64,000 nt of DNA, from positions 17,621-81,620 of the forward strand of contig JAOZUO010000008.1 in NCBI GenBank assembly GCA_029938605.1, given 5' to 3'. Of this stretch, positions 1-64,000 are shown one piece after another (within the stretch, counting starts at the first letter, position 1; each line of letters begins with the position of its first letter). Under the pieces are notes generated by a model that was not told the origin of the DNA, did not search any database, and was given only the letters and a program-made list of their open reading frames with translations. This DNA is from Deltaproteobacteria bacterium. GTDB taxonomy: Bacteria; Myxococcota_A; Polyangia; HGW-17; JAJRWW01. The translations under genes were made by a program, and so were the position numbers.

Positions 1-25
1 TTTCGAGTTCCAGTACGTCAAGACG

Positions 26-724
26 TCACGACGTCACGACGAAGGTTGCGAGAATGACACCGACCGAGTCGTAGACCCCGTGTGCGACGACGATCTCCAC
101 GAGGCTTCGGCGTCGAACGAACAGAATGCCAAGCAAGAGCCCCGCGAACGCCATTACTGTCGCCGCGACCAGCCCCTGGCGGAGGTGACCTACACCAAAA
201 GCCACCGCTTGAACAACAACGCCCAGGACCAGGCCCCACCGCCCAAAGGCGCGGCCAAAAGCAGCGATGGTGAACACCCGAATGAGCTCCTCACGTAGGC
301 CACCGGCCAACCACGAGATGCCGAGCCACAAAGGCAGGTTCTCGACGGTAAACGTGCCGGCAAAAACGCTGCGTGGACTCGGGACGCCCACAAGCGACTG
401 CGCGACCGAGCGCACCACGGTCAGCCCGACAAAGCCCACCACACCCAATGCAATGCCGATCAGGATTCGTCTTGGCCAGCGCCTGTTTTCAACGCCCGGG
501 TACCCCAGTTCGTGCGGCACGTTGACGGTCGACGTGCGAAGCCAAATCGCAACGATGAGAATCAGCGCCGCCAACGTCACTGCGGCGTGTACTACGAGGT
601 CGGAGAGTCCGGGATCGGCGGGCACACACCAACGGCTGAGGGCGTTCGCAGCGAGGTACACGACGAACCCCACAAGCGCGCTCCACCTGTTCCAAGAATG
701 TGGGAGAGAATCGGACACCTTCAT
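26..724 (-). CDS. CPBP family intramembrane protease-like protein
   Basis: A 232-residue protein with about six hydrophobic segments. It carries the three motifs of CPBP (CAAX protease/bacteriocin-processing) glutamic membrane proteases: a Glu-Glu pair at 145-146 followed by Arg149, His180 in FGVGH, and an AHGVYD segment with His215 and Asp219. The usual first motif is EExxxR; here Arg comes one residue earlier (EELIR), so the active site may be slightly rearranged. Such proteins cleave substrates inside the inner membrane. The ATG start leaves a short AT-rich leader in front. It lies downstream of the biosynthetic operon on the same strand but 88 bp away. Because the window also encodes a MYXO-CTERM protein, and myxosortases belong to the CPBP family, a sorting role is possible; that is inference. 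Confidence 0.85.
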   Translation of the reverse strand: MKVSDSLPHSWNRWSALVGFVVYLAANALSRWCVPADPGLSDLVVHAAVTLAALILIVAIWLRTSTVNVPHELGYPGVENRRWPRRILIGIALGVVGFVGLTVVRSVAQSLVGVPSPRSVFAGTFTVENLPLWLGISWLAGGLREELIRVFTIAAFGRAFGRWGLVLGVVVQAVAFGVGHLRQGLVAATVMAFAGLLLGILFVRRRSLVEIVVAHGVYDSVGVILATFVVTS

Positions 725-812
725 GGATTTAATAGTACATTGAAATGTAAATCAACAAAGCACGACACTCCACGCCCGCTCCAGCCGTCGTCGATCTCGC
801 GCCCGCGGGTCC

Positions 813-1805
813 TCAGCGGAGGAGATCCCCGGCCCCAAGCCGCGTGGCGTCGGGAACGATCCTCCTGGCCAGCCCGGTCAGAACCCGCCCCGGGCCACAC
901 TCCACGAAGGTACATACTCCCTCCTGGGCGTGGGCAGTCCTCACACCCTGTTCCCAGAGCACCGGCCGACAGATCTGCTCCACGAGCTTGGCCCCAATGC
1001 GCTCCGGATCTTGCTCCACGGATCCGGTGACGTTGTCGATAAAAGTTCGGTGGGGGGCTCGGATCTCCACTGCGCCCAGGTGGACCCGAAACGCTTCGGC
1101 CACCGGCGCCATGAGAGAGCTGTGGAAGGGCGCCGAAACCGCCAGAGGCACAGCCCTGCCCCGGCGGGAGGCATTGACAGCATCCACGGCCAGCGCCACC
1201 GCCCCGGTCGCCCCGGAGATCACTACCTGCCGAGGGGCGTTGATGTTTGCGATCTCCACAAGCGCGTCCCCGCAGACCTCCGCCAACAAGAGCTCCAGCC
1301 CCTGGCGATCCATGCCCAGGACGGCCGCCATGCCGCCCGGGATCTCCTCGGCCGCCCGGGCCATGAGGAGCCCCCGTGTCCGCACGAGCTCGATCGCATC
1401 GGCGAACCGCAGCGCCCCCGCGAGCACCAACGCAGCGTACTCGCCGAGGCTGTGCCCAAAGTACACCGCGGGCTGGAGTCCCCGGCCGAGCAGACGCTCG
1501 GCGCACACCACATCCACCAGCAGCAGACAAGGCTGCGCCAGCTGAGTCTGGGTGAGCTCGCCGATGGGGCCGTGGTCCATCACGGGCCCGAGCGCCAGAC
1601 CCAGCCGGTCTTCCGCCTCGGCGAGTCTCCGTCGGCCAGTGGTGCCTTGGCCGCCCAACTCCTTCCACATGCCGACCCGCTGGGACCCCTGCCCAGGAAA
1701 CATGAACGCCACGGGATCTACGATGGGATCGGCGGCCCCACCGGCTGCGGCCCCGCCGGCTGCGGCCCCGTCGGCGGCTGCCCCGCCGGCGTTACTCCTG
1801 TCCAT
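813..1805 (-). CDS. fabD: FabD-like malonyl-CoA:ACP transacylase
   Basis: The 330-residue protein has the acyltransferase fold hallmarks: FPGQGSQ at 36-42, the nucleophile elbow GHSLGEYAAL with Ser119, and His228 in SAPFHS as catalytic partner. The family moves malonyl (or another acyl) groups from CoA to acyl carrier protein. An Ala/Gly-rich N-terminal stretch of about 28 residues, coded by imperfect GC-rich repeats, precedes the domain and is unusual; the first in-frame ATG was kept because GAGGAAG sits seven bases upstream inside the previous gene. It overlaps the acyl ligase gene by 14 bp and is last in a four-gene operon. A second copy dedicated to a secondary pathway rather than the housekeeping fabD is likely, since no other fab genes are near. 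Confidence 0.9.
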   Translation of the reverse strand: MDRSNAGGAAADGAAAGGAAAGGAADPIVDPVAFMFPGQGSQRVGMWKELGGQGTTGRRRLAEAEDRLGLALGPVMDHGPIGELTQTQLAQPCLLLVDVVCAERLLGRGLQPAVYFGHSLGEYAALVLAGALRFADAIELVRTRGLLMARAAEEIPGGMAAVLGMDRQGLELLLAEVCGDALVEIANINAPRQVVISGATGAVALAVDAVNASRRGRAVPLAVSAPFHSSLMAPVAEAFRVHLGAVEIRAPHRTFIDNVTGSVEQDPERIGAKLVEQICRPVLWEQGVRTAHAQEGVCTFVECGPGRVLTGLARRIVPDATRLGAGDLLR

Positions 1806-3189
1806 GGGGATCTTCCTCGGGGCCCGCGAGCTCCCGCACCAGGGCTGCCACGGCCTGGCGATCGTGCTTCCCCGGCGGAGACGTGGGCAGCCGGCTCACC
1901 TGCACAACCCGTCGGGGACACTCCACCGGGGTCAGCATCTGTCTGAGGGTGCGCTTCAAGGTTTCAATGGGACCATCGTACACCACCGCCGCGAGCAGCA
2001 CGTTCTCCCGAAGCCCATCCACCGCTTGGGTGATCACGCACGCGTCGAGCACTCCCTCCAGCCCCTGGATCCGCTCCTCCACCTCACCGACGTCCACGCG
2101 AACGCTCGCCACCTTGACGACACCATCCACCCTCCCGTGCAGAACAAACCCATCGGATGACCGCGACCGTGTGGAGTCGTTTTTCGCGGCGGTCGCCCGA
2201 TCCCCCGTGCGGGTATACCCATCGGGGTCGACCACCAGGGACTCAGACAGGAAAGGAGAGCGCACCCACAGACGCTCCTTTAGGATGCGCCAATCCACTC
2301 CCCTGACAGGGGTCCAGGCGGACTCCTCCTTGGCGCGACACCGAGACGCCACCACTCCTGTCTCCGTGGATCCGTACACCTCCACGATGGGGGACGCGGT
2401 TTCGGAGTGGAACCGCTGCGCGTCAGGCATCCCGAGCATGCTCCCGGATGAGACCGCCAAGCGGAAGGAGTCAGACACGCTCAACCTCCTGCCCAGGATC
2501 CGCAGGTGCGGCGGCGTGGTGACCAGCAGCGTACAACCCTGGTCCAGTAGCGACGACTCCACCTCCCGGGGGTAGTAGCTCGACCACCGGACCACCTGGG
2601 CGCCCACGCGCAAGGGCATCAGCACCGACACCATAAAACCGTAGATGTGCATCGGGCTGACGGTGGCCAGGATCCGGTCCTGGGCGCACAGCTCCAATTG
2701 GGACGCGAGCACCTCCGCCTCCAGGAACAGGCTCTGGAGGGATCGACGCCACGCCCTGGGTTGACCCGTGGTTCCTCCGGTGTGCAGGCACAACGAACCC
2801 ACATCACCGCCCGGGTCAGACGGTCGGGGACCAGACCGGGGCGTTGGACCATCGAGCTGGACGTGGTGGATCTCCCGAAGCGCGTGATCCGCTTCCCCCA
2901 GAATCGACGCACATCGCTGCTCCCGACAGGCTGCCTCGACCACCGCCGGAGTCAGAGAGTAGGGCAGCACCATGCGAAGGTCATCCACGGAGGCCGCCAC
3001 GATGGCTGCAGCCACCTCAAACCGATCGTCGGAGGCCACACAAAGCCCTCGTCCCCCCGAGCCATCGACCTGGGCCCGGATAACCGCCGCGGCGGCGTAG
3101 AGTTGGCCAAAGGTAGTGCCGTCCGTGAACAGCAGACGCTCCTCTTCAGGCCAATGGACCGGGAGTGCTCGAAGCATGGAGCGCGACAT
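1792..3189 (-). CDS. AMP-forming acyl-CoA synthetase/ligase
   Basis: A 465-residue adenylate-forming enzyme. The phosphate loop TGGTTGQPR lies near residues 137-145 (Arg replaces the usual Lys), the A5 motif YGSTETG near 272, and the C-terminal catalytic lysine region PPGKHDR near 443. It is somewhat shorter than typical acyl-CoA ligases (500-550), like the ligases of aryl-polyene and related pigment or lipid clusters. It should activate a carboxylic acid as acyl-AMP and pass it to CoA or a carrier protein. It follows the lipoprotein gene by 12 bp and overlaps the FabD-like gene, so the two enzymes are probably made together. The substrate cannot be told from the sequence. Confidence 0.88.
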   Translation of the reverse strand: MSRSMLRALPVHWPEEERLLFTDGTTFGQLYAAAAVIRAQVDGSGGRGLCVASDDRFEVAAAIVAASVDDLRMVLPYSLTPAVVEAACREQRCASILGEADHALREIHHVQLDGPTPRSGPRPSDPGGDVGSLCLHTGGTTGQPRAWRRSLQSLFLEAEVLASQLELCAQDRILATVSPMHIYGFMVSVLMPLRVGAQVVRWSSYYPREVESSLLDQGCTLLVTTPPHLRILGRRLSVSDSFRLAVSSGSMLGMPDAQRFHSETASPIVEVYGSTETGVVASRCRAKEESAWTPVRGVDWRILKERLWVRSPFLSESLVVDPDGYTRTGDRATAAKNDSTRSRSSDGFVLHGRVDGVVKVASVRVDVGEVEERIQGLEGVLDACVITQAVDGLRENVLLAAVVYDGPIETLKRTLRQMLTPVECPRRVVQVSRLPTSPPGKHDRQAVAALVRELAGPEEDPHGQE

Positions 3190-3201
3190 GAATACCGGGA
3201 T

Positions 3202-4506
3202 CTACGGCTGGATCAATAGCGCGGTCCCTGGGGAGGGCTGAGCCTCTCGAAGCAGGATCGCGGTGGGGGGCGTGACGCTCAGGTTGATCTCGTTCACTGC
3301 ACCATCGGCTAGCAGCACGTACAGCAGGCCACCGGGGGCGAAGCCCGCGTCCACGGGCGCCTGGGCAAATTCCAGCTGCACGGGTCGGGGATCGGCCAGA
3401 AAAGACACGGAGTAGCCAATGCCACCCTGGTTGAGGGAGTAGACGGCCACGGATTTGGAGATCTCGCAGAGCACGGCCAGCCACTTGCTCTCGGCGTCCA
3501 CCACCAGGCGCCAGGCGCCCACGTCCTCGGGGGGCAAGCTGCGCTGGGTGGGCGCCGGGGAGCCCGCCTCGAAGATCACGTCCGTGAGGGAGTCGTCCAC
3601 GTTGTTCACGGCGATTCCAAGCACACCGTCGGGAGTCATGACCACATCGGTGACGCCGTTGACAGCCCCCCCGATGACCACGCCATCAGGCTCCACAAGG
3701 TCCGGTGGGGACATGGATGCGTCGATGCGGTACATCACGTTGACAGGCGCCGTGGCGTCTCCGGCCACCCCAGCGGCTACGATGCGGCTGAAACGCGGCG
3801 CCGCCGCGATGGCGGACACGGCCCCGGTCTCCAGCCAAACGTCCAGCTCCAGCACTCCGTTGGGCAGTTGGGCGATGTATCCAATACCCTCGCTGCTGGC
3901 CACCACCGCCCCGTGGTCAAGGAGCACCCCGCGCCCGAGGGCGATGCCCAACTCCACCGAAGGAGCGAAAGGAGTGAGGGAGTCGGTGGTGAGCTCCAAG
4001 AAGTGGATCTCCCCCGTGGCAGCGGCTACCGCCATGATCCGATCGCCCTCCCAGGAGAGCGACACATAACCCTGCCCCACCCCCACCTGATAGCTGGTGT
4101 GCTGACGCTTCGGGTCGTCCAGGCCGTAAAAGCCAAGGCCGCCCGAGACATCCAGCACACCAAAGAGCCGCACCACCTCCACATCGAAGACGTAGGGCGA
4201 CCCGGAGTCTGCGCCCACGCTGATGGTGGTAGTGCCCGCCTCGATGCCCTGGGGCACCGTAAAACGGACCTCGGTATCGTCAACCCACTGGTAGTCCAGC
4301 TTCGGATCGCTGTGAGGATAGATCTTCCCGGCGGAGTCGGTCAGAGTGAAGTCGCCCTCCACAAAAAGACCGCCGTGCTGCCGCTGAAGAGTCACCCGCT
4401 GTCCCACCACCCAACGCTGGGAGCCCTCGATCTTCACCAAGGGGTCGCAGGCGCCAAGGGTACCCACCAGAACCACTAAACCCATCCATGGAAGGTGACT
4501 CCGCAT
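3202..4506 (-). CDS. Lipoprotein with propeller-like repeats
   Basis: The likely start is the ATG at 4506, 12 bp after the stop of the oxidoreductase gene; a longer reading frame upstream is only overlap with that gene. The 434-residue product begins MRSHLPWMGL and has a lipobox LGAC, so it should be a lipid-anchored envelope protein. An early region resembles an IPT/TIG Ig-like sandwich (RVTLQRQHGGLFVEG, then VRFTVPQGIEAGTTTISV). The rest is beta-rich with repeated short strands typical of a lactonase-like or WD-type propeller. No catalytic motif was recognised. Its place between biosynthetic enzymes is odd for a lipoprotein and may mean it handles or senses the product; that is inference. 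Confidence 0.75.
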   Translation of the reverse strand: MRSHLPWMGLVVLVGTLGACDPLVKIEGSQRWVVGQRVTLQRQHGGLFVEGDFTLTDSAGKIYPHSDPKLDYQWVDDTEVRFTVPQGIEAGTTTISVGADSGSPYVFDVEVVRLFGVLDVSGGLGFYGLDDPKRQHTSYQVGVGQGYVSLSWEGDRIMAVAAATGEIHFLELTTDSLTPFAPSVELGIALGRGVLLDHGAVVASSEGIGYIAQLPNGVLELDVWLETGAVSAIAAAPRFSRIVAAGVAGDATAPVNVMYRIDASMSPPDLVEPDGVVIGGAVNGVTDVVMTPDGVLGIAVNNVDDSLTDVIFEAGSPAPTQRSLPPEDVGAWRLVVDAESKWLAVLCEISKSVAVYSLNQGGIGYSVSFLADPRPVQLEFAQAPVDAGFAPGGLLYVLLADGAVNEINLSVTPPTAILLREAQPSPGTALLIQP

Positions 4507-4517
4507 TGTCTGCAAAA

Positions 4518-5675
4518 TTACCACAAGCCGCCAGCAGTGACCACCCTTCGCAGCAGCGCCCACCGTTCGGCCGGGCTGTGTCGGTGACCACAGAACCGAC
4601 GCAAAGCCACGTCGGCCAGCAGGGGGGACGCCGACACCCGCCCCGAAACCCACTGTTGCCAGGGACCATAGGCCAACAGCGCCAAGAAGGCGTTGGACGC
4701 AAGTACGCGAACCTCGGGTCCGAGCACCCTTCGAGACCAGTGACTCCAATGGAAGTCCCGACGCTCGAAAACCTCCTGCAACAGAGCCGCGGCGCGCTCC
4801 CCGGCAATCACAGCCCCGGCGATACCCTCTCCGCTCAAGGGATCCGCCCCCACGGCCTCCCCCACCAGCCCCACTCCCGGCGCGGCGCAGGCCAGGCCCG
4901 GCTGATAGAGGCGCTGTACGGCGCTCCGAGGGCTCGGCCCCGGAGGGAGCCGCTCGGCGAGCAGCTCGCGCAGGGGGTGGGGTGGACGGCGCCCGTGGTG
5001 GAACACACCGTGGTTTCGTACCGCTGGGCCACCAGCTCGCGGCACTGGGAAGCTCCAATAGTAACCCGCCACCCCCGAGTCCGTGGGCAGCTCAAAGACC
5101 ATGGTGTCCGCCGGTGGGTCGGTGGGCTGCACGGGCCGATCCGTCAAGGCCAGCCGGGCCCGGGAGAATCCGCGCCCCAGCCCGGCGAAACGTCGCACGG
5201 CCCCGAAGGCGCCGTCCGCGCCCACCACCACGCGGGGGGTGACCTCGTAACGCCCCCGAGGACCTTGCAGGATCGCCCGCCAACCGCCCGGCCGACGCTC
5301 CAGACCCACCAGCCGGGTGGACTCGCGCACCCGCAGACCCTGGCGGCGTACCGCCACCATCAGAGCCGCATCAAAGGCTCGCCGATCCACCGCCAGCGCC
5401 GCCCGGGGCAGGGTGTGCACGCGGGTCTGGTCCCCGTGGCGCACCTCCACCCGTCGCACCGGGAGACCTGACAGCGCCTGAAGTGGGCCCGCCAACCGCG
5501 TCACCACGGCGAGGGCCCGGCCGGAAATCACGCCACCGCATGGCTTGGGCCGGGGGTGGGTCGCCGCCTCCACGACCAGGGTTCGATCCGCCAGATCCCG
5601 GTGGTTCTTGGCCAACGCCAAGGCGGTGATGGTCCCCGCGGGGCCGCCGCCAACGATGAGGAGATCACAGTCCAT
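4518..5675 (-). CDS. FAD-dependent oxidoreductase, geranylgeranyl reductase family
   Basis: The 385-residue protein starts MDCDLLIVGGGPAG, a Rossmann dinucleotide-binding motif within 14 residues of the ATG at 5675, which favours this start over a GTG 75 bp upstream. PKPCGGVIS near 46 and the late flavin-binding motif GEAVGADPLSGEGIAGA are typical of the geranylgeranyl reductase/phenol hydroxylase-like group. These enzymes reduce or hydroxylate hydrophobic substrates such as polyprenyl chains, pigments or polyketides. First gene of a minus-strand operon with a lipoprotein, acyl ligase and FabD-like transacylase. It is divergent from the FG-GAP lipoprotein gene, leaving about 96 bp for two promoters. 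The substrate is unknown. Confidence 0.87.
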   Translation of the reverse strand: MDCDLLIVGGGPAGTITALALAKNHRDLADRTLVVEAATHPRPKPCGGVISGRALAVVTRLAGPLQALSGLPVRRVEVRHGDQTRVHTLPRAALAVDRRAFDAALMVAVRRQGLRVRESTRLVGLERRPGGWRAILQGPRGRYEVTPRVVVGADGAFGAVRRFAGLGRGFSRARLALTDRPVQPTDPPADTMVFELPTDSGVAGYYWSFPVPRAGGPAVRNHGVFHHGRRPPHPLRELLAERLPPGPSPRSAVQRLYQPGLACAAPGVGLVGEAVGADPLSGEGIAGAVIAGERAAALLQEVFERRDFHWSHWSRRVLGPEVRVLASNAFLALLAYGPWQQWVSGRVSASPLLADVALRRFCGHRHSPAERWALLRRVVTAGGLW

Positions 5676-5771
5676 GAAGCGGAGTGTAACCCACACGCCC
5701 ACAACCTGGGGAAGAGCACCTTCCCGAGATTTTTCTTGGCGGGGGCACAAAGCTCTGTAATCCTTTCATCC

Positions 5772-7559
5772 ATGCTTCGGCTCACCTCCTTGATCCTGTC
5801 GTGGACGCTTTACCTAGGCGGATGTCCCTCCACTCCGGACCTGCCACCAGGCCCCTGCGGCGACGCGATCCTGAACGACGGAGAGGAGTGCGACAACGGT
5901 GTGCTCAACAGCGATATCGCCCCAAACGCCTGCCGCAGCGACTGCCGGCGGGCCCACTGCGGAGACGTCGTCATCGACGCCGAGGAGCAGTGCGACCGGG
6001 AAAACCTCATGGGACAGTCCTGCCTCGACTACGGCTTCGACGGGGGCCAGCTCATCTGCAGCCTCGATGAGTGCACGATCATCACGCGCCACTGTACCCA
6101 GTGCGGTGACGGCCTGACCGAAGGCACAGAGTCCTGCGACACCGCCGACCTGGCGGGGATCACCTGCATGGACCTTGGGTTCGAGTCCGGCTCCCTGCAG
6201 TGCCTCCCATCCTGCGCCTTCGACCTCTCGGTGTGCGTGGGGGGCTGCGGCAACGACGTCGTGGAGTCCGGCGAGGACTGCGACGGTGAAGACATAGGCT
6301 CAACCACCTGCGAGGATCTGGGTTTCGCCTCCGGCACCCTCGGCTGTGGTGCCTGTGACTTCGACCGAAGCGGCTGCGTGGGCGGCTGCGGCAACGGCGT
6401 CGTGGAACCTGGAGAGGCCTGCGACGACGGCAACGACGTGGACAGCGATGGCTGCACGGACTGTCGCGCAGGGGACGGGACCTTCACCGCCACCTCGCCC
6501 CTCTCCACGGCACCAAATCCCACGGACCTACGCATCGCCGATGTGGACGGAGACGGGGTGTTGGACTTGGTGGTGGGCTATGCCGGGGAGGCGCCGAACT
6601 GGGGAGGTATCGCGGTACACCGGGGGTTCGGGGATGGCACCTTCGCCCTGCCCGTACAGACCGACCTGTTTGTTCGGGCGTCGGCTCTGGCGGTTGCGCA
6701 CTTCGGCGCCGATCCCCACGCAGACGTGGCGCTGGCCTTCCTTGGAGCGCCCGACGATGCCGAGGATCCCGGCGGCCTGCTCATGGTGACCGGAAACGGC
6801 GATGGCACCTTCGCCGGGACCATCGATGGGACCACGCTATACACCCCCGGCACCCGGCCCATCGCCTTGGAGGCGGGCCTGCTCGACGGAGACAACACAC
6901 CGGATCTGGTGGTGCTCAACGTGGGCTCGGGAAACGTGACGGTGTACACCAACGACGGCGCGGGCACGATGGCCGTCTCCGGAACGGCCTACGCCTTTGG
7001 CTGGCCCACCTCCATGGCCCTCGGAGACTTTGACGGAGACGGCGTGTCTGATCTGGTGGTGTCCCGCTCCCTCACCTCCACGGTGGGCGTCTTCCTCGGA
7101 CAGGGCAACGGCAGCTTCGCCTCAGCCATTTCACGCTATGCCGGGGACCGCCCCGCGGGCCTGGCCACGGCGCCCATCGACGGCAACTCGACGCTGGATG
7201 TGCTGGTCACCCTCACGGGTACCGGCAGCGTGGCCATGCTGCCGGGGGACGGCCTGGGCGCGCTTGGGTATCCCACCACGACGTCGCTGGGGTCCACCCC
7301 GAACCAGGTGATCCTGGAGCGGTTCGACGCCGACCCGAACCTGGACGCCGCCGTGGTGGACAGCGCCTCTGACACCGTCGTGATCCTACGCGGCGAGGGC
7401 GGCGGCAGCTTTGTCGCCCTCCCCCCCATGACTGTTGGCGACGCCCCCTCCGCAATCCGCACAGCGGACCTGGACGGGGACGGCATTTTGGACCTCGTGC
7501 TAACGTGCACCTTCTCACACGACATCCACATACTCTGGGGCAACGAGCACACGCCCTAG
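5772..7559 (+). CDS. Cys-rich FG-GAP/VCBS repeat lipoprotein
   Basis: The start is placed at the ATG giving MLRLTSLILSWTLYLGGC, a compact lipoprotein signal with lipobox LGGC; sequence upstream in the same frame overlaps the divergent gene. The 595-residue protein has about five Cys-rich repeats of the DUF4215 type (CGNGVVEPGEACDDGN) in residues 30-235. These are followed by FG-GAP/VCBS repeats with Asp-rich calcium-binding turns such as DVDGDGVLDLVVG, forming a probable seven-bladed propeller. Proteins of this type are surface or secreted and abundant in Myxococcota. Its 3' end overlaps the next gene by 55 bp. Confidence 0.88.
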   Translation: MLRLTSLILSWTLYLGGCPSTPDLPPGPCGDAILNDGEECDNGVLNSDIAPNACRSDCRRAHCGDVVIDAEEQCDRENLMGQSCLDYGFDGGQLICSLDECTIITRHCTQCGDGLTEGTESCDTADLAGITCMDLGFESGSLQCLPSCAFDLSVCVGGCGNDVVESGEDCDGEDIGSTTCEDLGFASGTLGCGACDFDRSGCVGGCGNGVVEPGEACDDGNDVDSDGCTDCRAGDGTFTATSPLSTAPNPTDLRIADVDGDGVLDLVVGYAGEAPNWGGIAVHRGFGDGTFALPVQTDLFVRASALAVAHFGADPHADVALAFLGAPDDAEDPGGLLMVTGNGDGTFAGTIDGTTLYTPGTRPIALEAGLLDGDNTPDLVVLNVGSGNVTVYTNDGAGTMAVSGTAYAFGWPTSMALGDFDGDGVSDLVVSRSLTSTVGVFLGQGNGSFASAISRYAGDRPAGLATAPIDGNSTLDVLVTLTGTGSVAMLPGDGLGALGYPTTTSLGSTPNQVILERFDADPNLDAAVVDSASDTVVILRGEGGGSFVALPPMTVGDAPSAIRTADLDGDGILDLVLTCTFSHDIHILWGNEHTP

Positions 7560-10500
7560 TCGGTGTGTTGCTGCTTTCCGGTGGCCTTGGGTGCCGGATG
7601 GGCTCGGCGCCGCAACCCGCGGTGGAGCCCGAGCGCACCGGATCGCCAGCCCCTTTCTCGACGCTGCCGCCCCTGCACCGATCCCTCACGGCGACTGAGC
7701 CCACTTTCCCCCCCGGCCCCGCGGTGGATCGTGAGATAGCGCAACAACTCCCGCCGCTGACCCCCCTCGAGGGTTCTTCGGGACACGCTCCCAATGGGCG
7801 GGTAACGGTGACCGCCCACCCGCCCCTGGCCGGCAACCCCAGGGGCGCAGTGGCCTTCGTATTCGATCAGGCCATGGTGGACGCCCGACGTCCACCGTTA
7901 GCCCCGACCCACCAGCTCCGAATCACCCCCCCGATCCAAGGGCGGCTCCAGTGGGTGGGGGATCGCACCCTCGTGTTCGCTCCGGGAGATCGGCTACGGT
8001 ACGCCACCCAATACGTCTTCACGCTTCAACCGCCGCTGGTGGCCCGGTCCGGAGCGCGGCTCACGAAGGAAGTGTTCACGGGATTCACCACCGTCGCCCC
8101 GACGTTGGTGGAGTCCACCCCCGGGGCGGGCGCCCGGGAGGTCGAGACACAGCCGGTGATCCGCCTGCGCTTCAACCAGCCCATGGATCCCGCGAACGTC
8201 CTACGAAAGGTCCGCCTCGTCGGTCCCGGGGCGCCAGTTCTCACATCCGCGTCAGCTCCCCCGGACAGGGGGCGCCACGTCGTCTGGCTAAAACCGACCC
8301 AACCCCTGCGACCGAGCACCGACTACCAACTCCTTGTGCCCGCTGGGCTCCGGGGCGCGGAGGGGTCCCTGGCCTCTCTCGAGTCCACGAGGTTCCACTT
8401 CACCACCGCCGGTCCCCTACGCCTTCGCGCCGCCCAATGCCGTCAGCGCCCCTGCCGCCCGGGAGACGCGTTGGTGCTGACAACGGCCGGCTCCCCGGGG
8501 CCGGTCTGCGAGTTGCTGCGCCTGACTCCACCGGTGGAGGATCTGCGGTGCCGGGTACGCGCCGGAAAGGTCGTACTGGCCGGCGCCTTTCGTGCCGATA
8601 CCCGGTATGAGCTCCGCCTGGTACCCGATGGTGGGGTGGGCGAAGACTCCCCGGAGCCCATGACGGTGGACTTCGGGCCGCGACGATCTCCGCTGGCGTT
8701 CTTTCCCAACCGTCCCCTCCTGACGACCTGGACCCGAGCCCCATTCCTCCCCGTCAGTGGAGGTCACCGAGGCCGACTTCGCGTGGCGCTGGTGGAACCT
8801 TCCATGGTCCCCACCCTGCTCACAGCCATCGCCGATCCCGGCGCTCTGCCGCCCTTTCAGCTCACCCGCGGCGTCGGGCGGCCCCTGCCGCTCCACGCAA
8901 CCGGGTCGGGCTTCGACCTGACCGGGCTGGGGTCTGGCCCGAAGCTGCTGCTGGCGACGCTGGAGGAGACCACCAGGGGCAAAGCACCATCGGCGATCCG
9001 TCGGCGAACGGCGCTGGTACAGCGGACGGGGCTCTCTCTCGTGGCGCGCTATGGCTGGAACGCGGGCGTGGCGCTGGTGGCGCATCTGGGCGATGGCCAG
9101 GGCGCGCCCCACACGCGGTTACGCATCCGGGACCGCACGGGCCGCACCCTGTGGCAGGGTCAAACCGATGCGCAGGGTCTGGCGCACTTCCCCGGGCGCC
9201 GACGGCTGCGACGGGCCGGGCCGTTCACGCTCTGGGCCCAACGGTCCACCGACCGGAGCTTCCTCGTGCTCGACGGCGGGGGGGAGGACGACATCCGCAC
9301 GCCCGGATATCTGCGGGGCCAGCGCCCACCGGCCACAGAGCGGGTGATCGGCGCCGTGTTCTCAGACCGGAATCACTACGCGCCGGGAGACCCGGTTCGC
9401 CTCTTCGGTGTGGTGCGCGGACAGACCCGCCTGCCGCGCGGTGGCATAGGGCATCTGTCCGCGAAGTTCGATCGGATAGCCTACCGCATTGTTTCCGAGA
9501 CGGAGGATGAGATCGCCGCGGGCCAGACTTCCCTCGGTCCGGCCGGCCTGTTCCGATTCGACTTTCGGCTGCCCCGCTCCGCCCAGCCGGGGCGCTACAC
9601 GGTGTGGCTGCACCTGCCGGGCACCCGGCGGGCGTACGCGGATTGGGTGCTCGGCACCTTTCGGGTCATCCCCGGACGACGCGGACTTCGCTTGACCCTG
9701 GCGTCCCCCAGTAACGTACTGATGGATCATTCACCGAACCTGACGGTCACCCTCCGCGAACCCAGCGGCCGTCCGGCCACCGGCGCCACGGTGCGCTGGC
9801 GTCTGTATCGTCAAGGAGCTGCACCGCAGCCCCCGGGACAACCGGACTTCCACTTCGGTCGAACCCAGGGATCCGCGATGTCTCCAACCCCAGGAGGAAT
9901 GCCGGTGGGAGTGGAACCGCCGGAGGACACTGTGTGGGTCGACGGCGGCGTAGGCACCACCGATGGACGGGGTCAGCTCAAGGTCCAGCCCCGTCTCACA
10001 GCACCACCGGCCGCCGCCGGTGCCACCTTCGAGATTGTGGCGGAAGCGACGACCCTCGACGGTCGCACGGTGCGCAGCTCCCGCTCCATGGCCGCACGCC
10101 GTCAGCGACTTCAATTGGGGCTGCGGCCGGCGGGCCGATTGGCCCGGGTGGGCAAGCCGCTACCCGTGTGGCTGATCAGCGTCGATGCTCAGGGTCGGCC
10201 AGTCCCAGCCGGGGCGGTCTTGGTGACCGCCCATGGATACGAGGGGTCACAGCCGGGCGCCCGCGCTCACTCCCGCTGCCTGGCCGACCTCGCCCTGGCC
10301 ACGTCTACCTGCCAACTGACGCTGCCGAAGCCGGGACGGTACCTGCTGCGGGCCCAGCTGCAGGCTACAAACACCCCGCCGACGGCAGCGCCGGCGGAGG
10401 CCGTGATTTACGTACATGCCCCAACCTCAGCCTCAGCCTCAACCTCAGGCCTACCCCCAGGCCTAAGCTCCAAGCTCGGCGTGGTCCTGCCCACGCCCGT

Positions 10501-13237
10501 CCCAGCCGTGGAGATCATCCCCGAGCGACAATGGTACCCGGAGGGCGCCAAAGCGCAGTTCCTGTTGCGCTCTCCGGTGAGCCCCGCCACCGCCCTGGTG
10601 ACCCTGGAGCGGGATGGCATCGTGCACGCTAAGGTTGTACGTCTCCGGGGGACCGACACGCTGGTGTCGGTGGACCTCGGCCGGGGGCTGGCGCCCAACG
10701 TGTGGATCGGCGTCTCGGTGCTGGGGCCCTACCGATCTCCCCCGCTGCCGCCCGAGGCCCTGAGCGAGCGCGTGCGCCTGGCCATCCACCCGGCCCACGG
10801 TCGCCTTCGCGTGTCGGTTCGGTCGCCGCGACTCGGGGCGCCTCCGTCCACCCAACTCCCCATATCCCTCAGGGTGACCGATGGAGACGGCCGCCCGGTG
10901 AGCGCGGCCGTACTGCTTATACTGCAGCCTGACACGCCCGATCCGCCGCCGGACCTGGTGGGGTGTCTGCAACGCGACCGCGGTCCGGGAGTCGCCCTGC
11001 GTACCACCTCCGCCCACCGGGCCGCCCGACGAGCGCGCTGGCCCGATGGCCCCCGACCGCCTTGGGAAGATCCACCCACCAACGGAGCGAGCGACGGGGG
11101 GGCCACCCCCGATCCTTCGACAGACGTAGGTCCACGCGCCCATCCCACGGGACTCTTTTTCCGGGGACCGGTTCTCACCGACGCGGACGGACGGCTCTCC
11201 CTCACGGTGCCTCTCCCCCGGGACCACGGCCGCTACCGCCTGGTGGTGCTGGCCGCTGACCGACAGCTCCTGCACCGGCTGGGCAGCGACGTCCTGCCGA
11301 TCACGGTGGAGCCCGCCCTCGGCCTCGCGCTGACGCACCCCCAAACCCTGCGGATGGGGGACCGCGTGTCCGTTGTCGCCCACGTGAAAAACCACACATC
11401 CCGCCGCCTGAGCGTTACGGTCCTGGCGCGATCCGATGAGCTCCCCATCACCTCCCGGGTTCGCTACCTGCACCTGGCCCCTGGGCAGCAGGGACGAGCG
11501 ATCTTCGCCGCCCGGGCGACGCGCGTGGGCCTTGCCCGCCTCCAGGTGGCGGCCGTGGCCGAAAACCACCGCGCCGCTCTCGAACGAAGGATCACCGTCG
11601 CACCGTCTGCCCGGGATCTGACGGTCTCCCGACTCGGCGTCCTTCGCTCCACAGCCTCGCTGGAGCTGCAACGCACCGCGAGGCCCGCAGGCGCGCTCCG
11701 CCATGAGCTGCTGCTGTCCAACTCCCCCTTGGGGGCCTCGCTGGCTGCGCTCCGCTGGCTCCTGCTCCGGGAGGTACCCACCCTGGAAGCCGCCGCCGCC
11801 CGTCTGCTGGCCTTGAGCATAGCGCACCGTCACACCTCCCTGGCGGCGCATCTACCGGACGTCACGGCGCGCAAGATACTCTGTCGACGCGCCATGCGTC
11901 AGATCGTGAATCTGGAGCTCAAGCGCGGAGGCCTACGACGCTATGACGGCGGCCCCCCGGCGAGCGCATCCGGACTCGCCTTCGGGTTGCTGGCCCTGGG
12001 CCAGGCCCGAACCACCGGCTGCCTGCCACCAGGGGACCTGGTCTCCGCCCTGGCTCTTCGACTACAGGGTATCGCGAAGGATCCGGGCGCCGAACCTGGC
12101 GATCGCGCCTCGGCCCTGGCCGCGCTCCACCGCCACCGCGGATTCGTCGAGCCTCGCCTGGTCCGCACCGTGCTGGCCCAATTGCGCAAGCTCCCTCCAG
12201 GGACCCGCGGCCGCCTGGCGTCCCTGGCGCCCCTGGTGTCCCTGATGGCCCTGAACCTCGAACTGCCCCTTTCGCCATCGGGGACGATGACCTCCGAGCA
12301 ACGACGGATCCGCGCGGCGTTGGACAAACAGCTCACCTCCGGAGATGCGAGCCGTCACCGCTCACTCCTGACCGAGCTCACCGCCCGACGCCTGCTGGCC
12401 ACGTTCAGGCGCTCCGCCGATACCGATGAAGTGCGCCCCTGGCTGAACCGACTGGTGGAGCTGGGGCGGCCGGGACGATGGGGCTCGGCCCGGGCCACCA
12501 CCTGGGCACTGCTCGCCCTGAGCCGCGCCGAACCCACCCTCGCCAGACACCGCTCGGCCCTTCAGGCGCGGGCCTGGCTCGACGGACGTCACTGGGGGGG
12601 CCGCCCCCTCCGTCCGGGTGGACTCGATCTGATCCACCTTGGCACCGGGCGTCGGACCGACATGGATCCCCGAACCCTCGTGCTCAAGGCGAGTGGGAAA
12701 GGGCCCATCTACTACCTCGTCACCCGCGTGGAACGTCGGCTACCGCGACCGCTGGCCCAGGCCCCGGCCAGTCTCTCGATGGAGCTGACGCCGGCCGGGA
12801 TACGCGCCACGCGGTTGCCGGGAAAACCCCTGGCCCTGCGGGTGGGCGCCAACGCCATCGGGCGGGTGACTCTGGTCACCACCCGTTCCATCCCAGCCAC
12901 CGTCCTGAGGGTTCCCATACCGGCGGGCTGCGACGTAGTAGACTCGGGCTACCCACGCTTGGAGCCCGGGCTCCACCACCGGTTCGAGCCGCTCCCCATC
13001 TTGGACGCCACCGTACGAGACGGCGTTCTGAGTCTCCATCTGCCCGACCTGCCGCCGGGGATCCATGAGCACCGGCTGGTGATCCAGGCCACGTCGGCCG
13101 GCCGCTTCGGCTGCGCGCCCGCCACCCTCCACCGCCCCACGGACGAACGCCTCCTGGCCCGCGCCGCCCGCTGCCGTCCCCTGCGGATCACAGATCCTGT
13201 CGGACCCCGCACTCGGTTCCCACAACCGCCACAGTGA
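7505..13237 (+). CDS. Alpha-2-macroglobulin family lipoprotein, thioester lacking
   Basis: A 1,910-residue protein, within the size range of bacterial alpha-2-macroglobulins. A GTG start at 7505 gives a 30-residue lipoprotein signal ending GGLGC; a GTG at 7565 would leave too short a signal. Early Ig-like macroglobulin domains include an FVFDQAM and RLRFNQPMD pattern, and the MG/ANA region contains FLPV, YAPGDPVRLFGVVRG and TGLFFRGPVLTDADGRLSLTVPLP. The helical thioester domain follows from about 1400. Where active members have CxEQ, this one reads VPTLEAAAARL (about residue 1422), so no thioester can form. It would act as a non-covalent protease trap or a structural envelope protein, like the YfaS-type class. 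No pbpC gene is adjacent. Confidence 0.9.
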   Translation: MHLLTRHPHTLGQRAHALVGVLLLSGGLGCRMGSAPQPAVEPERTGSPAPFSTLPPLHRSLTATEPTFPPGPAVDREIAQQLPPLTPLEGSSGHAPNGRVTVTAHPPLAGNPRGAVAFVFDQAMVDARRPPLAPTHQLRITPPIQGRLQWVGDRTLVFAPGDRLRYATQYVFTLQPPLVARSGARLTKEVFTGFTTVAPTLVESTPGAGAREVETQPVIRLRFNQPMDPANVLRKVRLVGPGAPVLTSASAPPDRGRHVVWLKPTQPLRPSTDYQLLVPAGLRGAEGSLASLESTRFHFTTAGPLRLRAAQCRQRPCRPGDALVLTTAGSPGPVCELLRLTPPVEDLRCRVRAGKVVLAGAFRADTRYELRLVPDGGVGEDSPEPMTVDFGPRRSPLAFFPNRPLLTTWTRAPFLPVSGGHRGRLRVALVEPSMVPTLLTAIADPGALPPFQLTRGVGRPLPLHATGSGFDLTGLGSGPKLLLATLEETTRGKAPSAIRRRTALVQRTGLSLVARYGWNAGVALVAHLGDGQGAPHTRLRIRDRTGRTLWQGQTDAQGLAHFPGRRRLRRAGPFTLWAQRSTDRSFLVLDGGGEDDIRTPGYLRGQRPPATERVIGAVFSDRNHYAPGDPVRLFGVVRGQTRLPRGGIGHLSAKFDRIAYRIVSETEDEIAAGQTSLGPAGLFRFDFRLPRSAQPGRYTVWLHLPGTRRAYADWVLGTFRVIPGRRGLRLTLASPSNVLMDHSPNLTVTLREPSGRPATGATVRWRLYRQGAAPQPPGQPDFHFGRTQGSAMSPTPGGMPVGVEPPEDTVWVDGGVGTTDGRGQLKVQPRLTAPPAAAGATFEIVAEATTLDGRTVRSSRSMAARRQRLQLGLRPAGRLARVGKPLPVWLISVDAQGRPVPAGAVLVTAHGYEGSQPGARAHSRCLADLALATSTCQLTLPKPGRYLLRAQLQATNTPPTAAPAEAVIYVHAPTSASASTSGLPPGLSSKLGVVLPTPVPAVEIIPERQWYPEGAKAQFLLRSPVSPATALVTLERDGIVHAKVVRLRGTDTLVSVDLGRGLAPNVWIGVSVLGPYRSPPLPPEALSERVRLAIHPAHGRLRVSVRSPRLGAPPSTQLPISLRVTDGDGRPVSAAVLLILQPDTPDPPPDLVGCLQRDRGPGVALRTTSAHRAARRARWPDGPRPPWEDPPTNGASDGGATPDPSTDVGPRAHPTGLFFRGPVLTDADGRLSLTVPLPRDHGRYRLVVLAADRQLLHRLGSDVLPITVEPALGLALTHPQTLRMGDRVSVVAHVKNHTSRRLSVTVLARSDELPITSRVRYLHLAPGQQGRAIFAARATRVGLARLQVAAVAENHRAALERRITVAPSARDLTVSRLGVLRSTASLELQRTARPAGALRHELLLSNSPLGASLAALRWLLLREVPTLEAAAARLLALSIAHRHTSLAAHLPDVTARKILCRRAMRQIVNLELKRGGLRRYDGGPPASASGLAFGLLALGQARTTGCLPPGDLVSALALRLQGIAKDPGAEPGDRASALAALHRHRGFVEPRLVRTVLAQLRKLPPGTRGRLASLAPLVSLMALNLELPLSPSGTMTSEQRRIRAALDKQLTSGDASRHRSLLTELTARRLLATFRRSADTDEVRPWLNRLVELGRPGRWGSARATTWALLALSRAEPTLARHRSALQARAWLDGRHWGGRPLRPGGLDLIHLGTGRRTDMDPRTLVLKASGKGPIYYLVTRVERRLPRPLAQAPASLSMELTPAGIRATRLPGKPLALRVGANAIGRVTLVTTRSIPATVLRVPIPAGCDVVDSGYPRLEPGLHHRFEPLPILDATVRDGVLSLHLPDLPPGIHEHRLVIQATSAGRFGCAPATLHRPTDERLLARAARCRPLRITDPVGPRTRFPQPPQ

Positions 13238-13632
13238 ACAGCTACCGACAGAACGTGCAGGGAGACGGCGTGTTCAACGCCCCGGACCTCACGGTGGACC
13301 TGACCATCGGGCTCTCCCTGTGCGGCCAGGGCCAGCTCGAGCTGCGCGCCCGGGTGTCCAACATCGGCGCCCTGGGGGTCTTACCCGGAGTGGATGTGAC
13401 CTTCTTCGAAGGAACCGGCGGCTCGGCCACGGTCCTGGGCTCCGACACCACCACCGTGCCCCTGCTCCCGGGCGCCTCCACCGTGGTAACCCTCGCGGTC
13501 ACCGCCCCCACCGCGCCCACGGACTACTCGGTCACCGTTGCGGGAAACAGCGCCTCGCTGGTCGTAGCCGAATGCGATCCGAACAACAACTCAGACGATG
13601 AAACCACCGCCGGCTGCCCCGTGGTGAATTAG
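13234..13632 (+). pseudogene. Truncated C-terminus of an FG-GAP/CARDB surface protein
   Basis: A 132-codon reading frame opens with GTG overlapping the stop of the macroglobulin gene (GTGA). The product starts NSYRQNVQGDGVFNAPDL, has a CARDB-like Ig sandwich (LRARVSNIGALGV, VTFFEGTG) and ends GCPVVN. There is no signal peptide. From memory, this segment forms the very end of much larger FG-GAP repeat proteins in Myxococcota, so the gene seems to have lost its 5' part with the break at the macroglobulin stop codon. It could still be translated by coupling. Its last codons are repeated at 17173-17197. Confidence 0.6.
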
Positions 13633-13679
13633 GGTTCGACCAGCAACAGGTCGGCTCACGCCACGGCTGGGCGACGCAC
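13611..13679. repeat. Duplicated gene-end junction, copy A
   Basis: Two blocks match the region 17173-17234. Block 1 (13611-13635) is the last codons of the FG-GAP tail and matches 24 of 25 bases. Block 2 (13656-13679) is the antisense of the last seven codons (RRPAVA-stop) of the vWA gene and matches 23 of 24 bases. The 20 bases between the blocks differ. Here the FG-GAP end is complete and the vWA end is only a remnant. Confidence 0.8.
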
Positions 13680-13854
13680 TGGTCCTTGTTACCCGGCGCA
13701 GTCAGGCGCGTGTCAGGCGCTATCAGGCGCGTTGACCTCCGCTCACGACTCACCGATACTGGAGTCTGCGAGCAAACTCGTGGATGATTTTCGTTACGCG
13801 CCGCATGGGCACACCCGACTGGGTTGCCGCCATGGGCGCAACCCAGGTGTTGAG

Positions 13855-15204
13855 ATGAGTACTCCGAGATCCGAACCGATCCCCTCTCCCATCCCTGGCC
13901 CTGGCCCTGGCCCTGGCCGCTTTCCGGTCCGCGGATGGGCGGTGCGCGCCTTGTGGACCGCGGTTTTTGTCCTGACCTGCGCATTGCCGGTCGGTGGTTG
14001 CACAGGCGATGACGACGCAGGCGATGACGACGCAGGCGACGTCTGCGAGCCGGAAACCGAAGCCGAGCTGTGTAGTGCTGCCGGCAGGAACTGCGGCGAC
14101 GCCACCGAGGTCGACTCGTGTGGAGAGTCGCGCACGATCTCGTGCGGAAGCTGCGACCTGCCCGAGACCTGCGGCGGTGGCGGCGAGCCCGGCGTCTGTG
14201 GCGCCAGCGCCTGCACGCCCGAGTCGGACGCCGAGCTTTGCACCGCCTTGGGCAAAAACTGCTCAGAGATCTCCGCCACCGATCGCTGCGGCGCGCTTCG
14301 AACCGTGGACTGCGGAACCTGCTCGGGCGACGAAGCTTGCGGAGGCGGCGGAGTCGACAACGTCTGCGGCGAGCCCGGGCCGTGCGTGCCCAGCACAAAT
14401 GTACCGTCCGGCTGGTCGTATCTGGACAACGGCGTCGCAAGGATTGGTGTGGATCTCGACTACGGCGCCGCCGTCGGCCACTACTCCGTGGGCGGGGTCA
14501 ACGTTCTGGACGCCAACGACTCGGGCCGCTACCTACAGCAGTCGTTTTACGGTGATGACATGGGAGGAACCTGGCACGGCGATCCGTGGCCCTTCAACCC
14601 GGTCCAGGGAGGCTCCTCCGACAACGACCCGAGCCCGGTCACCGAGTTCTGCAACAACGGCGTGGAGCTCTACGCCAAGACCATTCCGATGGACTGGGGC
14701 GGCACCGGCTTGACCCCGTGCGTGATGGAAGAGTGGATCACCCTCGAAGACGACGTGGCCGTGATTCGATTCCGGTTCGAGTTCAATGGCGACTGGAGCA
14801 ACGGCGCCAGACACCAGGAGGTGCCCGCCCTGTTTGTGAGGCGCGATCTCGAGCACCTCACCTACTACGAAGGCAGCGCGCCATGGACCGGCGGAGCCGT
14901 CACCAGCATTCTGCCGAACCAGCTCGAGAGCCAGGGCAACCAGTACATCGGCTTCGACGAGCCCTGGCTCGCCTACCTGGACGCGAGCGACTGGGGCATC
15001 GGCCTGTACAAGCGAGACGAAGACTCGGCAACCTGCTACCGCTTCAAGAACATCGGCGAGAGCTCCGCAACCTCGTACTTCGCCTTCCTCGACACCTTTG
15101 CCCTGACGCCCGGCCTGGTCCACGAGTACACGCTCCGCGCCAAGCTCGGCACCCTCACCGAGCTGCGCGCGGCGTTCGCCGATTACTACCAACTGGGCCT
15201 GTAG
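13855..15204 (+). CDS. Cys-rich lipoprotein with supersandwich-like C-terminal domain
   Basis: The ATG at 13855 gives a 449-residue protein. After a Pro/Gly-repeat N-terminus (from CCTGGC repeats) and a hydrophobic segment, GGC at about 43-45 is a lipobox, so the signal region is longer than usual. Residues 60-180 hold two copies of a six-Cys motif (EAELCSAAGRNC..., DAELCTALGKNC...). The remaining 260 residues start with ARIGVDLDYGAAVGHYSVGG and NVLDANDSGRYLQQSFYGDD, a pattern I associate with uncharacterised carbohydrate-active or mutarotase-like beta-sandwich domains; this is a guess. It lies inside the segment bounded by the duplicated junction and is followed 134 bp later by a membrane protein gene. 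Confidence 0.75.
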   Translation: MSTPRSEPIPSPIPGPGPGPGRFPVRGWAVRALWTAVFVLTCALPVGGCTGDDDAGDDDAGDVCEPETEAELCSAAGRNCGDATEVDSCGESRTISCGSCDLPETCGGGGEPGVCGASACTPESDAELCTALGKNCSEISATDRCGALRTVDCGTCSGDEACGGGGVDNVCGEPGPCVPSTNVPSGWSYLDNGVARIGVDLDYGAAVGHYSVGGVNVLDANDSGRYLQQSFYGDDMGGTWHGDPWPFNPVQGGSSDNDPSPVTEFCNNGVELYAKTIPMDWGGTGLTPCVMEEWITLEDDVAVIRFRFEFNGDWSNGARHQEVPALFVRRDLEHLTYYEGSAPWTGGAVTSILPNQLESQGNQYIGFDEPWLAYLDASDWGIGLYKRDEDSATCYRFKNIGESSATSYFAFLDTFALTPGLVHEYTLRAKLGTLTELRAAFADYYQLGL

Positions 15205-15338
15205 CCGGCGGCTCGGCCAGCGGTGGCTGTGTCGGTGACGTTTGTGGAGGGTCATGTGGTGAGGAGCGGCCGAACCTTGTTCGCTCCTTCGTTTTCCTGC
15301 ATGATCCTTCCCATGGTTCTGTCCACGCAGGTGACGGG

Positions 15339-17075
15339 TTGAGCGAAGCCAAGCAACAGCCATCGTCAGCGGGCAGCGCCGACACCGCTCAGAGTGGATC
15401 GTTGAGCGTGCTGGCACTCCTCGGCTCCCCCCTGGGACTGATCCTGATCACCTCCGCGGCCCTGTCCTGGCTCTACGCCGTAGCGGTGTGGTGCCCGGAT
15501 AGCTGGTGGCACCTCGCCACGGGTCGATACATCGTGGAGCAGGGTGCAATCCCCAGCACGGATCCCTTTTCCTACACGGTCAAGGGAGCGCCCTGGCGGG
15601 GCATCAACTGGCTCGCGGATCTGCTCTACTACGGCGCCTACGCGGCCTTTGGCATGGCCGGCGTAGTCCTGCTCAAAATGGTCAACGCCTTCGCCATGCT
15701 CACCCTGCTCGGCTTGACGCTGCGCAAGTGGGCCGTGCCACGAACCATCGTGGTCGCCCTGCTGGTGCTGGTGGGGGTGCTCGTACAGCCGCGCTACTCC
15801 ATGGCCCGGCCCCAGATGCTCGGCGGGCTGCTCCTGGCGGCCACCCTCTACCTCGGCTCGCGCTGGTGGCAGGATCGCGATTGGACCCTCTGGCTGATCC
15901 CGGCCGTGACGCTGATCTGGCTGCAGGTGCACGGCACGGCCCTGGTGGGCGCGGCCGCCCTGGGGGTGCTGCTCATCGCCACCCTGATCGAACGCCGTGA
16001 ACGCCGGGCCCTGATCCAGGTCTGCGGAGCCATCTCGCTGGTGGCGGTGATCTTCGCCGCCACGGCCTCGGGAAGGGACATCCTGTACCACAGCCGCGGC
16101 CTGTCCTCTGCCTCCGTAGCCATCCAGATGACCGCCGAATGGCGCCGGCCCTCGCTGTCCAACCCGGCGCTGATCATCCCCACCGTCGTGGCCCTGCTGT
16201 CGGCCCTGGTGTGCTTGCGCCGGCTCCGCGAGAACCTCGTGCCCCTGGGCTTAGCGGCCATCGGGGTGATCATCGCCAGCCGCTACGACCGCTACATCTA
16301 CCCAGCGATCCTGCTCTGCACCCCCGTGATGGGCCTGGCGGTCAAGGACGCCCGGGACGGCGCGGCCCGCCTCGGCGCGCTGATTCCGCGACTGGTGCCC
16401 TGGGTAGTCGCCGTGGGTCTGACTGCCGCGCACCTGCAGCTAGCACCTCGAGGCCTCGACACCTCTTTCGGTTTCGGCGCGGACGAAACCATGTACCCCA
16501 CCGACACCTACCAGACCCTGAAGCAGCTGCCCAGGGGCCGGACGCTACACAGCTTTGGCATCGGTGGCTGGCTCATATGGCAGCGCCTGCCCGGCGGGGT
16601 GTTCGCCGATGGCCGCAATGTGTCGGTGTACTCCGAGCGTCACCTCAAAGACTTCTTCGTGCCGGCCAACACCAACGCACGCCTGCTCGAGCAAGTGGCC
16701 GAGCGTTTCAACGTGACCTACGGCCTGGCGCCCTACGGCACAAGCATCGCCAAGCTGATGATGTCTTCGGGGCGCTGGATCCCGCTGCACCACGGCCGGA
16801 ACGCCACCCTCTTCGTGCGCGGGGCCCGGGCTCGCCCCCTGGCCGAGCGTGGCGTCCCTCTGCTAAACGAGCTGCGCTTCGTGACCAACGCCTACTGGAT
16901 GAAGCGCTTCTATGCGGCGGTGCTCAAGAGCCCCAGCGGCCGACGGGGCTTGCTCGCGGCCTTTCGCCATGCCCTGACCTACACCCCCAAGAGCCCCGTG
17001 GTGGTCAAGGTCTACGCCTACTTGCATCGCCACCACCCGGCCGTGGCCCGGGAGATCGCCCGGTCGGCGCCGTAG
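15339..17075 (+). CDS. Polytopic membrane protein, GT-C glycosyltransferase-like
   Basis: No ATG fits. A TTG at 15339 with AGGTG five bases upstream is preferred, giving 578 residues; TTG 15402 or GTG 15408 just before the first helix are alternatives. About ten membrane helices fill residues 25-370. The first periplasmic loop contains DSWWHLATGRYIVEQGAIPSTDPFSYT, a layout shared by many bacterial GT-C-fold proteins in which acidic residues follow helix 1, though a catalytic assignment is not possible. A soluble 170-residue C-terminal part follows. It could transfer a sugar from a lipid carrier to the envelope. Located inside the segment flanked by the duplicated junction. Confidence 0.7.
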   Translation: MSEAKQQPSSAGSADTAQSGSLSVLALLGSPLGLILITSAALSWLYAVAVWCPDSWWHLATGRYIVEQGAIPSTDPFSYTVKGAPWRGINWLADLLYYGAYAAFGMAGVVLLKMVNAFAMLTLLGLTLRKWAVPRTIVVALLVLVGVLVQPRYSMARPQMLGGLLLAATLYLGSRWWQDRDWTLWLIPAVTLIWLQVHGTALVGAAALGVLLIATLIERRERRALIQVCGAISLVAVIFAATASGRDILYHSRGLSSASVAIQMTAEWRRPSLSNPALIIPTVVALLSALVCLRRLRENLVPLGLAAIGVIIASRYDRYIYPAILLCTPVMGLAVKDARDGAARLGALIPRLVPWVVAVGLTAAHLQLAPRGLDTSFGFGADETMYPTDTYQTLKQLPRGRTLHSFGIGGWLIWQRLPGGVFADGRNVSVYSERHLKDFFVPANTNARLLEQVAERFNVTYGLAPYGTSIAKLMMSSGRWIPLHHGRNATLFVRGARARPLAERGVPLLNELRFVTNAYWMKRFYAAVLKSPSGRRGLLAAFRHALTYTPKSPVVVKVYAYLHRHHPAVAREIARSAP

Positions 17076-17172
17076 GTTCCAGGGGCTCAACATGTCCATT
17101 GCTTAGCAGTACAATCGGCGTCTGATGCAGATCCATGCAATGAGCATGAACGAAAGTGAAGGTGGTGGCGGG

Positions 17173-17234
17173 CGGCTGCCCCGTGGTGAATGAGGGTCCC
17201 TTAGTAAGATTCACGCCACGGCTGGGCGGCGCAC
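17173..17234. repeat. Duplicated gene-end junction, copy B
   Basis: Counterpart of 13611-13679. Here the vWA gene end is intact while the FG-GAP tail is reduced to about 25 bases (GGCTGCCCCGTGGTGAAT), with its TAG changed to GAG. Copies A and B are direct repeats 3.56 kb apart. Confidence 0.8.
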
Positions 17235-18407
17235 AGGGCCTTTTACGAGGGAGGAGACGGCGCTGTTGAGACCGTCCAGGGTCAGGGGGAACATGGGGAA
17301 TAGCTGGCGGACGCCGTTTACAGTGGGGTGCCGCCAGTAGCGCTCGGGCTCGGGGTTGATCCAGGCGGACCGGGTAAAGTGGTCGGTGAGGCGTTCCAGA
17401 CAGTCGATGCCCGGGCGGGCGTTGAACTGCATGTAGTAGATGGCGCCGTGGGGCTGGAAGAGCTCCACGGGGTGCATCATGGCGTCGCCCACTACCAGGA
17501 GCTTGGTCTCGGACCCGTGCTTTTGCAGCAGGTCGTCGACGGAGATGGGCTTGCGGAAAGCCGCGTCCTCGAAGACCTCATCGTAGATGCAGTTGTGGAA
17601 GTACACGGCCTCGAAGGCCTTGAAGTGGCGCGACGAGTAGGCCGCGGAGAAGAGACGAGACACGAGCCTGCTGTGCGGATCCATGGACCCGCCCACGTCC
17701 ATGGCCAGCAGCAGCCGCACGTTGTTTTTGCGGGGCGCGCGCCAGATCAACTCCAGCTCCCCGGCGTTCTTGCAGGTAGCGTCCACGGTGGCGTCCAGAT
17801 CCAGCTCCGCGGTGGTGCCCTCCCGGGTGAGCTCCCGCAGCCGGGCCAGGGCCACCTTGATCTGACGGATGTCGAGAATCAGATCCGTGCGGTAGCCCCG
17901 GAACCGCCTCATCATGGCCACCTGCATGGCGCTACGGCCCATGGACTTGCCCCCCACGCGAATGCCCGTGGGATTGGAGCCCCCCCATCCGAAGGGAGAA
18001 CGTCCTCCGGTGCCGATCCACTTGCCGCCCCCATCGTGACGCTCGTCCTGCTCCTTAATCCGCTCCTCGAACTGCTTCATGAGCTCCTCGAGATCGAGAT
18101 GCTCCATGGCGGCCAGCTCCTCAGCGCTCAGGTCCAAGAACCCCTGGGCCTCCTTGAGCCAGGACAGGATCTCCTCATTGAGGGCAGCGGCCTTGATCTC
18201 CACGCCCTTGAAGTAGTGGGCAAAGACCTGATCGAACAGATCGTAGTCATTCTCGGTCTTGCACAAAAGGGCCCGGGTGATGTTGTAAAAGGTGGTGAAG
18301 CTCGAATCGTGCAGACCCATGGCCAGCGCCCGCATGAGGGTGAGCCACTCCTGGGGCCCCACCTTGAGGCCGTAGTGACGCAACTCGTAAAACAGCTCGA
18401 CGAGCAT
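17211..18407 (-). CDS. vWA domain protein, CoxE-like partner of MoxR ATPase
   Basis: A 398-residue protein with a helical N-terminal part and a C-terminal von Willebrand factor A domain. The metal site reads LLAMDVGGSMDP at 234-244: Asp237, Gly239 and Ser241, i.e. DxGxS rather than DxSxS, which is frequent in this branch. Its ATG overlaps the TGA of the MoxR gene (TGATG), so translation is coupled. MoxR/vWA pairs act as ATP-driven metal-insertion or assembly chaperones in the cytoplasm. The client is not evident here, because no dehydrogenase or chelatase gene is adjacent. Confidence 0.9.
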   Translation of the reverse strand: MLVELFYELRHYGLKVGPQEWLTLMRALAMGLHDSSFTTFYNITRALLCKTENDYDLFDQVFAHYFKGVEIKAAALNEEILSWLKEAQGFLDLSAEELAAMEHLDLEELMKQFEERIKEQDERHDGGGKWIGTGGRSPFGWGGSNPTGIRVGGKSMGRSAMQVAMMRRFRGYRTDLILDIRQIKVALARLRELTREGTTAELDLDATVDATCKNAGELELIWRAPRKNNVRLLLAMDVGGSMDPHSRLVSRLFSAAYSSRHFKAFEAVYFHNCIYDEVFEDAAFRKPISVDDLLQKHGSETKLLVVGDAMMHPVELFQPHGAIYYMQFNARPGIDCLERLTDHFTRSAWINPEPERYWRHPTVNGVRQLFPMFPLTLDGLNSAVSSLVKGPVRRPAVA

Positions 18408-19261
18408 CAGCGCCGCTTACCCGCCACGCGGTTGATGTCCTGCTCCTGCTTGAGCAGGGTGCCCAGGAAGGGGATCTCCTTGCCCAGCTTCTTGACGTTC
18501 ACGCCTCCGTGGATGAGGGCGGCGATCCAGTCCACCAGCTCCGACGTGGAGGGGGCCTTGCGCAAACCGTTCACCTCCCGCAGCCGGTAGAAAGTCTCCA
18601 GGCACTGGTCCACGACTTTCTTTTCCAGGTCCGGGTGGTGCACGGCCACGATGTCGCGCATGAGCTCAGGCTCGGGGAAGTCGATATAGTGGAACACGCA
18701 GCGGCGCAAAAAGGCGTCCGGCAGCTCCTTTTCGTTGTTGGAGGTGATGACCACCATGGGTCGGTTCACCGCGGTGACCTCCTCCCCCGTCTCCGAGACG
18801 GTGAAGGTCATGTTGTCCAGCTCGTTGAGCAGGTCGTTGGGGAACTCCAAATCAGCCTTGTCGATCTCGTCGATGAGTAGCACCACCTGCGCCGGAGCCT
18901 TGAAGGCCGTGCCCATGGGACCCATCTTGATGTACCGGTTGATGTCGCCCACGTCCTTGTCGTCGAAGCGGCTGTCGTGGAGCCGCTGGACCGTGTCGTA
19001 GACGTAGAGCCCCTCGGTGGCCTGGGTGGTGGACTTGACGAACCAGGGGACTAGGTCCATCTCCAGCCCTTCGGCGATGGCGTGGGATAGCAGGGTCTTG
19101 CCGGTGCCGGGCTCACCGCGCAAAAGCAGCGGGCGCTCCAGAGCCAGCGATACGTTCACCGCGTCCTCCAACGCCTGGGACGTAATGTAGGTACTCGTCC
19201 CCTGGAACCGGCGGAAATTCTTGTTCACCGCACCCGGGCTTTGCCTGCGAAACAACTTCAT
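18407..19261 (-). CDS. MoxR-family AAA+ ATPase
   Basis: The 284-residue form starting at the ATG 19261 is preferred over a TTG 36 bp upstream. Walker A is GEPGTGKT at 49-56, Walker B VVLLIDEIDKAD near 125-136, and sensor 1 VVITSNNEKELPDAFLRRC includes the arginine finger region. These features are standard for MoxR ATPases, which remodel or activate a client together with a vWA protein. The next gene, coupled by TGATG, is exactly such a vWA partner. Divergent from the small zinc-ribbon gene at 19463 with about 200 bp between. Confidence 0.93.
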   Translation of the reverse strand: MKLFRRQSPGAVNKNFRRFQGTSTYITSQALEDAVNVSLALERPLLLRGEPGTGKTLLSHAIAEGLEMDLVPWFVKSTTQATEGLYVYDTVQRLHDSRFDDKDVGDINRYIKMGPMGTAFKAPAQVVLLIDEIDKADLEFPNDLLNELDNMTFTVSETGEEVTAVNRPMVVITSNNEKELPDAFLRRCVFHYIDFPEPELMRDIVAVHHPDLEKKVVDQCLETFYRLREVNGLRKAPSTSELVDWIAALIHGGVNVKKLGKEIPFLGTLLKQEQDINRVAGKRR

Positions 19262-19462
19262 TGGGATAGACCTGCTCCATTGGGGTTGGGTCGCCAATCC
19301 AAAGGCGACCGGCGCACAACTTAGTCACTCCTCACCTAAGGCGCAACCCTGAGATCATTTTGGCAAGGTACATCCCCTAGTCCCCTTCCCCTATCTGTGG
19401 TAAGGGATCCCCGGTCGTGGATGTCCGGTGGGCGGGCACGACGATCGCATGGGAGGCAAGCA

Positions 19463-19771
19463 ATGCCCTATTTTTGTTGGAAATGCGGTAACGAGCTGGA
19501 CTTCGTGGTGAAGGTGGGCGTTAAAGTCGGCCGCCAGGATACCTGCATCCACTGCCGCGCAGACCTACATGTGTGCAAGAACTGCGAGCTCTGGGACCCG
19601 AACATCCACAACGAGTGTCGAGAGACCCACGCGCCCTTCATCCGGGGCCGTGAAGAATCCAACTTCTGTCAGCACTTCTACTTCGTTGACCTGCCCGAGG
19701 CGCCGAAGAAGGACAACTCGGCAGAGGAAGCCAAGTCCAAGCTCGAAGACATGTTCAAAAATTTGAAGTAG
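19463..19771 (+). CDS. Small zinc-ribbon protein
   Basis: A 102-residue protein with a strong ribosome-binding site (GGAGG, seven bases before ATG). CxxC pairs occur at Cys5/Cys8, Cys28/Cys31 and Cys38/Cys41, with extra Cys52 and Cys69 beside His residues; the first two pairs could form one zinc ribbon and the rest a second metal site. The C-terminus is charged and helical. The following gene starts immediately after the TAG, so the pair is an operon. The family looks like conserved hypothetical proteins of Myxococcota; function unknown, perhaps nucleic-acid or protein binding. Confidence 0.85.
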   Translation: MPYFCWKCGNELDFVVKVGVKVGRQDTCIHCRADLHVCKNCELWDPNIHNECRETHAPFIRGREESNFCQHFYFVDLPEAPKKDNSAEEAKSKLEDMFKNLK

Positions 19772-20428
19772 ATGACCATGGAAGAAGAAACGCTGCGCAC
19801 GGGGTTCGACCCCAACACCAGGGAGCTGTGCCCGGACGGCGGCTGCATCGGCGTCATCGGCGTCAACGGTCGCTGTGCCGAATGCGGCAAGACCTCATCA
19901 CTCCCCAAGAGCCCTTCGGCCACCAGCACGTCGCCCAAATTCGGTGGAGCGCTCGCACCCGACGGCCCCAAAGACACCAAGGTCGCCCCCGACCATCCGC
20001 GAGAGATCGAGGGCGACGACTTTGATCCGGACCGGCGAGAGCTGTGCTCCGATGGCGCATGTATCGGCGTCATCGGCACCGACGGCCGGTGCGCCGAGTG
20101 TGGCAAAGCCTCTTCCCACGGGGGCCGAGCGGCCAGCCGAGACCAAGGCAAGGGCCAAGGCCAAGGCGAGGGCCAAGGCCGGGGGATGTCTGCGCCATTG
20201 GCGGACGCCAACGACGCCGACGACGCCGACGACACCGACGACACCGACGACGCCGACGACGCCGACGATAATTCCGAAGGCACTCCCCATCATGAAAGCG
20301 CCGAAACCACCGGGACCGACGACAACTCCGAGACGCCCGAGGAGCGCCAACTATGCCCCGACGGTGCCTGTATAGGCGTCATCGGATCAAACGGCCGTTG
20401 CAAGTCCTGTGGAACACGAGCCGAGTGA
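19772..20428 (+). CDS. Protein with three copies of a CPDGxCIGVIG Cys motif
   Basis: The ATG follows the previous stop codon without a gap. Residues 18-39, 89-111 and 192-213 are near-identical 22-residue motifs of the form RELCPDGxCIGVIGxxGRCxxCG, each with four cysteines, a likely small metal-binding knuckle. The linkers are disordered: one is Ser/Pro/Lys-rich, the other contains GQGQGEGQGRG followed by an acidic Asp/Ala/Thr run (about 147-166) coded by nine-base repeats GACGCCGAC that can change length by slippage. No signal peptide or membrane segment. Each motif is preceded by an acidic DPxxRE or PEERQ lead-in. Function unknown; operon with the zinc-ribbon protein. Confidence 0.8.
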   Translation: MTMEEETLRTGFDPNTRELCPDGGCIGVIGVNGRCAECGKTSSLPKSPSATSTSPKFGGALAPDGPKDTKVAPDHPREIEGDDFDPDRRELCSDGACIGVIGTDGRCAECGKASSHGGRAASRDQGKGQGQGEGQGRGMSAPLADANDADDADDTDDTDDADDADDNSEGTPHHESAETTGTDDNSETPEERQLCPDGACIGVIGSNGRCKSCGTRAE

Positions 20429-20501
20429 TTCAACTCACTGCTGCACCCGGGAGCGAACCCGTGATAGTGTCATAACCCGCTCGCTGGAGAGGGATGATTC
20501 G

Positions 20502-22496
20502 TTGGATAGAGCTGACCGAAAGATCCGCAAGCTCCGAGATAAGGCGGAAAAACTCCGCCAGGCCGGGAACCTGAAGAAGGCCCTGGACATCTACCACGAG
20601 CTGGAGAAGCGGGAACCCCACGAGCCACGGTGGCCTCACCTGGCGGGCGAAGCACACAAACGTTTCGGTGAGATCCATGACTCCGTGGAGCACTTCACCA
20701 ACGCCGCAAATCTGTACAACAAAAAGGGCTTCGACGTGAAGTGCGTGGCCATGTGCAAGGTCCTGCTGGCCATGGACCCGCTCAACGAAACCGGCAACCG
20801 GCTCTTGGAGGCGGTCAGCGGTGACCATCGCCCCAAGTTCTCCATGCCCCAGGATCCACCGCCCCGCTCCGCCAGCCAGATAGCCCTCGATGCCACGGGG
20901 GGCCAGGAGCTAGTGGAGCCTCCGACCGCGGCCAGAGTAGCCCCGTCCTTCCCGGCCAAGGTTCCTCCCACGCCCGGTCCACCGCCCCAAACCACGCCCG
21001 CGCCCGGACGGTCCCCGGCCAAGGAGACCTCCCCCAAGGAGCTGCAGGCCCTGAACCTGTCGGACCTGGAAGATCTGCTCGACTCAGACGCATCACCCGC
21101 CGCTGGTCCGCCGCCGGTGCCGATGGTCACCACGCCGCCCCGGATACCGGCCCCTGCCAGACCCGCTCCTGGCGTACCGAAAACCAAGCCAGCGGCGGTC
21201 GTCTCCCCCCTGGTGGACACGCCGCCCCGGCCTGACAGGCCACCGGGACCCACCATAGGGAGGTTCACCGACAGCCTCGACATTGCCATCGAAGTCGAGG
21301 AGCTCGACAACGCCGCCGCCCAACGCTCCCTCTCCAAGCAGTCAACCGACGACGAGCTGGTGGTGACGGACAACACCTTCATGGAGTCTTTGGCCACGAG
21401 TAAGGCCGAGCCCACCAGCGCGCCACGAAAGCACCCGACCCTGGAGCCAGACGCCCCTCTCGCGAGCCTGGAGCTCGAGGACATCATGCCCGGCACCCGA
21501 CGCAAACCATCGGGGCACCTCGGCCGCAAACCCACCGAAGAGCTCTTCGAAGTGGACATCGCCGACATCGAGGAGATCCAGGACATCGAGGAGGTCGGCG
21601 GCCCGGCCAACACCGGCGACGCCCCCCAAAAGGCGGGGGCTACCGCGAAAAACCAGCCCGAAACCACGCCTCCGGGGCTGTTCAAAAAGCTCGGCATCGA
21701 CGCCATGAAGTCCCTGGTGGCCCAGATGAGTTACCTGGAAAAGCAGCCCGGCGAGGTCATCGTTCGCCAGGGAGATGTGGGCGGCTCCCTGTTCGTGATC
21801 ATTCGTGGCCAGGTGAACATCATCCGGGAGACGGGCGGCCAGCGCATGCACGTGGCCACCCTGGACGACGGCGAATTTTTCGGCGAGATGGCGCTGCTCA
21901 CCGACACCCCGCGAGTGGCCTCCGTGGAGGCCGTCACCACGGTGGAGATGTTCGAGTTGAGCCGAGACACCCTGCGCAGGCTCATCCAAGAGTTCCCCCA
22001 GGTCGTGCCCGTGCTCATCGGCTTCCTCAAGGACCGCCTCCTGGAGATCTTCGTCAAGACCTCGGACCTGCTGCGGCCCGTGCCCGAAGCCAAACGATGG
22101 ACCCTGGCCCGCAAGTTCAAGCTCTATGAGATCAAGGAAGGCAAGATCATCCTCAAAGAGGGCAAGCCGTCTGGAGGCCTGATGATCTTCCTGGCGGGCA
22201 CGGCGCAGGCCACCCGCGAGCGCAAAGGCACGTCCGTCGTCCTCGGCGAGCTCCAGCCCGGTAGCCTGGTGGGAGAGATCTCCCTGCTCACCGGCGGCCC
22301 GGCCGTGGCCACGATCACGGCCACGAGCAAGGCGTGGCTCCTGGCCATCTCCGGACGCCAGTGGAAGGCCCTGACCAAAGGCTTCCCACAGATGCGCGAG
22401 TACGTGGAGCGACTGGCCGCCCAGCGCCGCCAGCAAAACGCCGCGGTCATCTCCGGCGGCGCCACCTACACCAGCCAAACCCTACGATTGGTGTAG
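20502..22496 (+). CDS. TPR-like protein with two cyclic-nucleotide-binding domains
   Basis: TTG at 20502, with GAGAGG upstream, is the preferred start (664 residues); a GTG at 20409 overlapping the previous gene is possible. Residues 1-110 are helical and TPR-like (AEKLRQAGNLKKALDIYHELEK). About 280 residues of Pro/acidic low complexity follow. Two cNMP-binding domains lie at about 395-510 and 515-640. The first has an intact phosphate cassette FGEMALLTDTPRVASV with Arg; the second, VGEISLLTGGPAVATI, lacks the Arg and probably does not bind nucleotide. No DNA-binding or kinase domain is present, so it may be a scaffold that responds to cAMP or cGMP. The last 14 bp overlap the convergent CNNM gene. 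Confidence 0.85.
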   Translation: MDRADRKIRKLRDKAEKLRQAGNLKKALDIYHELEKREPHEPRWPHLAGEAHKRFGEIHDSVEHFTNAANLYNKKGFDVKCVAMCKVLLAMDPLNETGNRLLEAVSGDHRPKFSMPQDPPPRSASQIALDATGGQELVEPPTAARVAPSFPAKVPPTPGPPPQTTPAPGRSPAKETSPKELQALNLSDLEDLLDSDASPAAGPPPVPMVTTPPRIPAPARPAPGVPKTKPAAVVSPLVDTPPRPDRPPGPTIGRFTDSLDIAIEVEELDNAAAQRSLSKQSTDDELVVTDNTFMESLATSKAEPTSAPRKHPTLEPDAPLASLELEDIMPGTRRKPSGHLGRKPTEELFEVDIADIEEIQDIEEVGGPANTGDAPQKAGATAKNQPETTPPGLFKKLGIDAMKSLVAQMSYLEKQPGEVIVRQGDVGGSLFVIIRGQVNIIRETGGQRMHVATLDDGEFFGEMALLTDTPRVASVEAVTTVEMFELSRDTLRRLIQEFPQVVPVLIGFLKDRLLEIFVKTSDLLRPVPEAKRWTLARKFKLYEIKEGKIILKEGKPSGGLMIFLAGTAQATRERKGTSVVLGELQPGSLVGEISLLTGGPAVATITATSKAWLLAISGRQWKALTKGFPQMREYVERLAAQRRQQNAAVISGGATYTSQTLRLV

Positions 22497-23558
22497 TTCC
22501 GACGGCTGGTTCCGGCGCTTTCGCATGCGCGCCAGGCGCTGATCTCGCAGCTCAATGGCCTGCTTTCGGAGATCGGCTACCTTGTCCTTTTCGTCCACGA
22601 TCTCCACCCCCAGGGCCGTCTCAATGAGATCCTCCATGGTCACCAGGCCCGACACCACGCCCAGCGGATCGGTCACCATGGCGAGGTGATCGCCGCTGGT
22701 CGTAAAGTCCGACAGCGTATCTCCCACAGTTTTGGTGTCCACCACCACCGGCAGGGTCAGCAGGTGGTCCAACACGGGCCGCTCGAGGTCGTCACCGTCC
22801 ACGGCCGCCCGCAGCAACACCCGCATGAGCACATACCCAGTCACATCGTCGACATCCTCACCGTAGATTGGGATACGGCTGAAGTGCCTCGCATCCTTGA
22901 CCTTCAGCGCGTCCGAGACGGTCAGGTCCTGCTGGAACGTCACCATCACCGTACGCGGAGTCAGGATGTCGTCCACGGTGATCTGTCGCAGCGTCAGCAG
23001 GTTGGCCACTACCGTGGACTCGGTCTCGGCCAGACTCCCGTCCCGGGCGGCCATCTTCACCGTGGCCAATACCTCGCCCCGGGAGATCCTGCGCTTCTCC
23101 CCCCGCACAAAGAGCCGCGTAATCGTGTGGGTCACAAAGAGGATCCACCGCATGGGCGGTTTGATCATGATCGTAATCACCATCCCCACGAAACCCACCA
23201 GCCGGTCGGCGTAGACCGTGCCCACCGTCTTGGGGATGATCTCGGTGGCGATGAGAATCAGCACCGTGAGCGCCGCGGAAAAGACGCCCACCCACGCGTC
23301 CCCGAAGACCCGCGCGGCCTGGGCGCCCGACAGGGCCGCCCCGATGGTGTGAGCAATCGTGTTGTAGGTCAAAATGGCCCCGATGGACGACTCCATATGG
23401 TTCTGCTTGAGCTCGAGCATCCGCGCCGCGCTCTTGTCCCCCTGGTCGCTACGCTCGGTCAGCGACACCACGCGCACCGACAGCAGGCAGGCCTCCAGCA
23501 CCGAGCAGAGGGCCGACACCGCCAGGGCGGACAGGACAATGATCACCAGCAACAGCAT
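22482..23558 (-). CDS. CNNM/DUF21 and CBS-domain membrane protein (hemolysin C/CorC family)
   Basis: The 358-residue protein begins with a CNNM transmembrane domain of three to four helices (MLLLVIIVLSALAVSALCSVLEACLLS; VLILIATEIIPKTVG) and continues with a pair of CBS domains (ILTPRTVMVTFQQDLTVSDAL; DPLGVVSGLVTMEDLIETALG). It stops after the CBS pair with a short charged tail and lacks the C-terminal CorC/HlyC domain of longer relatives. Members are linked to Mg2+/Co2+ or Na+ transport, with CBS domains sensing nucleotides. Convergent with the cNMP-domain gene, sharing 14 bp. Confidence 0.9.
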   Translation of the reverse strand: MLLLVIIVLSALAVSALCSVLEACLLSVRVVSLTERSDQGDKSAARMLELKQNHMESSIGAILTYNTIAHTIGAALSGAQAARVFGDAWVGVFSAALTVLILIATEIIPKTVGTVYADRLVGFVGMVITIMIKPPMRWILFVTHTITRLFVRGEKRRISRGEVLATVKMAARDGSLAETESTVVANLLTLRQITVDDILTPRTVMVTFQQDLTVSDALKVKDARHFSRIPIYGEDVDDVTGYVLMRVLLRAAVDGDDLERPVLDHLLTLPVVVDTKTVGDTLSDFTTSGDHLAMVTDPLGVVSGLVTMEDLIETALGVEIVDEKDKVADLRKQAIELRDQRLARMRKRRNQPSELHQS

Positions 23559-23679
23559 CGAGGGTTATGACCTCCCAGACCACCCGTTGGCCTATCAGTC
23601 CGCCAACCATCGGGTCGGCCGACCGATAACACAGATCCCCCGGCCTTGGCCAGGCTCTGGACTGAGGTAGCGCAGCCGC

Positions 23680-23707
23680 TTGCCAAAGTCTTAGCAATGG
23701 CTACACT
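23680..23707 (+). promoter_or_regulatory. Candidate sigma70-type promoter of the sucC operon
   Basis: TTGCCA, 16-base spacer, TACACT, ending 58 bases before the sucC ATG. Fits the consensus moderately; no other pair in this leader looked better. Confidence 0.4.
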
Positions 23708-23765
23708 ACCGGCCCAAGCCCAGGGGCGACCCTGTAGGGTCCGCGGGGCAGCCGAGGAGCATTTC

Positions 23766-24962
23766 ATGAAGATCCATGAGTTTCAGGCAAAAGAGATCCT
23801 GCGATCCTTTGGGGTAGCAATTCCCAAGGGAGGCGCCGCCACCACGGCCGCCGAGGCCGAAGAGGTGGCCCGGGATGTCATCGCCGAGACGGGCAGCGAG
23901 ACCGTGGTGGTCAAGGCCCAGATCCACGCCGGTGGTCGGGGCAAGGGGCACTTCACCGAAGATCCCGAGCTGGGCGGCGTGCAGGTGGTGCAGGGAGCCG
24001 CGGCGGCACGACAGATGGCCGAGCGCATGATCGGCAAGATCCTGGTGACCCACCAGACCGGCCCTGAAGGCAAGCAGGTGGGCCGCGTACTCATCGAGCA
24101 GGGCATCAACATCGCCACCGAGCTCTATGTGGGTATGGTGCTCGACCGGGCCCAGGGCCGTGTGGCCATCATGGCCTCCACCGAGGGCGGTACGGAGATC
24201 GAGGTCGTGGCTGATCGCTCCCCGGAGAAAATCCTGAGGGCGGTCATTGATCCGCGCTTCGGCTTCACCCCCTATCTAGCCCGCCAGCTCACCTATGGCC
24301 TGGGCTTGGAGGGGCAGACCGCCAAGGCGGCCACGGCGTTCATGGGAGCGCTGGCCCGCGCGTATCAGGAGCTCGACTTCTCCCTGGCCGAGATCAACCC
24401 TCTGGTGATCACCGCTGACGGCGAGGTGCTGGCCCTGGACGCCAAGGTGAACCTGGACTCCAACGCGCTATTTCGGCACCCCGACATCGCCGCTCTGAGG
24501 GACGAGACCGAAGAGGACCCCGCCGAGCTCGAAGGCACGAAGTGGGGGCTCTCCTTCATCAAGCTCGATGGCTCCATTGGCTGCATGGTCAACGGCGCGG
24601 GGCTGGCAATGTCCACCATGGACATCATCAAACAGGCCGGCGGTGAGCCCGCCAACTTCCTGGACGTGGGCGGTGGCGCCAAAGCCGATCAGGTGGCCGC
24701 GGCCTTCAAAATCATCACCGCGGACCCCAGCGTGAAGGGCATCTTCATCAACATCTTCGGTGGCATCATGCGCTGCGACGTCATCGCTGAGGGTGTGGTG
24801 GCTGCCTTCCGAGAGGTGGGCCTGAAGGTGCCTCTGGTAGTTCGCCTCGAGGGCACCAACGTGAAAGAGGGACGCCAAATTCTCGCCGATTCGGGCCTCG
24901 ACCTGGTGGCCGCCGCTGACATGGCGGACGGCGCTAAGAAGATCGTGGAGCTAACCCAATGA
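23766..24962 (+). CDS. sucC: Succinyl-CoA ligase (ADP-forming) subunit beta
   Basis: The start [12 protein letters not shown] is the family's conserved N-terminus, with GAGG eight bases upstream. The 398-residue length agrees with the usual 385-400. An ATP-grasp domain is followed by the ligase domain with [10 protein letters not shown] and [19 protein letters not shown], which form the dimer and active-site loop. With SucD it interconverts succinyl-CoA and succinate with nucleotide phosphorylation in the citric acid cycle. Its TGA overlaps the sucD ATG by four bases (ATGA). Confidence 0.98.
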
Positions 24963-25837
24963 GCATCTGGTGTGACGACAACACGCGACTGCTGGTCCAG
25001 AATATCACCGGGCGCACCGGGCGCTTTCACACCGCGGCCATGCTCGCCGACGGCACCAAGATCGTGGCCGGCTCCGCGCCGGGCAAGGCGGGGCAGGAGG
25101 TAGAAGGCGTACCCGTGTACAACACCGTGACCGAGGCCGTGGCTGAGACAGACGCCAACGCATCGATCATCTTCGTGCCTGCCCCAGGGGGCGCCGACGC
25201 CCTGCTGGAGGCGGCCTACGCGGGCGTCGAGCTCATCGTGGTCATCACCGAGGGCGTGCCGACCCTGGACATGGTGCGGGCACTGCCCGTCGCCCAGGCG
25301 CTGGGCGCCCGGATCATCGGCCCCAACTGCCCGGGCATCGTGTCGCCGGGCAAGTGCAAGATCGGCATCATGCCCTACTACATCCACCAGCCCGGCTCGG
25401 TGGGCGTCATCTCCCGGTCCGGCACGCTGACCTACGAGGCCGTGGACCAACTCACCCGGCTGGGCCTGGGCCAGTCCACGTGCATCGGCATCGGCGGCGA
25501 CCCGGTCATCGGCTCGCCCTTCGTGGACGTCCTGGCCGCCTTCGAGGACGACCCGGATACCAGCGCGGTGCTGATGATCGGCGAAATTGGCGGCTCCGCC
25601 GAGGAGGAGGCCGCCGCCTTCGTGGCCGACGAAATGACCAAACCCGTGGCCGCCTTCATCGCCGGCCAGACCGCCCCTCCCGGCAAACGTATGGGCCACG
25701 CCGGTGCCATCATCGCCGGGGGCAAGGGCACCGCTGCCGACAAAATCGCCGCCCTTCGGGAGGCCAACATCGTAGTGGCCGAGAGCCCCGCCGACATGGG
25801 CACCGCCATGAAACAAGCCATCGACGACAGAAAGTGA
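24959..25837 (+). CDS. sucD: Succinyl-CoA ligase subunit alpha
   Basis: The 292-residue protein starts [21 protein letters not shown], has the CoA-binding Rossmann part and the conserved [19 protein letters not shown], and contains the phosphohistidine motif GHAGAII near residue 245. It is the catalytic partner of SucC, carrying phosphate on His during the reaction. Translation is coupled to sucC through ATGA. The next gene, ndk, follows after 11 bp and is functionally sensible because it equilibrates the nucleoside triphosphates made by this ligase. Confidence 0.98.
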
Positions 25838-25848
25838 GCACCCTACCA

Positions 25849-26274
25849 ATGGAACGTACACTGGGACTGATCAAACCCGACGCCACGGCCAAGCAGGCCC
25901 ACGGCCCCATCCTGACCGCCATCAGCGAAGCCGGCCTCGAGATCGTGGCCGTCAAATCCATGCGCCTCTCCCAGGTGGACGCCGCAGGCTTCTATGCTGT
26001 GCACGCCGAGCGGCCTTTCTTCGGGGAGCTGGTGGAGTACATGACCTCCGGACCCATCGTGGCCATGGTGCTCCAGGGCGAGGGCGCCATCCAAAAGTGG
26101 CGGGACCTCATGGGCCCCACGGACGCTACCAAAGCCGGCCCCGAGACCCTGCGTGGGCGCTTCGGCACCTCCTTGCAGAACAATGCAACGCACGGCTCGG
26201 ACGCTCCGGACACGGCGGCCTTCGAGATCGGCTACCTCTTCTCCGGTCGGGAGCTGCGCGGCCTCACCGAGTAA
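25849..26274 (+). CDS. ndk: Nucleoside-diphosphate kinase
   Basis: MERTLGLIKPDA is the standard NDK opening, and NATHGSD near residue 115 carries the phosphorylated His. The 141-residue length matches the family. It transfers the gamma phosphate of ATP to other NDPs through phospho-His. It is third gene of the sucC-sucD-ndk-rlmN set, 11 bp after sucD. Confidence 0.98.
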   Translation: MERTLGLIKPDATAKQAHGPILTAISEAGLEIVAVKSMRLSQVDAAGFYAVHAERPFFGELVEYMTSGPIVAMVLQGEGAIQKWRDLMGPTDATKAGPETLRGRFGTSLQNNATHGSDAPDTAAFEIGYLFSGRELRGLTE

Positions 26275-26332
26275 GGGCCCGGTCCCCGGTCTCACACGCC
26301 TGCCCATCGCGTCATCGCGCCAACGCGCCATC

Positions 26333-27412
26333 GTGAATACCACCCCCAAAGACACCGTCGACCTGCGAGACCTTACGTACTCCGAGCTGGAGCGGTACGT
26401 GGTGGAGGACCTCGGCGAGCGTCGCTTCCGGACGGACCAGCTCTTCAGCTGGCTCCACGGGCAGGCGGTCACCGACCTGGATCTGATGACCAACGTGGCC
26501 AAGGAGCTGCGTCAGCGCCTGGGCCGCGAGACGCGGCTCACCACCCTGCAAACCGTAGAGGTGGTCGACTCGAAGGACGGCAGCGCCAAGCTGGCCTTCC
26601 GCACCGCCGACGGCCACCTGGTCGAGAGCGTGCTCATGCCCGAGGAGCGCAAGATCTCGGTGTGCCTGTCCACCCAGGTGGGCTGTGCCATGGGCTGCGC
26701 CTTCTGCGCCACGGCCGGCCTGGGACTGACCCGCAGCCTCACCGCCGGCGAGATCGTGGATCAGCTCTACCGCATCCGTGCCTGGCTCCAGGACCGGGGC
26801 GACGATCGCCGCATCTCCAACATCGTCTACATGGGCATGGGCGAGCCCCTGGCTAATCTGCGCCAGACCAGACGCTCCCTGGAAATAATCATGCACCCCC
26901 TGGGGGCAAACCTCTCCTCCCGCCGCATCACCGTGTCCACCGCGGGCGTGGTACCAGGTATCGAGCGCATGGCCACCTGGGACTTCCAGGTGAACCTGGC
27001 CATCTCCCTGAACGCCACCACCCAGCAGGTGCGCGAGCGCCTCATGCCCATCACCCGACGCTACTCCTTGGACCGGCTCTTCACCGCCCTACGCGCCTTC
27101 CCCCTGGAAAAGCGGAGGCGGATCACCTTCGAGTACGTGCTCATCGCCGGGGTCAACGACTCCGACGAGGACGCCGCGCGCCTGCCCCGGCTCGTGGCGG
27201 GGGTGCCGTGCAAGTTCAACATCATCCCCGTCAACCCCGTCGACGGCTCAGACTTCGCCCCTCCAGCTCCCGACCGCGTGGAGGCCTTCTGCGCGCCCAT
27301 CCGACGTGCGGGATACACGGTCATCACCCGCAACAGCCGGGGCGCCGACATCTCCGCGGCCTGCGGCCAACTCGCCGGCCGCCTGAAATCCCCAAACCTG
27401 ACCGACGAATAA
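26333..27412 (+). CDS. rlmN: 23S rRNA (A2503-C2)/tRNA (A37-C2) methyltransferase RlmN
   Basis: The GTG at 26333 is chosen because the conserved DLRDLTYSELERYV begins ten residues later; this gives 359 residues. The radical-SAM cluster motif CAMGCAFC (CxxxCxxC) lies near residues 118-125, and the late conserved ISAACGQL supplies the methyl-carrying cysteine. GVNDSDEDA and FNIIPVNP are further family blocks. It methylates C2 of adenosine in 23S rRNA and some tRNAs. Fifty-eight bases separate it from ndk. Confidence 0.97.
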   Translation: MNTTPKDTVDLRDLTYSELERYVVEDLGERRFRTDQLFSWLHGQAVTDLDLMTNVAKELRQRLGRETRLTTLQTVEVVDSKDGSAKLAFRTADGHLVESVLMPEERKISVCLSTQVGCAMGCAFCATAGLGLTRSLTAGEIVDQLYRIRAWLQDRGDDRRISNIVYMGMGEPLANLRQTRRSLEIIMHPLGANLSSRRITVSTAGVVPGIERMATWDFQVNLAISLNATTQQVRERLMPITRRYSLDRLFTALRAFPLEKRRRITFEYVLIAGVNDSDEDAARLPRLVAGVPCKFNIIPVNPVDGSDFAPPAPDRVEAFCAPIRRAGYTVITRNSRGADISAACGQLAGRLKSPNLTDE

Positions 27413-27437
27413 TCAACGTGACTTCGCCGAGATCGAC

Positions 27438-27623
27438 GTGGCCCTGGTGTGCGACGGCACCGACATGGACTGCCCCGACAACAGCGACGAAGACTACTGC
27501 TGGATCTCCGACTGCACCTCCAGCGGCGATATCGAGTGCACCAACGGTGTGTGCTGGGAAGCCGCCTACGGGTGCGACGGCGTAGACAACTGCGGCGACT
27601 GCTCCGACGAGCAGGGCTGCTAA
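27438..27623 (+). pseudogene. Fragment encoding an LDL-receptor class A-like module
   Basis: A 61-codon frame with ten Cys. The part ALVCDGTDMDCPDNSDEDYCW has the calcium cage spacing of LDLa repeats (CDG..DC.DNSDE..C), and a second incomplete unit ends DNCGDCSDEQGC before a TAA. The frame is open for about nine codons upstream, but there is no signal peptide or good ribosome site, so this looks like the tail of a lost surface protein rather than a working gene. It sits between rlmN and the palindromic repeats. Confidence 0.5.
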
Positions 27624-27636
27624 GGGTGCTTAGGGC

Positions 27637-27800
27637 CTAAGGGCCCGATCGAATATTACTTGATCACTCAAGCCGCCGATGCATCGCTGGCTCGCTTCGT
27701 TACTTCTCGTTGCATATCAATAAGTATGCGCCTCGTCGTGCCTCGCGAGCCGGGCGCCTCGACGCCCTGCGCTGGACAACTAATATCCGAGCGGGTCCTA
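27637..27800 (-). repeat. Palindromic element 1 of the ~165-bp family
   Basis: Terminal arms TAAGGGCCCGATCGAATATTA and the complement of its 3' end pair at 17 of 21 positions plus a G-T. On the minus strand it carries the conserved inner blocks GTCGAGGCGCC and ATCGGCGGCTTGAGTGATC, an inner stem GGCTCGC/GCGAGCC, and a central hairpin GCATAT..AGTATGC. Its right end is shared with element 2. Confidence 0.8.
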
Positions 27801-27962
27801 AGGGTCCGCGAATAGACAACTCGATCGATGATGGCCGTCGAGGCGCCCGCTGGGCAAGGAGCGAGGAGGGCGTATAGCGGTGCCTATGCAACCGACGAGC
27901 GACGCCGCCCAGCGGGATGGATCGGCGGCTAGGGCGACTGAGTTGTCCATTCGCGGACCCTA
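27798..27962 (+). repeat. Palindromic element 2 of the ~165-bp family
   Basis: The terminal arms (27798-27821 and 27939-27962) pair at 22 of 24 positions with a sequence (GTCCGCGAATAGACAACTC) unlike the arms of element 1. Conserved blocks GTCGAGGCGCCC and GGGATGGATCGGCGGC are present, with an inner stem CCCGCTGGGC/GCCCAGCGGG. It is placed back to back with element 1, opposite orientation, sharing a TAA. Nothing else was seen in 27963-28091. Confidence 0.8.
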
Positions 27963-28091
27963 AGCACCTCGACCTCCCACCCACCATCGTTATCCTCGGT
28001 TTGCAAGCATAACTTGTACACCTCGCCCCTGGTCTTTTGGTATGGTGGGGACACCGGTCCTCATGGGTAACCGGGGAAGGGCTGACCTGAG

Positions 28092-28955
28092 ATGGACCTA
28101 CCGATCGATCCCAAGATCGCCGAACGCATCGACCTCTTGGAGCATGACTGGAACCACTACGGCATCGACGCCTTCGGGATCTCCAAGGAGCACCTGGGCA
28201 ACTTCTATTCGCTGCTGGGCTTGTTATACCGCTACTACTTCCGGGTGACGGTACACGGCATCGAGCACGTACCCGACCGGGGGCGTGCCATGGTGGTGGG
28301 CAACCACTCCGGCGGGCTGCCCGTAGACGGCGGGATGGTTCTGACGTCGCTGTTGCTCGACCACGACCCGCCCCGGCTGGCCCACGGCATGGTGGAGAAA
28401 TTCGCCCAGCAATGGCCCTTCGTATCCACGTGGTTTTCGCGGGTCGGGCAGTTCACGGGTCTACCCGAGCACGCAGTGGCGCTGCTGGAGGACGACCGCG
28501 TGCTCATGGTGTTCCCCGAAGGCGCCCGGGGCACGGGCAAGCTCTACAGGAATCGTTATGAGTTGGTGGGCTTTGGCACGGGCTTCATGCGGCTGGCCCT
28601 GCAGACGGGCTCCCCCATCGTGCCCTTCGCCTTCGTGGGCGGCGAGGAGGCGCTGCCCACCAAATTCCATTTCAAGTCCATCGCCAAGCGAATGGGGTTG
28701 CCTTACATCCCGGTGCCCGCTTACCTGGTGCCCTTTCCCATGCCCATCGCCTGCGACATCTACTACGGCAAACCCCTGGTCTTCGAGGGCACCGGCGCCG
28801 AGGCGGACCGGGTCATCGAGGGCTACGTGGACCGGGTCAAGGCGCGCATCGTAGAGCTCATTGACGAAGGAAGAGTGGCGCGTCGAAGGCGGCTGGACCG
28901 GCTCCTGCCCATGGACACCACCGAGGATGACACCCCCGGGGAGGCGATACCATGA
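28092..28955 (+). CDS. PlsC-like lysophospholipid acyltransferase
   Basis: A 287-residue protein with the acyltransferase signatures [10 protein letters not shown] near 72 (a His followed by Asp at a longer spacing than classic HxxxxD, as in the MGAT-like LPLAT group) and [10 protein letters not shown] near 140. No clear membrane anchor; probably peripheral on the inner membrane face, acylating a glycerolipid or similar alcohol. The start codon is the ATG before [16 protein letters not shown]. The gene overlaps the following epimerase-like gene by four bases (ATGA), so the two should act on the same pathway. Confidence 0.88.
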
Positions 28956-29869
28956 AGGTCCTGCTTACGGGAATCTCCGGCGCCATGGGACGCCACGTAG
29001 CCCTGGGGCTGTTGGAGCGGGGTCACACGGTCATCGGAATCGACCGCCGCCCCTGGCCCGACGCCCCCAAAGGGGTGGAGGTGTGCCGCGCCGACACCCG
29101 CAAACGTCCAGCCGAGAACGTATTCCGGCAGCAGCGCCCCGACGCGGTGATCCACATGGCCACGGTCACCCACTGGGGTGCCCGCCGGGAAGAGCGCTAC
29201 CGCATCAACCTCGGCGGTACCCGAGCGGTGTTCGACCACTGCCACAAGTACGGCGTGAAGCAGGCCATCTTCGTGGGCCGCCACACGGTCTACGGCGCCG
29301 CGCCAGACGCGCCCCTGTACCACACCGAGGAGGACCCGCCCATGGCGGTGTCCACCTTCCCAGACCTGGCGGATCTGGTGGCGGCGGATCTCTACGCAGG
29401 CTCAGCGCTGTGGCGCTTTCCGGAGATCTCTACCGCGGTGCTGCGCCTCGTCTACACTCTCGGCCCCTCGGCCACCGGGACGCTGATGCACTTCCTCCGG
29501 GGCCCCAACGTGCCCACGGTGATGGGCTTCGACCCGCTGTATCAGTTCATGCACGAGCAGGACGCGGCCCGGGCCATCGTGACGGCTGTGGAGCACCGGC
29601 TCCGGGGCGTTTACAATGTGGCCGGTCCCCAACCAATGCCCTTGTCGCTGCTATGCAAGGTGACGGGGCGCCGCGCCGTGCCCATCCCGGATCTGCTCTA
29701 CAGAACGGCAACGGGCCACTTCGGCCTGGTCCGGCTCCCCGCCGGCGCCATCAACCACGTGAAGTACCCCATCGTGGTCAAGGCCGAAGCCTTTGCCAAA
29801 GCCACCGGCTTCACCCCGGAATTCGACGAGGTCCAGTCCATGGAGTCCTTCCGCTGGGCTGGAAATTGA
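28952..29869 (+). CDS. NAD-dependent epimerase/dehydratase-like SDR, atypical active site
   Basis: The 305-residue protein begins with a Rossmann motif [15 protein letters not shown] (GxxGxxG) and follows the extended short-chain dehydrogenase pattern: a [13 protein letters not shown] segment and [11 protein letters not shown]. Where the catalytic YxxxK is expected, it reads [13 protein letters not shown], so Tyr and Lys are missing. It may therefore bind NAD(P) and a nucleotide-sugar or lipid without normal redox catalysis, as atypical SDRs do. Coupled to the acyltransferase gene; convergent with the histidine kinase gene, whose stop follows immediately. Confidence 0.83.
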
Positions 29870-31624
29870 TCACCCATCCAGCGGTAAGATGAACATAAAG
29901 CGAGCCCCCTTGCCGGGCTGACTGTCCACCCAGATGACACCGCCATGTGTGATCACCACGAGCTTGCACAGGGCGAGTCCCAAACCCGTGGAGACCTTCA
30001 CCCGACGCTTGCGAGACTCCACCACGCCGAACTTCTCGAAGATGCGGATCTGCTCCTCGACCGGAATGCCCTCACCGGAGTCGCGCACCTCCACCAGTAC
30101 GCCACGCGCCACATTCGCCAGGTGCACTTCGAGCTCCTCGCGGCTCGCCGACCGCACCGACACCTGCACTGCTCCGCCGCTGGGGGTGAACTTAACGGCG
30201 TTGCCCACCAGATTCTCCACCGTGCGGAGCACCAGGTCGAGGTCCGCCCGTATGGCCGGCAAATCGGGCGCGGTGTGGTAGTCGAGGCTCACCTCCTCCA
30301 CCTCGGCCAGGATGCGATTGTTGGTCACCACCCGGGCGACGACATCCCCCAGGGCGAACTCCGTACGTTGCAGGGACAGCTCGCCGGACTCGAGCTTTTG
30401 GAGGTCGAGCAAGCTGCCCACCAGCCGCAGCACCTCATCTCCGGCCACCCCGGCATTGCGCAGGTAGCGCTGGCACCGGGCGTCCTGCTGCACTGCCTCT
30501 ACGCGATCGAGCACCTTCAGGGCGGTGAGCACCACCATGAGCGGATTTCGCACGTCGTGTACGATCATGGAAGACAGGTCTTTGCGCAGGTCGGAGATGC
30601 GCATGAGGGCCACGGCGTTGGCCAGGGCATGGGCGATGGGGCCCGCGAGAGCCTCGAGCGCCTGCGCGTCTTCGGGGTCGAAGCGACCGCTTTCGGTGGA
30701 AACCAGGTGTAAAACCCCCACCACCTTTCCGCCGCTCAACAACGGAACGGCGATCTCGGATTGGCTGGAGTCGCTGAAGCCCCCCTCCCGGCTGGGCTCC
30801 ACCTCGGCGTCGAACACCAGGGTGCACTCGCTGGCCAAGGCACGCCCCACCAGCCGGTGGTCTAAAGACCAGGTCGTGGGCGGTGCCGAATCAAACCCCG
30901 GCTCCATGGCGCAGCCCATGAGCTCCAACGCCACCCCCGCAGCATCTAGCACAGTCACTCCAACGAACTGCACCCCGTACTCTTCCCGCAATCGGATGGA
31001 CACCCGACGGGCCAGATCTTCCACGTCTGTGGCCCCCACCGCGATGCGGCTCACAGCGGCCGACAGTGCGAGCTGGCGGTTCTGGTCCTCCAGCCGTTCG
31101 ATGACCCGGGCGTTCTCCAGGGCCACGCCGATGAGGGGCGCCAAGAGCTCGAGCTGCCCCACGGTCCGCTCATCAAAAGCCGCCTCCGTGGTGGCCTGGA
31201 CGTCCAGCACACCCAGAACCTGGTCGCGATTCACGATGGGGACAACCACCTCGGACCGCGTGTCGGGCAAAAAATCCACGGAGTAGTAGTCGGACTCCAG
31301 GGAAACATCGTCCACCCGCACCGTAGCAAGCTGCTTCACGGCGCGTCCCACCAAACCCTCGCCCACGGGCAGGGTCATGGCTTCTGCCCCCATGGCCGCG
31401 AACAGTCCCCTGTTGTCTATATCGCCCCCGTGGGCCGACCGGAACACCAGCCTCCCCTCCTCCAACAAGGCGATGGACACATAGTATATGCCGAGCTGAT
31501 CGCTCACCGCACGCACGATGGCCCACAGCAAATCCTTGAGATCTTGCGTACGGAGGATCTCCTGAGCGACGGCCTGCAGGAGCTGGAAATCCGACTCTGG
31601 AGAAGATGCTTGGGACGCTGCCAT
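29870..31624 (-). CDS. Orphan sensor histidine kinase with two GAF domains
   Basis: The start at 31624 has AAGGA eight bases upstream and gives 584 residues. Two GAF domains occupy about 20-175 and 190-335. The H-box is SSMIVHDVRNPL with His356. The ATPase domain has NLVGNAVKFTP (N box), VRDSGEGIP (G1) and STGLGLALCKLVV (G2), all intact. No membrane segment, so it senses a cytoplasmic ligand or a redox signal. No response regulator gene is adjacent, as is common for Myxococcota kinases. The upstream YbjN-like gene is on the same strand 85 bp away. Confidence 0.93.
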   Translation of the reverse strand: MAASQASSPESDFQLLQAVAQEILRTQDLKDLLWAIVRAVSDQLGIYYVSIALLEEGRLVFRSAHGGDIDNRGLFAAMGAEAMTLPVGEGLVGRAVKQLATVRVDDVSLESDYYSVDFLPDTRSEVVVPIVNRDQVLGVLDVQATTEAAFDERTVGQLELLAPLIGVALENARVIERLEDQNRQLALSAAVSRIAVGATDVEDLARRVSIRLREEYGVQFVGVTVLDAAGVALELMGCAMEPGFDSAPPTTWSLDHRLVGRALASECTLVFDAEVEPSREGGFSDSSQSEIAVPLLSGGKVVGVLHLVSTESGRFDPEDAQALEALAGPIAHALANAVALMRISDLRKDLSSMIVHDVRNPLMVVLTALKVLDRVEAVQQDARCQRYLRNAGVAGDEVLRLVGSLLDLQKLESGELSLQRTEFALGDVVARVVTNNRILAEVEEVSLDYHTAPDLPAIRADLDLVLRTVENLVGNAVKFTPSGGAVQVSVRSASREELEVHLANVARGVLVEVRDSGEGIPVEEQIRIFEKFGVVESRKRRVKVSTGLGLALCKLVVITHGGVIWVDSQPGKGARFMFILPLDG

Positions 31625-31709
31625 CACGGGGTCCTTGAAGAAACCGAAACGCCGCCCGGTTGCGGGCCATGGGCCCGGGCCCAAAAGGCTCGGTGGACCC
31701 GAACGTCCA

Positions 31710-32099
31710 TCACCAGATGTCCGATCCGGTGAGCTCCTCCTCTAGTTTATCTGCCACTTTCACCAGCACATGCATGGGCACCACGAGCTCATCGGGGTCC
31801 AGGGTCGACAGAAGCGCGGTGTGGCGCATGACATAGAACTCGTCTCGATCCAGAGCGAGGTAGCCCACTACAGACTTGCCGTTGAGCTCCAGAGCGCGTT
31901 TGGGCTCCAGGAGCTCCTTCCGGCAGATCCGCGCCTCGAAGAGCACCCACTGGCGATCCATGGCCTCGAAGAGCGTGATGGTGATGGAGTGGCGACGATT
32001 ATCATCGAAGCCGAACAGCAGGGCCACGTGATCCTCGTCCTCCTCCAGCAGCCGGTAACGGGAGCGCATGTACTGTCTAATTTCTACCCAACTCGCCAC
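31710..32099 (-). CDS. YbjN/secretion-chaperone-like small protein
   Basis: A GTG start at 32099 is supported by a very strong ribosome site (AGGAGGAGG) just upstream. The 129-residue acidic protein has the alternating helix-strand pattern of the CesT/YbjN type I secretion chaperone fold: ASWVEIRQYMRSRYRLLEED, then strands HVALLFGF, SITITLFE, WVLFEARI, VVGYLAL, FYVMRHTALLS. No catalytic motif. Proteins of this fold bind unfolded or partner proteins. The fold call is by pattern only. Confidence 0.65.
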   Translation of the reverse strand: MASWVEIRQYMRSRYRLLEEDEDHVALLFGFDDNRRHSITITLFEAMDRQWVLFEARICRKELLEPKRALELNGKSVVGYLALDRDEFYVMRHTALLSTLDPDELVVPMHVLVKVADKLEEELTGSDIW

Positions 32100-32205
32100 G
32101 CTGCCTCCTCCTGGAGTTATGGACGCCTCACCTCGTCACACGGATCGAGACGCGTATCCATCGTGCCACATCATACAAAATGGGCCGCCAAACGCCAAGG
32201 ATGAT

Positions 32206-33603
32206 TCAGGGAAGATCCTGGATTGCCAAACCCATGCGGTGCCAACGGATCCCCTCCAGGGGATCCGAGGACCACAGGACCGTGGTGGGCCGTCCCCGGA
32301 TGCGCCGGGTGGAGACCGGGCCCCAGTGGCGGCTATCGCGCACCACGCCGCGGTTGTCAGACAGCAGGTAGACCTTGCCGCTGCCCACCGTACCGCGCTT
32401 GTACGTCGACCCGCGGTGGGACCCCTGGGTGACGGGGTAGGACACCACGTAGGACCGCCCATCCTGGTGCTCCAGGAAGGCCCGGCAGCGGGCGTAGTTG
32501 GCCTGCTTTTTCCGAAGCTTCGTCTCCTTGGCGAAGACACACGGCCCGAGCCAGGGAAGCCACAGGACGGGCGTGACCACACCGCCGGCCCCGCTCACCA
32601 TGGGTTGCCGGATGGCGAGGGGGCCTGCCGGCGGACCAAAGTCCACGCGATCCCCGGCCACGGCGAACACCCGCCGGATCACCAACCGTCCCGAGCCGTC
32701 AGGATCCAGCACCGCCACCCGGTCTCCCCGGCGCATGGGGGGACCACCGATGCGCACACCGACAAGGGGCACCTGCAGGCCCCAGGCGAGACGATCCACC
32801 ACCACCTGATCCCCGGGTTCCAGGATCGGGTTCATGCCCGGTTGGCGAACCGTGGCCGTACCCGTTGAAAAGATCCACACCAGCACCAGCAGGCCCATGC
32901 AGCTCAGGTACACCGAGCGCACCAACTTCCGATGACTGAGCACCCGACGCTGGTTCCTGCGCCGGGTCTGATAGGCGTCCAGGGCCGCCTCGCCCACCAT
33001 GACAATTTTGATGGGCAGCCCCAACCACAGGGCCGGGTGGCCGAGATGTACCCAGCCCGCGGCCACTGCCACCAGGGTCACCACCGAGGGGGCGGTGAAG
33101 GCCCCGGAGACAAAGGCCATGAGATACACGGTAGCCGAGCCGGTGATGGCGGCCGCCAAAAGCAGCACCAGGGGCAACACCACCGAAAGCACCGCCCGGA
33201 CCAGGCGACCGTTGTAGATCTGCCCCAGACCGGAGAAGGCCAGGGCGAGGAGTGCCGCCACCAAGGGGCTGGGCCTCTCTTCGTAGGCATCGGCGGTGGG
33301 ACGCTTGCTGTAGTCGGTGTCGGGCTCCATGTCCTGCCATCGCTTGGGATCGGCGCGGTCGGAACCCGACGACGAGGCGGCCCGCTTCCGGAAACCACTG
33401 GGACGCCGGGTGCGTCGCCCTACGTAGTTCTTGCGGGAGGGGGAAGCGGAGGGGGAGTGGGAGGGGCTGGGGCTCGGAGGCCGGCGGTCGTCCGGCTCCG
33501 CGCTCTGCGAGCGGTCGTCCGGCTCCGCGCTCTGCGAGCGGTCGGGCTCCCGCTCACGCTCAGGAGGTCTACGTCGGCCAGTGATGTCGTCGTCGTCAGG
33601 CAT
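32206..33603 (-). CDS. Signal peptidase I homologue without catalytic Ser/Lys
   Basis: A 465-residue protein: a disordered charged N-terminus (1-100), several membrane helices around 115-250 that include a TM2-like SGLGQIYNGR motif, then an S26 fold. The block expected to be SMxPTL reads QPGMNPILEPGD, with Gly256 in place of the nucleophile Ser. The general-base block expected to be VKR reads LVIRRVFAVAGD, with Arg310 for Lys. The structural motif LSDNRGVVRDSRHWGPV is intact. It should not cleave signal peptides, but may bind precursors or serve as a scaffold. A true leader peptidase is expected elsewhere. On the minus strand, 107 bp upstream of the YbjN-like gene. Confidence 0.85.
   Translation of the reverse strand: MPDDDDITGRRRPPEREREPDRSQSAEPDDRSQSAEPDDRRPPSPSPSHSPSASPSRKNYVGRRTRRPSGFRKRAASSSGSDRADPKRWQDMEPDTDYSKRPTADAYEERPSPLVAALLALAFSGLGQIYNGRLVRAVLSVVLPLVLLLAAAITGSATVYLMAFVSGAFTAPSVVTLVAVAAGWVHLGHPALWLGLPIKIVMVGEAALDAYQTRRRNQRRVLSHRKLVRSVYLSCMGLLVLVWIFSTGTATVRQPGMNPILEPGDQVVVDRLAWGLQVPLVGVRIGGPPMRRGDRVAVLDPDGSGRLVIRRVFAVAGDRVDFGPPAGPLAIRQPMVSGAGGVVTPVLWLPWLGPCVFAKETKLRKKQANYARCRAFLEHQDGRSYVVSYPVTQGSHRGSTYKRGTVGSGKVYLLSDNRGVVRDSRHWGPVSTRRIRGRPTTVLWSSDPLEGIRWHRMGLAIQDLP
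33484..33537. repeat. Two tandem 27-bp coding repeats
   Basis: GCGGTCGTCCGGCTCCGCGC plus seven bases occurs twice, exactly in tandem, inside the signal-peptidase-like gene. It codes for two copies of RSQSAEPDD in the disordered N-terminus; recent slippage or duplication is likely. Confidence 0.85.
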
Positions 33604-33754
33604 TAGACAGCCACCCGGGTATACATCCGATTCCCCCTGTCGGCCAAGGCTGACGCAAGGATACCAGCGGATCTCAAGCCGATAGTAAAGAACGTCCCTT
33701 GAATGCGCCTGGGGTAAACAGCCCCCCCCATACCCGTCAAACCAGCAAACTCAG

Positions 33755-33789
33755 TGCTCAAAACTTGCTATTTCGGAAAGTTTTGAGCA
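33755..33789. promoter_or_regulatory. Perfect inverted repeat, candidate AbiEi operator
   Basis: TGCTCAAAACTT (33755-33766) and AAGTTTTGAGCA (33778-33789) are perfect 12-base arms separated by 11 bases. The right arm ends on the A of the abiEi ATG. AbiEi antitoxins are known to repress their own operons by binding inverted repeats near the start, so this is most likely the operator. The arms could also form an RNA hairpin that hides the ribosome site. Confidence 0.8.
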
Positions 33790-34448
33790 TGATTACCCCA
33801 GTGCTTTCTTCCACTGAAACCTTAATTGAGGCCGGATACAGTGGGCGGGTTTTCACTGCGGCAGACCTCGGCCGGGTGTTCGCCGGAACGGCGAGCGCCC
33901 GCTACGCGCTGGTGAACAAGGCCCTGGTAAAGGGCGAGCTGGTTCGTTTGAAGCGTGGGGTCTACTGCATGGCGGAGAAGTTCCGTCCGCACGCGCTCAG
34001 TACGTTCTATGTAGCGAGCCGAGTGCATCCGATGAGCTACGTCTCCTTCGAAAGTGCACTGGCATTCCATCGCTGGATTCCCGAGCGAGTTCACGGTGTA
34101 CGATCAGCGGCCTGCCGGGGACGAGCGGTGGCTTTCGATACCCCCTGGGGCGTTTTGCAGTTGGACCGCGTGGCAGTTCGACCGTACACCTGTTGGCGGG
34201 CGATCGGCCGCTACGAAACGGAGGGGCAACCCTTCCTCGTCGCCGATCCACTCCGTGCCTTGGCAGACCTGGTCTACATCGAAAAGACGCCCTGGGCCGG
34301 CCTCGACTATCTGATCGACGGACTCCGTATCGACCCGGCGGAGCTCGAGGGCCTGACCGGGGAGCATTTCGATTCGGTTCAGGACACCCATCGCTCACGC
34401 GCCGTGCGTGACTTCCTAGTCACCTTCAGAGCCGAGCTGGAACCATGA
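33789..34448 (+). CDS. abiEi: Type IV toxin-antitoxin antitoxin/transcriptional repressor AbiEi
   Basis: The ATG at 33789 gives 219 residues: an N-terminal winged-helix region (FTAADLGRVFAGTASARYALVNKALVKGELVRLKRGVYCM) typical of AbiEi, followed by the C-terminal antitoxin domain with SYVSFESAL and FLVADPLRALADLVY. It should repress its own operon and neutralise AbiEii without direct binding. Overlaps abiEii by four bases (ATGA). A palindrome covers its start codon. Phage-defence genes of this type are usually acquired horizontally; base composition does not stand out by eye. Confidence 0.9.
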   Translation: MITPVLSSTETLIEAGYSGRVFTAADLGRVFAGTASARYALVNKALVKGELVRLKRGVYCMAEKFRPHALSTFYVASRVHPMSYVSFESALAFHRWIPERVHGVRSAACRGRAVAFDTPWGVLQLDRVAVRPYTCWRAIGRYETEGQPFLVADPLRALADLVYIEKTPWAGLDYLIDGLRIDPAELEGLTGEHFDSVQDTHRSRAVRDFLVTFRAELEP

Positions 34449-35356
34449 ACAAGCCTTCCAACATTCTACGCGCTCGTCTCAACTCCTTTGCCGCCGAGAC
34501 ATCAGAGGAACAGGAGGAGGCGTTACGCGAGATTCTACAAGAGATCGCCCTATACGCTCTTTCCGAGCGAGGCTTCTTCGATGTCGCGGCTTTCCACGGC
34601 GGAACGTCCCTTCGCATCGCTTATGGTCTGCCGCGATTCTCCGAGGATCTCGACTTCGCTCTCCGCAGCACCGATGAGTCCTTTCTCTGGGCTCCCTGGG
34701 GTAAGGCGCTTCGGGAGATCTTCGCGGAGTTCGGCATCGCCGCTGAGATCATCGATCGTGGAACACAGGACCGGACAGTGAAAACGCGGACGGTGCAGGC
34801 CATGTGGCTCAAGGACCGATCTCTCGGCAAGCTGCTCGACCTACAGTTTGCCCGCGACGCGCGCCGAAAGCTCCGAGTAAAGCTGGAGATTGATACGAAT
34901 CCGCCCTCCGGGCCTACCCTCGAGCGTCACTTCCTGGGCTTTCCGGTAGACCATCCGGTGGAAGTTTGGGACCTGCCGAGCAACCTCGCCGGTAAGCTTC
35001 ATGCGCTACTCTGCCGCCCCTACATGAAGGGGCGTGATTGGTTCGATCTGACCTGGTACGTCCAGCGCAAGGTGGCTCCCAATCTGAAGCTGCTGGAAAA
35101 CGCGCTGGTGCAGCAGGGGCCGTGGTCGGGCCGGGGAGACCAGGGAATCGAGGTCACGCCCACCTGGCTCATGCAGGCACTGCACGACGCTATCGACGCG
35201 CTGGACTCAGACGCATGGCAGGCCGCAGCGCACGATGTCGCTCCCTTCCTGGATACGCTGCATCGCCGAGCGCTACGTCACTGGGGCCCCGAGCTGTTTC
35301 ACTCAACCGTAGCCACCCTGGGTGAGACCCTTGGGCCCGGCACCTCGTCCATCTGA
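34445..35356 (+). CDS. abiEii: AbiEii/AbiGii nucleotidyltransferase toxin
   Basis: A 303-residue protein with the nucleotidyltransferase motifs of AbiEii toxins: FHGGTSLRIAYG (motif I) and FSEDLDFAL (motif II acidic pair), a DLQFARDARRKLRVKLEID segment, and the C-terminal GKLHALLCRPYMKGRDWFDLTWYV. The family blocks growth by modifying RNA (tRNA in studied members) and aborts phage infection. All recognisable catalytic residues are present, so the module appears intact. Confidence 0.92.
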   Translation: MNKPSNILRARLNSFAAETSEEQEEALREILQEIALYALSERGFFDVAAFHGGTSLRIAYGLPRFSEDLDFALRSTDESFLWAPWGKALREIFAEFGIAAEIIDRGTQDRTVKTRTVQAMWLKDRSLGKLLDLQFARDARRKLRVKLEIDTNPPSGPTLERHFLGFPVDHPVEVWDLPSNLAGKLHALLCRPYMKGRDWFDLTWYVQRKVAPNLKLLENALVQQGPWSGRGDQGIEVTPTWLMQALHDAIDALDSDAWQAAAHDVAPFLDTLHRRALRHWGPELFHSTVATLGETLGPGTSSI

Positions 35357-35432
35357 AAAAGCCTCTGTGTCAGCGACGACAGCAAGGTACCTCTCTACAC
35401 TGCCCTGAGAAAGTACACTCCGTCCCCTTGAG

Positions 35433-37559
35433 CTACTCGAAGAGCCCCTCGAGGACTTGACGTTTGATGCGTCGGTACCGGTGCGGGAGCGCGGTTTCGA
35501 TGATGATGATTTCGATCCGTTCGTTGGATTTTCGGCAGCGGCGTCGAGCGCGAGAGGATCGTTTTTGATGGCAGGTGCTATTCCTCGGCCGGCTGTCGCC
35601 AAAGCCCATGGCGATCATCCGCTGTTGGCTCACGCCGGCCATTTTGAGGGCCTCACCGATCCTTTGTGCCCGCGCCAGCGAGGCCATGAGAGCCCGATCC
35701 TTTCGGCGGCTCTGCGCCGTGTGGGCTTCAATGCGGACCTTGGTGATCCATGGGATCCGAAGCAGCGTCTTGGCCAGCAGGTTCACAACGTGGCGCGATT
35801 TGCGGTGTATCTTCCCTGAGCTACGGAATCGCAGTTTCGAAAGGATCTGGATCCGTGTGCGCGTCACCTTGAGCAGCGGCGCGCCACTGTCGGGACAACC
35901 GTCGGTGTCCTGGAAGCCGTTGATGGTCTCGGGTCTGCTCGGGCAGGCATCCGAGCCCCGGCACAACTGCTTGAATAGTGCGACACGCCCCTGAATGGAC
36001 GGCCCGGCGTCGCAGACACCGTCGAAATCGTTGTCCGGATCAGGACAGCCGTCGTCGTCTTCAAAGCCATCCTTGTCCTCGGCCGCGCGGGGGCAGACGT
36101 CCTTCGAGCGGCAGATTTTCCGGTATCGGCCCAGGTGCTTCTGGATCACCGGATGGGGGTCACAGAGCCCGTCCTTGTCGTTGTCCGGGTCGGGCTTGCC
36201 GTCGTGATCTTCAAAGCCGTCGTGGTCTTCGGGGTCGAGCGGCGCCAGATCCCGCCCGGTGCAAATTTTCCGGTATCGGCCCAGGTGCTTCTGGATCACC
36301 GGATGGGGGTCACAGATCTTGTCATTGTCATTGTCCGGATCGGGCTTGCCGTCTTGGTCCTGGAACCCGTCTACGTCCTCTGCGGCCAGCGGTGCTTCGT
36401 CGCGACCTGTGCAGGTCTTCAGGAAACGAGCGAGATGCTTTTGCACATAGGGGTTGGGGTCACAGACGCCGTCTTTGTCGTTGTCCGGGTCGGGACAGCC
36501 ATCGGCGTCCCGGTAGCCGTCCTTGTCCTCCGGACTGTCGGGGCAGCTGTCCTGGTGATCCGGGATGCCGTCTTGGTCGCGATCCGATCCTTCCGTGCGC
36601 TGGATCAGCTGGGTGACCCGTCGTCGGGCCGTTCGCGTGGACTCGAAGGTGACGCCCATGAACACCCGGACGTCCGGCGCTCCAAAACCGGTGGTGAGCC
36701 CCACGCCCACGCCGCCCGAGACCGTGATCCCGAGCCCAAGGCGATAGCGTGCACCCAACAGCACCTCCAGCGGAACCTCCTCGGCGTCGATGCCGGGGTC
36801 CGGATCCGCAGCAGCGTCCCTCAAGCCCACCGCACCGATGACTTCACCGAGCACCGCCAGTCGCCCCCAGACGGGGACCTGGGCTCCCACCCCCCAAACC
36901 AGCTCGTCATCCACCCGAAGGTTCAACATCTCAACGGACTTTCGCAGCCGGTACCCGAGATTCAGCGCGAGGACCGTGCCCTGTCTGAACCGGTAATCCA
37001 GCGCGATTCGAGGCGAGAAGGTCGCCGAGGCCTCGCTCACATTGGCGAGGCCGCGACCGGTGGGGAGCGTGAACTGCGCGAGCAGCGCCAGCCCGAAGCC
37101 GCGCTTCCGATTGAGCCAGAACCGGACCTTGGGGACGATTCGAAGGTCACCGAGCGCGGTGGCACTCAGCGCGGACACGCCGTCGCCGATGACGGCCGTG
37201 GGGGGGCTGCCGCGCTGATAGAGCGCCACGGGCAAATGCATCCCCAATTCAAAGAACCACCAGATCCCCACCGCTGCAGTCAGGTCCATCAGGAGCTGGT
37301 GGCCCACGAGGCGATACACCGTGTCCCCCTGGACCTTCACCACCAGCGGGTCGTTCACATAGCTGAAGGTTGCGCCCAACGCCCACTGTAGGTTCGGAAG
37401 CGTGGCGGAGGTTTCGACTGCGAGGATGCCATTGGGGCTCACGCTCGGCTCAAACCCCAGGGCGTTGACCCGACGGCTGGAGGACTGCGCCCGAGCCTCG
37501 GGCGAAGCATACAGCAGACACCCCAGAATCAGGGCGCCGAACAATAAATACCGTCTCAC
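35433..37559 (-). CDS. OmpA-family outer-membrane protein with thrombospondin type 3 repeats
   Basis: The GTG at 37559 overlaps the stop of the upstream gene (GTGA) and gives VRRYLLFGALILGCLLYASPEARA, a clean signal peptide. The 708-residue protein has an N-terminal porin-like barrel (about 30-320). Five or so Asp-rich calcium-binding TSP3 units follow (DQDGIPDHQDSCPD; DHDGFEDHDGKPDPDNDKDG, around 330-570). The C-terminal OmpA-like peptidoglycan domain ends near 690 (FRSSGKIHRKSR...VRIEAHTAQSRRKDRALMASLARAQRI). The repeats GRYRKICTGRD are nearly identical and indicate recent internal duplication. It probably tethers outer membrane to cell wall. Confidence 0.9.
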   Translation of the reverse strand: MRRYLLFGALILGCLLYASPEARAQSSSRRVNALGFEPSVSPNGILAVETSATLPNLQWALGATFSYVNDPLVVKVQGDTVYRLVGHQLLMDLTAAVGIWWFFELGMHLPVALYQRGSPPTAVIGDGVSALSATALGDLRIVPKVRFWLNRKRGFGLALLAQFTLPTGRGLANVSEASATFSPRIALDYRFRQGTVLALNLGYRLRKSVEMLNLRVDDELVWGVGAQVPVWGRLAVLGEVIGAVGLRDAAADPDPGIDAEEVPLEVLLGARYRLGLGITVSGGVGVGLTTGFGAPDVRVFMGVTFESTRTARRRVTQLIQRTEGSDRDQDGIPDHQDSCPDSPEDKDGYRDADGCPDPDNDKDGVCDPNPYVQKHLARFLKTCTGRDEAPLAAEDVDGFQDQDGKPDPDNDNDKICDPHPVIQKHLGRYRKICTGRDLAPLDPEDHDGFEDHDGKPDPDNDKDGLCDPHPVIQKHLGRYRKICRSKDVCPRAAEDKDGFEDDDGCPDPDNDFDGVCDAGPSIQGRVALFKQLCRGSDACPSRPETINGFQDTDGCPDSGAPLLKVTRTRIQILSKLRFRSSGKIHRKSRHVVNLLAKTLLRIPWITKVRIEAHTAQSRRKDRALMASLARAQRIGEALKMAGVSQQRMIAMGFGDSRPRNSTCHQKRSSRARRRCRKSNERIEIIIIETALPHRYRRIKRQVLEGLFE

Positions 37560-40453
37560 CGGCGTCGGATCCAGCCCAGCAGCAGGCACAGAGCCAACAC
37601 CAGCCCGGCGCCCCGGTGGCTGCGTCCAGACGAGCAACCGGCTCCGCCCTCGACACTCACCGGGACGTTGCCGCCGTTGCAGACAGTAAAGCTGTCGTCG
37701 ATCTCCGCAGCCGAGAGCGTCGAGTCACCATCGAGGTCCAGGCCGGTATCGATGCGACGGCCGCCGAACTCACAGCTCGGGTCGCCTGGTGCCAGCTCCG
37801 TTACCTCGATCAAGCTGGGCGTACCCGTGCTCCCCGATTCGCCGTTACACACCCAGAAGGACTCGTCCACCTCCTCGGGATCGAGCTGACCGTCCTGGTC
37901 GTCATCCACGCCGACGTCCACCCGCTCACCGCCGTTTGCGCAGTTGGCGTCACCGGTGGCCAAGCTGGTGCTCTCCACCAGCGCCTGGCCACCCTCGGTG
38001 CCCTGAGCACCGGTCTCCCCGTTGCACAGGGTCGCCGGTAGGCTGTCGATTTCACCGTTCTGCAGGATCCCGTCACCTCCAATTCCGCCACCGTCGCCGT
38101 TGTCCAGGCCGCCCTGGACGACCTGCCCTCCTTCGGGGCAGGTGGTATCGCCCACGGGGATCGCGTCGACCCGCAGCAGGTGTGCCACCACGCCGCTGTC
38201 TCCGTGGCACACGTAGTACGGCGAGCCGTCCACCTCGTCGGGGTGAAGCACGCCGTCTGACGCAACGCCGTTGCCGTCACCGTTGTCCAGACCGGTCAGG
38301 ATGCGCAGGCCGCCCTCAAGGCAGGTGGCGTCTCCCGTGGGCAATGTCTCCACGGCCACTAACGTAGTGACACCGCCGGAGCCGTGACAAATCGCCATCG
38401 GTGCCACGTCCTGCTCATCTTCTTCGAGCACGCCGTTGGCAGCGATCCCAGCGCCGTCGCCGTTGTCCAAACCGAAAAACAGCAGGTGTCCGCCGGACGG
38501 ACAGGTTGCGTCGCCCACGCTCAGAACTTCCGAGCGTACGAGCCCGCTGGCGCCGTCGGAACCCGGGGGGCCCTGTCCACCGTCCACGCCTTGGCACAGC
38601 AAGGCGGGCGTCAGGTCCACCTCGCCGTTTTGTAAGACGCCATCGCCCGCCGTGGAGCCTCCATCGCCGTTGTCCAGACCCATGAGGATCTCCAAACCAC
38701 CGGCCGGGCAGTTGGCGTCGCCCACGGGTACCGTCTCCACGCGGATCAACGAGGTGCCACCCACCTCGCCGGTCAGCCCGTTGCAGACCCAGGCCGGCCC
38801 GTTGTCCACCTCATCGTCCTGTAGTACACCATCATCCGCGATGCCGCCACCGTCACCGTTGTCCAGCCCGGAAGTGATCCGTTGGCCTCCTTCGGCGCAG
38901 GTCGCGTCGCCCACGGCCACCGCAACCACTCGGATCAACGACCAGCTCCCATCCGCCGCAGGCTCCGGGTGGCAGATGTACGCTGCGCTCACGATCTCAC
39001 CGGCGTCGAGGGCGCCGTCGAAATCCGTGTCCTTGCCGACGTCCAGTCGACTCCCCCCGTAGCTGCAGTTCGCGCCAACGGGCTCGGGAAGGCTGACGAT
39101 CAGGTCGAGCGGGTACCACTCCACGGCGCCGATGTCACAACCCCCTGCGTTGGGTCGCGGAGCGCCACGCTGGTCGACGAGCACAATCGCCGCAGCGTTA
39201 TCCGTACAGATCCCAGCGTCGGACAGCGGACTTCCGGACAATGGCAAGTGCGACAGCGTGCCTCCTCCGTTGTCGGCCAGCGGCGCCAACCTGGGCTCGA
39301 GACCCACGAGATCAGCACCACCGAACCCGGACAGGCAGTTCCCGGGCGCCAGCACAAGATTGAACCCGTTTGAAGTGATGGCGTCCGCCGCGCAGTCGTG
39401 CGCGTCGGGTGCGCCACCCCACAGCAGATTGTGCGCCAGGACGGAGTTTTTCACCGTGGCCGAGCCGCCCGAGATGCGAATACCGCCGCCTGCTGCGGCG
39501 TTATCGCCCAGGTTGCCTTCGTTGAAAACGATGGTGCTGTGCGATATCGAAATCTGGGTGCCGATCACGCTGACGCCCCCGCCGTGCCAGTCGGCGCGGT
39601 TGTTGCTAATCGTAGAGTTGAGGATCGTGGCACCCACGGTGGCCGGCGAGCTCAGCACCAAGAGACCACCACCGCTGCCGGCCGTGCTGTTGTCAGCCAG
39701 CGTCGATCGCTCAATCGTCGTGACCGTATTGAGCGAGTAGAGCCCGCCGCCTCCGGTATTGAGCGCCTCGTTGCTCAGAAGAACGCAGCGCTCCAGGGTG
39801 ATCGGCGCAATCGTCATGACGCCACCGCCGTTGCCCGAAGCCACGCAACGCTCGATCACCACCGCCGATAGGATGGTCGACCCTTCCGCGCGGATCCCGC
39901 CTCCGTCGCCGACGACGTTTCCATTCTCAACCGTGAGGTTGTGCACCCCAACCGTACTGCCGGGCAGGACGTGAAATACGCGATCGATGCCTCCACCGTC
40001 CACCACGGTATCCCCCGCACCCGCGCCGACAATCTCGAGGTTGCTCCCCAGGTCCAGATCACCCGTGGCGTTGCTGTCCTCACCCGCTCCCGCCAGAGAC
40101 AAGACGTACGTTCCCGAGGGCACGAGGATCACGTCATTGCCGGTTCCCGCAGTGCAGCCGCCAAACGCCGTGTCGGTGTTGGCCGCCTGAACAGCCTCCC
40201 GGAGCGAGCAACCGGCGCCGGTGTTCCACTCGTCGGCTTGGGTGTCGACCGTGATTGTGGCCGCAACCGCGGACGAAGGCAGTGACAGCACCGCCACCAC
40301 CGCCAGGAAAAGCCCCGCAACGAGCCACCGACCGATCCCCGCACGAATTCGTCGGTGGGGAACCGACGCATGGGTGCCTCCGCAATTTTCGCTGGTTATC
40401 GATACAACAGTGCGTTGATACCGGTCGGTTTTCGAAATCCAATACGTGAGCAT
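37556..40453 (-). CDS. CSLREA beta-helix surface protein with MYXO-CTERM-type tail
   Basis: The 965-residue protein has a long N-terminal leader with a hydrophobic core (WLVAGLFLAVVAVLSLPSSA), then the CSLREAVQAAN motif and right-handed beta-helix repeats with GGG turns to about 450. About eight repeats follow of the form VGDATCxxGG...GLDNGDGxG...VLQxxEVD...CNG (residues 450-930). The end GCSSGRSHRGAGLVLALCLLLGWIRRR (split: Cys motif, helix, Arg cluster) matches the MYXO-CTERM sorting signal, so it should be processed and lipid-anchored at the cell surface. The gene is translationally coupled to the OmpA-family gene. Confidence 0.85.
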   Translation of the reverse strand: MLTYWISKTDRYQRTVVSITSENCGGTHASVPHRRIRAGIGRWLVAGLFLAVVAVLSLPSSAVAATITVDTQADEWNTGAGCSLREAVQAANTDTAFGGCTAGTGNDVILVPSGTYVLSLAGAGEDSNATGDLDLGSNLEIVGAGAGDTVVDGGGIDRVFHVLPGSTVGVHNLTVENGNVVGDGGGIRAEGSTILSAVVIERCVASGNGGGVMTIAPITLERCVLLSNEALNTGGGGLYSLNTVTTIERSTLADNSTAGSGGGLLVLSSPATVGATILNSTISNNRADWHGGGVSVIGTQISISHSTIVFNEGNLGDNAAAGGGIRISGGSATVKNSVLAHNLLWGGAPDAHDCAADAITSNGFNLVLAPGNCLSGFGGADLVGLEPRLAPLADNGGGTLSHLPLSGSPLSDAGICTDNAAAIVLVDQRGAPRPNAGGCDIGAVEWYPLDLIVSLPEPVGANCSYGGSRLDVGKDTDFDGALDAGEIVSAAYICHPEPAADGSWSLIRVVAVAVGDATCAEGGQRITSGLDNGDGGGIADDGVLQDDEVDNGPAWVCNGLTGEVGGTSLIRVETVPVGDANCPAGGLEILMGLDNGDGGSTAGDGVLQNGEVDLTPALLCQGVDGGQGPPGSDGASGLVRSEVLSVGDATCPSGGHLLFFGLDNGDGAGIAANGVLEEDEQDVAPMAICHGSGGVTTLVAVETLPTGDATCLEGGLRILTGLDNGDGNGVASDGVLHPDEVDGSPYYVCHGDSGVVAHLLRVDAIPVGDTTCPEGGQVVQGGLDNGDGGGIGGDGILQNGEIDSLPATLCNGETGAQGTEGGQALVESTSLATGDANCANGGERVDVGVDDDQDGQLDPEEVDESFWVCNGESGSTGTPSLIEVTELAPGDPSCEFGGRRIDTGLDLDGDSTLSAAEIDDSFTVCNGGNVPVSVEGGAGCSSGRSHRGAGLVLALCLLLGWIRRR

Positions 40454-40546
40454 TATTTTGTTCCTCCCGCTACGAATTTAAGTAAACGAATAAGGAGGAT
40501 CATGCAAGAAATAGTCGTGGTGGGATTTGAACGGCTCAAACCGATC

Positions 40547-43500
40547 TCAAGCGGATTTTGACGAACGTCCCTTCAATGCGTCGGCGGCGCCGTCGAACAG
40601 ATCGTACAGTACCGGAATGACCACGAGGGTCAGGAGTGTCGAGGCGGTCAATCCGCCGATGACCGCGATGGCCAGCGGAGAGAAGCGCTCGGCGCCCAGG
40701 GCCCACTCCGCGGCCAGAGGGATCATCCCGACGATGGTGGACATGGCCGTCATCATGATGGGGCGAAAACGCACCTGTACCGCGGCGAGCAGGGCCTCGC
40801 GACGAGCGACCCCCGCCTCCCGACGCTGGCGAACGAACTCAATGAGAATAATCGAGTTGTTCACCACGATACCCACCAACAAAATGAGCCCCACAAGCAC
40901 GGGCATGGACACGGGCTTTTGGGCGATCCACAGGGCCGCCGCCACACCCGTGAGGCTCAGGGGGATACTCATCATGACCGTCAGCGGATGCAGAAACGAT
41001 CGGAACTGCGCCACAAGCAGCAGATACACCGCCACCAGGGCAATGGTCAGGGCGCCGATGATCTCGTTCTTGGCGTCCTTCATGTCGTCCTTCTCGCCGG
41101 TCAGCTCGAGTCGGTAGCCCCGGGGCACCTCGATGTCGTGCAACGCTCGCTCCACGTCGGCGATGACGAAGCTCAGGGGCCGGCCATGGACAAAGGCCGA
41201 GATCTCCAGCGTGGCGGTGAGCTTCTCGCGGGTTACGATACCCTGGCCGATGACCGGCTTCACCGTAGCGATCTGGGACAACGGAATGGAGGTCCCCTTC
41301 TGGGAGGTCCCCTTCCCGGGGAGGAACAGGGGGAACCGCAACAGGTCCCGGGTGTCTTTGCGGTAGGGGCGATCGTAGCGGACGCGGATGGGGATGGGGG
41401 AGCCGCGTCGATCATAGTAGTCGCCGGCCGCGAGACCGTCGGTCCCCTCGGACAACCGCCGCGCAACGTCCACCGAGGAGACTCCCAGGGGACCAGCGCG
41501 AAGACGATCTACCTTCACCTGCATGCGCTTCTGATCCAGGCGCCAGTGACGGATGGGGGAGACCACGAAGTCCACCCCGCCGATCTTGTTTTTCACCCGC
41601 TCGCCCAGCTCGTTCAAGACCTTGGGGTCCTTGCCGGAGATGCGCACGACGATGGGCGCCACGGTGGTGGACTTGGCGGTGGACCCGAGCTCACGCACCG
41701 TGTAGGAGCGGATCCCGGGGATGCGCCGGATGCGGCGGTTCACCCGGGACATGACGTCCCAGATGGTCTCACTGCGGGTGGTGCGATCGGTCATGGTGAC
41801 CGTCAGGTAGCCCTGGGTGGCCCCCTGCACGCCGAAGGAGCCCATGGAGCGCATCCCGGCCTCGAAGCCCACCTGCGACTGTACCAGCTTCACGGAGTGT
41901 TCTCGCATCAGCACAGCCCGCGCCTGGCGCACCGCACGCTCGGTCTGCTCCAGCGAAGATCCAGGGGGGGTCTCCAGGGAGACGAAGAAGGCGCCGCCGT
42001 CCATCTTCGGCAGCACCTCCATGCCCGCCTTCTTGATCCCCAGCACCCCGGCGACAAAGAGCGCCACGACGATGATCACGGTAACGATTCGCTGATTCAG
42101 CGCCCGACGAAGCAGCCAGGCGTAGCCACCCTGGACGCGATCCATGACCCACCGAAAGGGGAAGGCCACGTAGCTCGCGTAGCGGTCGAGTCCTTTCCCC
42201 CACCGCGTGGCGAGGGAGAGGACGGGCACCATGAACAGCGCCACGACAATGGAGCCCAGGAAGGCGAACAGCAAGGTCTGCGCCAAGGGGCCGAAGGTCT
42301 TGCCCATGAAGCCGCCCAGATACAGCAGGGGAACGAGCACGATCACCGTCGTCGCCGCCCCCGCGAGCACCGGCATGCGTACCTCGTCGGTGCCGGCCAC
42401 CGCTGCATCCTCCATGGACGTCTCGGGGTCCTCGCTGTGACGGACGATGTTCTCCAGCACAACCACCGAGGCGTCCACCACCATGCCCACGGCCAGGATC
42501 ACCGCCGAGAGGGTCACCATGTTGAGCTCGACGTTGAACATCTTCATCAGGGCAAAGGTCACGGCGAAAGACAACGGCATGGAGACGGCGGTCACCAGGG
42601 AGGTGAATACCCGACCGAGGAACAGGAAGATGATGATGGACGCCAACAGGAGCGCCTGCCACACGTTCGACAACAGGTTGTTGACCACGGTGCGCGTGAA
42701 GCTCGCGGTCTCCTCCCCCTCGGTAAACTCAAGCTCGGGGTAATCGGCCCCGAGCTGCTTGACCATGGCCCGGACCTGCTCCACCACTGCCACCGTGTTG
42801 GCGCCGTCGGCCTTGAACACCTGCAGGGCGATCGAGCGGTTCTTGCCGATGGAGAACCGCGAGTCGTCGTCGAGGGAGGCCTGGCGAACAGTGGCCAGAT
42901 CGCGGAGCCGCAGAAGCGTGCCATCGGGCAGGTGTACCGGAAGCTGCCGAAGCTCGTGGATGGAGGCGGCCCGCTCATCCACGCGAAACGTGAGCTGATT
43001 GTCCACGCTGCGGATCTGACCGGCGGGAACCGAGATATTGCCGGCTCTCAGGACCGCGGCGATCTTGCCTAGCGGAAGACTGTAGGCCTCCAGCTTGCGT
43101 CGGTCCACCTCCACGATCACCGCGGCCTTGCTGCCGCCAAAGACATCCACCGCCGCGACGCCGGGGATCCTTTGAATTCGCGGGGCCAGCAGGTCCTCGG
43201 CCATGCGACGGGTCTGCACAAGGTCCTTGCCGGCGATTCCAAAGGTGATTACCGGCCGGTCGCTGGTGCGGAATCGGAGCACCTGCGGCTCGCGGATCGT
43301 CCGCGGCAGGGAGCCCCGGATCCGGGCGATGGCGTTCTGTACGTCCACGGCGGCCAGCTCGGCGGGCCGGGAGTACTGGAACTCGAGGGTGATCACCGAC
43401 AGGTTGTCCTGGGAGGTCGACCGAACGTTCTTGATCCCCTCCAGGGCGGCAAACTCCTCTTCGAGGGGCTGGGTGAGATCCTCCACCACCTGATCCGCGG

Positions 43501-43663
43501 GGGCACCCGGGTAGGCCGTGATGACGTTGACAACCGGCGGAGACGTGTCCGGGAAAAGCTGCATGGGGAGCCGGAAATAGGCGTAGATCCCCAGGATGGT
43601 CACAGCCAGAGCCAGCGCCCAGACCGCGTGCTTGTTTCGCAACAGGGTGCGGCTGAGACTCAT
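40547..43663 (-). CDS. RND-family efflux pump permease
   Basis: A 1,038-residue inner-membrane antiporter of the hydrophobe/amphiphile efflux class. The N-terminus NKHAVWALALAVTILGIYAYFRLP is helix 1. The helix-4 region reads SAVILAVGMVVDASVVVLENI with one Asp of the proton relay. The duplicated second half has IALVAVYLLLVAQFRSFLHPL and VGIVVNNSIILIEF. Two large periplasmic porter domains lie between. It uses proton flow to export compounds together with the adaptor encoded just upstream (ATGA overlap). No outer-membrane factor gene is in the operon, so a TolC-like protein must come from elsewhere. Confidence 0.95.
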   Translation of the reverse strand: MSLSRTLLRNKHAVWALALAVTILGIYAYFRLPMQLFPDTSPPVVNVITAYPGAPADQVVEDLTQPLEEEFAALEGIKNVRSTSQDNLSVITLEFQYSRPAELAAVDVQNAIARIRGSLPRTIREPQVLRFRTSDRPVITFGIAGKDLVQTRRMAEDLLAPRIQRIPGVAAVDVFGGSKAAVIVEVDRRKLEAYSLPLGKIAAVLRAGNISVPAGQIRSVDNQLTFRVDERAASIHELRQLPVHLPDGTLLRLRDLATVRQASLDDDSRFSIGKNRSIALQVFKADGANTVAVVEQVRAMVKQLGADYPELEFTEGEETASFTRTVVNNLLSNVWQALLLASIIIFLFLGRVFTSLVTAVSMPLSFAVTFALMKMFNVELNMVTLSAVILAVGMVVDASVVVLENIVRHSEDPETSMEDAAVAGTDEVRMPVLAGAATTVIVLVPLLYLGGFMGKTFGPLAQTLLFAFLGSIVVALFMVPVLSLATRWGKGLDRYASYVAFPFRWVMDRVQGGYAWLLRRALNQRIVTVIIVVALFVAGVLGIKKAGMEVLPKMDGGAFFVSLETPPGSSLEQTERAVRQARAVLMREHSVKLVQSQVGFEAGMRSMGSFGVQGATQGYLTVTMTDRTTRSETIWDVMSRVNRRIRRIPGIRSYTVRELGSTAKSTTVAPIVVRISGKDPKVLNELGERVKNKIGGVDFVVSPIRHWRLDQKRMQVKVDRLRAGPLGVSSVDVARRLSEGTDGLAAGDYYDRRGSPIPIRVRYDRPYRKDTRDLLRFPLFLPGKGTSQKGTSIPLSQIATVKPVIGQGIVTREKLTATLEISAFVHGRPLSFVIADVERALHDIEVPRGYRLELTGEKDDMKDAKNEIIGALTIALVAVYLLLVAQFRSFLHPLTVMMSIPLSLTGVAAALWIAQKPVSMPVLVGLILLVGIVVNNSIILIEFVRQRREAGVARREALLAAVQVRFRPIMMTAMSTIVGMIPLAAEWALGAERFSPLAIAVIGGLTASTLLTLVVIPVLYDLFDGAADALKGRSSKSA

Positions 43664-44847
43664 CGTTTCCCCTCACTTACCTTGCCGGACTTGCCGGATT
43701 CGCCGGACTCCACGGACTCGCCGGACTCCACGGGATACACGCGGATGTTGTCGGCGAGCATCTCCAGATTGGACACCGCGACCAAGAATTTTTTCGGCAG
43801 CTTGCCATGGACACTCACCCTTCGGCCGTCTCTGACGCCGACCTTCACCACCACCCGCCGGACGCGCTTGCCGTCCAGCAGGAAGATGGCCGACTCCGAG
43901 CCCCGACGCAGCACGGCATGCGTCGGAACCGTCACCGCCTGGGCCTCCTGGGCGACGACGAAAGAGACATTGATGGACATCCCGTTTCGCAGCGCCGCAA
44001 CCGCGACCCCCCGGAGCCGGATCTTCACCTCCACCGTGCGCCCCACTCCACGGGCCATGGGGGCGATCACATCCACCTTGAGCAGGTGGGTCGTCTCGCC
44101 GATAACCACGCGCACCGGCGTGCCCACACGAACGGAACGTCGGAGGTCACTCTCGACCACGTGGACCCGGATCTCCATGGCGTCGTTGCCGAAAAGCAGG
44201 ATGGGGCGACCCGGCATGACGTTCTCGCCCGGCTCGGCGATCCACTGCAGAACGCGCCCGTCAAATGGGGCCTTCTCGCGAGTCTTCGCCGCGATGGCGC
44301 CCCGCAGGGCCCTCGAGGCCTTGGCAGCCCGGTAGGCCGCACCCGCCGCGTTGCAACCCTTGCGATACCGATCCACCACGAGGTCGGATACGGACCCGGC
44401 CTTGCCGAGCTTTTTATACTGTCGATACCAGCGGCATTGGTGCTCCCACTCCGCCGACGCCTTCCCCATCTCCGCCCCCGTCCGGTTGTAGGAAGCCATC
44501 AGATCCTGTGCGCCGAGCAGAGCGATCAGGTTCCCTTTTTTCGCCTGTCCTCCCTCGGCAACCGGGAGCTTGATGACGGTGCCCGGGACCCGGGCCAGGA
44601 CTTTGATCTCCCGCTGGGAGTGCACGGTGCCCACATAGTGCAGTCGGTGCGCCAGGGGGCCGTTGCTCGCCGCCGCCACCCGGATCGCCAGAGGAGCCTT
44701 CGGGGCATGCGCCGCCTTGGGTTTGCAGCCCACACCGCCAACCAGACCCAGAACCATGCCGAGCGTTCCCAAGCTACCGAGCATTCCCACAAAGCTGATG
44801 TGTTTGATTGTGATCCGAACTCGGCAGGCTCTCATATTCTGGCGCAT
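43660..44847 (-). CDS. RND efflux periplasmic adaptor lipoprotein
   Basis: The ATG at 44847 has AAAGGA seven bases upstream. The 395-residue product has a signal with lipobox near VGGVGC. It shows the adaptor order: a barrel-sandwich half (LHYVGTVHSQREIKVLARVPGTVIKLPVAEGGQAKKGNLIALL), a helical hairpin, the second half (APFDGRVLQWIAEPGENVMPG), a beta-barrel and a membrane-proximal domain. The hairpin is short. The C-terminus is a Gly/Ser/Glu repeat (ESGESVESGESGKSGK). It links the permease to an outer-membrane channel. A palindrome upstream may be the operator. Confidence 0.93.
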   Translation of the reverse strand: MRQNMRACRVRITIKHISFVGMLGSLGTLGMVLGLVGGVGCKPKAAHAPKAPLAIRVAAASNGPLAHRLHYVGTVHSQREIKVLARVPGTVIKLPVAEGGQAKKGNLIALLGAQDLMASYNRTGAEMGKASAEWEHQCRWYRQYKKLGKAGSVSDLVVDRYRKGCNAAGAAYRAAKASRALRGAIAAKTREKAPFDGRVLQWIAEPGENVMPGRPILLFGNDAMEIRVHVVESDLRRSVRVGTPVRVVIGETTHLLKVDVIAPMARGVGRTVEVKIRLRGVAVAALRNGMSINVSFVVAQEAQAVTVPTHAVLRRGSESAIFLLDGKRVRRVVVKVGVRDGRRVSVHGKLPKKFLVAVSNLEMLADNIRVYPVESGESVESGESGKSGKVSEGKR

Positions 44848-44984
44848 GATTTCGGTCCTTTCGGTGGCTGTGCCAGTAGGGAACACAGGCCACAAGCTGG
44901 TCAATGCATCTTCCGTACCGAATACGTCTACGCCCAGGCATGGCCACCTTTCCGACAATGCCCACCCGGTTGATATCTTAAACT

Positions 44985-45011
44985 CCGACAGGCCTGTCGG
45001 TTTTCCGACAG
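44985..45011. promoter_or_regulatory. Palindrome CCGACAGGCCTGTCGG plus extra half-site
   Basis: A perfect 16-base palindrome (44985-45000) is followed by a third copy of its half (CCGACAGG, 45004-45011), and a related CCGACA is at 44952-44957. It lies between the divergent efflux adaptor and metalloprotease genes, about 140 bp before the adaptor start. This is the arrangement of a TetR/MarR-like operator, but no regulator gene is nearby. Confidence 0.55.
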
Positions 45012-45067
45012 GGCACCCACGACAAGTGGTGAGCTGTGTCGTGCTATGGTTCGGGAGATGATGGACA

Positions 45068-45225
45068 GGACCCGGTCAGCAATAAGTTGGTCAGATCAGG
45101 TCGTCGAGGCGCCCGGCTCGCGAGGCGCCAGAAGGGCGCATATCGGGAATATGAAACCGCCTGGCAACGAAGCGAGCCGGGATGGATCGGCGACGTGAGC
45201 GATCAAGTTATTGCTGACCGGGTCC
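45068..45225 (+). repeat. Palindromic element 3 of the ~165-bp family
   Basis: Arms 45068-45089 and 45204-45225 (GGACCCGGTCAGCAATAA and complement) pair at 21 of 22 bases. Inner blocks GTCGAGGCGCCC, GGGATGGATCGGCG and TGAGCGATC are shared with the other copies; the inner stem is CCGGCTCGC/GCGAGCCGG and the central hairpin CATAT..ATATG. It ends 23 bp before the GTG of the metalloprotease gene, and the rest of 44848-45248 holds only the palindrome described above. Confidence 0.8.
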
Positions 45226-45248
45226 TTAGGATCCCAAGCGCACGGGCG

Positions 45249-47216
45249 GTGCGTTGGATGGTACTGGCGGCGCTCTGGATGAACCTGGCGGCGACGGGTT
45301 GTGACGGTGCCGCCCTGATGACACCCGACGGATCGGCAGCCCCCGACAGTGGGGCGTCCGACGCGACTCTAAGCGATGGTGGCGATGGCGGCGATGGTAG
45401 CGATGGCGCTTCGGCTGACGCCAGCGACGCGGATCCCGATTGCCAGGGTGTGCCGATCACGGGGCTTTGCGCCGGGGAGGTGCTTCGATCCTGCCCCGGT
45501 GGCAACCTCACCGAACGCGACTGCGCCGCCGAGTCCCTACGGTGTCTGGACGCAGCGGACGAGGCGCCCCGGTGCGGACCGGCGCCCACGGACTGCGCGA
45601 CCCTGCCCGAGGGGGGCCAGTGCGTTGGCGATCACCTGGTCCTGTGCCATGCGGGGTGGCTCCGCGAGGTAGACTGCGCGAGCCTGGGAGGGAGCTGCTC
45701 GGTGGCCCAGGGCCGCCCGGGTTGTGAGACAAAAAGCGGGACCACCCGGGTGGCCACCGGGACCCTCACCAACCACCGGCGGCCCTACGACGAAGACGGG
45801 CTCGGCGACGTGGAAAGCGGACCGGCCGAGGGCGTCACCGTGGTGGTGCTGCGGGGTGCGGACGACATGCCCTTAGGCTTCGGCGTCACCGACGATCTGG
45901 GGCAATTCTCCATCCCCTATGACATCGCCGGTGGGCCCAACGGCGTATACCTTCGGGCGAGCGCTTTGAACTTCACGGCCAGCCACCGCACCTGGGTCAC
46001 AGACGACTCCGACGCGATCTACAGCTTCGCGGGGGAGGTGGTGGACGACTCGGCCGGGCAGGTCCAGTTGGATCTCCACGTGACCGAGGATCAGGACGCC
46101 GGCGCCCTGAACATCTTCAGCGTGTTGTACCGAAACACCGTGGTGGCCACGGGCCTGACCCAGACCCTGCTGCCGCCTTTGCAGGCCATCTGGGAGCGGG
46201 GCCAGTACATCTACTGCGGAACCTGTCACTCCACCGGCCGGATCTTCCTGCTGGGGGACCCCGACGACACGGACGAATACGACGACTCCGTGATCAGCCA
46301 CGAGTTCGGTCACTACCTCGCCTGGGCGGTGTCGGTAGACGACACCCCCGGCGGAGCGCATGACGGCACGCCCACGGATCCGCGGCTGGCCTGGTCCGAG
46401 GGATTGGCTACGTGGATCGGCCTGATCCTGTTGGACGAGTCAATCTACATCGACACCAAGGCCACCGGAGCCACGGTGCGGGATCCCGAGGACATGGGCT
46501 GGGACGCCGATCCTGCGGGGTCCCTGGACCAGGAGCTGAGTGAGTTCGTGGTGCTAGAGAGCCTCTGGGACATCACCGACCCGGTGGACGCAACCGACCC
46601 CATGGCCCGTCCGGCCCTGGACGTGCTGGACGTGCTTACCGGGTATCTGGTCTCGGCCAACATGGTGGATCGGGCCCATCCGGGCGTGGATCTGGTGGAC
46701 TTCCTGGACGGCTGGTTCTGTCAGGGCCAGGGCGACGCGGCGGGCATCGCAGACCTCGTGGTGGCCGGACAGGGCTTCCCCTACGACTTTGCCGGACCCG
46801 CGGAGCCCTGCCCCAAAACAAAGGAACCGGCCCACGCCCGCCTGCGCCTGGTCTGGAGCGACTCCGGGGACGCGCGGGTGGAGCTGACCGTGGTGGACCA
46901 CCTCTTTACTCAATTTGCGCGGGCCCGACTGGTACTTCCCAAGGGCTTCGGCTTCGGGTCAACGAGCTCACAACCGGACGTCATGGGGATGGGAGCGCTA
47001 GCGCTGGAGGCGTCCGGGGCCCGACGGATCACCTGGCGCCTCCCCTCGGGGCCGCTGCCGCCCTGGGTGCGCGTGGGAGTGACCCTCGATCGCGGCAACC
47101 GCGGCGTGGATCACCTCACCACCAGCCTGTGGTTGGGCCCACGCCCGGCGCCACGCAACGCGGGGCGGCTCATCCACCTGGGCGGACTGCTCACGTTGCG
47201 GTTGGCCCGGGATTGA
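45249..47216 (+). CDS. Putative zinc metalloprotease lipoprotein
   Basis: The GTG at 45249 (or ATG 45258) gives a signal MRWMVLAALWMNLAATGC; the longer open frame upstream is the palindromic element and is not coding. The 655-residue protein has an acidic Gly/Asp/Ala linker and Cys-rich repeats to about 170 (CAGEVLRSCPGGNLTERDC). A carboxypeptidase-regulatory-like Ig domain follows (GVTVVVLRGADD...GQFSIPYD). The protease region contains SHEFGHYLAW (HExxH, about residue 350), with a downstream WSEGLATWIG supplying a likely third ligand Glu. It should be exported and cell-attached. Its C-terminal part occurs again in decayed form at 51029-51442. Confidence 0.82.
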   Translation: MRWMVLAALWMNLAATGCDGAALMTPDGSAAPDSGASDATLSDGGDGGDGSDGASADASDADPDCQGVPITGLCAGEVLRSCPGGNLTERDCAAESLRCLDAADEAPRCGPAPTDCATLPEGGQCVGDHLVLCHAGWLREVDCASLGGSCSVAQGRPGCETKSGTTRVATGTLTNHRRPYDEDGLGDVESGPAEGVTVVVLRGADDMPLGFGVTDDLGQFSIPYDIAGGPNGVYLRASALNFTASHRTWVTDDSDAIYSFAGEVVDDSAGQVQLDLHVTEDQDAGALNIFSVLYRNTVVATGLTQTLLPPLQAIWERGQYIYCGTCHSTGRIFLLGDPDDTDEYDDSVISHEFGHYLAWAVSVDDTPGGAHDGTPTDPRLAWSEGLATWIGLILLDESIYIDTKATGATVRDPEDMGWDADPAGSLDQELSEFVVLESLWDITDPVDATDPMARPALDVLDVLTGYLVSANMVDRAHPGVDLVDFLDGWFCQGQGDAAGIADLVVAGQGFPYDFAGPAEPCPKTKEPAHARLRLVWSDSGDARVELTVVDHLFTQFARARLVLPKGFGFGSTSSQPDVMGMGALALEASGARRITWRLPSGPLPPWVRVGVTLDRGNRGVDHLTTSLWLGPRPAPRNAGRLIHLGGLLTLRLARD

Positions 47217-47318
47217 GATCAGCCGGAGGTTGAGCTCAGCCGAGCTGCCGGAGGTTGAGCTTAGCCGAGCTGCCGGAGGTTGAGCTCAGCCGAGCTGGCG
47301 GAAGTGATCCTTGTACTC
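47217..47318. repeat. 25-bp tandem repeats and remnant of the sigma-factor gene end
   Basis: About three units of GAGCTCAGCCGAGCTGCCGG plus AGGTT lie directly after the metalloprotease stop. The last 38 bases (47281-47318) equal 51541-51578 with one mismatch and are the antisense of the last codons of the ECF sigma gene (EYKDHLRQLG-stop). The repeat unit itself derives from that stop region. Confidence 0.8.
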
Positions 47319-48048
47319 TGATTCTGTTGGCCCTGATCACAGCACCATCAACCGTGGAGCGGATTTTGGACCACCTCCGGATCCCTTCGACTCCACCACC
47401 CGTCACCCGTCGCTCCGGCTCGTTTGGGAGATCAGCAGATCCACCTACTCAACGACGATCTCGATCAGAGCGACCCGTTCGACGAGCCTCAGCGCGCATC
47501 TTCCGATGACACCCTCGGCATGGCTGCCTCCAGAGCGCCTCCATAGCCCGACCCGTACCCGTCCAAAGGCCGGCCAATCGGCCCATCCCGCCGAAAGTCC
47601 GACCCTCGACTTCACCCAGCCGCCGTCCGGAGATCCTAGCCTATGCCATCTCCGACGCAGACACCGCTAGGTTCGCAGAAGCCGAAGCGAGCTCAGCCCA
47701 CACCGCTCAGAGCTCCTCAGACAGCCAACCCTCACCACTTGACCCCTCAACGCCACTTCCTCAAACTTGAATAGATGAATAGATGGCCCAAAGTCTGCAT
47801 GAACCCTCTTACGAACTAGACCCCCGCGCTTTCGACTTCCCAGCAGAGCTCATCACGCGACTCCAGACCAATTCCCCCAGAACATGGCAACGCCGGCGCT
47901 CAAAATCAAGAAGGTGACGGATCTTCGTCTCCTTCACCCCTCGTCGCTTCACGGACTGGACCTCGCCCGACGGGGACTGAGCATTCTTTCAAAGAACCCC
48001 AAAAGGCCGGTGAACTGTCTTACGCGTGAACCAGCACCCGCAGGTGAA
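47319..48048. other. Long non-coding stretch
   Basis: About 730 bp less GC-rich by eye than the neighbours. Short open frames exist (for example 47884-48069 on the plus strand) but lack ribosome sites, and their products are Ser/Thr/Pro-rich or otherwise featureless, so I call no gene. It may be decayed coding DNA inside the segment between the duplicated junctions. Confidence 0.5.
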
Positions 48049-48606
48049 TCAACCCCGGCGGGGTGCTGACGGAGCGCTTCGTTTTTGTTGCAGGAGAAGC
48101 AACCATAACAGACCATAGAGGCCCAGCATCACGATCTGGCGGATCCAGCCTCCCTGGGAGGGGTATTTGAGCGTAAGCGCGGATGAGAAGCTCTGGATCA
48201 GGCCTGTGGCACCACCAACCAGGCCTACCAACAGCGGCAGGTAGTACCAGGTCGGACGCCGGGCACGAAGCTCGAATAGCGCCAGGAGCAGCAGCCCCCC
48301 CAGAGCGAGCTCACTGCTGATCAAGACAGCGCTGGCCGTCGGGTGAAGGGCGAGGGAGAGCAGCTCGGCGCCCCCCCACACCCCCACCAGGCCCAGGTGG
48401 AGCTTCGCGACCGCAGCTGGCGCAGGCTGCTTACCAGAGGACTGCTTTCTGAGCCGGGACCGCTTCAGAGAAACCCAGCCCGCACAGACAAGGGCCACCG
48501 CCAGGAACACGAACCCCACCAGACCCTCCGCCCGCGCGGCGGGAACGAACAGGAAGAACCCGAAACCCACCAGAAAGTACCCTTCAACAGCGCGGTAGAA
48601 TCGCAT
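48049..48606 (-). CDS. Five-helix membrane protein of unknown function
   Basis: A 185-residue hydrophobic protein with about five predicted helices (for example FLVGFGFFLFVPAARAEGLVGFVFLAVALV near the start and IVMLGLYGLLWLLLL near the end) and basic cytoplasmic loops (KRSRLRKQSSGKQ). No family was recognised; the layout resembles small DUF membrane proteins. It starts three bases after the stop of the large lipoprotein gene, so the two are one transcription unit. Both lie inside the segment between the duplicated junctions. Confidence 0.75.
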   Translation of the reverse strand: MRFYRAVEGYFLVGFGFFLFVPAARAEGLVGFVFLAVALVCAGWVSLKRSRLRKQSSGKQPAPAAVAKLHLGLVGVWGGAELLSLALHPTASAVLISSELALGGLLLLALFELRARRPTWYYLPLLVGLVGGATGLIQSFSSALTLKYPSQGGWIRQIVMLGLYGLLWLLLLQQKRSAPSAPRRG

Positions 48607-48609
48607 CGG

Positions 48610-50754
48610 TCACAAACAACCGAGGAAACAGATGAGGCTGCAGGACGAGCAGCCGAAGACAAAGTAGTTGACGAGATTGAAGACAAGGATCCCCGCGGCG
48701 AAGCCGAAAGCAAAGGCGCCTCCCACCCCGGCGAAGGCCATCGGCAGGAACGCGTCCGCTGCCCAGATCATGGTCACTACCGTCGCGCTGAAACCGCCCA
48801 TGAAGGTGTCACCCCCGGCGGGCCAATGGTCGTCAGCCCAGTTTTTGTGGCTGAGATACTGAGGTGATAGCGCCGGATCGTAGATTCGCGCGCTGAACGG
48901 CTGCTCCAACCCAAGATAGATATTCTCCATGCGCCCCGGGTTGCTAATAAACCAGCCACTCAGGCTGCTGAGATCCACGCCGTAGTCAGTCTCCATCGCC
49001 GAGACTCTGGCCTGGATCGCAGACAAAGACAGATCGAGGTCTAACGTGCTTGTGCTCGTCCCCGTGTTGGGATCGTTCATCACCACGTCCGCGGTGGTGC
49101 TGTCCGGACGCCACGTCAAGGTGTAGGTCACCCCGGTGTCCACGATCTCCGCAAAGACGGGACGCGTCCGTTCGTCCAAGTGGACGATCGCCTCACCGTC
49201 TGCTGAAGTGACGATTCGCAGGCGTGAAAACGAAGCCTGGTTTCTTTGGACGACGACGACTGTATCGCCAGCCGCGTCGACGAAGTACGCGAGATCCGGA
49301 TTGTATACGTCGACGGCGAGCGCACCGCTTGAAGGTCCCTGCATGGCGTTTTCGGAGCTCACGATGGGCAGCGCGGAAAAGCTGTACTCTCCATGTTCCC
49401 ACGTTCCGTGCAGATACCACCCATCGCCGATGAGCTGCCCGCGCCAGGGGCTGGTTTGGCTGGGAGTGGAGACGTTGTGCCAGGACCCTTCGTATTGATA
49501 GCCGGTCCACTGGGCGTCGATCTGGTAGGTCTCGCCATCGTCGCTGTGATCAACGATGGTCAGCTGATCTTCAAGCTGCTCGATGGATGCACTCCCCAGG
49601 GTGGGCTCCGGGATCCCGAGGGGGGCGTCGAACCAGTCTGCGGAGAGGCTCGACGCGTTGCCCGTCAGATATCCGTCGGGTGGTTGAACGATCCGCTGCA
49701 GAGAGTGGAACTCGCGGGTCTCCGGGTCGCCGTCATCGTACTCACCGAAGAGCCAGACACCATCCGCGCTTGGAGTCGCCCTCCAGTCCTCCGCCACACT
49801 GGTCTCCTGGTCGGTGTCGACGTACTCACCCGTGGTTTCGTCCCACACCGCCCTCAGCTGCGGCTCAAAGAGGCTGTCCAGGAAGGACTCGTCACGCTCG
49901 TGGATATAGAGGCTGTCGCCGTAGCCCACCACCACGGCGTAGAACCACTCCGGCAGGTCATCGTAGCGCTTCGCTTTTCCCAGCCAGACTCCCCCCCGCT
50001 CGGTGTGCAGCTGTTCGTCTGCAAGTCGATCGAGCACGCCACACTGGTCTTCATCGGTGGCCCAGTCGTACAGGCAGGAGTAGATGCGCGCGCCCTCGTC
50101 GAACCGCGCCGCCGTCATGAAGGTGTCGGTGAGGACGATCTCATCCTCGCTCCAAAGGTACCCCTTGTAGCGGTAATCCTCGGGCCAGTAGCCCCCCGCA
50201 TCCAACACGCTCATTACCCCGCTCGTGCCACCCAGACCGAGGTTGTGGGCGAAGATAACGGTCGCACCATCAGCGACGCGTCGGAATGCGCCGACATCCT
50301 GTTGTGCGAAGGGGGAGACCGGATGAAGCACTCCGTACGGCTCTCCCGCGACGGAGATGGCCAGCGTGCCCTCGGACGGGTCGAGGCGAGCCACGCGAAT
50401 CGTCGTCGGCGATCCCGCGTCAATACTCAACTCTCCGGTGAGCTCCGGACCACCGGTACCGGTCCCGGAAAGGACTGCAGAGCGATGATCCGCGAGCTGG
50501 AGATCCCACTGGATTCCGCTGCTCCCGGTAGCCTCAGCCGCTCCCAAACCGTACAGGCTCGACTCGCCATCCATGAGCTCGATGACCCACCAACCAACCA
50601 GCTCGCCGGGAACGAGCTCAGACGTTGTCTGGGCGTCATCCGTCGGCGAGGTGTTCGGCTTGTGAGGGCAACCGAAGTTGAGCAACAGCGACATCAGGAG
50701 GACGACGGTGCCGAGGGCGCTGGCACGGCTTTGGCGCAAGGTGCATTTGGGCAC
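48610..50754 (-). CDS. Large lipoprotein with C-terminal membrane helices
   Basis: GTG at 50754 has a strong site GGGGAGGAGAG just upstream, which decides the start; the product has 714 residues and a lipobox LNFGC. Most of it is beta-rich with no known domain (many Trp/Tyr/Asp strands such as GWWVIELMDG and GVWLFGEYDDGD). The last 65 residues hold two or three hydrophobic segments (VVTMIWAADAFLPMAFAG; FAFGFAAGILVFNLVNYFVFG) and a Cys-rich end CSSCSLICFLGC. A lipoprotein with C-terminal helices is unusual; the helices may interact with the co-encoded membrane protein. Function unknown. Confidence 0.8.
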   Translation of the reverse strand: MPKCTLRQSRASALGTVVLLMSLLLNFGCPHKPNTSPTDDAQTTSELVPGELVGWWVIELMDGESSLYGLGAAEATGSSGIQWDLQLADHRSAVLSGTGTGGPELTGELSIDAGSPTTIRVARLDPSEGTLAISVAGEPYGVLHPVSPFAQQDVGAFRRVADGATVIFAHNLGLGGTSGVMSVLDAGGYWPEDYRYKGYLWSEDEIVLTDTFMTAARFDEGARIYSCLYDWATDEDQCGVLDRLADEQLHTERGGVWLGKAKRYDDLPEWFYAVVVGYGDSLYIHERDESFLDSLFEPQLRAVWDETTGEYVDTDQETSVAEDWRATPSADGVWLFGEYDDGDPETREFHSLQRIVQPPDGYLTGNASSLSADWFDAPLGIPEPTLGSASIEQLEDQLTIVDHSDDGETYQIDAQWTGYQYEGSWHNVSTPSQTSPWRGQLIGDGWYLHGTWEHGEYSFSALPIVSSENAMQGPSSGALAVDVYNPDLAYFVDAAGDTVVVVQRNQASFSRLRIVTSADGEAIVHLDERTRPVFAEIVDTGVTYTLTWRPDSTTADVVMNDPNTGTSTSTLDLDLSLSAIQARVSAMETDYGVDLSSLSGWFISNPGRMENIYLGLEQPFSARIYDPALSPQYLSHKNWADDHWPAGGDTFMGGFSATVVTMIWAADAFLPMAFAGVGGAFAFGFAAGILVFNLVNYFVFGCSSCSLICFLGCL

Positions 50755-51028
50755 TATTCTCTCCTCCCCAATTGGATTGTTGAGCTTAGCCTTCGCCTGC
50801 CGTCCGGTCAAGACACCGTGCGTGAACAGCCAGGGCGATCGAGGCGCCAAGTGCCCCCTGCCTTCCCTACTCTTGCCTCAAGCAGAACTCGATACCCCGG
50901 GGATTTCCGGATTTCACGGCTGAGCTAGAGGCCTACGACGGCGACTGGAATGAGCGAGTCGGTCTGAGTGCCGTCGCCGAGCTGGCCGATCCAGTTCGAG
51001 CCCCAGCACCAGCCCTGATTTGAGGTGT

Positions 51029-51442
51029 CAATTCTCCATTCCCTATGACATTGCCGGTGGGCCCAACGGCATATACCTTCGGGCGAGCGCTTTGAACTTC
51101 ACGGCCAGCCACCGCACCTGGGTCACAGACAACTCCGACGCGATCTACAGCTTTGCGCGGGCCCGACTGGTACTTCCCAAGGGCTTCGGGTCAGCGAGCT
51201 CACAACCGGACATCATGGGGATGGGAGCGCTGGAGGCGTCCGGGGCCCGACGGATCACCTGGGGCCTCCCCTCGGGGCCGCTGCCGCCCTGGGTGCGCGT
51301 GGGAGTGACCCTCGATCGCGGCAACCGCGGCGTGGATCACCTCACCACCAGCCTGTGGTTGGGCCCACGCCCGGCGCCACGCAACGCGGGGCGGCTCATC
51401 CACCTGGGCGGACTGCTCACGTTGCGGTTGGCCCGGGGTTGA
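51029..51442 (+). pseudogene. Decayed copy of the metalloprotease lipoprotein gene
   Basis: It matches 45903-46031 and then 46914-47216 of the intact gene with about 95 percent identity by eye. An 888-bp internal segment including the HExxH site is missing; the join is at TTCGCG/TTTGCG and keeps the frame (YSFARARL). Two further 6-base losses are also in frame. There is no start region or signal peptide. The end is directly followed by the tandem repeats and the complete sigma gene. Nothing was seen in 50755-51028. Confidence 0.85.
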
Positions 51443-51545
51443 GCTCAGCCGGAGGTTGAGCTCAGCCGAGCTGCCCGAGGTTGAGCTCAGCCGAGCTGCC
51501 GGAAGTTGAGCTCAGCCGGAGGTTGAGCTCAGCCGGAGGTTGAGC
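51443..51545. repeat. Tandem repeats GAGCTCAGCCG(AGCTGCC)GGAGGTT
   Basis: Six or so units, alternating between 25 bases and a 17-base form lacking AGCTGCCG, lie between the decayed metalloprotease copy and the stop codon of the sigma gene. They are homologous to the repeats at 47217-47294. Expansion by slippage from the sigma stop region is likely. Confidence 0.85.
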
Positions 51546-52313
51546 TCAGCCGAGCTGGCGGAGGTGATCCTTGTACTCGGCGAGATCGCTTCGAAGCTTC
51601 TCCAGGGCGTAGCGCATTCGGCTCTTGGCGGTGTTCTCGGGGATGTCCACGATCTTGGCGATCTCCTTGAAGGGCAGGCCGAGATACTCACGCATGAGGA
51701 ACACCTCCCGCTGATCCTCGGCGAGGTTGTCCACCGCCACCTTGATCTGCTCACCGAGCTGGCGGCCCATGGCACGCCGATCCGTGGCCGCGTCGGGGTT
51801 GGGAATGGACTCTCCCAGGGTCCGACGATCCTCTCCCCCAGCGCGCGTGGGATGGTCTAATGAGGCCGTGCGGCGGTGCTTCATGCGCCGGGAGTGGTCG
51901 ATGCAGATGTTGCGGGCGATGGTGTAGAGCCAGGTGGTGAACTTGGCCTCCCGCTTGTAACTGCCGGCCCGCCGAATGATCCGAATGAACACGTCCTGCA
52001 CCAGGTCTTCGGCCGTGGAGCGGTTTCCCACATAGCGAAAGATGAAGTTGAGCACCGGGCGCTGGTGACGACGCAATAGCTCCTCGAAGGCGCTTGTGTC
52101 GCCCTGGCCATACGCCACCATCAGTTGCTCGTTCGTTTGCTCTTTTTCCACGGAGTCCGTGTCCACCTCGGCACCCTCTGCCGACGAGGCGGATACTATC
52201 GTCAAAACCGGGCGCTTGGCAACGGGCAGACCGCTCCCTTTTGTCTTGAACCTCTGGCTCACAATTGAATGAGACTCCGCCAGACGCAAATTGGTTTCCA
52301 CAGTTCGTTCCAT
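51546..52313 (-). CDS. ECF RNA polymerase sigma factor
   Basis: The 255-residue form starts at the ATG 52313. A 64-residue N-terminal extension of unknown role precedes region 2 (LMVAYGQGDTSAFEELLRRHQRPVLNFIFRYVGNRSTAEDLVQDVFIRI and AKFTTWLYTIARNICIDHSRR). Region 4 is near 190-245 (LAEDQREVFLMREYLGLPFKEIAKIVDIPENTAKSRMRYALEKLR). Both regions are complete, so it should direct RNA polymerase to an alternative promoter set. No anti-sigma gene is adjacent, though the N-terminal extension could be the control point. A palindrome lies in its leader. Confidence 0.93.
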   Translation of the reverse strand: MERTVETNLRLAESHSIVSQRFKTKGSGLPVAKRPVLTIVSASSAEGAEVDTDSVEKEQTNEQLMVAYGQGDTSAFEELLRRHQRPVLNFIFRYVGNRSTAEDLVQDVFIRIIRRAGSYKREAKFTTWLYTIARNICIDHSRRMKHRRTASLDHPTRAGGEDRRTLGESIPNPDAATDRRAMGRQLGEQIKVAVDNLAEDQREVFLMREYLGLPFKEIAKIVDIPENTAKSRMRYALEKLRSDLAEYKDHLRQLG

Positions 52314-52336
52314 CTCTTCGAAATTAACGGCCCCTG

Positions 52337-52355
52337 AGGTGTAGGCCTTACACCT
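52337..52355. promoter_or_regulatory. Palindrome in the sigma-factor leader
   Basis: AGGTGTA and TACACCT are perfect seven-base arms around GGCCT, 23 bases upstream of the sigma gene start and 133 bases from the divergent aminopeptidase gene. A candidate repressor or activator site; no protein can be assigned. Confidence 0.5.
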
Positions 52356-52487
52356 AGGACTGGACTGGGGTGTGGATCCTTGGCGCGAGACCAACCAAAA
52401 TGTGCTAGAAAATACAATCACACCCTGTGAGACCCACCGCCCTTAGTCCAGGCCGGAGGTCCGGATCCTACGTAGGAGGTATTCCGC

Positions 52488-53615
52488 ATGTCCGATCCCC
52501 GCAACGCCCAGCTCGCAGACCAACTCGTGAACTACTCCCTGGGGATTAAGCCCAATGAGCTACTCTACCTGGAGGTCAAGGGCGTCCAATCCCTGGAGCT
52601 GGCCCGGGACGTCGTGGACGCCACCTCCCAGGCCGGCGGCATACCGGTTCTGATCTATCAGGACGAAGGCGTGTACCGGGGCTTCTGGGCCCAGGCCAGC
52701 GAGGCTCAGATCAAGGAGTACGCCGCAGCTCACATGGACCTGATGAAACGCGCCGACACCTTTTTGTCCATTCGAGGCTCGGACAACCCCTTCGACCTGC
52801 AGGGCGTGAGCGAGGAGCAGATGTCCTTGATGGGCAAACACTTCATGACCCCCGTGCATATGCAGGAGCGACTGAACAACACGAGATGGTGCGTCCTGCG
52901 GTACCCCAACGCCCCCATGGCGGTCATGGCCCACCGCAACCAGCGCGACTTCGAGAAGTTCTTCTACGACGTGTGTTGCTTGGACTACTCCAAGCTGAGC
53001 CAGGCCATGGACCCGCTCATCTCGCTGCTCAATGACACCAAGCGAGTGCACATCGAAGGGCCGGGCACGGACCTGCGCTTCTCTATTGAGGGGATCGGCG
53101 CCGTCAAATGCGACGGCCACCGCAACATCCCCGATGGTGAGGTCTACACGGCCCCGGTGAAGGACTCGGTGGAGGGCATCATCACCTACAACACCGGCTC
53201 CATCCAAAAAGGTGATCTCTACGATGGCGTCAGCCTGACCTTCGAAAAAGGACGTATCGTAAAGTCAGACTGCAGCGTGGGCGACCCCGAAAAGCTGGCG
53301 AAGGTATTCGCCCAGGACGAGGGCGCCGCCTATGTGGGCGAGTTCGCCTTCGGACTGAACCCACACATCACCCAGGCCATGCAGGACATCCTCTTCGACG
53401 AGAAGATCGGCGGCTCAATCCACTTCACCCCGGGCAACGCCTATGAAACCGCCGACAATGGAAACCGCTCAGAGCTGCACTGGGACCTGGTGCTGATCCA
53501 GACTCCGGAACAGGGGGGCGGCTCCATCTCCCTGGACGACAGACGCGTGCGTGAGGACGGCCTCTTCATCATCGACGAGCTCAAGGGTCTCAACCCCGAT
53601 TCTCTGTTGGAGTAG
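52488..53615 (+). CDS. Aminopeptidase, M29 family
   Basis: AGGAGG eight bases before ATG gives a clear start. The 375-residue protein shows the M29 layout: N-terminal half with GIKPNELLYLEV and a C-terminal metal-binding half with NIPDGEVYTAPVKDSVEG, GEFAFGLNP, IHFTPGNAYE and SELHWDLVL, which provide the Glu, His and Asp ligands of a dinuclear metal site. Family members remove N-terminal residues in the cytoplasm. No signal peptide. Followed after eight bases by a lipoprotein gene that is probably co-transcribed. Confidence 0.93.
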   Translation: MSDPRNAQLADQLVNYSLGIKPNELLYLEVKGVQSLELARDVVDATSQAGGIPVLIYQDEGVYRGFWAQASEAQIKEYAAAHMDLMKRADTFLSIRGSDNPFDLQGVSEEQMSLMGKHFMTPVHMQERLNNTRWCVLRYPNAPMAVMAHRNQRDFEKFFYDVCCLDYSKLSQAMDPLISLLNDTKRVHIEGPGTDLRFSIEGIGAVKCDGHRNIPDGEVYTAPVKDSVEGIITYNTGSIQKGDLYDGVSLTFEKGRIVKSDCSVGDPEKLAKVFAQDEGAAYVGEFAFGLNPHITQAMQDILFDEKIGGSIHFTPGNAYETADNGNRSELHWDLVLIQTPEQGGGSISLDDRRVREDGLFIIDELKGLNPDSLLE

Positions 53616-53623
53616 CGTCGGCA

Positions 53624-54883
53624 ATGGCGGATTCCTTCAGGTGGTGGCTCGGGGCAGTACTGATTGCCCTGGTGGTGACGGGGTGCCCCCAGCATCGAAC
53701 CAACACCCCCTCAGGCTCCACCCAGGGAGCCCAGATCCTGTGGTCCGTCCAGCTCGAGGGAGATCCCTGGCCCTGGGCCGTGGTGGACGGGAACCTGCTG
53801 GTGTGGACCTACCGCTTCGCCCACGCCGGCTTCCTGTACCCCATCAAGCTGGAGTCCTACAGCGCCCTCGGCGGCAAATCCAACTGGAGCGTACCCGTCC
53901 GCCCCTGGCTCTGGTCTACCCAGTCCCCGTGGAGCTTCAACGCCGTCGTGTTCAAGACCGTGCTCGGCGCCTGGGTCAAGGGCAACGTGGCGCGCAGCCT
54001 GCGCCTGGACACCGGCCAGGAGGCCTGGTCGATCCCCCTGTGCCACGGTCTGGCCCGCTTCGGTAAGTGGCTCGTGGTGGCCAGCGAGTCGAGACTGTTG
54101 CTTCTGGATCCGCGCACGGGCAGGACCCACAAAGAGATCTCCATGGCCTCGCCCCTGGCCGCCCCCCCCATCGTACAAGACCACATTCTGGTGGGCCTGC
54201 AAGAGGATGGACATCTCGTGGGCGTAAACCTCTCCACCGGCACCCAGGCCTGGCGGTACAGGGCCTGGCGACACAAAATTAGCGGCGCCGCGGGTCAGCC
54301 GGATCGGCCGTTGGCTGCTGGAGACCTGGTGGTGCTGCCGTACCTGCCGGCCGACTCCGCCAAGGGCACGGGCGCCGCGGCGATCCTGGAAGCGCGCCGC
54401 ATACGCACAGGCAAGCTGGTCTGGCGCCGGTCAGTTTCGGCCGCACCATCGGGCATCAAGACCTCTGGGCTAGCGGGGCTTCGCGTGGCGGGGGATCTGC
54501 TGCTGCTCCCGCAGAAGAACAAAACCTGCCTGCTGGCCCTGAACCTGGCCAACGGCGAACCGCGGTTCCGCCGCTGCGGTCTCCACCTCTCCTCGGCGCC
54601 CGTCCGTCACGGCAAGTGGCTCTATTTACTGGGCACTGACAAGCGCAGCACCGCCGCCCTGAGCCGGGGAGATCCCTGGTCCACCGTGGACTTCCCCCTG
54701 CTGGCCGTACACACCCGCACCGGCCGGGCCCGAGCGGTGGAGCGGCCAGGGCGCCGAAGACGACGGCAACGCACCCACCTGCTGCGCGCCGTGCGACTTC
54801 AGACCACGCCCCAGGTCACCGGGGTTCTCTATCTGCTGCAACGGCAGCGATTCCTTACGGCATTTAGGCTGGGCCCAAAGTGA
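53624..54883 (+). CDS. PQQ-like beta-propeller lipoprotein
   Basis: The 419-residue product begins MADSFRWWLGAVLIALVVTGC, a lipoprotein signal. Repeated strands ending in LDxxTGxxxW (LRLDTGQEAWSIPL, VNLSTGTQAWRYRA, IRTGKLVWRRSV, LNLANGEPRFRRC) define a seven- or eight-bladed propeller of the PQQ/BamB type. It has a basic stretch RPGRRRRRQRTH near 380. No quinone-dehydrogenase residues were seen. It could be a scaffold in outer-membrane assembly, similar to BamB, but that is only by fold. It lies eight bases after the aminopeptidase. Confidence 0.85.
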   Translation: MADSFRWWLGAVLIALVVTGCPQHRTNTPSGSTQGAQILWSVQLEGDPWPWAVVDGNLLVWTYRFAHAGFLYPIKLESYSALGGKSNWSVPVRPWLWSTQSPWSFNAVVFKTVLGAWVKGNVARSLRLDTGQEAWSIPLCHGLARFGKWLVVASESRLLLLDPRTGRTHKEISMASPLAAPPIVQDHILVGLQEDGHLVGVNLSTGTQAWRYRAWRHKISGAAGQPDRPLAAGDLVVLPYLPADSAKGTGAAAILEARRIRTGKLVWRRSVSAAPSGIKTSGLAGLRVAGDLLLLPQKNKTCLLALNLANGEPRFRRCGLHLSSAPVRHGKWLYLLGTDKRSTAALSRGDPWSTVDFPLLAVHTRTGRARAVERPGRRRRRQRTHLLRAVRLQTTPQVTGVLYLLQRQRFLTAFRLGPK

Positions 54884-54998
54884 CCCGATCCGCCCGGAAC
54901 ACTCCACCGGCCAAAGACAGAATAAACTCAATCGTATCGCTTATATGACCCCGGAGAGTCCTTCCGCTACCCCCTCCCCCTACCCTATCGTCCTAGGC

Positions 54999-55027
54999 TT
55001 GACTACACCCATTGCTATAGGTTATTG
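54999..55027 (+). promoter_or_regulatory. Candidate promoter of the 82-residue protein
   Basis: TTGACT, 17-base spacer, TTATTG. A second TTGACT overlaps at 55025. Moderate fit; the region 54884-55123 contains nothing else recognisable. Confidence 0.3.
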
Positions 55028-55123
55028 ACTTTCTCCGGCATCTTGGGCAGAGATAACAAGTCTATTTTACAACGGAACTACGGCCTGCGCCCCTCAACGG
55101 CAGCGCGGGGATGGAGGAGCACC

Positions 55124-55372
55124 ATGAGCGATGAGGATCTCCGCAAGGAGCTTGAGAACACCAAGAAGCAGCTCGAAGCGCTGAAGACTCGCGGCGCCAA
55201 GGGCATCACGTTCAAGGTCAGTGAGAAGGGCGGCCTCTCCGTGTACGGTCTGGGGCGCTTCCCGGTGACCCTGTACAAAGAGCAGTGGCAGAAGCTTCTC
55301 GCTCTCACCGAGGACATTCACGCGTTCATCAAGGAGAACGAGGACAAGCTCAAGACCAAGAAAGACAAGTAG
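55124..55372 (+). CDS. Small conserved-looking cytoplasmic protein
   Basis: A strong GGAGGAG site precedes the ATG. The 82-residue, highly charged protein has an N-terminal coiled coil (DEDLRKELENTKKQLEALKTR), a central beta hairpin GITFKVSEKGGLSVYGLGRFPVTLYKEQW and a lysine-rich end. The middle resembles small Myxococcota proteins with a GLSVYGLGRFPVTLY core that I remember only as hypothetical. Monocistronic, with its own likely promoter. Confidence 0.8.
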   Translation: MSDEDLRKELENTKKQLEALKTRGAKGITFKVSEKGGLSVYGLGRFPVTLYKEQWQKLLALTEDIHAFIKENEDKLKTKKDK

Positions 55373-55418
55373 CTCGTCCACTCTCCGCCGCTGGAATCAG
55401 CAGCGCTCATCGCCTGAA

Positions 55419-55565
55419 TCACTGCCCGTCGTCTCTGGGATCCACTCGATTCCCGTCTCGCTTCTCTTGTCGTTCCCGGCACAGCGCCAGAGTCAAGAGC
55501 GCAGCGAAGCCGCCGCCAAAGAGCGTCAGCATCACCACCATCATCACCACGGCAGAGGTCGTCAT
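55419..55565 (-). CDS. MetS-like small subunit of an NSS transporter
   Basis: A 48-residue protein, starting with an ATG that overlaps the stop of the transporter gene (ATGA). It has one hydrophobic helix (TTSAVVMMVVMLTLFGGGFAALLTLAL) and a charged tail (CRERQEKRDGNRVDPRDDGQ). This matches the size and layout of MetS-type small subunits coded directly after NSS symporters in other bacteria, where both are needed for amino-acid import. Length and context support the call; sequence identity was not tested. Confidence 0.7.
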   Translation of the reverse strand: MTTSAVVMMVVMLTLFGGGFAALLTLALCRERQEKRDGNRVDPRDDGQ

Positions 55566-57040
55566 GGCGAGCGATCTCCTCGCAGATCCAGGGTCGGGTC
55601 GCACACCCGCCGGTAGATCCAGGCGCTGACCAAAGCGGCGATCCCCAACAGCGCGCCCCACTGCAATAAGCAGGTGCCCACGGTGAAGATCCCCGCGGGG
55701 TTCATGGTCGTGGCAAAGCTGTGCTTGCCCGCCACCGAGTAGAACCACCAACTGATCATGGCCACAAATTCCAGGGGAATGGCCACGTAGATCAGCACGT
55801 CAAACCACCAACCCGTACGCCAGGCGCCGGGAGCAGGGCGGAGCTGCTCGGTGCGGAAACGCTTCACCCCGTGCACCATGGTCGCCAACGCGAAGAAACC
55901 GCCCGACAGCAGTAGCCCGAGCCCCCACACCCAATCCTGATTGTCGAACACGTCCAGGTGCAAGGCCGAAGGGAGCCCCGCTAAAAAACCCACGCCGCCG
56001 ATGATCACCACGGCCCGACGGCGGTCGAAGCCCAGATCCATGATCACCCGCGTGGCCATCTCGACCATGGACAGCAGAGACGACAGGGCGGCCACGGTAA
56101 CCGCCCCGAAAAAGACCACGGCCCAAAGGTGTCCGCCGGTCATACGCGCAAAAAGCTGGGGCATCCACACGAACAAGAGCCCGGTGTTGCCCGATCCCAG
56201 CGCCTTGTCCGCCTGGGGCCCGGCCAGGGCAAAGACCGCCGGCAGGATCGCCATGGCCGCCAAGAGGGAGGCCGCGTTGTTGCCCACTCCAGCCACCAGG
56301 GAGTTTAGCAGGACATCCTCCTTCGAGCGCGTGTACACCGCGTAGGTGAGGATCAGCCCCCACCCCGCTCCGGTGGACCAGGCCGACTGGGACAGGGCCT
56401 CGAGCCAGGTCTTGTGGTGGGCCAACCGGCTCATGTCCACGTGGAACAAGAACTCCAGCCCCCGGGTACCGCCGGGCAAGCTGATCCCCGCCACGGCCGC
56501 GCCCACCAGCAGCAGCAGGAGCACGGGAATGAGCACCTTGTTGACCCGCTCGATGCCCCGGGCCACACCGCCCGCAACGACAAGTACGGCACCGGTCATG
56601 GCCGCCGCGTGAAAAGCCACGGTCACCCAATTGTAGTGGGACACCGACTGCCAGTGGCCGGTGGCGTTTGAGGTGACGTGCCCGAAATCCACCGCAAGGG
56701 CCACGGTATAGTACGCGCACCAGCCGGTGACCACGGCGTAATAGAACATGATGGCGGTGGTACAAAAGGCCACGAAGACCCCGGGCACCACACCGAAGCG
56801 CCCCAGGAAGGCCCCAAAGGCTCCCACCGGCCCTTGCCGGGCGGCCCGGCCCATGCCGAACTCCACCAACATCAGCGGCACCGACCACAGGAATAGAAAC
56901 AGCGCCCAGGGGATGAGGAAGGCGCCTCCGCCGTTCTGGGCGGCCACCCGGGGGAACCGCCAGAGGTTACCCGCGCCGATGGCCATACCCAGCAGGGACG
57001 CGATAAGCCCCCAGCGGGAGGTGAACTGCTCACGACTCAT
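55562..57040 (-). CDS. Sodium-dependent transporter, NSS/SNF family
   Basis: A 492-residue protein with 11-12 helices and the NSS signature in helix 1 (GMAIGAGNLWRFPRVAAQNGGGAFLIPW), where the unwound part binds sodium and substrate. Helix 6 and 8 regions are recognisable (SQSAWSTGAGWGLILTYAVYTR; LSSLLSMVEMATRVIMD). It should import an amino acid with sodium. Arg replaces the more common Tyr after WRFP. Its stop overlaps the small MetS-like gene. Confidence 0.94.
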   Translation of the reverse strand: MSREQFTSRWGLIASLLGMAIGAGNLWRFPRVAAQNGGGAFLIPWALFLFLWSVPLMLVEFGMGRAARQGPVGAFGAFLGRFGVVPGVFVAFCTTAIMFYYAVVTGWCAYYTVALAVDFGHVTSNATGHWQSVSHYNWVTVAFHAAAMTGAVLVVAGGVARGIERVNKVLIPVLLLLLVGAAVAGISLPGGTRGLEFLFHVDMSRLAHHKTWLEALSQSAWSTGAGWGLILTYAVYTRSKEDVLLNSLVAGVGNNAASLLAAMAILPAVFALAGPQADKALGSGNTGLLFVWMPQLFARMTGGHLWAVVFFGAVTVAALSSLLSMVEMATRVIMDLGFDRRRAVVIIGGVGFLAGLPSALHLDVFDNQDWVWGLGLLLSGGFFALATMVHGVKRFRTEQLRPAPGAWRTGWWFDVLIYVAIPLEFVAMISWWFYSVAGKHSFATTMNPAGIFTVGTCLLQWGALLGIAALVSAWIYRRVCDPTLDLRGDRSP

Positions 57041-57049
57041 ACGCGCCTC

Positions 57050-57081
57050 AGGGTCGTAGGACCTTAGGGTCGTAGGACCTT
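57050..57081. repeat. Two tandem 16-bp repeats between genes
   Basis: AGGGTCGTAGGACCTT occurs twice in tandem, ending at the stop codon of the coiled-coil gene. Each unit contains an internal GGTC/GACC inverted repeat and could weakly pair in RNA; no T-run follows, so I do not call a terminator. Confidence 0.7.
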
Positions 57082-58027
57082 ATTTCCGGTCGGGCCCTTT
57101 GCGATCGTCCCCTTCCAACTCTTCGTGGGAGACCCTTCGCACTTCCAGGGTCGGACCGTCGTGGGGTCCAACGACGGTCTTAAAGTTGTTGCCCTGCCCA
57201 AATGTGCCGGCGGGTGGCAGTGGTGGCGGTGGCGGCGGAGGGAGGCTGCCCGAGGAAGATCTCGCCTTGGGCTCACCGTCCACCGGAAACGGGGGCGGTG
57301 AATTGGGATCGGTCAGCGGCCCATCGTAGTTGGCGTGCTGCTCCTTGAGCTGCTGCCCCAGGAACTCGATACGCTGGTTGCGTCGCTTGAGCTCGGCGCG
57401 CAGCTTCTCCGCAGTGGCCTCCAGGGCAGCGTAGCGGTGGATCTGCTCGTTGCCCTCGGCCCGCCTCTCCTTGATGTCCTGCTCACTCTCCGAAACGGTG
57501 AACCGAAGCTCAGCGTTCTCGTCGACGAGCTCGTCGATTCGCTGCATGAATTGAACGACGTTCTCCGGTGAGTGCAGGTTGACCTGCCGGGTCTCTTCAT
57601 GCCCACCCAGGTTGTCGGCGGGCTCGGCCTGGTCCACAGCCTCCTTGACGCTACGCGGGGCTGCGGCCGGAATCTCGAACTCGTCCTCAGAGACCTTCTG
57701 CAAATGCGGCACGCTGTCCCGCTCGAAGTAGGACTCGGGAGCCGGTAGCTCCGTTTGACCACCAAACCCCCCCCGTTCCGCCGAGAGGCTTTTGGCGGCC
57801 CGAAGACCCCTTTCGGCACTTTCCAGCCGGCTCTGGAGTATCTCCTCGCGGGACTGGCGGATCTTGCGCTCCTCCAGCAACTTGTTCAAAGCTGCCTGAA
57901 GCTTCTTCAGCTCCTCCACCTGTTTTAAGAGCCGGTCCGCAGACGCAGCGCGCGCGAACAAGATCCCACCCGCGACCAGCAGAAACGCCGAGAGGATACA
58001 CACCACCCAGGATAGAATCGGATCCAT
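57080..58027 (-). CDS. Membrane-anchored coiled-coil protein
   Basis: 315 residues from the ATG 58027. One N-terminal helix (MDPILSWVVCILSAFLLVAGGILFARA) is followed by two coiled-coil regions (about 30-75 and 170-235). A Pro-rich tail with PPPPPPPLPPAG comes at about 275. The membrane helix with long cytoplasmic coils recalls EzrA/FtsB- or polar-scaffold-like proteins, without sequence evidence for any. It starts three bases after the stop of the 190-residue gene, so both are in one operon with the transporter further downstream on the same strand. Confidence 0.78.
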   Translation of the reverse strand: MDPILSWVVCILSAFLLVAGGILFARAASADRLLKQVEELKKLQAALNKLLEERKIRQSREEILQSRLESAERGLRAAKSLSAERGGFGGQTELPAPESYFERDSVPHLQKVSEDEFEIPAAAPRSVKEAVDQAEPADNLGGHEETRQVNLHSPENVVQFMQRIDELVDENAELRFTVSESEQDIKERRAEGNEQIHRYAALEATAEKLRAELKRRNQRIEFLGQQLKEQHANYDGPLTDPNSPPPFPVDGEPKARSSSGSLPPPPPPPLPPAGTFGQGNNFKTVVGPHDGPTLEVRRVSHEELEGDDRKGPDRK

Positions 58028-58030
58028 CAA

Positions 58031-58603
58031 TCACCGCTTCCGAATCTCGATCGTGACCGCCGACCCGACAGCGCCACCATCACCCGGTGTCACCTTTGAA
58101 TCAGCGATTGAGGCCGCCACACCGAACTGTCGTAGAAGCGCCAACACCCGCTTGACGCGCCTTTGCGCTCGCCGTCGGCCTCTGGACCCCACCCCCTGTC
58201 CTACCACAGTCACCCGGGAATCGGATCCCGGCTTCGCGGCCGCCAGGAAGATGCGCAGCCGCTCCCGCTCGATATCCACCACCTGGGTCCGCCCCTTGGC
58301 AAAGTTCATATGGTGAACCGTAGGCCGAGGCCTACGGTCCAAAGAAGTCACGCCTGGGACGGTTTTTCCCGATGGACCCCGGGGGCCAGACGAACCGGAC
58401 GCAACCCGCCTGACACGCACCGGCACCATGGACACCAGGGGCTGATCCTGCCTGGATCGAACCTGGTCGGGCCGGGGTTTCCCTGGTCGGGAGCGGAGCG
58501 GGTGTTGGCCGAGGTAGTTGACCACCAGGAGCCCCAGACAGCCACAGCCCATCAGCAGCCCTGGAAAGACCTTGTTCGTGAGAAAAGATGCGGTATGGCT
58601 CAT
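58031..58603 (-). CDS. Membrane-anchored protein with OmpA-like C-terminus
   Basis: 190 residues from ATG 58603 (GAAG upstream). The N-terminal helix VFPGLLMGCGCLGLLVVNYLG contains CGC; a basic Arg/Pro/Gly linker follows. The last 80 residues (RTQVVDIERERLRIFLAAAKPGSDSRVTVVGQGVGSRGRRRAQRRVKRVLALLRQFGVAASIAD) have the strand-helix pattern of OmpA-like domains, with the RRAxxVxxxL helix but without the peptidoglycan-binding Asp/Arg pair in their usual setting. It could be a degenerate cell-wall anchor. Confidence 0.65.
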   Translation of the reverse strand: MSHTASFLTNKVFPGLLMGCGCLGLLVVNYLGQHPLRSRPGKPRPDQVRSRQDQPLVSMVPVRVRRVASGSSGPRGPSGKTVPGVTSLDRRPRPTVHHMNFAKGRTQVVDIERERLRIFLAAAKPGSDSRVTVVGQGVGSRGRRRAQRRVKRVLALLRQFGVAASIADSKVTPGDGGAVGSAVTIEIRKR

Positions 58604-58662
58604 GTCTTCGCCATAGTAGACACCGCAGACAACAAACACAAATGGGATGATAGGTGGACGAC

Positions 58663-59433
58663 CTACTGGAACAGGCCTTCTAGAGCGTTGGGCCGCTTGG
58701 GAGGCCGACGGGCGCGCATGGATGCACGACGACGGGAACTGGAGGCTCGACGACGATAGTAATACCGGCGACGCCGCGCGGTGGTCATGGAGGAAGAGGC
58801 TGATGCGGCGGACGCCTTATCCTTCTTGATCTGGGCAAGCTTCTTCTTGAGCTTCTCCATCTCCTCGCTGCTCAGGTTCTTATTCGTGGCCAGCTGTTTC
58901 TGCAGGGCCGCTTCTTTCGCGGCGAGGAGCTTCTTGGTCTTCTCCTCCCCCTCCTTGCGCAACCGCTCGAGCTTGGCCGCTTCGGCCTTCTTCTGCGCAG
59001 CCTCCTTGGCGGGCATGTAGACCCCAAAGAGCCAGCCGAGCACGCCCAGGGAGACTACGACCACACCGGCGATGACCGGGATCAGCCACTTGGGCATCCC
59101 CTTGCCCTGCCCCTCCATCTCCAGACGCATGCGCTCTTCGTCGAGCTTGGCCTGAGCTTCCACCCGGGCACGAGCCTCGGCTTCCTGCAGGCGCAACTGC
59201 TCATCCCGCTCGGACTGATGCCGCGCGTTCTCTTCTGCGCGAACGGCGTCCTCCTGGGCGCGCAACGCGGCCTCTTCCTGCTCCCGGGCGAGACGTGCCG
59301 CGTCCTCCTGGGCTTGCACCTCTGCTGCCTCACGAGCCTTTACATCAGCATCCTCTTGAGTGACCCGATCGTCCTCGATCTTGCGGAGCTCTTTCAGAGA
59401 AAATAGTACGGAGTTTTCAGGCTTTTCGGCCAT
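58663..59433 (-). CDS. Single-helix coiled-coil protein with Arg/Tyr-rich tail
   Basis: 256 residues. Residues 1-110 are a highly charged Ala/Glu/Arg coil, one helix follows at about 113-135 (MPKWLIPVIAGVVVVSLGVLGWLFGVYM), then a Lys/Ala coil to about 210. The end is extremely basic (TTARRRRYYYRRRASSSRRRASMRARRPPKR). The ribosome site GGAAGG and a good promoter at 59524-59552 precede it. The topology puts one coil on each side of the membrane. No family recognised; a nucleic-acid- or cell-wall-binding tail is possible. Confidence 0.75.
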   Translation of the reverse strand: MAEKPENSVLFSLKELRKIEDDRVTQEDADVKAREAAEVQAQEDAARLAREQEEAALRAQEDAVRAEENARHQSERDEQLRLQEAEARARVEAQAKLDEERMRLEMEGQGKGMPKWLIPVIAGVVVVSLGVLGWLFGVYMPAKEAAQKKAEAAKLERLRKEGEEKTKKLLAAKEAALQKQLATNKNLSSEEMEKLKKKLAQIKKDKASAASASSSMTTARRRRYYYRRRASSSRRRASMRARRPPKRPNALEGLFQ

Positions 59434-59523
59434 CCTTGCATCCTTCCTTCAGCGCCAACAAACGCACGGATCGACGTCACCTTGGCGCTAACCCAAGGGT
59501 TCCTGCTGCCTGCACAATAGTTT

Positions 59524-59552
59524 TTTATACCACGTGCATCGCAACAGCTCAA
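59524..59552 (-). promoter_or_regulatory. Sigma70-type promoter of the coiled-coil gene
   Basis: On the minus strand TTGAGC, 17-base spacer, TATAAA, about 90 bases upstream of the ATG at 59433. This is the best promoter match in the window. Confidence 0.6.
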
Positions 59553-59617
59553 GCAGTATAGCGAGTGCGCGCAAACCGTCAATCCCAATATTCGCCATTT
59601 ATTCCGAAAGTTTAACC

Positions 59618-59782
59618 TAAGGGCCCGACCAGGAATAACCAGATCGCTCAGGCCGCCGATCCATCCCCGCTGACTGCGTCCCTCGTCACTCGGAATCATA
59701 AAGATTTCCTCGCTCCTCGGTCCTTGCCAGCGGGGCGCCTCGACGACCTGAACTGACCAACTTATTCCTGGTCGGACCCTAA
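59618..59782 (-). repeat. Palindromic element 4 of the ~165-bp family
   Basis: Arms 59618-59638 and 59762-59782 (GGGCCCGACCAGGAATAA and complement) pair at 19 of 21 positions. Minus-strand blocks GTCGAGGCGCCCC, GGGGATGGATCGGCGGCC and TGAGCGATC agree with elements 2 and 3; the inner stem CCCCGCTG/CAGCGGGG is its own version. It sits in the 482-bp divergent space between genes at 59433 and 59916; nothing else was seen between 59783 and 59915. Confidence 0.8.
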
Positions 59783-59915
59783 TACTTGCCTACCTGAACC
59801 TACCCCTGGGACACCGACCGACCTCCGCGGATGGACCCCGGCAAAATGTCTTGCCAAAGCCCAGCTGATCGACCTATGAAGGAGTCCAGAAGCGAATCAT
59901 CCCCAACAAAAATCC

Positions 59916-61061
59916 ATGGCTCCAGAACCCGACGGCACCCTCCCCAAGGCACCCAGAAGCTTCCTGAGCCGGTTCGGTCTGCGCTTCGGGATCTCGGTGG
60001 TCATTGGAGCGGCGCTGTTCTACCTCGCCTTTCGAGGCCTCGCGCCCGGGCGGCTGGTGGACGCCTTCGCGCAAGCTGACTACGTGTGGATCCTACCGTT
60101 CCTGGGGACCCTGGTGGGGGTGCAGCTCTTTCGCGCCTGGCGCTGGAGGTTCCTCCTGCAACCGGTCACCAACACGCCTCCCGGACTGTGGCGGCTGCTG
60201 GTGATCTCCTCGGTGGGCTTCGCTGCCATCATCATGTTGCCCCTTCGGCTCGGCGAGTTCGTGCGGCCCTATCTCATCGCGGATCCCAGGAACGTCGGGC
60301 CGGACAAGGCTACGGGCACCGGCGGCCACCGCCTGCGAGTCAGCGCCGCCCTCGGCACCATCGCCGTGGAGCGGGTGATGGACGGGCTCATGGTGTCGCT
60401 CTTTTTGTTCACCAGCTTTGGGTTCCTTGCAGATCGCCCCGGGGCCCCCGACTGGATGATGCCCACGGCCTACACAGCCTTGGCCGTGTTCGGGGGAGCC
60501 ACGGTGTTTCTGATCCTGGGCCTTTGGCGACCGACCTTCGCCGTACAGGCGGCCGGGTGGCTGACGCTGCTTACCCCTCTGTCGCGCCGGTTCGGAGGAC
60601 GCCTCGAGCGCTGGCGGATCAAGGTAGAAGATCTCCTCGGCGGCCTCATCAGCGGCTTCTCCGCCCTGTCAAACGCCGGGTGCCTCTTCCGGTTCGTGGC
60701 TACATCCCTGATCTACTGGCTGTTCAATGGGCTGGGCTTCTACGTACTCGCCCGCGCCTTCCACTTGGACCTGCCCTTGGTGAGCGCCTACGCCATCTGC
60801 GGCATGGTGGCCATCGGGATCATCCTGCCGGCGGGCCCCGGTCTGGTGGGCAACTTCCACGAGTTCGGTAAATTTGGTCTGCAGATCAGCCTGCCCGCGG
60901 CGGTGATCGCCGGCCCGGGCATGGCCTTCATCGTAGCGATCCACGGCCTGCAGTTCCTGTGGTACGTGGGCGTGGGGCTGGTTGCGCTCCGCTCCCGACA
61001 CGCCCGGTTCTCCCAGGTGATCGGGGCCGTGGCCGAGAAGCCGCCGCCGGACCCGGAATGA
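59916..61061 (+). CDS. Flippase-like integral membrane protein (UPF0104/LPG synthase TM family)
   Basis: 381 residues with about eight helices. It shows the family patterns FRAWRWRFLL near 74, LGTIAVERVMDGLMV near 150 and a late GPGLVGNFHEFGKFGL. The fold is that of the membrane half of lysyl-phosphatidylglycerol synthase and AglD, often involved in flipping or modifying lipids. There is no C-terminal aminoacyl-transferase domain, so no lysine transfer is expected. It is preceded by palindromic element 4; its end overlaps the convergent lipoprotein gene by 134 bp. Confidence 0.88.
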   Translation: MAPEPDGTLPKAPRSFLSRFGLRFGISVVIGAALFYLAFRGLAPGRLVDAFAQADYVWILPFLGTLVGVQLFRAWRWRFLLQPVTNTPPGLWRLLVISSVGFAAIIMLPLRLGEFVRPYLIADPRNVGPDKATGTGGHRLRVSAALGTIAVERVMDGLMVSLFLFTSFGFLADRPGAPDWMMPTAYTALAVFGGATVFLILGLWRPTFAVQAAGWLTLLTPLSRRFGGRLERWRIKVEDLLGGLISGFSALSNAGCLFRFVATSLIYWLFNGLGFYVLARAFHLDLPLVSAYAICGMVAIGIILPAGPGLVGNFHEFGKFGLQISLPAAVIAGPGMAFIVAIHGLQFLWYVGVGLVALRSRHARFSQVIGAVAEKPPPDPE

Positions 61062-62667
61062 CGTAGCGCACGGGTGCTCCCCCAGGGCTGGCGGTCAATG
61101 ACACCCCTGGACGCACGTCGAACCCCGCTCCCAACGTCTCGATTCGTAGGGGCGAGCCCACGAAGAGTCCCCGCACGGCCGCGGACCAAGACGTCACCGT
61201 AGCTAGGGGGGGCCACCTCCGTCGTCGCGCCGCGAGCAGCACCCGGACGTGCAGATCCAGAGCCGCGAGGTAAAACCCCCGCTGGGCCGCCTGGGACAGG
61301 TAGCCGGATGTATCGGGGGCATACCCTCCCGTGAGAAGCTCGATGGCAGCCTCCCGGGTGGCCGCGCGATCAAACCCCTCCTTGATCCTGGACGCCCGCT
61401 GGTTGAACCTCCGCCAACGCTGCCGCAGCTTGCCCCGCCGAGCCACAACGCGTTGCTCCTCGGCCCGTACGCCGTTGAGACAGTGCCACCCCGAGGCGGC
61501 GTCCCGGCAGGCCGCAACGAGACGACCGGTGTATCGCTTCGATGCGATCCACGCTACCAGCAGATCCTGACGGATGGATCCGGAGAAAGCCCGCCCTCGG
61601 CCATCGGGTGTACCAGAGCTGTCCTTGCCGGCGGTCGAGGACAGGGGACGCCCCCCGGGGGGGATCCACCGCCGGGGCATCATGGGGATCAGGTAACGCT
61701 CGAGCTCAGTGACCAACTGCTCCCCCTGGATGTGCGGAGGCAGCGCCGGCTCGTTGGTCCGCAACCGACTGATGCCCGTTTGCACCTCCTGGAGGGCGGC
61801 GATGGAGAGCCGATCCGCGGCCAGCATCCGGCCCAGGGTGGCCACCCCGTCCAACGCCCCCAGGCGGGTCACCAGCGGCCAGATCCACGCGGGCCCACCA
61901 CGACACAGATCCTGACCAAACTGTAAGGTATATAGCAATAACCACACCGCTTCCCGGGGGGACGACAGGAACCGGTGCCTGGCCAGGGCGATCATGGCCA
62001 GGTGCGCCTGGAGCACGGAGCCGAGCTTCGGCGCCCGCCGTCGTCCAGGCAGATAGGGGGAGCAGGCATCGGCCCGCTGCATGGCCCGCTCCAGAAGCGG
62101 CGCGGTGGACATGCAGAGTCGCAGCAGCTCCTTCACGATGGCGGGCTCGCGAATGGGAGACAAAGACGTCCCCGGAGGGGTGGTCGATGGCTTACCCAAT
62201 GGCATAAACAACGGCTGTGCCGCCGGCAAGGGACGTCCTGCCACCGGGCCCGGCGCGCTGGTCGGCTCCCGGAAGAACGCCCGCCGGAGGTCGGCCCAAT
62301 GTCGCTCGACGTAGGCAAAACACCGCGCCGTGACTCCTGTGGGCTCCACCAGGGCTCGGATCAACGAGTCGGCTCGCCCGGGCTCTGCCGTGGACCGCAG
62401 CACCGTCCGAGGGCATCGAAGCCGACCGTTGGCCAAGAGACTGTTCAACAAGCTCCCTTGGAGTTGGTCGCGCTCTTGAGGGGACACCAGGAATACCGGC
62501 GGCGTGGGTTTTTTTTCCGGTTTTTGGGGTTCACAGGACCAAGATCCGATGCACACCAGACCGAGCCCAAACACCACCGGCGCCCCCCCCGGGAAGCACC
62601 CCTGAATCGCTGCGCTCAACGCCCTCCATATGGACCCGATAGATTGGATAATTCCTCGTTTTTCCAT
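60928..62667 (-). CDS. Lipoprotein of unknown function
   Basis: The frame is open far upstream across rimP, but the ATG at 62667 gives a sensible signal with GSWSC as lipobox near residue 44 and a product of 579 residues. It is mostly helical with Arg/Leu-rich segments (VWLLLYTLQFGQDLC; GVATLGRMLAADRLSIAALQEV) and no recognised domain; helical repeats are possible. The last 45 codons (GPAAASRPRPRSPGRTGRV onward) run antisense through the end of the flippase-like gene and look like non-natural sequence, so a frameshift or lost stop near 61060 is possible. Confidence 0.65.
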   Translation of the reverse strand: MEKRGIIQSIGSIWRALSAAIQGCFPGGAPVVFGLGLVCIGSWSCEPQKPEKKPTPPVFLVSPQERDQLQGSLLNSLLANGRLRCPRTVLRSTAEPGRADSLIRALVEPTGVTARCFAYVERHWADLRRAFFREPTSAPGPVAGRPLPAAQPLFMPLGKPSTTPPGTSLSPIREPAIVKELLRLCMSTAPLLERAMQRADACSPYLPGRRRAPKLGSVLQAHLAMIALARHRFLSSPREAVWLLLYTLQFGQDLCRGGPAWIWPLVTRLGALDGVATLGRMLAADRLSIAALQEVQTGISRLRTNEPALPPHIQGEQLVTELERYLIPMMPRRWIPPGGRPLSSTAGKDSSGTPDGRGRAFSGSIRQDLLVAWIASKRYTGRLVAACRDAASGWHCLNGVRAEEQRVVARRGKLRQRWRRFNQRASRIKEGFDRAATREAAIELLTGGYAPDTSGYLSQAAQRGFYLAALDLHVRVLLAARRRRWPPLATVTSWSAAVRGLFVGSPLRIETLGAGFDVRPGVSLTASPGGAPVRYVIPGPAAASRPRPRSPGRTGRVGSGAQPAPRPRTTGTAGRGSLR

Positions 62668-62821
62668 ACCGTTCTGGAGCCAAACCTGAAGTCGTAATAA
62701 CGCTTGCATAATACCAGGCTTTGGCATATATGAACCGAGTATATTGGGTAGCCACTGCTCAGCTGGTGGGTCCAATTTGGGACCTGCCTTTTTTTTTGAG
62801 GTACGTCCGATAGACACGTAG

Positions 62822-63295
62822 ATGCGCAAAAACGAGCCAAAAATCGATACCTTGGAACAACTCTGCCACGACGTGGCGGAAGAGGCGGGGTTCGATCTTC
62901 TCCTGGTGGAGTGGACAGCGGATGGCGGCCGACAGGTGCTGCGCTTGTACATCGATAGCGTCGGTGGAGTAACCGTGGACGACTGCGCCACGGTGAGCCG
63001 TCGTCTGTCCCATGTGCTCGATGTAGAAGAGGTCATCGACGTGGCATTTGCCCTTGAGGTGTCCACGCCCGGTCTCAACCGCCCTCTGGTGCGAGAAGCA
63101 GACTACGTTCGGTTCTCTGGAGAGCAGGCCAAGGTGACCCTCAAGCAACCTCTAGCCACGGGCCGGAAGCGGCTCCAAGGCGAACTCAAGGGTGTCGCGG
63201 CAGGTGAAGTGTCCATGGAGGTAGACGGCGAGTTGTTTCAATTCGCGGTGACGGATGTCGCCCGCGCGAACCTCGTCTACCAAGGGGATTTTTGA
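62822..63295 (+). CDS. rimP: Ribosome maturation factor RimP
   Basis: 157 residues with the RimP pattern: [36 protein letters not shown] and the hallmark [11 protein letters not shown], followed by the SH3-like C-terminal domain. It is needed for assembly of the 30S subunit. Its TGA overlaps the nusA ATG (TGATG), the typical rimP-nusA order. Confidence 0.96.
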
Positions 63296-64000
63296 TGCAA
63301 CCTAACTTGAATATGGTTTTGGAGCAGGTCGGCAAGGACAAGGGCATCGACCGGTCGGTCCTGGTGCAGACCCTGGAGCAGGCGATCCTCACCGCGGCGA
63401 AGAAGACCTTCGGGCAGCACCGCGAGATGGAGGCCCGATATAACGAAGAGCGGGGTGCCGTGGATCTGTATCTGGCGGTGGAGGTGGTGTCTGCCGATCC
63501 ATTGCGTGGTCGCGAGATCACCATGGACGAGGCTCTTGTCATCGACACCGAAGCCCAAGAGGGCGACGAGCTCCTCTTTCAGATCTTCTATAGCCCCGAG
63601 GACAAAGACCAGGCCAAGGAGCAGGACGAAGAGTACGGCGAACTTCTGGATCTCCACACCCAGAGCCAGGGTTTCGGTCGCATCGCCGCTCAGACCGCGA
63701 AGCAGGTGATCATCCAACGCGTACGTGAGGCCGAGCGCGAGCAGGTCTACAACGAGTATAAGGATCGCAAGGGCGAGCTGATCACGGGCATCGTACGACG
63801 CTTCGAGCGTGGCAACATCATCGTGGACCTCGGCCGGGCCGAGGCCATCCTGCCCGTATCCGAGCAGGTGTCGCGGGAGTCCTACCGCGCCGGCGATCGG
63901 ATCGTGGCCTACGTCACCGAGATCGAGCGCGCCGCGCGAGGCCCGCAGATCGTGCTCTCGCGCACGAGCAAGCGACTGCTGGAGAAGCTCTTCGAGATGG
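63295..64000 (+). CDS. nusA: Transcription termination/antitermination protein NusA (5' part)
   Basis: The frame starts at the ATG overlapping the rimP stop and runs off the window with 235 codons visible. The N-terminal RNA-polymerase-binding domain ([36 protein letters not shown] in essence) and the S1 domain ([22 protein letters not shown]) with following [21 protein letters not shown] leading into the KH part are typical. It has an acidic insertion [14 protein letters not shown] near 103-116 not found in E. coli NusA. Confidence 0.96.

Follow-up and report, generated by a model that had tools for sequence, protein, structure and literature searches.

A mobile, MITE-like hairpin element with a conserved single-strand fold in a deltaproteobacterial genome and with a core recurring across bacterial phyla

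The window analyzed here, a 64-kb stretch of one contig from a draft deltaproteobacterial genome, contains four complete copies of a short hairpin element. The sequence-only reading of this DNA had placed a member of a self-complementary repeat family at positions 45068-45225, and these coordinates proved correct: the segment represents a 158-bp member of a dispersed family of hairpins, its boundaries defined to the base, starting with GGACCCGGTCAGCAATAA and ending with TTATTGCTGACCGGGTCC. The features of this copy, and the other copies in the window, are as follows.

45068..45225, + strand: complete hairpin element, 158 bp, scoring 163.8 bits with covariance model R1
45068..45085, + strand: left terminal inverted repeat (outer arm), GGACCCGGTCAGCAATAA
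45112..45121, + strand: 5' side of the inner stem, CCCGGCTCGC; columns 45-54, which pair with columns 107-117
45114..45179, + strand: apical core, consisting of isolated base pairs between 2x2 internal loops and the terminal hairpin CATATCGGGAATATG
45172..45180, + strand: 3' side of the inner stem, GCGAGCCGG, followed by an invariant GATG
45208..45225, + strand: right terminal inverted repeat (outer arm), TTATTGCTGACCGGGTCC
27641..27798, - strand: second copy, with TAA on both sides
27802..27960, + strand: third copy, facing the second head to head
59621..59779, - strand: fourth copy, with TAA on both sides
57079..57100, - strand: possible lone element end, AAAGGGCCCGACCGGAAATAAG, weak, adjoining a short tandem array of CCTTAGGGTCGTAGGA at 57046-57082

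Over the first 20 positions, the outer arms of the four window copies match at 16, 19, 19, and 17-18 places, in agreement with the nearly complete pairing (17/21, 22/24, 21/22, 19/21) that had been read from the letters, and the inner stems change in step from copy to copy as that reading had also described (CCGGCTCGC/GCGAGCCGG, CCCGCTGGGC/GCCCAGCGGG, CCCCGCTG/CAGCGGGG). The apical core is the part that recurs across phyla, and the element ends fall into the classes GGGCCYG, CTAG-TGTCSTGTCC, and GCAGCCCGTGGTGAAA. The copy at 45068 is flanked by ACA on the left and TTA on the right, the left copy of the target being unrecognizable now. The second and third copies share one TAA in the arrangement TAA-copy-TAA-copy-TAA (27641-27960), as expected if an insertion hit an existing duplication. 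Two tandem arrays 4 kb apart in the window, at 47222-47302 and 51433-51552, have the same 25-bp unit GCCGGAGGTTGAGCTCAGCCGAGCT, with 17-bp variants of it in the latter; they represent another repeat family, unrelated to the hairpin.

In its own genome the family was matched 43 times by BLAST, 80 times by the pattern of its ends, and 112 times by R1, a covariance model built from 27 diverse copies, which amounts to at least 112 dispersed copies. The 58 complete copies extracted are all 156-159 bp long; the length is fixed and the amplification is species-specific. The properties by which MITEs are recognized are present, namely 1) a short element in many dispersed copies without a transposase gene, 2) terminal inverted repeats, and 3) target-site duplications, seen as identical 3-bp flanks at 40 of the 57-58 own-genome copies, compared with a mean of 15.9 and a maximum of 28 in 10000 shuffles. 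These direct repeats lie directly outside GGnYCC...GGnYCC and are mostly TAA/TAA (18 copies) or TTA/TTA (17 copies). Because TAA and TTA are reverse complements of each other and the mixed TAA/TTA combination occurs only once, a longer inverted repeat is ruled out and duplication of the target within CTWAG is established. Terminal inverted repeats together with target duplications of 3 bp mark the family as a mobile element, which goes beyond what the sequence-only reading had proposed. In CTAG-flanked relatives a duplication is indistinguishable from a palindromic end, and the non-CTAG variants among CTAG-type ends comprise two direct and one inverted.

The central claim of the sequence-only reading was that the arms differ between copies yet stay self-complementary, and a covariation test was suggested as the way to examine it. 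RNAalifold applied to 27 copies gives 46 pairs, 27 of which show double changes. The null expectation was obtained by resimulating substitutions along the tree in 300 replicates. Standard pairs make up 96.8% of the structural cells among 53 distinct copies, compared with 74.4 +/- 3.1% (maximum 82.9%) under the null, and the 27 double-changed pairs compare with 13.1 +/- 2.4 (maximum 19); taken over these copies, both pairing and double changes thus exceed the maxima of the phylogenetic null, and the claim holds. The evidence is weak when pairs are taken one at a time, with a G-test and the same kind of null, as few independent events are available among copies from a single genome: two of 11628 pairs reach E<0.05, both within the structure and none elsewhere. 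An alignment of the core from many genomes (32 sequences) shows 95.7% pairing; the values fall to 70.8% on shuffling and to 21-43% on sliding. Transposon ends have to match each other, and in this mobile element with its terminal inverted repeats and duplications that requirement accounts for some of the covariation seen in the outermost arms.

Covariation of this kind had been attributed either to selection for a fold or to intrastrand correction, in which one arm would be copied from the other by template switching or by gene conversion, with no function required of the structure. Correction would agree with the near-perfect outer arms and with the number of double substitutions on the same branch, which is 47 compared with 7.8 +/- 2.8 after the 3' columns are re-paired. 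Correction would, however, also erase the conserved unpaired positions, and these mismatched positions stay uncorrected and persist across phyla. Moreover, G.U mismatches far outnumber A.C mismatches. We consider correction very unlikely indeed; of the two mechanisms offered by the sequence-only reading, the fold is supported, with G.U(T) exceeding A.C about 3:1 and unpaired positions kept across phyla, and correction is disfavored. Separating the two was out of reach for that reading and could be achieved here.

The distinction rests on strand. The orientation of each element was set by its core, and the score used for aligning the arms treats G.U and A.C alike. Either correction of the arms or double-strand recognition, acting alone, predicts equal numbers of G.U and A.C, so an excess of G.U implies that one single strand is selected to fold. 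On the core-defined strand, the arm mismatches of 96 cross-phylum elements include 318 G.U and 105 A.C, and those of the phylum set 142 and 48. After removal of similar arms, 44 of 57 elements have more G.U and 7 have more A.C, and on the tree of own-genome copies 44 events lead from Watson-Crick pairs to G.U and 16 to A.C. Among the 57 elements the excess extends into the outer arms, more than 18 nt from the core (96 vs 38, p about 6e-7); more than 40 nt from the core, where pairing is near perfect, the counts are small and the excess (22 vs 15) is non-significant. The signature expected of structured RNA or ssDNA, covariation above the phylogenetic null together with strand-specific wobble, is present, and the data support selection of one single strand, RNA or ssDNA, to fold. 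The inner arms and the core are held by this single-strand fold; the last 20 bases are probably held also by transposase recognition.

Copies are mostly intergenic and cluster at the 3' ends of genes, often 0-20 bp from the stop codon, where flanking genes were called with a simple ORF and GC3 heuristic. Such placement would suit a host-useful structure (a terminator, an mRNA-stability element, or a chromosome-structuring element) spread by transposition and kept for its effect on neighboring genes. We regard this as distinctly unlikely, given that copies next to co-oriented genes show no preference of orientation (12 in each sense), that TAA/TTA is rare inside high-GC genes, so that the position may just reflect target choice, and that lone ends and eroded copies are common in the own genome. 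The equal orientation counts also indicate that the strand bias does not arise from mRNA selection at the insertion site. Several of the lone ends, each of about 25 nt (L055-L057, L061, L067, L068, L070), are fused directly to stop codons; a search within 6 kb found no convincing mates, such as would be expected if lone ends bounded long elements that had captured a gene. One 468-bp derivative (L078:605-1072) has one hairpin half swapped for about 300 bp of other palindromic sequence.

The folding strand may be RNA. A transcribed element, the core of which would bind an RNase, a chaperone, or a transposase, could serve mobility or act as a selfish sRNA, with the DNA ends being moved separately. 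This reading forms one branch of the explanation preferred below and is not fully exclusive of it; as a reading in its own right we hold it possible, at odds clearly short of even. Besides the strand-specific tolerance of G.U, it accords with the 2x2 loops of the core, which read GA/GA in 23 and 25 of the 32 sequences on this strand and TC/TC on the opposite strand, and with the covariance model score of 147 on the core-defined strand vs 56 on the opposite one. Sheared tandem G.A pairs are known to form from the GA/GA arrangement, and the opposite strand cannot form them. In ssDNA hairpins, however, G.T is likewise tolerated better than A.C and tandem G.A pairs are also formed, the orientation of copies shows no bias toward neighboring genes, and no Rfam 15 family matched at the gathering score, permissive thresholds giving only chance matches.

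The alternative is an ssDNA fold recognized by a single-strand transposase (IS200/IS605 or RAYT/REPIN-like) or exposed during lagging-strand synthesis, which the strand specificity of the fold would equally allow. Relative to replication, the element strand is lagging in 26 cases vs 11 in one Binatia genome (G172, main contig C1, 4.09 Mb), but the other Binatia chromosome (G171) has 19 vs 21, and for the two together p = 0.17. One truncated IS200-like transposase gene (L178:70-526, G000:C228) lies just downstream of a 25-nt stretch that represents the start of an element; this gene is probably an insertion into a copy. As the general mover, a Y1 enzyme (RAYT/IS200) was rejected: among 16 element-bearing genomes, 7 lack any Y1 match, and element ends were found at none of the Y1 loci, so that a same-genome Y1 transposase flanked by the repeat, the mark of REP/REPIN, was not found. 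Furthermore, Y1 enzymes do not make target duplications. We therefore consider a single-strand transposition or lagging-strand origin of the fold unlikely.

The distribution of the family extends well beyond the own genome. R1 matches 17 of 39 relatives (own genome counted); the highest count in a genome other than its own is 66, and almost all copies have the full length. A core-only model, R2, finds the core in 43 of the 141 phylum genomes; the arms of these phylum copies share little or no sequence and most copies shown stay complementary. A scan of GTDB with the core pattern, which may include chance matches, returned at least 115 loci, most of them in long hairpins, and the complementarity of the flanks is independent of the pattern. 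The loci listed include Acidobacteria, Proteobacteria, Verrucomicrobia, Planctomycetota, Nitrospinota, Elusimicrobia, Omnitrophota, and others, as well as Burkholderiales, Gammaproteobacteria, Binatia, Aureimonas, Massilia, and Thiobacillus. Plasmids and phages gave no match to the whole element and only chance matches to its ends, and viral contigs gave only 7 core matches. Core-bearing hairpins of one class (L203, L206, L246, L252, L270, L316), from Burkholderiales and others, have their own conserved flanks, AAACCGCAGTTGGACGCGCCCGAG ... ATCGGGYGCGTAGCG, lack CTAG ends, and are often followed by a GGTGAG hairpin. In G171, elements (L351-L355, L358, L359, L363, L364) lengthen in steps of 22-23 or 45 bp, which are REP-like units CCCCGGGTCAAGCCCGGGGTGA inserted at one place in the core, and the REP array of one hairpin element contains a transposase element of the RNA-guided IS110 family (L356:7240-8670).

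A search for an autonomous DDE element sharing the hairpin ends was negative in the own draft genome, in G171 (complete chromosome, at least 31 core matches), in G172 (37 core matches), and in two high-copy relatives. The PF01609 transposases of the own draft genome lack the element ends, and in none of 18 element-bearing genomes does an IS5_3 transposase pass the cut-off. No element longer than the hairpin and bearing its ends was seen in G171 and G172 except a copy split by IS110: a 1.4-kb autonomous candidate in G171 turned out to be this hairpin copy, split by an IS110-family element, and a 2.6-kb candidate in G172 consists of two separate hairpin copies. Autonomous parents of bacterial MITEs are often missing, and a parent with the same ends is usual but not strictly required. 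The absence of such a parent bars naming it and does not bar assignment to the MITE class.

In these two Binatia genomes there is an IS5-family element, both halves of which score above the NF033580 cut-off, with ends GGGCCTGTTAACACTA and CTAG flanks, and an IS1182-family element with ends GAGTCTGCGCCGTAGG that sits in CTAG. The first 12 bases of the ends of one hairpin element (L214, GGGCCTGTTAACGCTTA) are identical to the IS5-family end, the two being from different organisms; ends matching an IS5-family element of the same genome, by which an IS5 derivative would be recognized, were not found, this cross-organism match being the only one. Because of the CTAG sites and the 12-base match, IS5/IS1182-like transposases are the best guess, and the mover is probably a transposase of this type acting in trans.

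A literature search by core words and by topic found no description of the hairpin family, and the available portions of a MITE review (PMC10969869) name no cross-phylum family of this kind. According to those portions, the palindromic bacterial MITEs ERIC, Correia (CREE), RUP, and Chunjie (Geobacter) are likewise short, non-autonomous, and intergenic, with terminal inverted repeats, target duplications, and transcripts predicted as long hairpins, and they are known from one genus or a few related families and have a single insertion-sequence origin (PMC10969869). In contrast, the hairpin family has one folded core across phyla, unrelated ends, and strand-specific covariation. With REP/REPIN and their RAYT (Y1) transposases it shares dispersed extragenic palindromes and a single-strand fold, but it has target duplications and 4-5 times the length of a REP, and Y1 matches are absent from part of its hosts as given above. 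With IS5/IS1182 it shares CTAG or TNA-type targets and GGGCC(T/C)G ends, in one element as far as the 12 end bases, but it has no transposase gene inside and no insertion sequence with the same ends in the same genome among the genomes tested. The class 4 multicopy sites of Geobacter metallireducens, described with pyrimidine/purine pentamer repeats, CCYTC (PMC2700814), may be related to the family.

The family is best labeled MITE-like, with a new and deeply conserved fold of a single strand. The best explanation overall, to which we assign a probability of roughly 0.6, is a two-module MITE-like element that depends on a DDE transposase in trans and on an obligatory single-strand fold. The element, non-autonomous and about 156-165 bp long, would have as one module its outer arms, the terminal inverted repeats. 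The trans-supplied transposase, most likely one of the IS5/IS1182 type, would cut and join them as dsDNA at targets reading CTWAG or CTAG, with duplications of 3 or 4 bp as the result. For continued spread, one defined strand, either an RNA transcript or exposed ssDNA, would have to fold over the full length of the element and especially in the core, where the tandem G.A loops lie, and we infer that the folded core may be the binding site of a host or transposition factor. More tentatively, a single cross-phylum superfamily might spread by way of an obligatory folded strand, with the core as its functional head, bound by some enzyme or host factor, and the ends repeatedly exchanged to exploit different transposases.

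The usual view of bacterial MITEs is that they are passive remnants left by a single insertion sequence. In this family, every arm has changed, yet different phyla have retained the core of ~66 nt together with its fold, and the single-strand signature is clear. This points to a function in the life of the mobile element; we know of no described bacterial MITE with such a function. The covariance model allows many copies to be annotated, and the questions of whether the folded strand is needed for movement and what binds the core become testable. The hairpin family looks like an undescribed and widespread one for which the folded form matters for spread.
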